A DNA stretch of 64,000 nucleotides from Daphnia carinata (Eukaryota > Arthropoda > Branchiopoda > Diplostraca > Daphniidae), in assembly GCF_022539665.2 (NCBI RefSeq), contig NC_081332.1, positions 5,285,803-5,349,802 on the forward strand. Reading direction: 5' to 3'. The first letter of the stretch is position 1. The number at the start of each line of letters is the position of its first letter. Shown here piece after piece: positions 1 through 64,000 of this stretch. Below the pieces are notes generated by a model that worked only from the letters and a program-made list of their open reading frames with translations, was not told the origin of the DNA and searched no databases. A program made the position numbers and the translations under genes.

Positions 1-249
1 TAATAATTTGAGGCCTTGGTAAATAAAAAAAAAATAGGAGGTAAGAAACCAGTTGAAAACAAGATTTTCCATTGTACAAGCGTTAGCAGAAGGTAAAAAT
101 TTCTTGCAGTTTAATTGAGTTCCAATGGTAGTAACTAAAAAGAATTTGTCGGTAAAAACATTCTTTCTTAATCAACACTTCTTTGAATTCTATGGTAAAA
201 CAAAAACTTTTCGACTCCAATAGGAAAAATACAGCCAAAATTTGATATA

Positions 250-322
250 CGACCCTGCCAGGGATCGAACCTGGAATCTCTTGATCCGTAGTCAAGCGCG
301 TTATCCATTGCGCCACAAGGCC
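250..322 (-). tRNA. tRNA-Arg (anticodon ACG)
   Basis: The reverse complement folds as a full 73-nt cloverleaf without an intron. The 7-bp acceptor stem pairs GGCCTTG with CAGGGTC (two G-U pairs), followed by discriminator G. The anticodon stem CTTGA/TCAAG encloses the loop CTACGGA, giving anticodon ACG, and the T arm is CCAGG TTCGATC CCTGG. It reads CGU and, after wobble modification of A34, CGC/CGA arginine codons. Internal A and B boxes are intact, so RNA polymerase III transcription is expected. Confidence 0.96.
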
Positions 323-864
323 ATAAAATCAATGTGTACTAAAACTCAAGTGAAAGATGGAAGATTTCCAGTTTTTAGGGGTAAGCGTTCCATTGCTTGA
401 CTACTCGTGAATTTTATTTTTCTCATTTAAAAATCACATAACAGGCAAATTGCAACAGCAGACTCACGCATAATGAGAGAAATCAATTTTAAATTGACAA
501 TTTATTACTAGTGATCTACGGGAGGTTCAGTTTTAGTAATCTTATAACGTGCGACAAAACACAACAGGCAGGTGTGAACACACTAGGGGAGATAAATACA
601 TTTTACTGTATTCTTTTTTGTGTGTGAAGTCATTTCGCATGAAAAACGAAGAGAAAATGTTAAATAATTCTGTATACAGAGCTGTGAGAAAATCAATAGT
701 AAATGAAGAGAATAATTTGGTTACAGTTAGGAATTTGAAAATCCGAGTGCACAACATTGTCAATACTACATCTCCGTAAGTAAATTCTATTTCACACATT
801 TAATTAAACAACCTAAAAAAAAAAAAAACGTCCCTGGCAGGAAGGTAGAAAGGTCAAATTTCGG
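323..864. other. Intergenic, tRNA-Arg to PhK gamma 3' end
   Basis: This AT-rich 540-base stretch probably holds the 3' UTR of the phosphorylase kinase gene on the minus strand. A forward open frame starts near 549 but is explained as antisense of that gene's last exon region (see rejected items). I see no other gene. Confidence 0.5.
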
Positions 865-3363
865 TTAAGGTCGATTTTGATTAAGATTTGATAGATATAG
901 GTGTTTTAATTCAATTTTAGGGTGGTGTTCAAAGAGAGCGGCTCGATTTTGGCCTTCGCCTTTCTTCACCCAATGCGCGTACACTCGGAACGCACAGGCA
1001 TCGATCACCTAAACCGAATTCGATATTCGTTCAAAAACCAAAAGCCATTTGCATTGGTGCAGAATGTTCAAGAAGACGCTGTTTAGATTGTTACCTTTCG
1101 AACTGCTTTCATGCGATAAGGATCACGGCGAGCGACCATGATGGACAGAGGTTCAGGAGTCAATTTCAACCGTCGGATGCGGACCATTGACTGAACGCAT
1201 AAAATACCGAAGCGGAACATCCGACGTGCGTTAAATACTCGACCATGGTAGTGCTGTCAATAACACAAAGATAAATTAGACAATAATAGACAGACAATGC
1301 GAAACAACCAAATTACTATAATAAGATAAATAACATTTTTAAAAAATCTTATGATGGAAAACATTGGTCGTTAAGTGGTCTTAGCGAAAGGCAAGTGACA
1401 CAGCTAACGTTCCAGGTTTCACGGCGGGTATTATTTTGATCAAAAACACAGTTGGGAGGAGAGTCTGAAGAAGTAGGAACTCACGGTCGTTCCAGGTGCT
1501 GCTAACCCAGTCGACGAAGAAAGAATGCTGAAATCATCGGGTCGCTGCCACCACAAATCCCCACAAAAGAACACAGCAGGCAAATGCAGCGCATGTTGAT
1601 TTTTTGTTTGTTTTTTTGGTTCGAGGTGGGCAACAAGAATAAATTAGTGAAAGTACTTCACACAATCCTAATGAGTTACGTAATACGACGACGATCAATT
1701 TTCAAATTGACAATAAGTTTAGTGGTAACTGATGCACAAAAATAAAAAAGAAGAAAATAAAGGAAGGGCCTATACATGCTAGACACTGACGATTTCCGTT
1801 ATTAAACGCGGAAAAGCCGAAAACGCGTTTCTACAGGCTATTTTATTGCACTACATGGATGGGGAAAGCTTTCCGCATGGGGAGAGAAAACGCAAGCTTG
1901 ATTCTACTTCTTTCAAACTCGTTAAGCCAAAAAGCGACAACACGGGACAGTGGAGTCGAAGGATGCAGGGGGCATTTAACTAATTATTACTAATGATAAC
2001 ATGGATAAATGGCAAAGCTAGACACATAACTTACGAGAACTTGGAAAAATTCGTGTTTAAGTGCTTCGTCCACTGTGAGACGTCGCTTGGGGTCAAGAAT
2101 GAGGAGCTTAGAGATGAGATCTTTAGGAGCATCTGGCCGATAAATTTCGAATGCGTTAAAGTTTTAAAAACAAAAAAGTGAATAAAATAAAAGAATAGAA
2201 AAATACCTGTGATATCATCCCACTCGGGGGAAGTAAAGCTATAACGGCCCTCCATAATATTGCGAAGCATTATCATTTGCTTCCGATGCCAAAATGGGGG
2301 GCAGCCAATCAGTCTGTAAAAATATCATCAGTATTTTGCTACCAAACCGACATGAGCTATCCTAATTATATAACTTACAGGGTAAACATGATGACTCCAC
2401 ACGCCCACCTAACATATCAGATTGTAGGCATTAATAAAAAATAAAATTTTATTTCATTATTTGGTAAGATCTCACATATCAACTTCCTTGCTGTAGCCAT
2501 CAAATCCCTCAAACATATTTGACTTCAGAAGCTCAGGGGCAAGGTATCCTGGTGTACCAACCAACTCTATTGATGTTTGATTAATGATCAAAATAGTGTT
2601 TGGCTAAAATTTAAGAATAAAATTTACCAAACAACTTTTCTCCAGGTTGAAGTATCCTTGCAAAGCCAAAATCTGTTAATTTTACATTCAAATTGTCATC
2701 TAAAAGAATGTTTTCTGGCTTAAGATCACGATGTACAATGTTCATTCTGTGAACATGTTGTAGGGCTTCAAACAATTGTTTCATAATATACCTGTACACA
2801 AAATTCATAATGCAAACATTACCAAATAATATAACAAGAAAGGTATACTTTGTTTTCTTCTCAGAGAGAGTAACAACACTGGTGAGGTAGTCAAAAAGCT
2901 CTCCATTTCGGCACAGCTCAAAAACAAGAAATATGAAGGTTTCCGATTCAAACACATCATGAAGTTCAACTATAAAAGATCTTGGTATTAAAGTTGTGTG
3001 TTTTGCATTTTTCTATTTTTTTATTTTTTACTTATGTAAGGATGTCCTGCTACTCTTCGTAAAATGGCAATTTCCCGTAAGGTAGATTCTCTCATGGCAG
3101 GTCCTTCAGTTTCTGATGGATCACCATTTATGTCCATAATTTTACAGGCATACTCTCTTCCTGTTTCTTTTTCAACGCATCTTCTAACTGTTGAACTAAC
3201 GCCTCTGTAAAGAATAACTTGGTCGTTTAAAGACGTAATTGTAGCGTTAAGCGTGATATGGTTGAATGCACCTTCCAAGGATCTCTTTGGGTTCATACTT
3301 CGCGTAGAACTCTTTGGCTACGTCCTTATCCGGTAACACATCGTCTGTTTCGTCTCTCGCCAT
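865..3363 (-). CDS. PHKG: Phosphorylase b kinase gamma catalytic subunit
   Basis: Ten exons on the minus strand: 3272-3363, 3032-3204, 2849-2969, 2628-2791, 2476-2566, 2379-2408, 2207-2313, 2035-2132, 1095-1253, 865-1008. All phases agree and give 392 aa, close to the 387 aa of human PHKG1. The product is the Ser/Thr kinase that activates glycogen phosphorylase inside the phosphorylase kinase holoenzyme. Visible motifs: glycine loop GRGVSSTV, catalytic HRDLKPEN (Asp about 151), DFGFA (Asp about 169), GTPGYLAPE, and a C-terminal regulatory tail with RIRRLK and [16 protein letters not shown], which in this family carries the calmodulin contacts. Exon 6 of the gene is only 30 nt. The intron before the tail exons (1254-2034) is ten times longer than the others, and I see no gene in it. 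The family call is firm; gamma-1 versus gamma-2 cannot be settled. Confidence 0.95.
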
Positions 3364-3816
3364 CGGAGATTAGAAGTACAACTAAAGAATATTTTTTTTT
3401 CTTGTACCAGGATTTAACTCGGATCAGAGGAATCGTATACGAACTCTAAGGTACAGTACTTGTTAAGGTCGTCTGGCTGGTATGTGGTTTAGGCAAAACA
3501 AAGTCAGCCAAAGTCACGACATCTATGTTGAAAAGCTGTATTATCCCTCTTAACATATCACAAGTTATGACATTATCACGTTTGCGATCTTAACTTTGTC
3601 CGGTGAAATAAAAACCCAAAATAAAGGATGAAAGATAAATAGGAAAATTAAAAACAGCGAAACATAATTTTGCATTGGTTTTTTTTATGGTCTGCAGTAT
3701 CAGGTTTGAAAGAGTCGATCTCAATAACATTTTTGTCACGAAAATTGGAAACCAATTTATACAATACAATATATAATAGGAGGCATCTATGTTAAGGTAT
3801 GGGCCCTGTAAGCAAG
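3364..3816. other. Intergenic, PhK gamma 5' side to RNFT 3' UTR
   Basis: Both neighbours lie on the minus strand, so this 450-base stretch must contain the PhK gamma promoter and 5' UTR and the RNFT 3' UTR. No TATA box, RNA gene or convincing coding frame is visible. Confidence 0.5.
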
Positions 3817-5375
3817 TCAGAAAAGCTGGACAAGATATGAGGTACTGCCATCTTTCCATTTGGGATCTTCGGCGACCGTTGAACGACACATCGGGCATGT
3901 TCTCTCCCTATCCAGCCACATCGACAGGCAATCCTCGCAGAATATATGTTTGCAAGAAAGGAACGTAGGCTTTCGGTAGCTATCATGACAAATGGGGCAC
4001 ATTGGGCCTGCATCTTGTAGTTGTTCATTGGTAGGAAGGCTTCCATAGCACTAGATGAATGACCAAAATAACAGGAATAAATTTTAGCAAGACAAGTTTT
4101 AGAAGACATAAGCTTACTGTGCTTTGAAAAAGTTTTGACACTGAGAGCTTCCATTTGGTTACAAGTTTGACAGCCCTATAAGCTTTGCAGGTCAAATAAA
4201 TCCCACACAGGCAGACTCCAATGAGGGTATCGTAATAATACAAGCTTGAATTTTCACTTGATTGACTGGTTAGAAGGTAGTGAATCCATGGTGGGACTGC
4301 AGCTAGGGCTCGGTAAAGGTGAGACGATCTTTCAACGAAGGCGAAATATTTCCCCTGAACGCAATATGAATCGAGAGATTCTAAACCGACAAGTAACCAA
4401 CAAATGCTTTAAGTTTCATACCCGGTGTGAAATAGGAAAAAATCCTAGTGGAAACGAAACTAGCAGTCCTTTTAAAAAGACTGTAAAAAGTTTCAGGATA
4501 TGATCAGTTGTCGTCACGACCCAAAGCAAATTGGCCAATGACAGCGGCGCAGAATTCGGCGGGAAAACCAAAAGGCTAGTCGAAGTAAGCAACTTTTATG
4601 AGTTATACCACTAATTAAACAGATTTCTTTGATAACAAACCTGTGGTAAAATTCACTGTCACCGCACAGGAAGTGCACTAGTAAGGTGCAGGCAACAATG
4701 TTTACGGTTATTATTCCCAAGGGTTTCAGTTCCCTTTTGCCTTGTTTAGCAACTTCTCTCTGTACAGTCCTATCAGCATGGATAAAAGTCACAACCAATG
4801 CCAAAATAACAAGTATATCTGAAACATTAATTTAAATTGGATAAAAAAATATCAGCTATTTAACAACAAGTGATTTATGTACCTGAGGTGTGTTTGTAAA
4901 TTTCCTTAAATAAAATTAGAATTAAAAAAGGAATGTAAGTCAGAAGTGTTTGCAGAACACCATACATCTCTGGATTCTGTTCCAGAAATAGGTTGATAGC
5001 TGAGAAGGGATTAGTTGACACATTGGTTGCTGGTTGGGTTGTAGGAGAACTGGGAAGGGTGTGCGCATTTGAAGGTGACTGGTTCAAAATGGGACTGTCT
5101 GAACTAGATATGTCTACAGCGGTTTCAATGTTAGTGGCTGGTTGTCCTTGACCACTGGGCTGTGTTAAACTTTCTCTCTGCCGTGCTGGCAATCTCTGAC
5201 CTTGTAGCCATTGTGACAGTACAAGTTGCTGACTGTTTCCTTGCTGAATTTGGAATCTCCAAGTAGGACTATAATATAAAGTAAATTATGCAGTTAACAA
5301 AGTGGATTTCACAATGCTGTACCTTCCAAATGTTAACTGGAAAGGTGAAGTTGGTGGTGGTGGTCTACTTGCCAT
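3817..5375 (-). CDS. RNFT: RING finger and transmembrane protein, RNFT1/2 family (E3 ligase)
   Basis: Six exons on the minus strand: 5323-5375, 4883-5268, 4641-4818, 4422-4575, 4118-4354, 3817-4050, giving 413 aa with consistent phases. The N-terminal 110 residues are Ser/Pro/Thr/Gln-rich and probably cytosolic. Several hydrophobic segments follow (for example TYIPFLILILF, ILVILALVVTFI, TVNIVACTLLVHFL and the YDTLIGVCLCGIYL region). The C-terminus is a C3HC4 RING: C354, C357, C369, H371, C374, C377, C388, C391, followed by WKDGSTS, an arrangement typical of RNFT proteins. Family members are ER-membrane ubiquitin ligases involved in protein quality control. The start Met lies 666 bases from the divergent DNA2 start codon. 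Confidence 0.93.
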
Positions 5376-6040
5376 TCCTTCTTCTGGAAATAACCTAGAA
5401 AATTGTAGGTCACTGTTAGGAATCTATACAAATTGTAAAAATGAAACATCCTTAACCTGATCAATTGCAAAAATTTAATTTAGTAATAGAACGCTTCATT
5501 TCATCAAATAACGATTCCTAGTTGCCGAATCTTCTAGCAGATGATTGTTTCTTTCCTGGAATTCGTTACAAGGGTTACAGAAAGAAACGGTAAATTTTTT
5601 AAATACCGAAAATAGGCCAAAAGTCACTAAAGTCTTGAAAGATTAAAGTGCTATGAAAAACACGTTCGATGCTAGATAAACGTTGCGTCAGCTGAGATAT
5701 TTTTGATAACTTTTGTTAGCTCGCAGCACTTTACTCTGAAAAGCTACATTAGGTTTATCTGGAACCGTACATTTGTTATTGCTTAAGAACGTATCTCGAG
5801 CTCGCCCGTCATCTGCAACGTGAGGGTGCCATATTGCGTCTCTAGATGTCGCCTTGGCGGTTTCCGGTTTCTTTGTATTTCATATTAGTGGCAATCCTGC
5901 TGTCAAAAAATTTAGGCGCGAATGGATTCACATCGAACAGATCTGTGTAAGGTTGAAAGCGAAACTTTGTTGCTTACGAGTAATTTGTCATTTCAGTATA
6001 TTGCTTGTTATCCTTGTCTACACTTCACATTTAATTTATC
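5376..6040. promoter_or_regulatory. Shared upstream region of RNFT (-) and DNA2 (+)
   Basis: These 665 bases separate two divergent start codons, so both core promoters and 5' UTRs must lie here. I see no TATA box in either direction, as usual for housekeeping genes. A TAA codon sits in frame 9 nt upstream of the DNA2 ATG, which supports that start. Shared regulation is inference. Confidence 0.5.
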
Positions 6041-9000
6041 ATGAAGAAACCATTGAAAAAGGATGTCTACAGCCTTGGTAGACACAAAGTTATTGAGTGT
6101 GATAAAACTGAAAATGCCCAGGAAGTGAGACTTGTTGTTTCCCCTATTGACGAAACTCAGAGATGTAAGAAGATTTGCATTCTAAGAGACTTCTGGTAGT
6201 AAGAAATGTTATACATAATTTTAGTGTGATGGTACAGTTTATTTTTCCTTTCACATAGGCTAAACACATTTGTCAATATGGGGGATGTAATTCACATCCA
6301 TGCTGATTGGTATGAATCCTTTGACGAAAATTTTGAAAGCTATGACTTAGCTATAATTGACTGTAGAAGTGGTCTAATTGTTGTCAAACCAGATCTGCTA
6401 ATATCAGGAACCTCAGTTGTTTCCTCCCTCTTTTGTCAGCGTAAAGCTGTGCTCTCTGAGAGATTTCGTGGTATTGAGCCCACCAACCAGGTTATGTTAA
6501 ATGGAACTCTGGTTCACCGCCTTTTACAAAAAGTATGTATTGGTTATCCTGAGTGCTTGTACAAACAGATAAATTTGTATGTGCAATTTTATTAGGCTTT
6601 AATTGGAAAATTCTACGACACTCCTTCTCTGAATCAAATCGCCGACGCGTTACTCAGTGATCCCGCAACGATTCATGATCTCTATGGAGCCAATATACTG
6701 AAATGTAATCTGAAAGAAAGTATTTCGGGTTATATCCCAATGGTCAAGACTTTTATTGATAAATACGTCGTCGATACAAGTCCATACCTTCCGCATGAAA
6801 CTGATACGAAAAAGATAGCAAGCAAAAACGGAAAATATGGCAATCCTCCGACATTTTGGGATGGTCACATTGACACTGTCTGCGATGTAGAAGAAAATAT
6901 GTGGTCACCATGGCTCGGCATCAAGGGGAAGGTCGATTTCACCGTGAAGGTTGTAAATCATTTATACTTTACGAATTTTGATTAAGAAGTTAGTCTATAT
7001 TAATATCACGGAAAACATTACACAGGTGAATGATAAAAAGTTGGGTAAAGTTAAGATGCCTTTAGAGTTGAAGACTGGGCGGTCTTCTTTCTCAGCAGAA
7101 CACAAAGGACAGGTTACCTTATATTCAATGATGATGAATCAACAGAATGGCATAAAGAAAGTTACAGATCCTAACAACCCAGGTGGCTTATTACTTTACC
7201 TCAAAGACGGTGCCATTCAGCATGTTCCTGCAGGACACAACGAAAAACAGGGTCTCGTTCAGCTGAGAAACGAAATGGTCAAATATTTAACCTCTCCTAC
7301 CTCGATTTCGGAAAGCGGAGAAATATCCGAAGCTCCACTTCCCACGCGCATTGATCGCGTGAACCAGTGCAACTCCTGTCCGTTACGAGTTGAATGCACC
7401 ATTTATCAGGTTAGATTTAAATTCCATTTTAACTTAAGCGGTAACCGAGGTTAAACAGTATAAGGTTTCCAAAAGATTGCTGAAGATAGCGCTAACGAAA
7501 CACCGTCGTCAATGCCTTTACCGTTAGAGTCGGTTGATCATTTAACGTCTGCACACCAAAACTATTTTTTACACTGGTCAAAGATGCTGCGGCTCGAATT
7601 TGAAGAAACTCAGGCTCGATCTCGCTCAATAAGCGATATTTGGTGCATTGATCCGCTTGACAGAGAATCTCAAGGAAATTGTATCAGTTATTTACAGGTA
7701 CTTCTACTGCTCGTTTATTAACCAACGTAACGTTCGTTAATTTGAGGAAAAAAAACATTTATTAAACAGGTCGAACATTGCCTAGCGTCCCAAAATCCGA
7801 CATCTGAATTAAACCAATATTCAATCAAACTTGTTCCAGCTAATCGTAATTATCTGCCCACGCGCATTTCCTTGCAACGAGGTGACAGTGTAGTACTCAG
7901 CACAGATAAAGAGGTAGCTGTAGCTACTGGCTGTCTGATTGATATCAGTGCTAGTTCCGTTACCGTATCGACCGACAGGAATGTCCACAATTGGGATCGT
8001 AATTACGAGGTGAGAAGTTTCGTTTAAATTTAAATAAAGGCCTACTTTCAACAAATTTTTGGTTCTCGTACGTCCTTACGGCAAAGTTTTACATAATAAA
8101 AACCTACAAGCTAATTCATTTCGTTTTTTCCATAGGTACTTCATTTGGACAAAATGGAATATCAAGGCGGACAAACTCTTTTGTATGCTAATCTCAGCCG
8201 CTTGATGGCAAATAATGCAAATGCGGCCAAACTCAGAGAGTTGGTCATTGACCAAAGGCTTCCGGTTTTCAAAGCTGGATTGCCAAAATCGCTGCTTGAA
8301 GTGTTGTGGCCTGTTTTAAAGCCCTTGAATGCATTTCAGAGGAGGGCTGTCCTAAAAGCTCTAACCTGCGAAGACTATTGCCTCATAAATGGTCTACCAG
8401 GTACTGGAAAAACTTCTCTCATCGTGGCGTTGATACGACTGGCCGTCCTTCTTGGTCAGTCTGTACTCTTGACCAGCTACACCCATTCTGCTGTTGACAA
8501 CGTCTTGCTCAAACTTGCCCAATTCAATGACGTCGAATTTCTTCGCATTGGACGGGAACACCGAACCCACCCTGCCATTTTGCCTTTTAGTGCAGAAGTT
8601 AAAACTCAAAATTGTCATACCGTAGAGGAACTAGAAACTGTTTACAAGTATATCTACTTCAGCTATATCTGAAATTAAAGTTTAATTTACTCCATATCTG
8701 GCATAGCGTACCTGTGATAGCAGCCACTTGCCTTAGTGTCGGACATCCGGCTCTGATTCGCCGCAAATTTGACTTGTGCATCGTCGACGAAGCTGCGCAA
8801 GCTTTACAATTGGCTGTTCTTGGACCCCTAACAGCTGCCAAAAAATTCGTTCTTGTTGGCGATCCACTTCAACTTCCACCAGTCGTCCAAAGCCGAACTG
8901 CCAAGTAAGGATTTATTTTTTTAATTCCTTTAAGAAAACAAAGTTTGAAAAGCGATGGTGTATTTTAATTTCAACCCGAAATTTTTCGTCAGAAATGTAA

Positions 9001-11900
9001 AGGATGGGATGGGAGGGATTTGATTAAATTCAAATTTTGTTTATGGTTGCGATGTTGTCTCTTCAAGAACCCGCGATGCTTTTTACCAAGACCGCACTAC
9101 CACTGGTCCGTAAGGCGAAACATGAGGCGCATAGTGGTATGAAGAATAGGGGTAAGGCGCGTAGGCGTATCCGTACGGGTTGATCCCTAGTGGAGCTGTT
9201 GCAACTGCGTTTCAATAACAGTAAGATAAATAAGATAAGTCGTTCAAACAACATTAAAATTGAGTAGCGTTTTACCTGGAGCAACGTGGCCACCGGCAAA
9301 CTGTACCACCGTTGGCTGCTCAACTGTTTGCGTTAAAGGGAAATGCTAAGTCACGATGCTTTATGCATGATTTATTTTATTTTTTTTTTCAAAATTAAAA
9401 GTGACTCACCTTTCACCGAAGCCGTGGGGGCAACAACATGAACAGGTGCAGTGGCTACTGGAACTGGTGCCGCAGCAACTACCAAAGGATTTGATCATCT
9501 AGTAGAATAATAAAACACAAATTTCTATTCAAAGATTTTACTTACCAGCAATGGGGACGTGGCTGATAGGCAATTTAGGTGCTTTTCCCACAAGAGGTAG
9601 AAGGGGTCCATTAGATGGCGCCAAAGAAGAGCGAAAGCCATTCTCATCCGCGACGTAGTTGTTAGTCACGATACTTCCATCCGGGTTTGCGTAACTGTAA
9701 TTTTACAATCAGCTATGTTTCCCTTTCTTTGAAAATCAAATTAATTTCTGTACCTGTACGATCCACGGACGATACCGAAAGCATCCTTAGTCTCGCTTCG
9801 CACCTGGTTGGGATCTTGATGACCGAAAGCGTATTGGCCGAGCTCATTTTGCGCATGATATTGGCTTTGAAAGCCTACAGGAACAGCCCCATACTGTACA
9901 TAGGTTGGGTTGGGGACAGCTTTCGCTGCAGCAAACACAAGAACAACGCAAATCTGCTAAGACAATGTGATTAGTTTGGAACTAGAAAATTTTTTTTAAT
10001 TGCTTGTTAAATGAGAAACATACCACGAATTTCATCTTCGTAGAGGAGGCAAGTTGGGCGTATGGGATCTGATGTGGGACTGAGCGTAATACCATCCGTT
10101 TCATGCCCTTTTTTTATACCGGTGCGTTAGTTTTTCGATCTCGATCCTCCCTTTTCTTTAAAGAAAACAAAAAAATGAATCATCACAAAACAAATTGTAA
10201 GCGTTAAACTCCTCCTCTATATTTGGGCGCAACTGAAGGCAGAAGTTATTGTGCTACAGTTCTTTGCGCTCCGCTGAATCTTCAATTTTGTTGTTTACGC
10301 CTTTCTTGGTTTAACCTTGAATCTTCGTGCACATAGTCATTTCGTTTTATTGTTTGGGTTCCGGAATTGGAGATTAAGTATCGTGACGAATTTTTACATC
10401 CCATTTTTTTGTTGTTGTTCGTGAATTATGCGTAAATGGACGTTCATATCCACGTGAAAAGTAATAGTAACAATTTATTTTATGATATTTGTATGGCTGC
10501 CGCATGCAGTTATCCCCGAATTAATTGAGGCCGTTTACCGGCAGATGCGCAGTCCATTAAAGTCAGCGCGACAAACGAAACTATTAAACATTTATTAGCC
10601 ATTATCTGGCGACGTCTTTGAAGTGAGTCACGGTCAAGATCCGCATTCGCACTTGCGTTGTTAGATACTCGTAAAAATTTTTGGCCAGTTGGTTTTTCCC
10701 CAGTTAAAAATATGTTTGTTTTCTACCATATTTCCGGGTCACGTAAAATAATTGTTCTACCCTTGAAATTCCAAAACTTTGTTTGAAACAATTTTCACGT
10801 TAGCTTAATCTTGTTCATTTCTTTTTTGCTCCGCAATAAATAAAGAGCGAAAAGTAAGACCCTATTTGGCAGTGAGGCCCTTGACCCTTGGAATTGCCTA
10901 TGATCTCATGGGAGACGCCCAACGTCGTGATAAAGCTTTCTCACGAAAATATTTACGGATCTTCTCACAGTTCTCTCCACTGATTTTAACTTGCCCTTTT
11001 TTTTAAAGATTTCAATCATTTCCAAACTCTTGGTGTTAGGATGTTTCCGGATATTCATAGTAAATCGCCTTAAGGAATTATTCCGTGTTCACGACTTGGT
11101 CTAAATTTATCATTTTTTTTCACAGATCTTTGGGAATGGATGAATCACTGTTCGTGCGGCTGAGTCGAGTGACACCCACAGCCGCTGTAACCCTCAAGCT
11201 TCAATACCGGATGTGCGGCCCGGTCAATATTCTGGCCAATAAATTGACGTACGGAGGCGAGCTGGAGTGTGGCAATGAAGCCATCGAGCTGGCAACGCTC
11301 CAATTGCCTTCTCTTACTTCCATCGAACAGGAATATGCTGATCGACCATGGCTTCTCTCGGTCATTAAACCTGGATTACGTCATGCTGTTGTCTTCCTCG
11401 ACACAAGCTTGTTGGGTGCTATCAAAGCCAATCATTCGGAAATCGAAAGTGATGAGAGCACCAAATCGCCAGTTAATCATTTGGAAGCCAAATTGGCTCT
11501 ACTTATTGTTAAGGCGTTGCACGGCAGCGGCTTACCTTACGACCAAATGGGAATTATCGCACCTTACCAGTCGCAGGTGCAGCATTTGAAGAAGATGACG
11601 ATTGACACACCCGAATTAGAGATCAACACAGTTGATCAGTACCAAGGTCGTGATAAAGAAGCCATTATTTACAGCTGTACTAAGAGTGAAAAAGATGGCG
11701 AATCAACTGTCGCGGAAGGCACGCAAACAATTTTGCATGACATAAGACGTTTGACTGTAGCCCTGACGCGAGCCAAGCACAAACTGATTGTCATCGGTGA
11801 CAGTGAAACTCTTCAGCGGTATCCGCCTTTTGCGAAACTCCTAAACTCGCTGGAAGCGTCGCAGCGCTATCAACTGTGTCCCGGAAAGGATCAAATTTGA
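6041..11900 (+). CDS. DNA2: DNA replication ATP-dependent helicase/nuclease DNA2
   Basis: Nine exons: 6041-6195, 6259-6532, 6596-6949, 7026-7409, 7476-7697, 7770-8009, 8136-8647, 8707-8904, 11126-11900; 1037 aa, close to human DNA2 at 1060. The N-terminal RecB-like nuclease half shows CDVEENMWSPWLGIKGKVD and LELKTG. The Fe-S cysteines appear as C111 plus C376-x2-C379-x5-C385. The C-terminal superfamily 1 helicase has the Walker A motif GLPGTGKT (629-636), CIVDEAAQ, GDPLQLPP, QYRM, VDQYQGRDK and ALTRAKHK. In other eukaryotes the enzyme trims long Okazaki flaps and resects double-strand breaks with RPA and BLM-type helicases. The last intron (8905-11125) is far longer than the rest and hosts an antisense cuticle gene. 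Confidence 0.97.
9083..10035 (-). CDS. Cuticle protein with Rebers-Riddiford chitin-binding domain, nested in a DNA2 intron
   Basis: Six exons on the minus strand: 10024-10035, 9754-9956, 9546-9694, 9410-9478, 9276-9323, 9083-9204, giving 200 aa. The first coding exon holds only four codons. A signal peptide (MKFVQICVVLVFAAAKA) leads to an R&R region with the recognisable core Y-x-NPDGS-x5-YVADENGF. A Val/Ala/Pro-rich linker and a Tyr/Pro-rich C-terminal tail (YGYAYAPYPYSSYHYAP) follow, which is normal for exoskeletal structural proteins that bind chitin. All exons lie inside the last intron of DNA2 on the opposite strand. A TATA box sits about 80 nt upstream of the ATG, so the gene has its own promoter. 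It is secreted to the cuticle by epidermal cells, probably under moulting control, unlike its host gene. Confidence 0.93.
10112..10118 (-). promoter_or_regulatory. TATA box of the nested cuticle gene
   Basis: TATAAAA on the minus strand, 77 nt upstream of the cuticle protein ATG. Strong TATA boxes are usual for cuticle genes, and the spacing predicts transcription start near 10085. Confidence 0.65.
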
Positions 11901-12429
11901 GTGCCTTAGCATGATCTCTTAGGTTCTTAGATTAATCTTGCCAAACTTGTGAAATAGCCATTTCGTTTTAGAATTTCCAGTTTTCGTTTTAAATGTTTTT
12001 GTATGATCGCTAATTTTCTTGCTCAAATTTTTGCATTTTGGAATTCTTTTTTTAGAATTTTAGTTTTTTTAAAAACTCCGCATCTCATTAGCTTTAGTTG
12101 AAAAATTTCTTGCCAATTTTCAAACTTTAAATCAGGACTCTGTATACACTTTTTTTTTTAGTAATTCCGTGGGGAGAATAAATTCAAATGAAATCGAAGT
12201 GGGTTTGTTTATAAAGCGATTTTGTATTTTTGTTCATGCAAGGACACGATTCGTCATCCATTGTATTTTAACTAAATGAAAGGATGCGAGGGATGTTTTC
12301 GATTTTTTTTTCTTGTTTGATAAGCGATACGCACCCTCAACGATTTAATTGTAGTCTTCCGAGTATGTGAGATAGGACTAAATCTTGTACAGAGTAAGAT
12401 ATTAGTTTGCTGTTACTCGTTGGAACAGA
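11901..12429. other. Intergenic, DNA2 3' UTR to PRODH
   Basis: T-rich sequence with several long T runs, consistent with the DNA2 3' UTR followed by the promoter of the dehydrogenase. I see no gene or TATA box. Confidence 0.5.
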
Positions 12430-14187
12430 ATGTCTATTATTGTTTCTCTCCTACGCCAGCCTCGGCTGATGCGCCAACACATTGCAACATGCAGGTCCAG
12501 CAGTTCACTGGTTAATAACCCAGAAAAAAAAATTTCATTCGCTGACCATCGTACTGCTTATGCCCATTTAAGCCGTGCCGAAATTCTGAGGGCTTGGATT
12601 GTGCTCAAATTGTGCTCGTTTGATTTCTTGCTGCAAAACAGTTTGAAGGTAAACATTAAAAAAAAATTCTGTTTCACTGATCTTTTCATTGTTTGTTTAA
12701 TTTGTTTGATAGGTACTGGAGCATAGTCAGAGGGTGTTAGGGCGGGGATTGCTGGAAAAAATTCTTCGGCCAACTTTATACGATCAGTTTGTTGCTGGAG
12801 ATGATCCACAATCGCTGAAAGAGACAGCCAACAAGTTAAAGAAAGTTGGTATAAAACTAATGATTCTTCCATCACTAGAAGAAGACGTTGGGCAGAAAAG
12901 TGACGAAAAGTAAGACTCTTTTGCTAATTTACACATCTTCGTTTTCTTATCATAGTTTCTCTGTTTATAAAGTCGGTACAATTCTAATGTGGATGTGACG
13001 CTACAGTTGGCTGAAATCGCGTATCAACATGGTGGTCCCTTATCGTGTCTTCAAACGAAAATCACTGCACTAATCAGCGCTGATTTGTTGGTAAAAACTT
13101 ATACGCATTTATTCAGTTAAAGTCTTTTAAATAAAAATATTTCGCATTTAAAGCTCAAATTAGCCGAGCGCAACCGGGACAAGGAAGACCAGTTCCGCAC
13201 GATATCTTCATGGGCCAATTATATGACCGGTGGATTGCTTGCTCCTGTGTCATACCTTGACAAAACAGAGAACATTGAATTAGAGAAGGGGCTAGAACGA
13301 TTAAAAAGCGTAGGCGCTTTTGCATCAGGTCTTCAGCTTCGTTTACTCGTCGATGGAGAATTTACTTATTTGAACCAGGCCATCTCCATTGCTGCGTTAT
13401 CCATGGCCGGTGCTTTTAACCAATCAAGACCCGTAGTATGGAACACGTATCAGTGCTACTTGAAGGTATAATAGACTTCCCTTGAATTTATTTGTGGAAA
13501 CGTAAGAACAGATTTTTAATATTCCAGGACGCCCTCGAAAAAATTTGCAATGAGCTCGAAATCACCCAGCGAATGGGAGTCGGTTTTGGAGCTAAAATAG
13601 TAAGGGGTGCATACCTGGAACGCGAACGCCAACTAAGTGTGGAAGGAAATTATCCAGACCCTACAAATCCATCTTACGAAGCTACTTCTGACGTATACGA
13701 TAAGTTCAGTTAAATAATTTCAAATTATAATTGTAGTACTAATAAACAAAAATAAAAACAGGGCGGTAGAGCACCTACTGGAACAAGTAGTTCGTTCTGG
13801 AGGTCAACGCTGTAATGTCATTGTGGCCAGTCATAACGAAACATCCGTATTAAAGGCCTTGAAAAAGATGGGATCATTGGGTATTTCGCCAAAGGACAAC
13901 ACTGTAGTTTTCGGCCAAATTTACGGCATGGCTTCGAATATTACTGTGAAATTAGGTAGTTTTCATTGAAAATGAAATATTGATTGAATCATCATTGTTG
14001 CATTGTCTTACAATTTATAGCTTCTGAAGGGTACATTGTTTATAACTCTGTACCTTATGGCTCGCTATTTGATGTCCTGCCTTACCTATCACGGCGAGCC
14101 ACGGAGAACCGAGCTGTCCTCAAAGGCACTAGACGCGAACGGACATTACTGGCACGAGAGCTAAGAGCTCGCTTTCTCGGTTTTTGA
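12430..14187 (+). CDS. Mitochondrial proline/hydroxyproline dehydrogenase, PRODH2-like
   Basis: Seven exons: 12430-12648, 12713-12909, 12973-13090, 13154-13465, 13528-13703, 13762-13955, 14021-14187; 460 aa. The first 30 residues are rich in Arg/Ser and lack acidic residues, as expected of a mitochondrial targeting peptide. The FAD-binding barrel shows RLLVDGEFTY, WNTYQCYLK, GAKIVRGAYLERER, DPTNPSYEATS, VASHNE, FGQIYGM, VPYGSLFDVLPYLSRRA and ENRAVLKGTRRER, the hallmark strings of the family. The enzyme oxidises proline (PRODH) or trans-4-hydroxyproline (PRODH2) to the pyrroline carboxylate and passes electrons to the respiratory chain. The middle region (SADLLVKLAERN, LYDQFVAGDD) looks to me nearer PRODH2 than PRODH1, but that assignment is tentative. 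Confidence 0.9.
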
Positions 14188-14840
14188 ATTCGCGGTCAGT
14201 ATTTAGAGAACTATATTGTACTTCTTTCTTGGATTCACATAGTAATCGTAATAATTAGTGTTTGATTACATTATTCCCGAAGGTTTAATGTCAAAAAGGG
14301 AATCCATTTCAAAATGGGAACAATTCGTCTTGGAGGAATTTACGAGCACCATGAGATTTATGACGGACTCCGCGTAGTAACGCATTAGGTAACTGCCTTC
14401 GTATTGCAGCTCTATGTACTCTGAGTTCAAGGACCTCAGACAAAATTTAGTTTGACGTGCAGTTAGTTGACAATCTCACTATTTCTATCTCTTCTGGTCA
14501 TGTTTGTAACTAGAAATAGTATCTAGAGGTTTAAAAAACAATGAAAGGTGATTAGGCCTTTCAGCTAAAAAAGTTACAACTTTGGAAAGCCATGGCCAAT
14601 CTCCAAAAGTTTGGTTATTCCAGTTTGTCTACTCATGAGTTATTTATCCTTGAAACCCTCATGTCATAAAAAGAGAAACGCAAAATGTAATTGAGTATTA
14701 TCGCTGTATAGCCGTCGTACCCGCTCGCAGAAAAAAAGCGCCACAGGTACGACAATAAAGTAATTGACGTATCTTTCCTTGAAGTCTAATCATAAAGCAT
14801 ACCAGGATTAGTAACAGGGTATCCTTTGCACGACAGAGAT

Positions 14841-15020
14841 TGAGCTCCGCATGTTAGACTCCATAGATGGCATTGCGGCTGTTCAGTGCCAAATCGCCAG
14901 TACGCTCCGGGTACTTGGCACGTTCAATGTAACGCGTGCAAAACAGCTTGAGCTCTGCATGTTAAAGTCAAGAGATGGCGTTCAGTAAAGCGCCAGTACG
15001 TTCCGGTACGTTGACAAGTT
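14841..15020. repeat. Imperfect direct repeat upstream of HSD17B4
   Basis: Two diverged copies of a segment of about 75-85 bases lie at 14841-14925 and 14949-15020. Both run TGAGCTC(C/T)GCATGTTA, then AGATGGC, TTCAGT, and CGCCAGTACG(C/T)TCCGG. The second copy carries several small deletions. They end about 210 bases upstream of the HSD17B4 ATG and may duplicate promoter or 5' UTR sequence. Confidence 0.6.
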
Positions 15021-15231
15021 TGCTCCGCTGTTTGCCACCTTGTGAGCTATTTACCAACTTGTGCACAATCAGCTGTCCCATGTTTTTCTATAATCTTAAC
15101 AGTCAAGTGTACATGTTTTATGTCGATTCGTACTTTGATCGATCATCTAAGCAGCGAGCTACTAAACAAATCTACGAAAGGGAGCAACCTCCAGTCGTTC
15201 AAACTCAGTTGTTTGTCAACCCCAAACGAAG

Positions 15232-18200
15232 ATGTCTTCTCAACTTAGATTCGACGGAAAAGTTGCAGTTGTAACCGGGGCTGGTGGTGGTAAGCAAAAT
15301 CTGTTGAATTCATGAAATCTTTATCACTAATTTGAACTGTTGAACTTAATCACTTGGTTTGCAATCTTAAAACATGTTAGTAATTTTTATGTAATCAAAC
15401 TTCTTTTATTAAATTTTAAATATTAAAAAAATTACATAGCTTGTCTTGATAAGTAAAAAAGAACCTGTTCAAACAAAAGCATGTCTTTATCATTCAAGGA
15501 CTGGGAAGAGCATATGCCTTGTGGTTTGCTGACCGTGGTGCTGCAGTTGTGGTGAATGATTTAGGTGGTTCTGCAAGTGGTGAAGGTAGTGGAAGAGCAG
15601 CTGACATTGTTGTAAATGAGATAAAAGACAAAGGTTTGTTTTTGTGTTTCGTTCATTATTTCCTTGCATTCAATTTATTTACTACTTTTTACATACACAG
15701 GAGGCAAAGCTGTTGCTGATTATAACAGTGTTGAGGAAGGAGATAAGATAGTTAAGACTGCAATTGATAACTATGGAAGGATCGATATTCTTGTCAATAA
15801 TGGTATGAAAATAGTAAACAAATGGTAACTATTGAAACCATTTCAATTCTGATGGTCTGACAGTTGTGTTCTAATGATTATGAGCATTGCCCATGAAAAA
15901 CAAAATTTCTGGTAACTACCTTGTTGATTTCCCACATGTCTGTCACTCAATGAATGAAAACTTTAATGTTATACCTCATCTGCTTGCTAATGCTATACTA
16001 ATTGTATTCCTTTAGCTGGCATCTTGCGTGATAAGTCAGTGGCAAATACGAGCGACAACGATTGGGATTTGATTCACCGTGTACATTTGCGTGGATCATT
16101 CCTCACTACCAGAGCAGCATGGCCGCATTTTCGCAAACAAAATTACGGCCGTGTTATTATGACTTCTTCCGTTGCCGGAATATACGGCAATTTCGGACAA
16201 AGCAATTACAGGTACCCAACCAAAATCTTTAATCATCCTCAGAAAGCCTGTTTAAATGTTGTTGTGTTACATTCCAGTGCTGCGAAACTAGGGCTCCTTG
16301 GGTTGAGCAATACGCTATCCATTGAAGGAAAGAAATACAATATCCATTGCAACACTATTGTCCCTATGGCTGGATCACGCCTGACCAAAGGGATTCTGCC
16401 CCCTGGTGAGTTAACATTTATTTATTTTTAAACATTTAATTTCTACTTTGCCGTGAGTACCTAATTTTTGTTTTGTTTTTTAAAAGACATGATGGAAGGT
16501 ATGAGGCCGGATCTAGTTGCTCCCGTCGTGCTTTGGCTTTGCCATGATAGTTGCACCGACACGGGTTCCGTCATTGAAGCTGCAGCAGGATGGGTTGGAA
16601 AATGTGAGTTGATTTTTCCCTTGCCTAGAATTTAAGGGCCGTTTGTGATGCTGACTTACTACCTTCCAGATCGCTGGGAACGAACACGAGGAATGACTTT
16701 GCGTGAGAGCACTAATGATCCCATTCTGCCGGAAGCAGTGCGTGACAATTGGGAGCAGATTTGCAATTTTAACAACTCATTGCATCCTAAAGGAAGCGAA
16801 GTAAAATATTTATTCGGTTTAGTACTTACTAAAAATCTGAAATCTTTTTCCGATCGAAATTTACTGATTAGGCTTCCATGTTACTTGGTAAAGTTCTTCA
16901 AGATCTTATGGAAAAGGACGCTAACAGGGATGCAAAGCTGTCCCCGGTGGTATGAAACGATGTTTATGTAGTCATGTAATATTTCATCAATAAAAACACT
17001 ATGGATTGTGTAGGAACAAGCACTGAACTGGCGCCCACCTCCAGTCAAGTGCCAAGTCACCCCAAGAGAAATCATCTTATATGCCTTGTCAGGTATATGA
17101 TATCCATCACAAATGAGGATTCCAAATTTTAAAAAAATTATTTTTCTCGTAACCTTTACCAGTCGGAGCTTCTACTGGCGATAAAGATGGGCTTCGCTAC
17201 CTATATGAAGGCGATGAAACTTTTGCACCTATTCCGACTTTCGGTGTACTTTTGGCTCAAGAAGCTCTCAGCCAGAGCAACATGATAACCGGTGGCATGC
17301 CTGGTTTCCAAGTTGATCTTTCCAAAGTAGACTTGATATTCATTATTGGGAAAAATTTGCATCGCCAGTATTCTTATTTTCATCAAATATTTAGGTACTC
17401 CACGGAGAACAATATATTGAAGTCCACAAAGATATTCCAACCAGTGGAACTTTGGAAGCCAGTCTGAAGGTTGTCGACATTTTGGACAAGAAATCGGGAG
17501 CTGTAATTGTCACAAACGGTAATTCTTTCATTGTTTCAGTAATTAGCGGCTACATAATTTTTATCTTCCTATTTTACAGTGGAAGTCGTGGACGAAACGG
17601 GGGATAAGGTTATCTCCGCCCAGTGGTCCATTTTCGTTGTCGGAGCTGGTGGCTTTGGTGGTAAACGCAATTCTGATCACATCGTTCCATCTGTTGATCC
17701 TCCCAAACGTAAACCCGATGCCTCTCTATCGTACAAGACATCAATTGATCAGGTTAGTAGTTTATGAAGATGCTTCCGTGTTTCATAATGCTCAGAAGGC
17801 TATAATATTATTTTTATTTTCATCGCAGGCTGCCTTGTATCGCCTCACTGGCGATCGCAATCCACTACATATCGACGCTTCGTTCGCCGCCATGGGGGGT
17901 TTTGATCGCCCTATCCTTCACGGACTTGCCTCTTACGGAATTTCTTGCCGTCTAGTTCTTCAACAGTATGCTGACAATAATCCAGCATTATTTAAATCCA
18001 TGAAGGTAGCTGTTTACAGTCTACGCCATGTTGTTTCCACTGTCTTAACTAATCTTTTCGACTTAGGCCAGATTCTCCAGTCCAGTTCTTCCTGGTCAAA
18101 CGCTCAATGTTGACATGTGGCGTGAAGGCAACCGCATCCATCTAGAGACTAAAGTTGCGGAAACAGGCAAATCCGTATTGACTGGTGCCTATATTGATTT

Positions 18201-18728
18201 GAAGTCCGTTGCGTCCGCCCCAGCACCGGCAGCCCCAACTGCGGCATCGACTGGGCTAATGAGCGAGGCTGTTTTCGCTGAAATGAAGCGACGCCTGGAT
18301 GCTCAGCCAGAAGTGGGAGCTAAAATCAATGCAGTTTATCAGTGGATCATTCTTTCGAATAAAAAACCAGCAGGATCATGGGGTAATATATTTTTATGTT
18401 TTAAACGCTAGAGAAATTAACATTTTGTTATCCGGTTGCCACTTAGTCGTCGATTTGAAAGCCAAACCAGGTAATATCTACCAGGGAAAACCAAAAGGAA
18501 ACAAGGCCGATTGCAGTCTTACTCTAGAAGATGCAGATATGGTCGCATTGGTAAGAAAGAAATTTGATAGTTGATCCCATGTTCCACTAACCGGCCCTTC
18601 GATGTGCTTAGGTGACCGGCAAGCTGAACGCACAGAAAGCTTACATGCAAGGCAAACTGAAAATTAAAGGAAACATCATGTTGACCCAAAAACTCCAAGG
18701 GCTGCTCAAAGAAAATTCCAAATTATGA
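15232..18728 (+). CDS. HSD17B4: Peroxisomal multifunctional enzyme type 2 (17-beta-hydroxysteroid dehydrogenase 4)
   Basis: Sixteen exons: 15232-15289, 15499-15633, 15701-15802, 16016-16211, 16278-16405, 16487-16603, 16670-16800, 16872-16949, 17014-17092, 17163-17326, 17395-17518, 17580-17752, 17829-18005, 18067-18382, 18447-18550, 18612-18728. This gives 732 aa; human is 736. Domain order is complete. The short-chain dehydrogenase (1-300) has VTGAGGGLGRAYA, NDLGG, NNAG and the split catalytic NYSAAK. The MaoC-type enoyl-CoA hydratase 2 has [13 protein letters not shown] and HGLASYG. The SCP2-like domain ends in [15 protein letters not shown], whose last residues SKL are a canonical PTS1 peroxisomal signal. 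The enzyme carries out the hydration and dehydrogenation steps of peroxisomal beta-oxidation of very-long-chain and branched acyl-CoAs. No frame problems were seen. Confidence 0.97.
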
Positions 18729-19528
18729 GGAATTTGAGATTTCATGCACTAGCTATCTGTGCTGTTTCAGCTGGGAAATATTATTACGTTATTGGTAACA
18801 AATTCTAAATTTTTTTTAAACGTAATTGGGGTTATTAGGTATTTGTATTCGAAGAAGAAAAATATATCACATTGTTTAAATTGTTTATCATGGCCGACCG
18901 CGAGATATCTACTGCATAAAGGTAACTGATAATACCCTTTTTGATTAGGAAAAGGTAAATGAAACATTTTAGATAGGTAACTTAGAATTGAAGCAGTTGC
19001 CAAGTGGCTAAATTTGAAGTCGTCATATTGGCATTATCCCCCAAACAGTATTCGGTGCAGACCGGCTTGTAGGGAACGAGACTATAAAATCCTGGAGAAA
19101 GTTGAGAAAGTGCAGAGAAGCCGGTTTGATTTTGCAGTGCGAAATCTTAACTGGTTATGTAACAAGAACATCCTCTTGGCATCTTATTTATGCACATTGC
19201 GTTACTCCTGGATTCTGGCGCCCATGAAACGAAAAGGGAAAGCGTAGACGAAAACTTTATGAAGCAATCACGGAGAATGTGAAATCTAGGTCCCGCATAT
19301 CTCAACCCCATTACCGCTCGGAATCACTAACAGAATAATTATGAGTCTCAAGTAAGTTGGCGCGTTGTTTTGCGATTTATCAAATTCAATTTCCCGCTTT
19401 TCTTTTTCTTTTGAGAAAGGTAATCGTACTGAAAAACCATCCCCGGTAAGTATCATATTTTGAAGACTCGTACAATCAAAATTTATTGATAAACAGTACA
19501 TTTGGAATAATATCGGCAAAGGTACAAG
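18729..19528. other. Intergenic, convergent 3' ends of HSD17B4 and IFT52
   Basis: Two genes end toward each other here, so 3' UTRs fill part of the 800 bases. A 77-codon forward frame at 19014-19247 contains ILEKVEKVQRS, faintly like the KDIxxLEKVQRR string at the end of non-LTR reverse transcriptases; too short and diverged to call. Confidence 0.4.
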
Positions 19529-21175
19529 TCAGATGGGAGTAGATTTTTTGAATTGAGAAATGCGTTCTACAACGTGATGGAGTATTTGTTTGGCGCGTTC
19601 TGTGTTATTATTGCCCACCAGTTTTAATTGCGGAATAATGTTGAGTATATGGCCGGCTTCGATGATGTAATACTCCAAATCGCTATCGTTGCAACGATTA
19701 GTCAGCTGAGCAAGTCGATTTTTTTCCGAACTAAATTCCGCATCCAAGTCGTATAATTCCAGTGGCGGCGCGTTTAAAGTACGGAAAAGTGGTGGGAAAA
19801 CAGCAACCTTTTTTTAAAACCCAGAAATTAGTTAATTAGATATTTTTAATCACTACCTACAGGAAATGACAACGTACCTGTAAAGCAGGAAGGGGTGTTT
19901 CGAATTGCGGTGGAATCAATTTTAAGGGTTCGTGCTTAACACCGACTTGTTGATACGAATCTAAAATCTTAGGAACCAAATGCGTGTCCAAGTTGAACAC
20001 TGGAAGGTATGTTGTTTTATTTTAGAACAGAGACAATCAAACAGAACGGCAAATTCAGTTAAATGAACTGTTACGTTTGGTCTGGAAAAGAGTTGTCCAA
20101 TCTTGAGGCACTTCTTCAGATTCCGTTAAGCAAACACGGGGATGATGAGACAGTTGCATTACATTCGGCACTGTAGCGTACTCAGCAATCTAAATTATCA
20201 AGTTTCAGTTTCAGTCAAATGAAATCTTCCATTATTTCTTTTCATGTATTACGTCAAGATCACGGTCCAGGTCGGCAATGATAGCTTTACTATCCGTCAG
20301 GTAATCGACCAGGTCTTCGAGCCATCGTTTGTTATCCTCCTTGTCAATGTAACTGTCAGAAAAGATGTGAACTGAACCGATGACGGCGATTTTACCTCCG
20401 TTACCCTTTAGCCTAATTACAGATAATGTAAAATCGGTTACGTTGACCAATGGCAAAGCATTTAATGGGTTTACTTACCTCGGATTGGTGTAAGTGGCAG
20501 CGATGGGACGTTGTTGCGGAAGGCAACTGGTAGTCGTTGTTGCCATGACAACTGCTGGTTTTGCTACGTTTAACGTTGCTCCATATGGATATACAATTTT
20601 ATTGGTGTTTGTAGTGGCTTCTGCGGTCGTCGACGTCGAATTTGCCATCCATGACTGAACCTCTTCAATGAAACATTCCTTAGGGTGGAAATATTTCTGG
20701 TATATTGTACTGATCACAGCATCTGCGTTAGAATGCCACACGTAAATGGTAAGACCCTCTTGAATTAATGCAAAGTTGTAGCTGTACCGTTATTGATCAT
20801 GATGCCATACTCTTCGAGGAGAAAATTAATGTTTGTGTTGAACTGTTGTTCTCCTCCTTCGCCCAGTAATACCAATAGATTGCCACCGAGATCGATAAAC
20901 TGTCTAAGTGCGTTGAATTCAGCTTCATTGTAGCGTTCTTGTGGCCCAGCTAAAATGGCCAGCCGAGAGGAACTCAGCGATTCGATGTTGAGCCGATCTT
21001 TCGTGTTCGCTAATCTCCAGCGATTTTTTAGCAACCGTTGTATTGACCTCAAACCGTCGTTGACACCGAATTGATTACTCTTTGAAGTGTCGAATAAAAT
21101 CGTGCTGGAAACATCGCTGCGGGACGGAGAACTCACTGCTGACGGAGCAAACCCGCTAATCGGAACCGGAACCAT
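19529..21175 (-). CDS. IFT52: Intraflagellar transport protein 52
   Basis: Six exons on the minus strand: 20788-21175, 20479-20722, 20253-20412, 20075-20189, 19878-19999, 19529-19807; 435 aa against 437 for the human protein. The N-terminal GIFT-like domain contains STILFDTSKSNQF, LAILAGPQERY, LLVLLGEGGE, TNINFLLEEYGIMINN, YFHPKE and VYPYGATLNVAKPAV. Downstream come GGKIAVIGSVHIFSD, KHEPLKLIPPQFETPLP and DLDAEFSSEKNRLAQLTN. IFT52 is a core IFT-B1 subunit needed to assemble cilia. In arthropods cilia are limited to sensory neurons and sperm, so restricted expression is expected. An ATG two codons after a GTG is taken as the start. Confidence 0.95.
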
Positions 21176-21800
21176 CTTCACACGAATAACGCAGGTGACT
21201 AAACAAAAGACGTATAAATGTTAAGCCCATTGCCACCGTTGTTTGGAACTAGTCTCCATAGTAACGCTTCATTTGTTGCACCCTAGTAGAAGCACTTTGT
21301 AATCGATTCATACCGGCACTTCCGTAGTTATTTTCATTTGCTCAACTGGTGTAATCTAGTATGGCATATAAAGGACAAAACGTGTTGACATTAACATTTT
21401 CCCCCATCCAAAGTGAAAGGCAGTTGCTTTCATTTAATTCTGTATACCTTTATGTTAAAATTCATCATGGTTTAGGCGAAGCGTCAGTTACTGCGTTTCT
21501 TTAAAATCGAGCTAATATTACATGAACAAGGCGGTGCTGCACCAAGGACGCGATGATTTTTCCATTTCCTGTTGAAAAGTACGTCAGTTGATCTAATACG
21601 AATCCATGGCATCAGCGATGGATGATTTCCGATGTTTGTGCAGCCTTCCTTGAGCAGAGATGACATTGTTAGAATACTAACACATGGACGCTGTTTTGGA
21701 CTTATACCGTCATTAGACTTGCAATCACGAGTCCAAACTTTCACTTTGGTTTTTCTCGATTTCCTTGTCGTTGAGAAATAATGTCCGTTTGTCCGTTGAG
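21176..21800. other. Intergenic between divergent IFT52 and secreted repeat protein
   Basis: This contains the IFT52 promoter and the upstream region of the next gene. An 86-codon minus-strand frame at 21484-21744 has no recognisable similarity or splice partner; I see no other gene. Confidence 0.4.
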
Positions 21801-21808
21801 TATATAAG
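21801..21808 (+). promoter_or_regulatory. TATA box of the secreted repeat protein gene
   Basis: TATATAAG lies 163 nt upstream of the start codon. A TTTTTTTGCAG-like acceptor at 21929-21939 suggests an intron in the 5' UTR between this box and the ATG. Confidence 0.5.
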
Positions 21809-21963
21809 GTTGCTTAGTTTAGTGGTTGACAAAGCATTCGTCAACACCAACGCAGAGCCCATCTGTCACTTAAAAGTAGCTTACCATTTTCATTCTGAAA
21901 TACGAACACAAATCATTAAAAAAAATTTTTTTTGCAGGTACGTATCCTATGCAAACCTAAACG

Positions 21964-22890
21964 ATGATGTCGTTTAACAAGAGTAGTATTGTGGCAACGC
22001 TCTTCGTTTGCTGGCAATTATTGCTACGGTCGGAAGCGATGCCGTACGGTGGAATGATGCCATCACCTCCTGTAGTGGATACCTCCCCGTGGATGTAAGA
22101 AATGCGTTATTATTTCCTTATGAGGTGCAGATTTTTCAGCGAATGCTTCATCACAGAAAATTTGGTGTTTTTGTTTGGTTTGTTTAGGCCTATTGCTAAA
22201 CCTGATTACATGCGGTATGAGTCTTCGCGTAGTTACGAACCCCCTTACGGATCCCGAATTGTGCCTCTACAAACGGCCTTCGTATCCGCTCATTCATCAG
22301 TCGCCACTACGGAGAACCTTATTTCCACAATGCCTGAAATTCCTAGTTCCGCATCTTCTGGAGCCCCAGCCGCCGGATTGTGGGATCAATCAAATCCTGC
22401 ACCAGAAGCTCCAGCCGCCGGGTTGTGGAACCAACAGAATCCTGCACCAGAAGCTCCAGCCGCCGGGTTGTGGGATCAGCCGAATCCTACATCCGAAGCC
22501 GCTGGTATTATTCCGCCTGTTTCGCATGAGTTGGCTTCAACAGGACCTTTCGCAGTGGTCCCTTATTGGATGAGATCATCCATCAATTCTGCAATGCCTC
22601 CATCTATTCCTGTTGCTGAACCAGCGATTGATGTTCCAGCAAACGAGTTTCCTCAGTCGGAAGGCTCCTGGGCTCTTTCACAACCATCTCCACCACCACC
22701 TCAATTGCAGAATGATAATGTCGAAACTAATGTGATTTTTAGCCCTGTCCAAGATTCGATTAGTCTCGTAGCAGAAGGACAGCCGCAAGACAACTGGCCA
22801 GAGACTCCGCGAATGGTGGCGGAGGCAGACAAACTACCTGCTTTACCACCAGCTACCTTTGGTCAATTTGCTGTTCAACCAGCCCGCTAA
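21964..22890 (+). CDS. Secreted Ala/Pro-rich protein with 15-residue repeats, function unknown
   Basis: Two exons, 21964-22094 and 22188-22890, joined in phase to give 277 aa. The N-terminus is a signal peptide (hydrophobic core SSIVATLFVCWQLLL) followed by MPYGGMMPSPP. The mature chain is rich in Pro, Ala, Ser and Glu, has no cysteine, and contains three tandem copies of APAAGLWDQxNPAPE. No catalytic motif is visible. It might be a structural protein of cuticle, peritrophic matrix or egg envelope; that is inference from composition only. The TATA box and small first exon resemble those of cuticle genes. I do not recognise the family. Confidence 0.75.
22363..22497 (+). repeat. Three tandem 45-bp coding repeats
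   Basis: Copies at 22363-22407, 22408-22452 and 22453-22497 each encode APAAGLW(D/N)Q-x-NP(A/T)(P/S)E. The second and third copies share long identical stretches, suggesting recent slippage or unequal exchange. Confidence 0.9.
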
Positions 22891-23049
22891 ACGCATCCTT
22901 TATAAGTTTATATCTAACTACGGTTTTATTATAATTACTGTACATAAATTGCGAATCATAAATGAGCTCGTGAAACTGTATTCACGCGCATTTTTGAAAG
23001 AAACGTTCCGTCCTGTTAATGACCTAACAATGTGCATGCATATTGCAGG

Positions 23050-23083
23050 TACACACACATACACACACATATACGTATATATG
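23050..23083. repeat. AC/AT microsatellite
   Basis: Dinucleotide-rich run of AC repeats interrupted by AT, then TATACGTATATATG. Confidence 0.8.
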
Positions 23084-24995
23084 TTTGTAGTTGATTGCAT
23101 ATGTTTTATGGGAAATTCTATAGCAATTGGTACTTGCATTTTATTATTATATAGCGGGCTTGAAACTAGAAAATAGTTTCATTGAACACCCCATTGCCAA
23201 CAAGATCGTAAAGATAACATCATTCCTGGTTATTTTCTTCCCAGTCAGTGGTACAAACAATTTAGGATTGACGGCGTCGGCAAAGCATCTCCACTTCAAC
23301 GAGATTATCACCTCCCCAACTAATTTGGCGTTCATGGTGTAATTAAGTTGACGTCAGAACTTGATTCAATAACGTTTCGTTTTCGAAGGCCGTAACAAGT
23401 TTGGCTTTTCCCATTTTTATTGAACATACCCCTAAAACTTGTTTATTATAAGAGGTTCAACCGTTGCTGTTGAGCATAAATCATTTAAAAATACGCAGGA
23501 GATTACATTTGGCTCTGTTTTCAGCCTTCCCAGATGACCGCCAGTTAATGATACCAAATTCTTGGTTTAACTTATTGACTTAAGAATGGTTATAACTCGT
23601 TGAATAGAACACTTTTCTCGAAATGATTTATCTAAATATTGTCATCTATTGTTGTGCATTATTTTCGTATGGTACACGTTTGGTTGAACTTGAATCATAA
23701 GAAAACTTCGAAATTGCAGATGACGTACTCGTCCCTTAAACACTGCCATTGAAGGGGAAAGATTCACTTCACCAAAACTGATAACTGAAAACTGGATGGA
23801 AAATCAATAAATGCAACTTCCTTATTTTTCAAAATGTGTGTTTAAATATTCACGTACGTAATTAATTTAGTAAGCTTTGAAACTTTTACTTAAATTTGAC
23901 TACTCTGTGTGCCACAGCTGCTACGCTGCAAGTTCTCGTTAGGCACTCGGTAGCTGTTAGTGTGAATTGGAAACGTGGTGATGAAGTCATCATTTCAATC
24001 AAAAGAGAACTTTTACAACCCGATTGGCGTCACTTTCTACAAGAACTAGTCTCCGCCGCCAAAAACCGGCACATTCTGGTTATATTCAGGAAACAGAGTG
24101 GCAGTCGACATGTGCAAAGCCAGGGAAGTAAAACAAACATACCATTACCTTACAGGAGAAATAAAGAGGCTGTATTTCAGTTTAACTAACGACGTGTAGC
24201 TCTATTATCCCCATTATTCGCATCATATAAACTACTTTATGGTTCTAGCATAGTTGTAAGGATGTAGCGTTGCACAACAAAAAATTACCCCCCCCCTTCT
24301 TTAAAAAAAACAAAACATAAAAGGGGTTCCTGTTGATGCTGCTAGATGTAAACTAATGCGCACAAACAATTTAACGCAATGGTAACGATGAAACATTTTT
24401 GGCCAAAACGTGATAGAGACAAAATTATATTGCAATATAATGCCATAAAGTCTTTTTGAGGCGGTAGATTTTAATGCGACAGACGGATTGTTGCCGCAAT
24501 TGCTTAGGAAGAATTTCTTTTTAACAATACTATCAGTTGGAGTTCATGAAGTACTAGATATTAATTATAGTTTGTGCTTTGATGCTAGTTGTAAAAGAAA
24601 ATTTAAAACCTCTTCATCGGCTCTCGTCATTTATTACCCTTTTATTTGTCTCATTAAATGCTAGACGTCATGATGAAATGCTAAAGTGGTTAGCTTTTAT
24701 GATAGATAATAATTTGGTGTACTATCGTTGCAGTCTCACTCATTTGTCCTTGCACAAGCAGGTTTTGCCTGTTCGTAAAAATAAAGCAGTGGATGCTTCA
24801 CGAAAATGGGGTTTTTCTGTTACTGTGCAAATAGGATCAGTTGCTGTAGAACAAAATGGATGCCGAGAGCCATTAAATGTCAAGGTGACCGACACCAGTG
24901 TCAAATGCTTGAGGCACTTGTTGTTTCATAAGGATGTCAAAAAATATGAAGGCACAGAAGGTATGGTGCCAACTCATCACTCAAACGACCAGTCG

Positions 24996-25006
24996 TATAT
25001 AAAAAG
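24996..25006 (+). promoter_or_regulatory. TATA box of SLC22-like copy 1
   Basis: TATATAAAAAG lies 52 nt upstream of the start codon, which predicts a short 5' UTR of roughly 25-30 nt. Confidence 0.6.
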
Positions 25007-25058
25007 AGATGAGCTGTTTTCGATTGATAGTTAATCTGTTCGCCAATAAGCAGTGGCA

Positions 25059-27479
25059 ATGAAGTCAGGCGAACGAGATGTTGCTTGCAGCAGCTCGAAA
25101 AGTGATGCAGCTTTTGATGCTGATGCTATTCTCGTTCATCTAGGCAGTACCGGTTGGTTTCAGTTTCGATTTTTCATCTGTCTCGCTTACGCTGTCCTTT
25201 TTCCAACGGCCACCATTCTTGTCTTCAATTTTACGGGGGCCACGCCGGCTCACAGGTATTTACGCTTTTCTGTTATGTTTCCACTATTGTATAAAAAAAA
25301 AAACGTTTGTCAAAAGATGTTTTGTAGATGGTTGTGACGATAGTATTAGTCCACAATATTTGGCGGAATGGATGGATGCAACTGTCATTATGGACCTGCA
25401 TAGTAACGCGAAAAATGGCAATGTGAATTTCCCAAGTTCGCCATTTTGTCCGACTGTGCCAACATCACCACCAACGATGTCTGCAATGGCTGGATTTTCG
25501 ATAAATCCATTTTCACTAGCACAATTGTAACTGATGTAATAATTTAATCATGGTTTTTCTCATTTTGTCATTAATTTCAAATTTCTCGTTGTACTTTAGT
25601 TTCTTTTAGTTTGCAAAGATTCTTGGAAACCCACGTTTGTTTCTTCTCTTACGATGGGAGGCATTATGGTCGGTGCATTTTTTCTCGGGCCTTTACCAGA
25701 CATGTTTGTATTTACATCTAATTTAATCGAATACTTGTTTTGACGTATACGTATTTTGCACAGAATTGGACGCCGTAAATCTGTTTTAATTTTGAGTGTA
25801 TGGATGAGTGTGTTTGGCATTGGATTATCATTCTCACGTAACTACGAAGAATTTGCCCTACTTCGCTTTCTTAACGGTATGGGTTGTATTGCTCTTATGC
25901 AAGCTCTGGCAATTTGGGGTTAGTATTTATTATTAAAAACTATACCATTGTTTAGCCATTACCATATATTAATATACTTGTTTAAAAATTATAGGTGTAG
26001 AAGCCATGGCATCAAAAGTGCGGGTCAAATTCATCTTCGTTATTTACTGTTTCCAGTCGCTAGGTAATTTGTTGACCGGTCTGCTGGCCTACCTTGTTCG
26101 CGACTGGGTTACGTTACAACTCTATCTTTTCGTCCCGATGACTGTGACCGTCACTTACTTCTTGTAAGTAAAACTGAAAGAAAAACATTGATCGGCTCTG
26201 TTCGAATGACTTTGCAACAGCTTCAGTCTTTGTTGACAGTGTGCTTCCGGAATCAACTCGATGGCTGACTGTCAAGAAAAGGTACGACGAAGCCAAGAAG
26301 ATCTATGAGCGAGCAGCCCTGCTTAATAACAGGGAAATACCTCCGCATTTGTTGCTGATTCCGGTGGCTGATCCACTGGAATGTCTTGCAGTAGGAGGCA
26401 GTAGTCCTTCGTATAATAGTCCGGAAGACGCTAGCCCCTGGATATCCATATGGCATATTTTTAAAACACCCTGTTTGCTGAAGCGATTGCTGATCCTCTT
26501 TTGTACCTGGTAAATACGTATCTAAGTTTAAGTATTAACAAACGGTTTTATTGAATTTGTTTTTCATCAAATAGGGCGTCTGCTATGTTGTCTTATTACG
26601 GTCTGTCCTATTCAGCTTCGAACCTGTCTAATGATGTTCATCTTAACTTTATATTGACCATGTATGGCAAGTTTCAAAGCTAACCTATAACCGTCTCTGT
26701 CTTAGATTCCCATTTCATTGAGGATACGTAAATTATTTTCAGATTAGTAGAGATTCCTGCCTATGTGATTGGCATGTTTGCAGTGGATTTACTAGGACGA
26801 AGGTCGGTTATCAACATAACTTTAATGCTTGGAGGAACATCCTGTCTCCTAGCCGGTCTCGTGCCACATGGTAAAGAGAGCCTTAGTTGTTATCATTCCA
26901 GTATTGTTTTAGCCAGAAAATGAAAGTGCACTTTATGTTAACACTCTAGATCATTACGAATTAATTGTGGGCTTCTCGCTGGTCGGCAAGTTCTTTATTT
27001 CGATGCAGCTTGTGACAGTTAACGTGATTACTGCTGAATTATTTCCTACTGCTTCGCGGGGCCTCACCATCGGACTGTGTTCGACGATGGGAAAAATGGG
27101 CGGAATCTTTGCTCCAATTATGTCTGCAATGGTTAACCTCTCCGTTTCAGTCACCGAAAATACATAATAAATTAAATCAATTTCATCTGTTCAACAGGGT
27201 GCAGCAGACAGTAGCCTTCCTTACGTTCTTTTCGGAGGCATAAATCTCACTGTCGGAATGCTGAGTTTAATGCTACCAGAGACAAAAAATCTTCCGATAC
27301 CAGCAACCATTCAGGACGCCAAAGACAGGGAACTGTAAGTAATCAATTTAAGCATTAGTTAGCAGCTAAATTAGCACGTTACTTTCTCACTAAGAAAAAC
27401 ACTTGATCCATTCGGATGCATCCGTAAAAGGCAACAACAAAGTACGATCGCATTGAATACGAGTACTAATTCCATCTGA
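25059..27479 (+). CDS. SLC22-like organic ion transporter, copy 1, with an apparent one-base frameshift
   Basis: Eleven exons: 25059-25255, 25317-25535, 25600-25703, 25764-25918, 25995-26163, 26240-26509, 26575-26661, 26743-26870, 26950-27131, 27198-27334, 27395-27479. It is a 12-helix major facilitator protein: a large first extracellular loop with RCFVDGCDD and CNGWIFDKS, LGPLPDxIGRR after TM2, LPESTRWLTVKKR in the central loop, and GMFAVDLLGRR. These fit the organic cation/carnitine transporter branch at the plasma membrane. Exon 2 has 219 nt where its splice phases require 220. The reading frame changes at the A5 run 25411-25415, so one A is missing; with it the product would be about 577 aa. 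All other exons are intact. This may be an assembly error, a polymorphism or an early pseudogene. Substrate unknown. Confidence 0.85.
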
Positions 27480-28060
27480 CAACCCCGCTACCCCATGCCC
27501 CCAATACGTAATGTAAAAACTATATAGCTCTTCGCATCGCTTGTTTTTAGTTTCCGTTCTCCAGTTATTTTGAAGTACGTCAAAATGTTAATCGTTTATA
27601 GGTTAAAAATGTTTGACCTAATAGAAAATGGATTGATTGCTTATAAGGAATCACGAGTGGCACTCTTAATTGCTTGCCCTGACATGCTTCCGTGGTTGCA
27701 GTGCCAAGATCCTTATTAAATATTAAGTAGGAAGTGCGAGGTGGCCGGTAGCAATAGTGTAACAAAAGTACGCGCATGTCTCTCCAAACTACTATTGGTA
27801 CATGAAAAGAAAAAGACAATCTGAATCACCGAGATAAGCCATGTTTAGTATGCATGTATTTACAATGTATTGCGACGACTAAGTCGGGACCTTGTGATCA
27901 CGCGCCGGCATTTCGGGTGGCCGGGCCACTAATAAATACTGCGACGAGTTTCGCCAACAGGACCTTTCGTGTTTTGGCTGGCTTGCCGCGTAGGACCCAG
28001 TTCTCGTCAAACACCCCGAGGAGAAGGACGTAAAGCAGTGCCAAACTCAAACGTTAGACG
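27480..28060. other. Intergenic between the tandem SLC22-like genes
   Basis: Contains the 3' UTR of copy 1 and the promoter of copy 2. An AATAAATA string at about 27930 could serve as a weak TATA element. No gene is seen. Confidence 0.4.
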
Positions 28061-30727
28061 ATGGGTGCTCCGAAGCCGATTGAAAATGAGAAGCCTCCAA
28101 ATCAAGACGGATCACCATCTAACACTTCTGACGATGGCGACCCTGGCGATGCTTTTAACGCGGATATAATCTTCGGTCATTTAGGCAAAATGGGATGGTT
28201 TCAAATCAAGTACCTTTTTGGCATCGGATATGGCTTGCTGTTTCCAACGTCGTGTATCCTAATTTACGTCTTTGTGGGAGCCGTACCTGCTCACAGGTAA
28301 CATTTTAAATTCAAAGAATATAAATAACGAATGAAATAGGAAATGCCTTGTACCACATATTTCTGCTGTTCTTTTTTATCCTTGGAATAATGTGTGCTCA
28401 TTTTATGCGCGGACAGGTGTTTTGTTGAGGGTTGCGATGATCCAATTGACCCAGAGTACAAAGCCGATTGGTTAAACGGAACTGCCCTCAACAGTCTTCT
28501 TAAAACTCCTCGTGCATGGCGCTGTAGCTACCAGGATTTTGATATCATACCGAATGCTACCACCCCGGAGTGTGCATATCAAAATTACACGGCCAATGCC
28601 ACCTGCCACAGCTGGATTTTCGACAAGTCTGTCTTTACAAGAACAATCGTTACTGACGTAAGATACAGTTGCCTATTTAAACATGCAAATATTGTACAAG
28701 TTAATTGAGTTCAAACATTTTTTTGCGCAGTACCTTCTCGTGTGCGGTGAATCATGGAAGATAACCTTTGGTTCGTTTATCACAATGTTGGGAATTTTAT
28801 TGGGTGCTTTTTTCCTCGGTCCGTTGCCCGATTTGTAAGTACGCAGTTCCACGAAGGAACGTAGCGTAGCTTAGACATTTATTTTTCAATTATGAATCTT
28901 TTCCAGAATCGGACGACGCACGGCAGTTGTTGTACTGGGGACGTGGATGGCGGCCTTTGGCATAGGTTCGTGCTTCGCTCCCAATTTTGACGGGTTTGCA
29001 GCGCTTCGATTTCTTACGGGTATGGGAGGAGTTGCTGTATTACAAGCCCTCATTATTTGGGGTAAGAAAATTAAGAATTTTAGTATTTGAGAAAACATTT
29101 TCATGTGACATTCATGGTTTATGAAGGATTGGAAGCACAAGCTCCAGTAATGCGAATCAAATTCATTTGCCTCATCTATTGCTTTCAATCCATTGGAAAT
29201 CTTATCAGCGGATTACTGGCATATTTTATCCGTGATTGGATAATATTGCAGCTGTGCCTTTTTGTGCCGATGGGATCAATGGTAGTTACCTATTTGTAAG
29301 TTCCATTCATGTTCTGTTATCTTCATTATGCATAGCTCCAATTGTTGACGATTTTCTTGATTAGCATTTTGCCTGAATCTACTCGTTGGCTGACGGTTAA
29401 GAAAAGATATCCTGAAGCCAAGGAAATCTATGAAAGAGCAGCAAAATTAAACAAGAAAATCATTCCTGCTTACTTGCTGGCCCTTCCTTCCGATGACTCT
29501 TCAAAAGCAACTGAAGCCGAAGGAGCCCCACCCGCTCCTGCTGCTCATGATTCAAATCCCCTGAGCTCAGCAGCACAAGTTTTAAAGACGGGAACTCTGC
29601 TGATACGTCTTCTAATCCTCTGCGCCACATGGTATATTCAGCGTGATTGAAATAATCGGACGAACTTTTGTCATTATCTTAATGTCATTATCTGTGTAGG
29701 CTTGCTCAGTTCTTGTGCTATTATGGGCTATCGTACGCTGCGTCCAATTTGTCCGCCGACGTTCATTTCAACTATATTTTAGTCATGTAAGTTAATTATA
29801 ATTGAGCACATAAATTGTTAGCGGTACTTAGTAGCCATTTATCAGCTGTTAACCGACGGAAACTACAATCTCTTTTCGAAATTTGTAGATTGGTGGAAAT
29901 TCCCGCTTACGTAAGTGGAATGTTTGCTTTGGATTACATTGGAAGAAGACTTGTCCTTAACTTCACGTTATTAGCTGGGGGATCGTTCTGTCTCGTAGCC
30001 GGATTAATTTCTAAAGGTAAATGAAATTTAAAAATATTATATCACTAACTTATTAATTGCTCTTTGTTATATATGATCATGCATTTTTTATTGTATATCC
30101 AGAGTACAGTACCGTTATTGTCGTATTTTCGCTCATGGGCAAATTCTGTACTTCAATGTTAACGGTAGCAAATAATGTCTTTACATTTGAGCTCTTTCCG
30201 ACCGTTTCCCGAGGTATGAAGTCAAACAGGTCCAAATGAATGTTATATATTTAAAAAGAATTATTCCTTAGGTATAACCATCGCTTTGTGCTCTACGAGT
30301 GGAAAAGTTGGAGCTATTATTGCCCCATACATTGCAGCTATGGTAAAAAGAAATTTTAGTTTAAAAATGTACTATACAAAATAGTCGAAGTTTCTTGTCT
30401 TTTTTATAGGGAGTGGTGAACCGCAGTCTTCCTTACGTTATTTTTGGGGCTATCAGTTTGATTATTGGAGTTTTTACTTTGTTGCTACCAGAAACGAAAG
30501 GTCTTCCTATTCCATCTACCATCCAACAGGCTATTGATTTGGACAGGTGCGTTGTTCGTATTGCCAAATCTATTTCTATTCGTGATAAAGGACGCTTTAA
30601 CGAATTTACCTTCCATTTCAGTACGAAATTTAGTATTGCAGCATTGTGTCGTAAACGGAATCCCTGCTGCCGTGCAAAGGGAGCAGCCTCGACTGAAGCT
30701 AGCAGCAATTCCGATGCTACCTTATAG
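28061..30727 (+). CDS. SLC22-like organic ion transporter, copy 2
   Basis: Twelve exons: 28061-28296, 28417-28657, 28731-28834, 28907-29061, 29127-29295, 29365-29631, 29700-29786, 29889-30016, 30103-30213, 30272-30342, 30410-30546, 30622-30727; 603 aa and fully in frame. The architecture matches copy 1: extracellular loop with RCFVEGCDD, several N-glycosylation sites and CHSWIFDKS, then GPLPDLIGRR, LPESTRWLTVKKRYPEAKEIYERA and ALDYIGRR. Exons 3, 4, 5, 7, 8 and the penultimate one have the same lengths as in copy 1, so this is a tandem duplicate. It has one extra intron (30214-30271) inside what is a single 182-nt exon in copy 1. Family members carry organic cations, carnitine or anions. The last exon (a Cys/Arg/Ser tail) is the least certain part. 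Confidence 0.92.
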
Positions 30728-31487
30728 CTTTCTCGACTTCGCCTAGAGGATCTTATGATTTCAGGACATTTTTTCTTACATCACAAAATTGATTAAACTG
30801 TAAAAACGTAGTTAATTGTGATCGCTTTATATCGACTGCATTATGTACTGTTAAATAACTTTTAACAATTCTTCAAATTTCTTCACATTTGCTTTGAAAC
30901 GAATTCGAACTAGTTGTCATAGTTGTTGAATGTGGACGTCCTGAGAAACTGCGGGTCAAACTTCTTACAAAAAATGGGGTCAAGCGCTGTTAACAACGCA
31001 TTCAAACGGACGTTTCCTTTTTGTTCATTTGTTTTTATCTTATAAGATTGTTTAAACGGTATATTAGTGCTGTCACAAGGCGCAGTGCCTCCATTAAATA
31101 TTTGTTTTCAGTGGAGTCATTGATTGAAATGTTAATATCTGCCCCTTTCTGTTGCACAACGTAATGTTCCATATAAGTTGTTTTCCTCTCGTCAATAATA
31201 TAACACAAACGCGTTAAACTAGTCTTACTAGAAGAATAGTTGGCCAAGGGCTAAGAGCAGCCAAAGATGGCCCAATTGAACGAATCACACAATCACACAT
31301 TCACACGGCCAACGGTCAATGCACATCCTGGCACATTTTCGGTTGCTAGTGCGGCCCTAAATAATTCGAGTATTTGCTTATTTCGTTTGATCTGTGATCC
31401 GCTTGCGTCTGACATTTGCTGTTCTCCCTGTTGCTGTCTGGCTGTTAAGAAAAAGTGGGTGTCTGATGCACGTGTTCGTGCTAAGAA
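30728..31487. other. Intergenic, SLC22 copy 2 to ClC-7
   Basis: Probable 3' UTR and the promoter/5' UTR of the chloride transporter. Short frames here lack any recognisable motif or splice partner. Confidence 0.4.
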
Positions 31488-34400
31488 ATGGATACTGAAA
31501 CTGAAACCTTAATGAATGGCCAGCGTTTGAAACCCAATCAAGGTTTGCCCTCGAATAGTGCTGATGGTGCTATAATTTATGATTCGTCGCATTTTCAGCT
31601 ACGAAGTCGAGATCGACATGTCAGTTATGGAAGCATCAATGGAGTACGAAGTCGTAAAATTTTGTCCAGATGTTTAATTTATGTAAAAAAAATTTACAGG
31701 CAGTTCCTCTACCGGAAAATAATCGAGAACCAGAAATGCCTGGAAGGCAAAGTGTTACGTTTAGAAGACTTCCACCAGAAATGCTAACCACACTTTCATC
31801 GCAGTTTGAAGTATATCAATTTAGTTTCCTAATACTATAATGTTTTACAAGAAGCAACATTTTGTGTGATAGAGCTTAGATTATGAACCATGGGAAAGTA
31901 GAGTATTTAAAGAAGAATACTCCAAAAAAACTCCATCTTCCCTAACAAAGCAAGGGGTCACTCGATGGATTGTTGTATTTTTTATTGGAGTTTGTACTGC
32001 ACTAATTGCCTGCGCAATTGACATATGTGTAGTTGAAATCACAAAACTCAAATATGGATTTTTGAAGAAATGTAAGATAGCCATATGGTAAACAAACAAA
32101 AAATCCTGGTATGTTGCTAATAATATTCTTTCTTTACAGATATTGATAAGTGTGTTACTGAAAATTGTCTGTACATTCCATACCTACAATGGTTGGGTAT
32201 TAGTTGTGGTTTTGCTTTAATTGCGTCATTGTTGGTCACATATGGCGAACCAGTGGCTGCAGGCAGTGGCATTCCGTTAGTTAAATGTTATTTAAATGGT
32301 ATTAATGTACATCGTTTACATCGGCTGAAAACTCTGTTCGTCAAAGCAGCCGGTGTAACATGTTCTGTGTTAGGTGGTTTAGCCGTAGGAAAGGTATGTA
32401 TGCATTCACGTAACGTGAATAACTTACAGTGACATGGTTACAAATTCACGTTAATATTATAGGAAGGTCCTATGGTTCATTCTGGTGCGGCTGTAGCTGC
32501 TGGATTATCGCAAGGAAAAACTACCTCTTTAGGTTTCGATTTTGGAATTTTAAAAGAGTTTCGCTGTGATCAAGAAAAGCGCGATTTTGTAACCGGGGGT
32601 GCGGCAGCTGGTGTTGCTGCTGCTTTCGGGGCACCAGTTGGTAATATTTATAATATCTTCACATTTACTTGTCGATTATAATAATACGATATATTACCAC
32701 AGGGGGTGTATTATTTAGTCTTGAAGAGGGTTCAAGTTTTTGGAACCAAAATATGACTTGGAGAATATTTTTTTGTTCAATGGTATCTGCATTCACGTTG
32801 AATGTTGTTCTCAGCGCATATCATGGCCAAATAGGTATTACCTGTTTCCTGGTTTGAAATCTTTCAAAAGACTTACCTTTTTTCTATTGTCTTTAAAGGT
32901 CAGTTAGCTTATGACGGATTGCTCAACTTCGGAAAGTTCCCAGACATTCCTTTTACTTTGTTGGAATTACCCATTTTTATAGGAATGGGCATCATTGGAG
33001 GACTCATTGGGGCACTTTTCAATCAGATGAATTATCATATAAGTGTTTTTCGCCGACGGTAATCTAAAGAAAAAACGACCGTTGTCGTTCCTGTCTTTAA
33101 TATTATACCTTTTCTATCACTAGATTTATATTTAGCCGTTGGGCGAAAGTCTTGGAAGTAATTGTTGTTTGCTGTGTCACCGTCACCGCTGGCTTCGTAA
33201 TGATTTATTGTGTAAATGATTGCAAACCACTTGGTGCAAAAGACGATATCGATTTCCCAATCCAGGTAGGCTACAGAGTCTGAATCAAACTAACCCACCA
33301 ATCTCACCTAAGTCGTTTTGTTTTCCACAGATGTTTTGCGAAGACGGCCAATTCAATGCAGTAGCTGCGATGTGGTTCCAAACGCCTGAAGCTAGCGTGC
33401 GTGCCCTGTTTCACGACCAACCAGGTCTGGTAAATCTTTAGTAAATCAAATGGAATGAGGAGTTATAATACGTTTTGAAATATGCAGGCACACACAATCC
33501 GTTGTCGGTAGGATTATTTTTTATAACTTATGTTTTCCTTGCGTGCTGGACGTACGGACTCAGCATTTCAAGCGGGATCTTTATTCCGGCCCTCCTCTCC
33601 GGTGCAGCTTGGGGCCGCCTGGTCGGCCTTGGTCTCTATCGATTAACCGAAGGAGCTGTAAGCTTTGGCGGAAAACCAATCTTAAATCTATGACAGTTCC
33701 TAATAATTTCTGTCCCTTTTATGCAGGCATGGGCAGATCCCGGAAAATATGCTTTAATCGGTGCAGCTTCACAGCTGGGCGGAATAGCCAGAGTTACACT
33801 CTCATTGGCTGTGATTCTAATCGAAACAACAGGAAATCTCTCACTCGGATTAGGTCTCATGCTTACTTTATTAACAGCTAAGCTTGTAGGAGATTGCTTT
33901 AACGCGGTTTGTAGCTTAAAAGATTCATTTTATGGCGTGTGACGCTTAATTAAAATTGCTTTGACGGATTTTCTTTATTTCTACAGGGAATATACGACAT
34001 GAATGTGCAATTAGCTGGACTGCCAATGTTGCCATGGTCATCGCCTCCTCTCTGCCACGGCACACAGGCTCGCGATATCATGAGCAAGCCTGTTGTTGTT
34101 CTCAAGGAAGTCGAGCGTGTGTCTACTATCCTGAGCGTGTTGGAAGAAACCCGCCATCAAGGATTCCCAGTGATATTCGAAGATCGGTTTGCTGGTCCGC
34201 AGGGCAAGCAGACCAGCTTCGGGATGTTGCGCGGATTGATCCTAAGGAGCCAACTGAAAATCCTGCTTAAAGAAAAAGCATTCTGTTCTTCGCCAACAGG
34301 AAGCGCATCTCAGCCTCCAGTGTCTCTTGAGACATTCCGTATGTATTATCCACGCTACCCTACGTTCCAGGTAAATCAATCCTACATGGTAAGTCTCGTT

Positions 34401-34850
34401 TGAATTAATGCCTAATGCTAAAAAAAAAATTGTAGGGTATGCATTTCACTGAGGAGGAACGATCTTCATATTTGGATTTACGTCCCTACTTGAATCCGAC
34501 GCCTTACACAGTCCCTTTGGTAATTACTTGTAGCACTACTGTAGATGCAAAGGCTTTATTTAATAGTCAATCTTTAACCCTTCGCTAGCACGCGTCACTG
34601 CCTCGCACTTTTCAGCTCTTCCGAGCTCTTGGACTTCGGCACTTGATCGTTACCGATGATAATAATGAGGTGATTATATGCCAGGCCAATGTCATTGCAA
34701 ATAAAATCATGCGATGTTTTCTTGTATTTACCGTCGTAGGTTGTTGGCATGATAACGCGTAAGACTTTGGCCCGTTATCGAGCTCGAATCTGCTGTGGAA
34801 CAATTGACTTTGTCGAGCTTCCGTTAGGCGGTCATGGCGTTCAACTGTGA
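31488..34850 (+). CDS. CLCN7: H+/Cl- exchange transporter, ClC-7 type
   Basis: Fifteen exons: 31488-31643, 31700-31810, 31873-32071, 32140-32393, 32463-32640, 32703-32834, 32899-33058, 33124-33265, 33331-33424, 33488-33657, 33727-33906, 33987-34370, 34436-34519, 34589-34669, 34740-34850; 811 aa against 805 in human ClC-7. Selectivity-filter strings GSGIP and [10 protein letters not shown] are intact, and Glu241 in the latter is the expected gating glutamate. [10 protein letters not shown] (Glu307/308) supplies the expected proton glutamate, and LSGAAWGRL is present. Two cytosolic CBS domains follow (ARDIMSKP...; the second ends [26 protein letters not shown]). With its partner Ostm1 the protein acidifies and supplies chloride to lysosomes. 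The N-terminal cytosolic segment is acidic and less conserved. No anomalies were seen. Confidence 0.97.
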
Positions 34851-36207
34851 TCGTGATATTAATTTTCTTTTGGCCCTAATAGGACCTTGATCCCAACGCT
34901 TCGTTTCAACGATAACACACACAATTCGGTTGATTACGTAATAGTTTAGTCCACTCCCCTCCCCTCCCCGTTCTCCAGCTATCCCCCTGTATTGGAAAAT
35001 ACCCTCTAGTCCTTTTAAAAACAAACGTATCATTCCGATCGTAAAGCTAAAATGTGATTTCACCTCGAGCTTCTTCCTTTTTCGTTGAAAGTCGAGGGAG
35101 CACGGTCTGTTGTGTTTTTGTTTGTTTTTTATCGTCTTGTTTTCGTTATTTTTCAGTTGTCTCCTTTCGCAATCTTACATTTTAGGTGGTAGCAGTAGCT
35201 TATAGTTTTATCTCAGGTTGCTTTTTGTTCAGAATATTGGCCTTGAATCAAGAATGGTTCTTTCCCCAATCCCACCGATGTCTTTCCGCCAACGTCTATT
35301 CCGAGTATTCTTCGCGTTTGACGGACAAAAAATAGCCTTGCAGAGTTGCCCCATGATGGATTGCTAACGATTTACTATTTTATAAGCCAACTAGATGTTA
35401 GCGTTCATAAATAATATACGCGATGTTGCGTAGAGACCTTGAATTCCTCCTTTGCTCTAGATTTCGTCACCCTAGCAACCGGTACATCGCAAAAATTATT
35501 GTGGCGTGCAGGATCATCTGTTGTGCCTTACGAATGGAACTTGTCTCTTTGTTTTTCTTTTTATGCCAGGAATTGCCCGTCGCGTGAGACTGTGTGGAAT
35601 CAGGTCAGTAGGGGATTTCCAGTTCCAGCCGGTTCAAGCCGCCGAAGCTCGAGCGTTTGGGACTTAGACGGCCCCAATGCACCCAGAATACAACTCGTCT
35701 GTAAGTTGGCTCTAAGAATCCATACATACTTTAAAAAATCAAGAAAAATATATCATATACATTTTTTGCATAATATTAGACCGCGCAGTTCCAGACCCGT
35801 TCACGTCCTAATTCCAGGTAATGCTTAATGATATGTGTACTGAAAGCGAAAGTAAAGTAGGATATTAGTTATTTTCTAAAGTAATGAACGGAACGGCGTC
35901 TGAGCTGTTTTCCTTGGGCATTAGCATAGCGGCAGATTTCTGAACAAGAAACCCCACAGCAACAACCGAATGGAAACCAAGCGCAGCCAATCAGAAAGCG
36001 ACGCAGCGCGACACACCCTCTTTCAACCCATTGTACATGGACTTTGGTGGATCCACGGCAAAGGACGATCGCGGACGCATATAAACCGGGACGGGACTCC
36101 CTCTTGTCGTAATATTCAGGAATTCCCATCGTTGGCGAAGGTAAGGTTCTTTTTTTGCTGCGTCTTTAAGTTCATTTATTTTACTTGATATTTTTTCATG
36201 TGTTTAG
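34851..36207. other. Intergenic, unresolved coding potential
   Basis: Begins with the ClC-7 3' UTR. An exon-like segment near 35611-35701 is flanked by an AG acceptor and a GTAAG donor and encodes GFPVPAGSSRRSSSVWDLDG. It joins in phase to a short terminal segment near 35781, but I find no start codon for it. A TATAAA at 36080-36085 followed by TCAGG looks like a core promoter. No complete gene could be assembled. Confidence 0.35.
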
Positions 36208-36327
36208 AAATTTAAGCTGTGCATCTGGTTTGCTTGCATTTGCCTTGCCGTTGTTGTCCAAATCCTCAGTTTTACTGCCGAAATTTTGGCTCCAAGTAGT
36301 CGAGCAATAACGTTGGCTTTCTCTAAG
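36208..36327 (+). other. Exon-like segment encoding a signal-peptide-like stretch
   Basis: Forty open codons between a TTTAG acceptor and a GTATAT donor encode LCIWFACICLAVVVQILSF plus a short polar tail. It would join in phase to a segment at 36481 encoding HPRGFPVETGSS and a stop. The TATA box at 36080 lies 128 bases upstream, but no in-frame ATG follows it, so the start is missing or in an unseen exon. It could belong to a small secreted peptide precursor; unresolved. Confidence 0.3.
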
Positions 36328-36709
36328 GTATATATATAAGAAAACATTTCTAAACAAATTTTTTTTTAACTATTTTAACTTGTGGATTCCAAGTTTAAGA
36401 AAACTTGTACAGTATGTTTTTAAAGCACCTTGCTTGGTCCTACTATCCCTATTGATTTTCCCCTTCCTCTAGCACCCACGTGGGTTTCCAGTTGAAACTG
36501 GTTCCAGCTAGAGGTGAGCGTGGTGGAGACAAAGAAAGCATCTTGCTATCGCGTGTTCCTAGAGCTGTAAGATTTCGGGTAGTGTTGGCGATCTGATAGT
36601 CTGTTCAAGCGCTTTTATTTATTTTTTTTAGTTGCTAGGAAAATGCATAAAGGTAAAAAAACAGAAAACTGGCAGAATACGCAGAGTGCAACTAGTAGCT
36701 AAAGCGCAG

Positions 36710-37100
36710 GTTGTCGAACAGTTGTTTCATGGCCAAAGTACAAAGTCATGTACGGTTGGACCCTGGGAATAATGTTACGACTGTCCTCCAGGAAGGTCGA
36801 AAACGCCCTGTTATGTTGTTTGTCCAGAACGTTAGACTGTCGATGAAGGCCAATGTAAAAAAAAATACTTATGCATCGCTATCAGTAATCTAAGGCGTTG
36901 ATTAGACAAAATACGTCTAATTTTTTAAACTTTATCTATTTATTGCAGACAAGTGTATTATGGTCGTAAAACAAAACGATTCGGCTGTCGCGCTCAACTG
37001 GCGATTGTTTACTCCCGGCTGTTTTCGCCAGGCCCTTCACCGTCTCTTTGACGATTTTCGGGAAAAACAAGAAGAAATCCATTCCACGAATACCAACTAG
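36710..37100 (+). pseudogene. Possible immunoglobulin-like domain remnant with in-frame stops
   Basis: Two exon-like segments, 36710-36854 and 36949-37100, have good splice signals and compatible phase. The joined frame reads TVDEGQ-YKC at the junction, fitting the D-x-G-x-Y-x-C hallmark of Ig domains, and continues for another 48 codons to a stop (NWRLFTPGCFRQALHRLF region). Upstream in the same frame are a Trp and several cysteines, but also a TAA and a TAG. Either this is a decayed exon pair or the splicing differs from my reading. Low confidence. Confidence 0.3.
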
Positions 37101-37258
37101 TCTGTATTTGACTCGTTTTTAAATTAAATCTAAATCCTTATTTGGAGAAAAACAGGTAATTTAGATTTAGCATTGTGCGTTTGGATTCTGGTTACTTATT
37201 TAACAAAATTCTTTCATTTGGCACTGCTAGATTAAAAACAAAAAAACATTATAATACA

Positions 37259-39247
37259 ATGGCTCCGATCACGGCTTCAGCCCCCAAAATGACGGGCGGA
37301 TCGATCGAATTGCGGGAACCGTCACTTCCCGTGAAACTTCTTACAGCTGGTACAGCCGCCTGCGTCGCGGATCTCATTACATTTCCACTCGACACGGCAA
37401 AAGTTCGGTTGCAGGTAAAAATAAACACATGTTGAACTAAGGCTTGACTTTTGCGCAGTAAGATTTTTCCAATGACTTTATTGGCACTGATATAGATCCC
37501 TTGAATACTTTATTGCATATCAAATATTTTGTTTTGTTTTTCTTGAGGGGTACAATGACTCCCGTTGTTTGTTCCCTATGTAAAAGCAACTGGCTCCGAA
37601 ACTTTGTAGCTTTTTTTGGTCCACTCTTCATTCGGACCCAAACATAGTTTCTATTTCTCGGGTTTTAGTTAATGATATGATCTCTTGAGATGTATTGCCC
37701 TGTCACTGGCTTAGATACTCAAGGCCTTTAAACGTTGTAGGGGTATTTTTCCTTATAAAAAAAAGGCACTTCTCGCGGATGGCCTTCCGCGCGACACCCA
37801 CCGTGGTGGCACTGGTTTAAACCGGACTGGCCTCCCCTTTCTATGAATGCTTTCTCTTGTCCTGTTTCGAAAAAAAAAAAAAAAACTAGGTTCAACACTC
37901 GATTCGTATTAGGGTATCGAACTCGCTTAGTCCGGCGGGCATAAGATTTAAGTTTTTAACTCTCTTGATATGGAAAGACAAAATACTTTCACGACCTACT
38001 TACTGTCTAATTTATCATTGACCCTAATGAGACTCTGTATGTGCCATATACTTATCTTAATACTTGTGTTATCAATTTCTTATTATTATTACATTTTTTT
38101 TTTTTTATAGATTCAAGGAGAGGCTGGTGCGGCACCCGTACGTTACTACATTACCACAGCGGCCTCAACTTTGGGTGCTGGAGGACATGGCGCTGCGGCT
38201 GTGATGGTTGAACATTCAGCGGCTTCATCTCAATACAAAGGCATGATTGGGACAGTTTCAACCATTGCTCGCCAAGAAGGGCCAAAGTAATTAGAGGGTG
38301 ACGGTTAACCTCCTAAAATGACAAGGCACTAACAAAATTGTTTACCCTTATAATTATTAAGGGCTCTATACAATGGACTGGTTGCCGGACTTCAACGTCA
38401 AATGTGTTTCGCGTCCATCCGAATTGGGCTGTACGACTCAATCAAATTGCTGTACCAACAAACCCTTAACGGTATTAGCCCTTTATTTTTATATTATCCT
38501 ATGCAAGGATGTGGCTAAAATTAATCTGCATGTTTCATAACAGGAAGACGAAACTCAGCCAACAAAAACACGAACGCTAGCATATCTGTGCGAATATGCG
38601 CAGGAATTACCACAGGAGGTTTGGCTGTGCTCTTTGCTCAACCGACCGATGTTGTTAAAGTACGAATGCAAGCAGAGGCTCGTTCGGCCACTGGAATTAA
38701 ACGTTATTCGAGCACCATGAACGCTTATTCCACTATTGCTCGCAAAGAAGGAGTTGCTGGCTTATGGAAAGGTATGATTATTTCGACAAAATTATACACC
38801 GACGTGCGTCTTGACATCAAAAACCTATCAAAACGTTTTGCAGGAACATTGCCCAATGTTAGCCGTAATGCGATCGTCAATGTAGCCGAGATTGTCTGTT
38901 ACGACCTCTTCAAAGAGTACATCCTAAATTCCGGTTTGCTGAAGGATGGCGTTCCATGTCATTTTACCGCCGCCGTTGCTGCAGGTTTCTGTACGACGGT
39001 GGTCGCATCACCGGTCGATGTCGTCAAAACACGTTTCATGAACGCCCCGGTAGGCCAATACCGAGGTGCTATCGATTGTGCCGTCCGCATGATGATGAAA
39101 GAGGGCCCTGGTGCCTTCTATAAAGGCTTTATGCCTTCATTCTCTCGTCTGGTGTCCTGGAACATTTGTATGTGGATCACATACGAACAATTCAAAAGAA
39201 TGGTCTTGGTGGCTTACAACCAACCGACAATGCTCAATAGACATTGA
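37259..39247 (+). CDS. UCP: Mitochondrial uncoupling protein, UCP2/3-like (SLC25 carrier)
   Basis: Five exons: 37259-37414, 38111-38286, 38362-38471, 38544-38771, 38844-39247; 357 aa. It has the three-fold SLC25 repeat with signature strings [22 protein letters not shown] and [11 protein letters not shown]. Each is followed by a second helix and a GLWKG or [10 protein letters not shown] motif. [12 protein letters not shown] and [10 protein letters not shown] match uncoupling proteins 1-3 rather than UCP4/5. The protein sits in the inner mitochondrial membrane and is thought to dissipate proton gradient or exchange metabolites. It is about 45 residues longer than vertebrate UCPs: exon 2 carries an Ala/Gly/His-rich loop ([16 protein letters not shown]) inserted in the first matrix loop. 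Confidence 0.94.
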
Positions 39248-39830
39248 TGTCAAAGGAATTATGCACAAATCAGATAACTTTTGTGAAAAGTTCTTTTTTT
39301 GGGTTTTCTATTACTACAGTTAAACGACGCGAAAATTTATTTGTCGTATTCATTTAATCAGGTAATCGGGTCCGCTTTTACATTTGTTTGATGGCTTGCA
39401 GTAATATTCTTTACTTATGTTATATATCGTGCGCATCGAATACACTATTGTTTTTTTAAAATACAGTCCCTTGTTTTGTCTTCAGTATTTTGAATAATCA
39501 AAGACGTTTGATGTGTCACGCTAGCGCTGTAGCGTACTGGCGCGTACACACACTAATTTTAAGTTTTAGATAACTCAAAAACTATCAAATCTACGTAAAA
39601 ACAAATTCCTTTTTAGTGTTCCTTGTTAAATTTTAAACAAGAACCATATATAGTTATCTAGATCTAATCATATTATTTTTTAATAGGAAAAAATTTAAGC
39701 CCGACAAAATAGGCCCCACGAAAAAAGCCCGACTTTCTGTTTTTTACGGTTTATTCAAAAAGTATATGCCTAACATAAAAATAAACCAGATTTTCGTGAT
39801 CAGTGATTGGAATAATTTTTGTATTTTTAA
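39248..39830. other. Intergenic between UCP and the palindrome
   Basis: AT-rich sequence with the UCP 3' UTR; no gene seen. Confidence 0.4.
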
Positions 39831-41693
39831 TCGTCCATTTTGTAGTAAAAAGTAAAAGTAAAAAAAAATATCAGCCTTTTTTTCCGTTTCACTGCTGTCG
39901 CCATCTACCGGTCGATAGCAGTAAAACAAAAAGAAAGGTCGATATTTTTTGGGGGGTGGGGGGGGGGGGGTAAAACGGATTGCCATAGATTGCATCAAAC
40001 TTACCCATTCGGCAACCCAAGTGTGCACATGTTTTTCTTCGATAATTATTTTATTTTGCTAGTATGTTTGGTAAACTGCAATCGTGCCCAATTTTTGCCT
40101 TTGCATTTTAGGTCAACTATTAGGTGATCTATACCTGATCCTGTGTTTTAAAGTGATCTGCTTTCACAGCTACATTTCTGTGTTCTTTTCCGTTGGTCTA
40201 TGGTTCTGAATTGAGGCAAGTATATCTATTATGCTATCTCACTAAGTACTATAGGGAAAAGAATAACTGAAGTTGATTGAGATCTATTCTGATTCTCCTG
40301 ATATCCATCTCAACAGGTTTTTATTTGCTTTTCAACATCCATTTCATAGTGGTACATGTGGCTTTGATTAATATTACCATAAAGACTGCCAAAAATGGGT
40401 GTGGTACGGAAACCCAGAAATGGCATGAGTTCAACATCAAACATGGATTAGGTACTTTTCGGGTTTTTTTCTATCGAAAAAGTATTTTTAATGCTATTAT
40501 TTTGCATTCACAGAATTTTAGCGGGGGATCAAGTCAAGTCTGGAAGTGTTACAGGATGGAAGAGTGAGCCTACAGTTGAAAAAACACAGAGTACATTACC
40601 ATTAAGGTATGAGGTAAAATAATAGAGTATGCACATTGTCTAATGAGAAGTACCATCTTGTGTAAATGAATCTTGTATAACAGCAATCCTTCATAGTTCT
40701 GTCACAGCTAGAAGCCTCAAATAATTCTGCTTCTCTTGCTAAAGAACAGCTTGTCCTTTACGTTCAGAGTGTTTGTGAAGCTGGGTACTTAAATGGCCCT
40801 AATGATGTTTCACTTTGCTGGCATTGCAGCGGTGAACATCATACATGGACTCTTTAGGTATGAACGGAATTTTCTTGAAAAAATTTTGAATTTATGACGA
40901 AGCATTTCTCCTCCTTTTTGCCAACCATGTCTAATCTACAAAAAAAAATTTATCCAATAGGAAAGGATTTTCAGCATACTGGGAACACAACTATCGACAA
41001 TGCAACATTCTACAGGTGCTATTTTATCATTTAAGAGCCTTATACAATGATTTTCTTCTGCAATTTGTATGGCCTTTCCCAAGCTTCTGCCAGAAGTTGA
41101 ATCTATGAGTCATGTAAGTCACATAGCAACAATTGAGATGCTTAATGGTGTTGTTTTTCTTTTCTCAATATAGGTTAATAGTAACATTGGATCTGAAAAG
41201 ATTCTTGGTTGGGGCAAGACACTGAATAAATTGTAATGATAGGATGGATGACATGACATTTCTATGCTTCATTCGGATTCCCGAGATGGTATTTTATATT
41301 TAAAAAATTGAAGTGCATATCTGGGCTCCCTTCCTTTCCGTAGCCCCGTTTCCCCTTGACTCGTGATAAGCCCGTAGGGGGTCATGCCCCTACTGTACGG
41401 TATATATAAAAATAACATATACCGAGGTTTGGAAGGCTCTGGCCGGAAAGGGGACGTGGGGGTCCGCTTAGTCCGATGATGTGTTCACGGAGGGCGACGT
41501 GGCTACTCACAAATCCGAACTAAAGGTTAATCGCTCCAGTAAAAATGTTCCAAATCTTCGGCTCTTCTTCCGGCTTCTCTTAGCCAATCACCGGGTAATC
41601 TCCCCGGTGGGTCAACAAGGCAGTGTCTCCCCCTGCCTGGGTTGACGGCAACTTTTGAAAGGGCTATTGTGCCTTTTTAAAGTTGCAAAAATA
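39831..41693 (+). repeat. Left arm of a 7.1 kb inverted duplication
   Basis: This 1.86 kb segment recurs in reverse complement at 45078-46944, with only scattered substitutions and small length changes in homopolymers. Identity starts at TCGTCCATTTTGTAG and ends at AGTTGCAAAAATA. The arm contains exon-like blocks with splice signals, for example one ending at 41236 that encodes ILGWGKTLNKL and a stop, and one near 40682-40857 encoding QLEASNNSASLAKEQLVLYV. I could not join them into one frame. Arm sequence near the spacer side (41340-41690) is GC-rich and may be structured. Confidence 0.95.
39951..39970 (+). repeat. G-run in the left arm
   Basis: Nineteen G and one T in 20 bases, next to the arm's outer edge. 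The right arm has the matching C-run at 46803-46825. Such runs can form G-quadruplexes and are prone to sequencing error. Confidence 0.85.
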
Positions 41694-43323
41694 ATTCAAG
41701 TATGTGAAGGTAGTATTGTGTATGATAGATTTGAATAGCTTTCCCAAATTGTAGCTAAAAAATTTCTTAAGTTCGCTACATATGCAGTTTTCCGTTACAA
41801 TCAAAGATGAATTTGGCTTTTTCGATCGATTTGAAAATGTCTTATCTTATCACGGAGACCAACGTAAATCACAGAAACGTTCAATTGATTCGCTCTATTT
41901 GTCTTCCGCTTTTCTGAACGTTGTCACTTTCATTGAAACCCGTAATATTTTGCATTGTCTCCCACATCTTAACATTCACTTTTTTGGCTAATTTAGCGCC
42001 TTTTAATTTTCCTTTGCCCGCAATCGTTTGATTGTGTTAACCCATTTAAGAGATTTCTATGTCGACCGTTGTTTTCAAAATTTCTTCGTGAAATTGTTAT
42101 TGACACTAACAGCAAACAGGCATACACATTAGCGTACTTATTATGTGCGCGGATGCTGTTGTGGATGCTTTTGAATCATATTATACGGCTGCCAATTGAT
42201 TATCTGGTGTTATGTGTTTTTTTTACTTAATTTTCCCATTTTGTATTCATTTTCAAATCGAAAGAGAACAATGTGGTGAGTTTGTGCGGCTCTTTATATG
42301 CAAAAACAGCAGGTAAGAAATGGTAATACTAATTTTAGAGAAAAAATGTAGAATCGCTATCCTCGTCTAAAAAGCCGCAGCCTACAAGTACTAGTCACAC
42401 TTGTTGGGGGTGGGGGGACGTGAATTTTCGCTTTAGAAACAGAATGGACGTGTTCACAGCAGTATTTTTCACGCATTAAAAAATAAGTGAATTCTTAAGA
42501 AAATTCGCGTCTTGATTCTAAATTAAAAAACAAGATGGCGCTGTTTGTGCTATTAATTTGTTCAGTTAGAACGCATGATAAGTGAAATCCGGCCGAATGT
42601 TTGTTAACTGTGTTAACATACAACAGAAGATTCGAAAATCGTTTTGCTACCGACGATGAAGTGTTTTGATTGTTGTGTTTGGAAGTCAACCAGATCAAAT
42701 AGATTTCTTCTTTAACGAGATCAGCTATGCCAGCTGTCAAACACAAAGCCTGGCAGCATATTCTGGCTTTTGCGTTCAATCATGTGATAAGATTACTCAT
42801 TTAAAGGTATAAGGCTTACATTTTGATACTAGAATCCAATTAGTATGATTCTACTTTCAAGGAATAGCTCATGAAACTTTATTTACAAAGTACAGAGGTT
42901 GTGACAGTGGCAAAAGTGTTATCATTTGAATATCTTCGTCTGATTTTGCAGCACTTTATCCATTCATCAACTATCAGTTCGGATCTGGCAAAGGTGGTTT
43001 ATACCTCTGTGTCGTGTGGCCAACAAAAATTACCACCGTTTCAGCAGTCTTCCTGCCATTCCTACCTAACCAACCAACACACATAGACATAGACCCCAAA
43101 ACCATTTTCTTGTGGTATTTTAAGTTTCTTTCTTAGTCTAATATGACTTTTCTTTATATTTAATATCCTTTTATAGGACTGCCAAGTCTTTACTTTCTTC
43201 ATCGTAATTCCTGGCCCCACTATCTTTTTAGTCTTCGAGTAACAGCTGTAGGTCAAATAGCCATCTCTGTTATAGTTTCACCAACAATGTTTTATTTCCA
43301 AAAATTAATAGTTGGTTTTACTT

Positions 43324-43566
43324 CTATCGTTTAGAGCTAGGGCATTTTCCTTTTCTATCCCATGTAAAAAGACCTTCAAGATTTCGATCTCTGTGTATTA
43401 ACTCTCTCAAGCCATCTAAAAGTAAGTTTCCATTTGCCCGTTCAAGTGTAATATTGTAATATCGTTGTTTGTTATTTAGGTAACGCCATGACAGCAAAAT
43501 GAAAAAAAGTGATGGAATGCCGAATAGTAAATAAGCAGCGGCCTGTAGGAGATCATCGTGGAACAT
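43324..43566 (-). CDS. Possible small single-pass membrane protein, unrecognised
   Basis: An 80-codon minus-strand frame runs from ATG at 43566. It opens with MFHDDLLQAAAYLLF, continues through a hydrophobic segment (IPSLFFILLSW), then a basic/polar tail with ERANGNLLLDGLRELIHRDR. Composition is protein-like rather than random AT-rich sequence, but no family is recognised and the upstream side is minisatellite. It may be one exon of a larger or decayed gene. Confidence 0.3.
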   Translation of the reverse strand: MFHDDLLQAAAYLLFGIPSLFFILLSWRYLNNKQRYYNITLERANGNLLLDGLRELIHRDRNLEGLFTWDRKGKCPSSKR

Positions 43567-43590
43567 CGTGCAAAATGTTGTTACATGGTC

Positions 43591-43843
43591 CGTCTTCGCC
43601 TCGCCCGTCGACCCGTCTTCGCCTCGCCCGTCGACCCGTCTTCGCCTCGCCCGTCGACCCGTCTTCGCCTCGCCCGTCGACCCGTCTTCGCCTCGCCCGT
43701 CGACCCGTCTTCGCCTCGCCCGTCGACCCGTCTTCGCCTCGCCCATCGCCCCGTCTTCGCCTTGCCCGTCGCTCCGTCATCGCCTCGTGGTCGCGCCGTC
43801 TTCGCCTCTCCCATCGCCCCTTCGTCACCTCGTGGTCGCCTCA
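43591..43843. repeat. 23-bp minisatellite
   Basis: Six nearly perfect head-to-tail copies of a 23-bp unit (starting CGTCTTCGCCTCGCCC) occupy 43591-43728, with decayed copies up to about 43843. The array is GC-rich in an AT-rich neighbourhood. Because 23 is not a multiple of three, every frame reads quasi-repeats (RARRRRVDGRGEDGSTGE-like on the minus strand), producing overlapping spurious ORFs. Confidence 0.95.
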
Positions 43844-44350
43844 TCGTGATATTGTTTTGTTTTGTTTCGTATTATGTAATGCTAATCTAATTAACTCGTT
43901 GGCTGCCACCCACCCACCTTGATCCCCTTTTTTTTGTAGCTTGACAGGGACGGGCCGCGCTGTTCTGCTCCATGGTCTATCTGCCATGGGGTGGAGCAGC
44001 GCCACTGCCCAAGATTGGCCGAACGGCCCTTTAGGCAATGCACCGCAGGGAATTCCCTTGAACGAGACGGCGATGTAGACCTGGGGTGTGCATTCCCGTA
44101 AAGGTCTCATCGTCGTTTCAGCCCGGCCTACCCGGCCCCCTTGGTCGCTATCCCTTCGATAGCGACAGTAGCGACTGTAGAATATGGTGGCGTGGCAGCC
44201 AACGAGTTAGTTGTATGTATCTGTGTATGTATTGTATTTTGTATATTGTATTAAAATGTATGTAAAGTGGTGGATATGTGGGTGGAAGGAGGGACAATAA
44301 AAACTTTTACACTATTTACTTTTGTATTTATTATTTAACTACACATTAAC

Positions 44351-44420
44351 TGACATGGGGATCGAACCCCAGTATTCCAGCATGACAACCACGTGCTTTA
44401 CCATTATTCCAACCATGAAC
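44351..44420 (-). pseudogene. Decayed tRNA-like sequence (Asp-like)
   Basis: The reverse complement has a perfect T arm (TGGGG TTCGATC CCCA) and an anticodon-like TTGTCAT loop (GTC), but the anticodon and acceptor stems do not pair. It is probably a tRNA relic or the head of a tRNA-derived SINE. Confidence 0.4.
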
Positions 44421-44544
44421 TTATAAGCCACTAACGAATATTTCTTGTTACCTACGGACTTACATTTACACTTAGAATAAAATTGAAATGCAATACTGCA
44501 ATATTCTTTTCCACAATAATTCTGCTTCAAATTATATACATCTG

Positions 44545-44608
44545 TTGAGGTTTGAACCCAGGGTAACTGGTCTCGCAGCTTAAGGCTCTACCACAGAGCT
44601 ATAGACCT
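44545..44608 (-). pseudogene. Decayed tRNA-like sequence
   Basis: The reverse complement has a perfect D arm (GCTC TGTGGTA GAGC) and a B-box-like GGGTTCAAACC. Anticodon and acceptor stems are mispaired, so it is not scored as functional. Confidence 0.4.
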
Positions 44609-44708
44609 TATGAAAACTGGAGAAAGATAAGCATATATTTGTGCAAGACTGCACAAACAGCCTAGACGAGAACACAGTATATGGGATAATAAGAAAGTTT
44701 ACACAAAT

Positions 44709-44774
44709 CTCGTGGCTCGATGTTAGAGCATCGGCGTTGCACACTAAAGGTCTGGAGATCGGTTCCCATACGAG
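44709..44774 (+). pseudogene. Decayed tRNA-like sequence
   Basis: CTCGT at the start pairs with ACGAG at the end, and GGCTC GATGTTA GAGC forms a D arm. The B box is altered (GATCGGTTCCC) and the anticodon stem is poor. Confidence 0.4.
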
Positions 44775-45077
44775 TAAAACAAATTACAAATACAAAATTA
44801 CTTCAGAAAATATCCAGGCATTATACTATGTTCCTTGAATTTAAGTTGAAGAATTCATAGAGTGTAATAAATAATAATTGAATACTTACAGATAAACGAT
44901 AAACCAATGCTTACCATCAAAGGTGGCAAAAACAATAAAGATGATTTGAGCAAGCTAAATAAAAAAAAAGTTGATAAATGTAATGTGTGAACACGGCGAA
45001 CACACACAATGAAAGTAACAAATTTTACAAAAAATTTTATAAAAAAAATTTTATTGACAATTCTCTGCACATTAGAA

Positions 45078-46944
45078 ATATTTTTGCAACTTTAAAAAGG
45101 CACAATAGCCCTTTCAAAAGTTGCCGTCAACCCAGGCAGGGGGAGACGCTGCCTTGTTGACCCACCGGGGAGATTACCCGGTGATTGGCTAAGAGAAGCC
45201 GGAAGAAGAGCTGAAGATTTGGAACATTTTTACAGGAGCGATTAACCTTTAGTTCGGATTTGTGGGTAGCCACATCGCCCTCCGTGAACACATCATCGGA
45301 CTAAGCGGCACCCCACGTCCCCTTTCCGGCCAGAGCCCTCCAAACCTCGGTATATGTTGTTTTTATATATACCGTACAGTAGGGGCATGACCCCCTACGG
45401 GCTTATTACGAGTCAAGGGGAAACGGGGCTTCAGAAAAGAAGGGAGCCCAGATATGCACTTCAATTTTTTTAATATCAAATACCGTCTGGGGAATCCGAA
45501 TTAAGTATAGAAATGTCATGTCATCCATCCAATCAATACAATTTATTCAGTGTCTTGCCCCAACCAAGAATTTTTTCAGATCCAATGTTACTATTAACCT
45601 ATATTGAGAAAAGAAAAACAACACCATTAAGCATCTCAATTGTTGCTATGTGACTTATATGACTCATAGATTCAACTTCTGGCAGAAGCTTGGGAAAGGC
45701 CATACAAATTGCAGAAGAAAATCATTGTATAAGGCTCTTAAATGATAAAATAGCACCTGTAGAATGTTGCATTGTCGATAGTTGTGTTCCCAGTATGCTG
45801 AAAATCCTTTCCTATTGGATAAATTTTTTTTTGTAGATTAGACATGGTTGGCAAAAAGGAGGAGAAATGCTTCGTCATAAATTCAAAATTTTTTCAAGAA
45901 AATTCCGTTCATACCTAAAGAGTCCATGTATGATGTTCACCGCTGCAATGCCAGCAAAGTGAAACATCATTAGGGCCATTTAAGTACCCAGCTTCACAAA
46001 CACTCTGAACGTAAAGGACAAGCTGTTCTTTAGCAAGAGAAGCAGAATTATTTGAGGCTTCTAGCTGTGACAGAACTATGAAGGATTGCTGTTATACAAG
46101 ATTCATTTACACAAGATGGTACTTCTCATTAGACAATGTGCATACTCTATTATTTTACCTCATACCTTAATGGTAATGTACTCTGTGTTTTTTCAACTGT
46201 AGGCTCACTCTTCCATCCTGTAACACTTCCAGACTTGACTTGATCCCCCGCTAAAATTCTGTGAATGCAAAATAATAGCATTAAAAATACTTTTTCGATA
46301 GAAAAAAACCCGAAAAGTACCTAATCCATGTTTGATGTTGAACTCATGCCATTTCTGGGTTTCCGTACCACACCCATTTTTGGCAGTCTTTATGGTAATA
46401 TTAATCAAAGCCACATGTACCACTATGAAATGGATGTTGAAAAGCAAATAAAAACCTGTTGAGATGGATATCAGGAGAATCAGAATAGATCTCAATCAAC
46501 TTCAGTTATTCTTTTCCCTATAGTACTTAGTGAAATAGCATAATAGATATACTTGCCTCAATTCAGAACCATAGACCAACGGAAAAGAACACAGAAATGT
46601 AGCTGTGAAAGCAGATCACTTTAAAACACAGGATCAGGTATAGATCAACTAAGAGTAGACCTAAAATGCAAAGGCAAAAATATTGGGCACGATTGCAGTT
46701 TACCAAGCATGTAGCAAAATAAAATAATTATCAAAGAAAAACATATGCACACTTGGGTTGCCGAATGGGTAAGTTTGATGCAATCTATGGCAATCGGTTT
46801 TACCCCCCCCCCCCCCTCCACCCCCAAAAAAATATCGACCTTTCTTTGTTTTACTGCTATCGACCGGTAGATGGCGACAGCAGTGAAACGGAAAAAAAGG
46901 CTGATAATTTTTTTTACTTTTACTTTTTACTACAAAATGGACGA
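45078..46944 (-). repeat. Right arm of the inverted duplication
   Basis: Reverse complement of 39831-41693; see the left arm. A 96-codon open frame is identical in both arms (46205-46495 here, 40277-40567 there), so at least about 290 bases are unchanged. Its outer edge overlaps an ATG at 46937 that opens a short frame (MDDINEWNNNIDGRVFARDG) ending in a possible donor. In the left arm the sequence diverges four codons into this frame. Confidence 0.95.
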
Positions 46945-47558
46945 TATAAATGAATGGAACAACAATATCGATGGCCGAGTTTTTGCTCGAGATGGCCAGT
47001 GGGTAGAAGTTCGATCTACGTAAATGACGTTGAGCAATGTGACTTAATATTCTGGATGATCACCCTCGGAAAATAACAACTTCAGTCAATGTTTGCCTTA
47101 GTGTGGAATCAGTCATATCAACCAAAACTTTTAGATTGATACCCTGTGAGGTGAAGTAAGGAAAAAAAAAAAAAATTTAGTTATAAGTGTTTTCAACTAA
47201 ACAAAATAAATAGATTTTGTTTTGTGTAGCCAATCTATCTTTCATTATTGCTGTCTTATGTTGAGTGGGAAAAGTAAAACATTTTTGGTACAGATGTTCA
47301 ATTAATTCAGGAAATGGACAATGCTGACACATTTGGTAATCAGTCGGAATCATATGGTTAGTGCAAATGAAGACAAGATTCCAAAATTTGAGACATGTCC
47401 ACAGAATCTTAATCAAAAATTATCAGTCAGTCATGACTTGACAAGTTATTAATAAATACTTACATATGAGGCACGCTATACAAATATTTATACCATATGA
47501 AGTAATAGGCTGGGTAACAGAATATGCATCCAATATTGAACGGTGAATTCAGCTGAAG
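46945..47558. other. Intergenic, right arm to ATRIP 3' end
   Basis: Contains most of the 28-codon frame begun at 46937, and the likely ATRIP 3' UTR. A 79-codon minus frame (47177-47416) could be an extra ATRIP 3' exon but has no clear motif. Confidence 0.35.
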
Positions 47559-49745
47559 TTAGAGGCCAAATCCAGGCAAAGTAAACGCCAAAACTGAGAA
47601 TTAAAATACAAAATATGATAAAAATCAATGGGAAAATTTCATTGTTTAAAATACCATTAATTTCATGACTTATTTCCTTTGGTACATGAAACTCGACAGA
47701 GATGGCTGTTAGCAGTGTATACAAACGATTCACCTCTGCTGATGAATGCTTATAAGTAAGCCAAGGCTCTCGGCGAGAGCTCAAAATACCAAGTGATAAT
47801 CTGAAAGCCTGGACGAGAATTTTCAGCCTCCGCTCTGCAGCATGAGATGTGAGCCCATCGACTTCAGTTTGATGATGAACAACGAATACAAGTGACTTCA
47901 ATAAATGCGGAATGCATAAGCATTTTTTCACTGCAAACACGGAAGCTAATTAGCTGACTTAAAAAGATATTACTTTATACCATTATAGTACAATTTTCTG
48001 ATGAAGGTGAAGCAAGCATAGTTGAAATAGTCAGAACCAGCTTTTGGGCTGCCTGAAATTGATCTTCTGAATTAAAAGATAGATATGCGTCTTTAAGATT
48101 CAGAGCCGTTTTCTCGAGAAGGCAACCTTAAAAAAAAAATACCATAATTAGCTTTTGTTTATTTCAAAAGTTTATAATTATTAACCTGTTTGTCGGTTAC
48201 AAACCGTAGCTAAGCCGAACTGAGCTATGATGGCAGACAAGAGACTCATCATATCGATAATAGATGTTCGTCGAATTTCCGATAGAAGGACCTCAATAAG
48301 GCGGCCTTGTTTTGGATTTTCGACGAAGGGCAAAATATGGGTGATCCAGCAACACAAAAATTCTATATTTGACTTCAGGATATCTGCGTTCTACGAAAAA
48401 AAAAATCATGTTAAGAAAACAAACTTTATGAGTGAAAAGCATTGAAATACTTTGACCCGCTCTAAGTTGCTGCATATCATTTCGGCTATACCGGGTTCAC
48501 TGCTATGGAATAGGTCTATCAAATTTTCTTGGATTCCATCAGAAATCATTCGTAGTTTTAACTGTTCCATAACGGTTGAATACGAAATACCTGTCAGAAT
48601 CAATTAGATTTAGTAAGCTGCAGATGAAAAGGAAAAGAAAGATCGGTGGATGGGTGACGGAAGAGGAACAAAATAATCAGCAATCTACCGTTATTGTACA
48701 TGGACGACAGAAGGCTGAATTTGAGATTTTCGATCATAATTGAAGTATCAGTAGCATTATCTATTCCTACCGAGAAAATGCAGATTAAGACTAGCAATAA
48801 TGCATTGAACCATGCTTCAAATTTTACGTTCAGTGCCTGTTGAATCTAGACGGAATCGTTTCATAGGGTCAGTTTGAATTCCTGTTTCAGCTGTAGCAGT
48901 TTTCGCTTCGTATTTAGCCATTTCAAACGAGGATCTAAAAAACTGCCAACATCAAACATTCTTCTCCAAAAAAATTGTTTTCATATAATACCTGTTTAGG
49001 AATTTTCTTCTATTAGGTGATTCTTGGGCAGAGGTTGGAATTCTTTTACTCTTCTGGTGCTCTTTAGCACTTTGTTCAATCTTCTTGCATTTGTTACGTA
49101 ACTCCTCCAACTCTAATTCCTGAAAAATGTTTAACAATTTATAAAAACATTCACAAATCAAATATTGTACATGATGCCATCAAACACTAAATACAATGGA
49201 GGAAAAGAAAAACAAACCTTGAACTTCATTTCTGTCTTTGATGCTTCAAGCTGTTTTGAATATTGTGTATCCATATGATGTACTTTGTCTTTTAAGGAGG
49301 CCAGCTGCTGACACACTTCCATTTCTCTTTTCTCCATAGCTGCCCGAACATTTTGGAGATCAGTTCGTAATATGGTGGTTTCCCCATTTTTCATAAGATT
49401 TGTTTCAGATAGTCTTCGATTTTCTTCTTTCAGTAGCTCTAGTTCAGCTACATCCACTAATTTGGCTGCCACATTACTGCTGCTATTGAGACTTGATTCT
49501 GTAGCAGGTACAGATGTATGTGCCAGGGTTGCAGTCTTCTGGTTTGTTACATGAGTTTGAAGCTGATGGCTACTACTTGGTTGTTTGAATTCAAATCCAT
49601 ACTTTGGTTTATTATCAATGAAATTATGCTGTTGACGGTGAGGCTGGGGCTTGGGGGAGGAACAATAACTTGCTTGAGTGGCAAGCAATACACATTCTTC
49701 TACGACATCGGCATCTAGATCGTCGTCTCCCCACAGGTCATCCAT
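47559..49745 (-). CDS. ATRIP: ATR-interacting protein-like checkpoint factor, with a frame discontinuity
   Basis: Minus-strand exons: 49218-49745, 48992-49119, 48689-48934, 48457-48590, 48186-48390, 47992-48126, 47655-47930, 47559-47593, about 562 aa. The N-terminus is acidic (MDDLWGDDDLDADVVEECV), a typical RPA-binding-like motif. A long coiled coil follows (LELLKEENRRLSETN to ELEELRNKCKKIEQS), then an all-helical region. This order fits ATRIP/Mus304, which tethers ATR kinase to RPA-coated single-stranded DNA. The exon at 48689-48934 is one base off the length its splice phases require; the frame changes around 48831-48855, where an AG follows a TAG. The final short exon and the stop are uncertain: reading through the last intron gives an alternative hydrophobic tail. 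Identity rests on architecture more than on strong motifs. Confidence 0.65.
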
Positions 49746-50418
49746 ACTTGGCGTTGTGTAGTGGTTGCGATTTATCCAGCGTGCATACAAAACAAAATAA
49801 ATGGCTTCAAACCGAGAGAATATCCAGTAAAAGAATGAAAACTAGACAAGCTGTTTCCTAATAGTAATAGAAACCTAAGTGCATTGCTGCCGATGATGCA
49901 CAATCCTTGCTTTGGCGCTTAAGATTGAAAAAGCAGACAGCGCAGAATACAACATCCGAAAATCTCTGACGTTGCCACATTAAAATGTCAAAAATTGTAC
50001 AATTGATTTGTCAGATTTGCCCTTTGCCTTAAGTCTAAAGTGTAAGTTAATTATGTTCCGTCTTATTGATTTCTTAAACTGTTTCCAATTCAGGTCATCA
50101 TATGGTTTACGAAAAATGATTCGGAAAAATTTAAGCGCCAGCTATAGCGACGAGCGAGCCCTCTGCCGTAATTCCCACCACTTTGACGGCTTTGAAAAGA
50201 TTCATTTTCCTTTAAAAAAATTAAGTTATTCTCTACGTACTAGTATATTTAAAAACTGTTTCGTACAAATAAAGAAAACAAATTAGAAGATTAGGAAAAT
50301 CGTAGAGGGTTTGAAAGGGACTTCAGTCCAAGCTTTTGTAAAGCTTGAATGACTGTTTGAGAAAAATGGGGTTGCAAAACAAATGCAAAGATTATACAGT
50401 GAATTTACAGTTAAAAAG
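49746..50418. other. Intergenic, ATRIP 5' side to GPR107 3' end
   Basis: ATRIP promoter region and GPR107 3' UTR. A forward frame at 50008-50286 begins its best part after a TTCAG acceptor-like site, but no family is recognised. Confidence 0.4.
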
Positions 50419-52781
<2,363 letters not shown>

Positions 52782-53406
52782 GGTTAGTCGCGTTCGTCCA
52801 TTGATCCCACGACTACATTGACAGGAGATTGGCTGTGAGGGGGATGGGGGATAGTGAATTAAGAGGAGGCGGGCCCCTGAGCTGCTCGAAAGCAGAAGAC
52901 GCATCGATTATACTTGTATGTTATATATATCGATAGCTTCCTTCGGAAACAAGTTTGAATTTTAGAATAAAAATTAATATTTAACTACTTATTCCTTTTA
53001 TTCCAATATTACTCCACGCGTCGATTGCTGTACAATAATCGAACTTTATATAATCGAACGCTACATATTTATTCCCGGAATGTATAATAATTGCTTCCAA
53101 GACAATGCTTCCAAAGGTTCATTTAATGTCTGTATTCATTCGTTCACTGAAATTAAACATTCGACGACAAATGAAAGAAAAACAAATAATTTTCTGTGCA
53201 CAGAAGTAATGCAGCGAGATGTACAGATCAATTAAAAAAAAAAATGGTACAGGTATTCGTTCCCTCAATTCTCATAACTGAGATAACTAACAAGTCATGG
53301 CTAACATTTTTTTCTTTGTGAAACGATAATAGAGAAATGGCGACAATCAAATAATTCAATTTTGCCAAAAAATTTGATGGAAAGAGAAATGAATTTCATT
53401 GACAAT
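52782..53406. other. Intergenic, GPR107 5' side to coiled-coil gene 3' end
   Basis: AT-rich; contains the GPR107 promoter (a TATATAT run near 52920) and the 3' UTR of the next gene. No gene seen. Confidence 0.4.
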
Positions 53407-54987
53407 TTATGTCGTTCGTCTAGAATCCTCTTCGTTGTCTCGTTCCACAGATCCATTACACTCAACCAGTCGAAACATCGCGTCGAAGGTGTCCAATTGG
53501 ATTTCTAACTGGGGTTTTGGGGCACGGATACTCAAATCCGAAACCTGGGCAATTTCTTGATCAATTCGGCTCATCAACAACTCGATGGTTATCTAATGGA
53601 TTAATTTACGATAGAGTGAAACTACTACGTTAAAAATAAATTAACATTTTAAATTTACGCGGAAGTCCTCGCGATAGTTTTCTAGCAATCTTAGCTGCCC
53701 CTGAAGGCAATCCAGTGTCTGTTTGATCATGAAGCATTGGGTTTCATTTGCAGAGTTTTGGCCTAAAGATTTTAATTTTTCGATGAAGACTGTGTGTTTT
53801 TCCTCATACCTAAATGAAAACTGTTAGGTAACGCTTTTCTGTCGTTTCTCCGATTCACCAGATATTTTTCTTACTCGTTATACATTTGCTCTCCGGAATA
53901 CTCAACCATGTATAGATATTTTTTGCCCATTTCTTTGTACTGATTAGACACGGTGTTTTTCTTTTCAATGATTGCATCGAACTGGGACTTAAGCGCGTCG
54001 TACTCTGCCCTGAATTTTTTTAAAGATTTGATAAAACCAATTTGAGAGAATATCGAGATGTGTAAAAACTTTTTTCGAACTCGTCCATACTTCAAGTTTG
54101 CAAAAACATTTTTCTCATCACAAGGATGTGCTTCCTCGCCCGCTGTTCGTTCAGATGAAGATAACCTGGGACATGTGCTCTTCTCTTTGGATAGTGCAGC
54201 CAACTAAAATTATTGTGGAATAAGTTGAATTGACATACTTGTTTTACATAAGACAAAATGTACTTTGGATTCCAGATTTGTGTTCTCGGTCTCTAGATTC
54301 CTTATTCTTTCCTGAGCAGTTATTAATTCACTTTTAGTATCTTGGAGCTGTTTTTGGTTAGCAGATAATTCCTTCTGTACTGCTAAAACTTCTTCCAATG
54401 CAGAATTTGCCTCCTCTTTCACAGCCTTTGATTCATTAATTTTTGCAAGTGCTTCTTGGAGATGTTCTTGAAACCGTTTTTTATCTTCTAGTGCAACTTC
54501 AAGTTCTTTTTTTGTTTTATCAACAGTGTTTCTTTCTTTTATATTTTTATGATACTCTTTGGATAATAATTCTCTCAAGTACCCAATAGTAGTCTCCATG
54601 CCTTGAATACGCCGTAAATCAGTTGTGATAGCATAACTTGGTGAAGCTGCGGCATACATGGCAGTTTGTGGATGAAACGAATTATTATATGAGGCTGGTT
54701 GTCCTTGGTTCCAACTGATGAACTGCTGAAACTGAATTGCTCGAGTGGGTGGCTGGTTTGAAGTTTGTTGAAGGGTATATGGCTGTGGAGGTTGTTGATG
54801 CAGAAAGTTCCCAGTAGGCAATGCCTGCAGTGAAACATTGCATTTAAACTAAGATGTTTGCTCCATATTTATACATTGGTGAAGTATTTTAAATAATCAG
54901 AAAAACTACTTAACATACCAAATCGCCTGTTCCACGTTGAACACCAGAACGATAGCTAACATAACCAGCTATATCTTGTGTAGACAT
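53407..54987 (-). CDS. Coiled-coil protein of unknown function
   Basis: Six exons on the minus strand: 54919-54987, 54264-54824, 54091-54203, 53875-54009, 53659-53809, 53407-53592; 404 aa in consistent phase. The first 100 residues are Gln/Pro/Tyr-rich and probably disordered (HQQPPQPYTLQQ). Residues about 105-210 form a strong heptad coiled coil (ELEVALEDKKRFQEHLQEAL onward). A second helical region (YDALKSQFDAIIEKKNTVS, YEEKHTVFIEKLKSL, QGQLRLLENYREDF) and a short acidic end follow. No enzymatic motif is visible. I do not recognise the family; a scaffold role in centrosome, vesicle or signalling complexes would be typical of this architecture but is not shown. Confidence 0.85.
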
Positions 54988-56009
54988 ATCAACTACTAAA
55001 AGGATGTTGGTGGACAATACCTTTACCAATAATATTTCCTGCACGTCCGAACGTACGTCTCGGCTTGTATCAATTGCTTAAACTTGGATGCCAACTAACC
55101 AACGTCGAACAATATTTTATTTTTTTTGTTTTGAAATGGAGGGAAACCACATGGCGGTGTTGCAAGCTCTATACAGAATGAGTCCTTTCTGGTTAATATT
55201 TCATAAATATCTTAATATTAAAAGATAACAGATAGATTTTTATAGTTGGGTTCTCCGACTTTTTTAAATTATTGTTCTTTGAGTTCGTTTGTTGGTCTAT
55301 TCTTTCGCGTCGATTTCTATAGGCAATAGGTATGAGGGAATGAGTCTAACCAGAAACCATGCAAACGACGACTAGTGGCTAAGGGCGGTAGGACCTACGG
55401 TTTCTGACCGACATGGTAGTAATTCATCAAAACTGCATAGTAAACAAGGTCCCATGTTCAATTTTAATTAAAGCCAAGGATTTAACGTTTAGTCTACTCT
55501 GGCTATTGCCTAAAAACTGTTGCTGAAACATTGTGGTAGAGACACAGATGATTTCACCGAAAACCAGAGAGAAAAGAAACTTCACTGTTTAAACTGAATT
55601 GTAGAGGAACCATTTCCGGGGAGACGAAGGCCATTTGGCGGCGCCACAAGACCGTGTAACCAAGTTTGCACTATAACTCGTTAGTAAACGAATCTTTGTC
55701 AATGGGAAATGCAACTAGACCACGCCAATGGAACTAATGACGTTATTAACCCATTCAAACAATGTGATATTAACCGTGCGCTGTATCACCTGATAACCTT
55801 GGAAAACAGCTCAAGTGGAAAACAGGGAGAACGAATCCAACCCTTAGGGGGAACGTAGCCAACTGCGGCCACCAGGTGACTGGAGAACTCTTTCTCCTCC
55901 TTCAGTGTTCAGTTTCTTCTGCTGCCAAGCCCAGGTAAGGGCGTCACAAGGTAGCTCTCATACGAAGTTTGTGTCTAATTTGGCATGATCATTTAAGAAC
56001 CATTTCAAC
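54988..56009. other. Intergenic between divergent coiled-coil and Ly6 genes
   Basis: One kilobase holding both promoters. No TATA box is evident in front of either start. No RNA gene or open frame of note. Confidence 0.45.
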
Positions 56010-56767
56010 ATGAATATCCTCTCACTGCTTACCATCGGAGTGATTCTTCTTGTGACGGATGCCCAGGGTAAATTTTCTACTTATAACATTAAAAAGGTTT
56101 TCAGTGCTCAAGTTGGTTCTTTCATGGTGAAAGTGGGTCGCGATATGTATGCCGTACGGGGCAAGAAAGTAACTGACTGTTATGTTGTGGTTGCGTTACA
56201 GGTGCCGTGAAACGCTGCTTCAAATGCCGTTCCAGAGGCGAGCTGGGCGATTGCCGCAATCCTGACGAGAGAACATCAAGTCTGCCAAGCACTGGAAGGA
56301 ATCCTTTCCTTTTGTCTTCCGACAGAGATCAAACGACTAGAAGCAACTCGAATGCTTTCGGAGCCAACTTTGACAGTTCCTCGTCGTGGAGTGGAGTTGA
56401 AGCTGTACCGTGCTCATCAGGCTGGTGTGCAAAAGTGATAGAAGGCAAGGGCACGTTCAAAGCTGAAGGTGAAACTTTCTTTTTCCTCTGAAATAAATCT
56501 TGCGGCAACAGTTACAACAATTTCAGTGTGAGCTAATATTTTGATCACGTGTTTCTAGAGTACGGAATGGCGACGGAGCGGATGTGTCTGCAACGGCCGC
56601 CACAAGATTTGCGTGAGCGATGTGCCATGACGGTTCGAGGCAATCAAGAAGTCTACATGTGCTTCTGTCAAGGCGACCTGTGCAATGGCCAGCCTACGTT
56701 CAAAGCTTCATTGGACCTGATTGCTGGCCTTGCTTTGTCGGCCTTATTCGTTTTGCGCACTTTTTAA
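56010..56767 (+). CDS. Ly6/uPAR three-finger protein, GPI-anchored (quiver/sleepless-like)
   Basis: Three exons: 56010-56067, 56202-56468, 56559-56767; 177 aa. A signal peptide (MNILSLLTIGVILLVTDAQG) is followed by ten cysteines in a three-finger order: CFKC, DC, PC, WC, MC, RC, MCFC and the terminal CN box (DLCNG). A hydrophobic C-terminal stretch (LIAGLALSALFVL) is suited to GPI anchoring. Arthropod relatives include quiver/sleepless, boudin, crooked and coiled, which act in ion channel regulation or septate junctions. Between the third and fourth cysteines lies an unusually long Ser/Asn/Arg-rich loop of about 50 residues (roughly residues 34-85), longer than in a typical three-finger fold. 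Which subfamily this is cannot be told from sequence alone. Confidence 0.88.
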
Positions 56768-57108
56768 AGATTCATCGTGCAACATACTCTCTCATTCCAG
56801 GCATCCTGTTTGCGTTTTAAATCATTCCTCATAACATAACTTCGTTGACACAATAGACAATTTTGCTTTTAAACGTAATTTTATGTAAACTGCATCTGAT
56901 TTATTGACTATGTATGCGGTCTATATCAAACTGGTAGGAAAGAACTTGAATTAGAAATTTAGAACAAGAGAAAAGAGACTATCTTGAGTACTGGACAGAA
57001 GGAGAAAAAAACAAACAAAAAACCTTCGGCAAAACCGGTCAATACCACTGGCCCATTCTCCGAAAACAGGAAATCATTGCTGCGTTCCGCTAATGTGTTG
57101 ACCCTTTC
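56768..57108. other. Intergenic, convergent 3' ends of Ly6 gene and ST13
   Basis: Short AT-rich stretch filled by the two 3' UTRs; nothing else seen. Confidence 0.5.
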
Positions 57109-63938
<6,830 letters not shown>

Positions 63939-64000
63939 GACAAAAACATGAAATAAAACTACGTTAACAACTATCGTATCACAAAAGACATATTATATCA

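Follow-up and report, generated by a model that had tools for sequence, protein, structure and literature searches.

Drosophila Foldback and Tetris and the Mutator-foldback elements are palindromic, with long arms around a variable loop. Galileo, a foldback-like member of the P superfamily in Drosophila, is described as having very long, variable terminal inverted repeats of up to ~1.26 kb, many non-autonomous copies made of two arms, and chimeric copies whose arms come from different subfamilies and whose flanking sequences do not match, which were ascribed to recombination and conversion (PMC3573991). The Pack-TIR elements of animals hold host sequence of non-transposon origin between terminal inverted repeats and are copied at the DNA level (Nat Commun 2021, PMC8277862). 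Among the 100 animal genomes surveyed there, few inverted-repeat transposons were both gene-capturing and multicopy, with four multicopy cases marked, and the words Daphnia and crustacean are absent from its main text.

Here we analysed a palindrome in a window of 64,000 nucleotides from Daphnia carinata (NC_081332.1, positions 5,285,803 to 5,349,802); all coordinates below refer to this window. BLASTN of the window against itself (E<=1e-8) returned the two palindrome arms as the sole inverted pair, 39826-41719 aligning with 46950-45057 at 97.27% identity over 1901 columns, with 38 mismatches and 7 gap openings. The palindrome placed by the first-pass annotation at 39831-46944 is therefore real, its coordinates deviating by at most ~6 bases from the BLASTN boundaries. 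We consider it probable (about 80%) that it is a non-autonomous, chimeric and probably immobile member of a multicopy family of DNA transposons whose terminal inverted repeats are ~1.9 kb long. The features of the locus are as follows.

39488..39830, plus strand: left flank, outside the element; a separate dispersed repeat, broken off after TATTTTTAA(T)
39826..41719, plus strand: left arm, from the BLASTN self-match; dispersed repeat in its own genome
39830..39867, plus strand: left outer end, 38 bp identical to the right outer end
39969..39987, plus strand: family terminus GGTAAAACGGATTGCCATA, reversed, inside the left arm ~160 bp from its outer end
40239..41113, plus strand: 875-bp identical tract of the left arm, read as a gene-conversion tract; reached by 0 of 20,000 shuffles
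41720..45056, plus strand: spacer, ~3.3 kb; dispersed in the genome, no Pfam match in six frames
43590..43832, plus strand: 23-bp GC-rich minisatellite of 10.6 units within the spacer
43833..45056, minus strand: subterminal spacer part adjoining the right arm, matching many relatives at ~80-90%
45057..46950, minus strand: right arm, inverted, from the BLASTN self-match; dispersed repeat in its own genome
45659..46533, minus strand: mirror of the 875-bp identical tract in the right arm; same shuffle test
46786..46804, minus strand: right-arm counterpart of the internal terminus at 39969-39987, with one mismatch
46908..46945, minus strand: right outer end, mirror of 39830-39867, abutting a single-copy flank

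Similarity stopped sharply beyond both arms, as had been reported. The right flank is single-copy and not duplicated, and all seven fetched copies of the left-flank repeat carry on differently past TATTTTTAA(T). A microhomology at the left junction (ATCGT, common to the flank repeat and the arm) was considered and dropped; the fetched copies share at most AT.

The arm was found to be dispersed across the 108-Mb genome. Among the best 40 of 1180 candidate places, long matches were 94-97% identical and lay on contigs C1 to C10. Three near-full-length copies of the spacer, including that of the window, were also found, the remainder being partial. When the arm was mapped onto 20 fetched loci of 10 kb each, the family proved modular, with two kinds of outer arm and several interiors; the alternative outer arm is present in L040, L037, L022, L026 and C2:3952300. 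Long inverted arms, a variable loop and many dispersed copies support the foldback-type reading that had been among those suggested, and we read the palindrome as a long-inverted-repeat DNA transposon of the foldback type, from a gene-capturing family. Its likeness to Foldback/Tetris and Mutator-foldback elements is one of structure, compared by description (PMC4079207, PMC3169594).

The same dispersal bears on a second suggestion, that a host segment was duplicated in inverted orientation and kept uniform by gene conversion with no transposition. Part of the arm length does carry evidence of conversion (see below), the window palindrome extends past the family terminus, and the element at C2:3998263-4003601 shows mirrored flank matches that reach ~290 bp past both termini; its fetched ends, L051 and L052, have A runs of unequal length just within the terminus. 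A single locus was expected on this account, but arm (on C1 to C10), spacer and terminus are all dispersed, with termini in common, and the single-copy right flank has no duplicate. We regard such a duplication as very improbable.

Relatives of the window copy terminate in or near TATGGCAATCCGTTTTACC, a word that occurs 338 times genome-wide (186 forward and 152 reverse), compared with 0 for the reversed-word control. The terminus stands on both sides of L021, L025, L030, L040 and L023/L024, the right end of L024 reading TATGGCAATCGCC. Both outer ends of the window copy lack it and read CGTCCATTTTGTAG, the first ~30 bp occupying the position of the family terminus in other copies. The 30 bp at each outer end might be a terminus peculiar to this copy, in which case the palindrome would be an intact, independently mobile member of a separate transposon subfamily with CGTCCATTTTGTAGTAAAAAG as its true terminus. 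The ends of the two arms do match exactly over 38 bp, as expected of terminal inverted repeats. However, the 24-bp core of this end was found genome-wide only at the two window arms (<=2 mismatches; the reversed control pattern gave one chance match), and 18 of 19 other arm contexts carry TATGGCAATC with <=1 mismatch. The reversed TATGG terminus inside the arm at 39969 is what truncation of an ordinary copy would leave, and L027, L033, L034 and L036 likewise lack the outermost arm part, their arm matches beginning at 133-152. A separate subfamily thus appears unlikely. For a truncated, chimeric family copy, we infer that relatives would have been spread by a putative transposase supplied in trans and recognising the TATGGCAATCCG terminus, that the window element would have lost its true termini, and that repair may have copied one arm, together with ~30 bp of neighbouring unique DNA, across to the opposite side.

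A mobile element had been predicted to show dispersed copies with target-site duplications, and the first part of the prediction held. As to the second, no duplication was consistent among 13 terminus pairs compared by eye, some of them paired by proximity alone and many from chimeric copies: L025 has an exact 6-bp repeat (ATCGAT) and L040 a 5-of-6 match, and none has a 7- or 8-bp duplication. Since almost all termini begin with TA, a TA target-site duplication was considered; it was not adopted, as comparison of the L045 target repeat with L044 and L046-L050 shows no TA at the insertion point.

Affiliation with Galileo or the P superfamily was also weighed. The family resembles Galileo in its long arms, two-arm elements and chimeric copies without matching target-site duplications (PMC3573991), and eight P-type transposase domains were matched in the genome, along with 19 MULE and 17 DDE_3 domains, these being the three families sought. 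None of these matches, including the eight of P type, lies within the 20 fetched 10-kb loci, and no Pfam transposase was found in the window copy (left arm, spacer) or in the scanned stretches of L023/L024. The family further differs from Galileo in that no 7-bp target-site duplication was seen, the tandem repeats sit in the spacer and not in the arms, the arms reach 1.9 kb, and host gene fragments have been captured. An affiliation with Galileo or the P superfamily therefore seems doubtful. A published description of the family was not found among the best-ranked Daphnia and transposon literature titles, nor in the portions of PMC8277862, PMC3573991 and PMC2884549 consulted.

The arms had been said to match over their whole length, which is true of their extent (39826-41719 with 45057-46950) and not of their evenness. 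Letter-for-letter identity over 875 bp (40239-41113 and 45659-46533) is set within 100-bp bins of 92-99% identity elsewhere, and none of the 38 difference events between the arms falls within the tract (0 of 20,000 shuffles). A 291-bp open frame at 40277-40567 (plus strand) lies inside it and has a same-protein copy at 46205-46495 (minus strand), as earlier noted. Over arm positions 567-1289 the two window arms differ once, compared with at least 24 differences to any other of 22 cores. In the inner segment (1300-1871), 23 sites differ between them, and the left arm is nearest to L025 (9 differences) and the right arm to L035 (10). For the outer segment, different ancestry of the arms is weakly indicated, because the 7 inter-arm differences over 165-412 are similar to those from the closest other cores (5 and 6) and the right arm's closest core over 165-566 is the left arm. 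The identical tract, combined with different closest relatives further inward, indicates gene conversion between the window arms over part of their length; the arms would look so alike because part of one was overwritten from the other.

The tract test was also applied to other arm pairs. Of eight pairs, three gave a strong signal (window 0, L026 0 and L037 6 of 20,000 shuffles), two a marginal one (E6a 684, L040 955) and three none (E6b 8795, L022 17250, and L038, whose arms are identical across 1174 columns and so hold no difference). The partner arm was the nearest neighbour in all six elements with both arm cores >1200 bp, shorter core matches having been dropped; common descent could also produce this pattern. 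Palindromes are a known class of assembly artefact, and identical arms such as those of L038 would suit a fold-back chimeric read. For the window, the patchy arm differences, the unrelated flanks, the different closest relatives in the inner segment and the relatives on other contigs make an artefact, which the first-pass annotation had also entertained, extremely unlikely.

The interior of a 12.5-kb relative (L023+L024) holds pieces of three genes of host type, namely DNA polymerase delta (DNA_pol_B 7e-32, zf-C4pol 3.4e-7, polymerase delta 2.8e-18), a vasa-like helicase (DEAD 1.3e-13, vasa 1.4e-10) and a USP4/15-like protease (1.4e-7 and 1.5e-7). The captured DNA polymerase delta fragment retains one GT-AG intron. 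A 1.74-kb part of this interior was found at at least 12 further places with 94-98% identity among the best 40 of 270 candidates, and zf-C4pol had 51 genome matches, one of them full-profile and stop-free (C4:2510501), which marks a candidate parental polymerase delta gene. With terminal inverted repeats at both ends and host sequence between them, this relative shows at family level these two features of Pack-TIR elements, and on domain similarity the family has indeed captured gene sequence, in the interior of longer relatives. Different from the cases of the survey (PMC8277862), one interior here joins fragments of three genes, part of it amplified.

No recognisable host fragment was found in the window copy itself by Pfam scanning of the left arm (both strands) and the spacer (six frames), with X at stops, a scan that short or unfamiliar host fragments would escape. 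The same scan upheld the reported absence of transposase, integrase and reverse transcriptase domains, and one spacer frame had no match among PDB sequences. The proposal that exon-like blocks in the arms represent a captured host gene was dropped, because the arm scan gave no Pfam match and codon-position bias was not consistent. Across 24 cores, the majority arm core was tested for such bias in 13 stretches free of stops; most had near-even counts (for example 13/14/16, 14/13/15), one on the plus strand leaned to position 1 (21/11/12), and two on the minus strand leaned to position 3 (5/9/14, 13/17/22).

In this family a single amplified element carries fragments of three host genes, and arm-to-arm conversion can be followed from one copy to the next. 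A tentative and rather improbable extension is that arms may grow and spread without a transposase, a broken arm being repaired off its partner with copying beyond the element end, which would both homogenise the arms and add flank. The ~30-bp outer sequence of the window copy and the ~290-bp flanks of C2:3998263-4003601 would then be early stages of a single capture mechanism, and the interiors with polymerase delta, vasa and protease pieces its late ones, all visible inside one genome. As speculation, long inverted repeats around the vasa and DNA polymerase delta pieces could be a source of double-stranded RNA directed at genes of the germline and of replication. Separately, a search of the window against Rfam at gathering scores returned a tRNA at 250-322 as its sole match.

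Self-comparison of the window aligned the left arm (39826-41719) with the inverted right arm (45057-46950) at 97.3% identity over 1901 columns, and similarity dropped abruptly outside the arms. This bears out the near-perfect palindrome with abruptly diverging flanks described in the first-pass annotation. The identical 291-bp open frame reported there in each arm was also confirmed, and it lies within an 875-bp tract with zero differences (40239-41113 = 45659-46533). A single locus would have supported segmental duplication, but a left-arm search of the 108-Mb, 106-contig genome, in which the window is C2:5285803-5349802, found 60 matching pieces on contigs C1 to C10 (40 scored of 1180 candidate places). 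In that scored set, long matches were 94-97% identical, and many spanned precisely arm positions 567-1871, counted from the outer end, and others began at 29 or 35 and also reached 1871. The spacer was near full length at the window, C2:3954436-3957812 (94%) and C5:3248916-3252207 (92%), and further copies were partial (40 scored of 687 candidates). The palindrome is a genuine mobile-element derivative, ordinary in kind. A GC-rich minisatellite (23-bp unit, 10.6 units) occupies window 43590-43832, with similar repeats at the same place in relatives.

Arm, spacer and termini were mapped on 20 fetched 10-kb loci carrying relatives (L-numbers).

Lengths of relatives of the window copy
L025 and L030: elements of about 4.6 kb
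L040: element of 5.0 kb, 3.5 kb from arm core to arm core
L022: element of 5.4 kb
E6a (L023+L024): element of 12.5 kb
E6b (L027+L028): 9.9 kb across arm matches, left terminus lost

The family terminus, a TATGG-type word, occurred as TATGGCAATCCGTTTTACC 338 times in the genome versus 0 for a reversed-word control, and TATGGCAATC was present with at most one mismatch in 18 of 19 non-window arm contexts; several other fetched copies were without the outermost part. The 567-1871 match pattern arises because a second kind of outer arm meets the shared core at about arm position 567. In L022 the two outer arms are of different kinds, and still its two cores diverge by 0.31%. Mixed outer arms on a shared core indicate that the family is modular and recombining. 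In structure and behaviour it is like Galileo and other foldback elements as described in PMC3573991, and its long relatives combine inverted repeats with captured host sequence, two main features of Pack-TIRs as given in PMC8277862. The copies examined yielded no transposase, none of the 44 genome-wide P, MULE and DDE_3 matches fell inside the 20 fetched loci, and no target-site duplication was established at the terminus pairs of examined copies. Nothing tested supports membership in the P superfamily. A Daphnia pulex DNA-transposon survey presents ten superfamilies, P and Mutator included, and no entry in the portion consulted was matchable to the family, judged by description (PMC2884549). 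What makes the family of interest is that it captures several genes, is present in many copies and allows conversion between arms to be mapped.

We compared 24 arm cores, using matches over 1200 bp and dropping shorter ones. The partner arm was the nearest core in all six elements with both cores (0.23-1.84% versus medians of 3.4-4.2%), for which common descent alone could be sufficient. The window copy showed 38 difference events, none in the 875-bp tract, a pattern reached in 0 of 20000 shuffles. L026 (0/20000) and L037 (6/20000) behaved alike, E6a (684/20000) and L040 (955/20000) were marginal, and the test was silent for E6b (8795/20000), L022 (17250/20000) and L038, which had no difference at all. 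At arm positions 567-1289 the window arms had 1 difference, and the next closest core had 24. Further inward (1300-1871), the core nearest to the left arm was L025, at 9 differences, and the one nearest to the right arm was L035, at 10; the two arms differed mutually at 23 sites. In the outer segment (165-412), with 7 differences between the window arms, L022 was the nearest core for the left arm, at 5 differences, and E6a and E6b were nearest for the right, at 6; this outer evidence is weak because over 165-566 the right arm was closest to the left. On the simplest reading, the window copy would be a chimera in which arms from different sublineages, at least inward, were joined in one element and then homogenised over the 875-bp tract by gene conversion. 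Events may instead have run the other way round, one arm being partly overwritten from another copy at a later stage; this too would be conversion or recombination between copies.

Both ends of the window copy carry CGTCCATTTTGTAGTAAAAAGTAAAAG instead of the family terminus. Its 24-bp core was found genome-wide only at these ends, allowing up to 2 mismatches (reversed-pattern control, 0 and 1 matches), so arrival of the copy by those ends is unlikely. The left flank (39488-39830) is a different dispersed repeat that is interrupted after TATTTTTAA(T), a point from which 7 of 7 fetched copies carry on with other sequence; the right flank (46935-47160) matched only itself in the genome. Genomic copies of the left-flank repeat are often clustered, in alternating orientations. 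Since the ends of the copy exist nowhere else, we infer loss of its original termini and copying of one arm, with a bit of adjoining flank, to the other side. The element at C2:3998263-4003601 (L051, L052) has ordinary termini, but mirrored flanks: the fetched 36 bp were identical on both sides, flank-repeat matches lay at exactly mirrored coordinates to ~290 bp beyond the termini, and an A-run just inside the terminus differed in length between sides. Recent inverted duplication of the locus could explain this arrangement, as could an assembly error.

In the E6a interior Pfam recognised captured pieces of DNA polymerase family B (7e-32, 5.7e-15, 2.3e-10), a DEAD helicase (1.3e-13) and a polymerase-delta zinc finger (3.4e-7), all of them on one strand. 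Comparison with sequences of solved structures placed the polymerase piece closest to polymerase delta (2.8e-18), the helicase piece to vasa (1.4e-10) and protease pieces to a USP4/15-type protease (1.4e-7 and 1.5e-7). The polymerase-delta piece keeps a GT-AG intron between residues KKR and YAGLYW, which shows that DNA, not spliced RNA, was the template for this piece. None of the polymerase, helicase or protease domains was recognised in the window copy, whose interior gave no recognised domain (Pfam; one spacer frame against PDB sequences) and outside the subterminal region matched the E6a interior in one short stretch (~71%). Among 40 scored of 270 candidates, a 1.74-kb part of that interior recurred at 12 further places (94-98%), and other places held shorter pieces of it; a 1.2-kb variant (92%) was present at 17 places, 16 on C6. 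The zinc finger gave 51 matches among 57 genome candidates; C4:2510501 is the probable parental gene, since it alone was full-profile and stop-free, with the top score. Another 32 matches share one TAA and near-equal scores (C6:10.28-10.84 Mb, C6:5.44-5.72 Mb, C105, C55, C57, C2:7511691), and 24 of these, pointing either way, lie in C6:10.28-10.84 Mb, a local amplification resembling an array.

Beside the palindrome, a mitochondrial carrier gene ends at window 38525-39247 (Pfam, 5.3e-42), ~580 bp upstream. On the other side (46936-47020), the palindrome border leads into CAAAATGGACGATATAAATG, where an ATG with start-like surroundings and a short open frame is followed by GTAAAT; this may be a first exon that abuts the palindrome.
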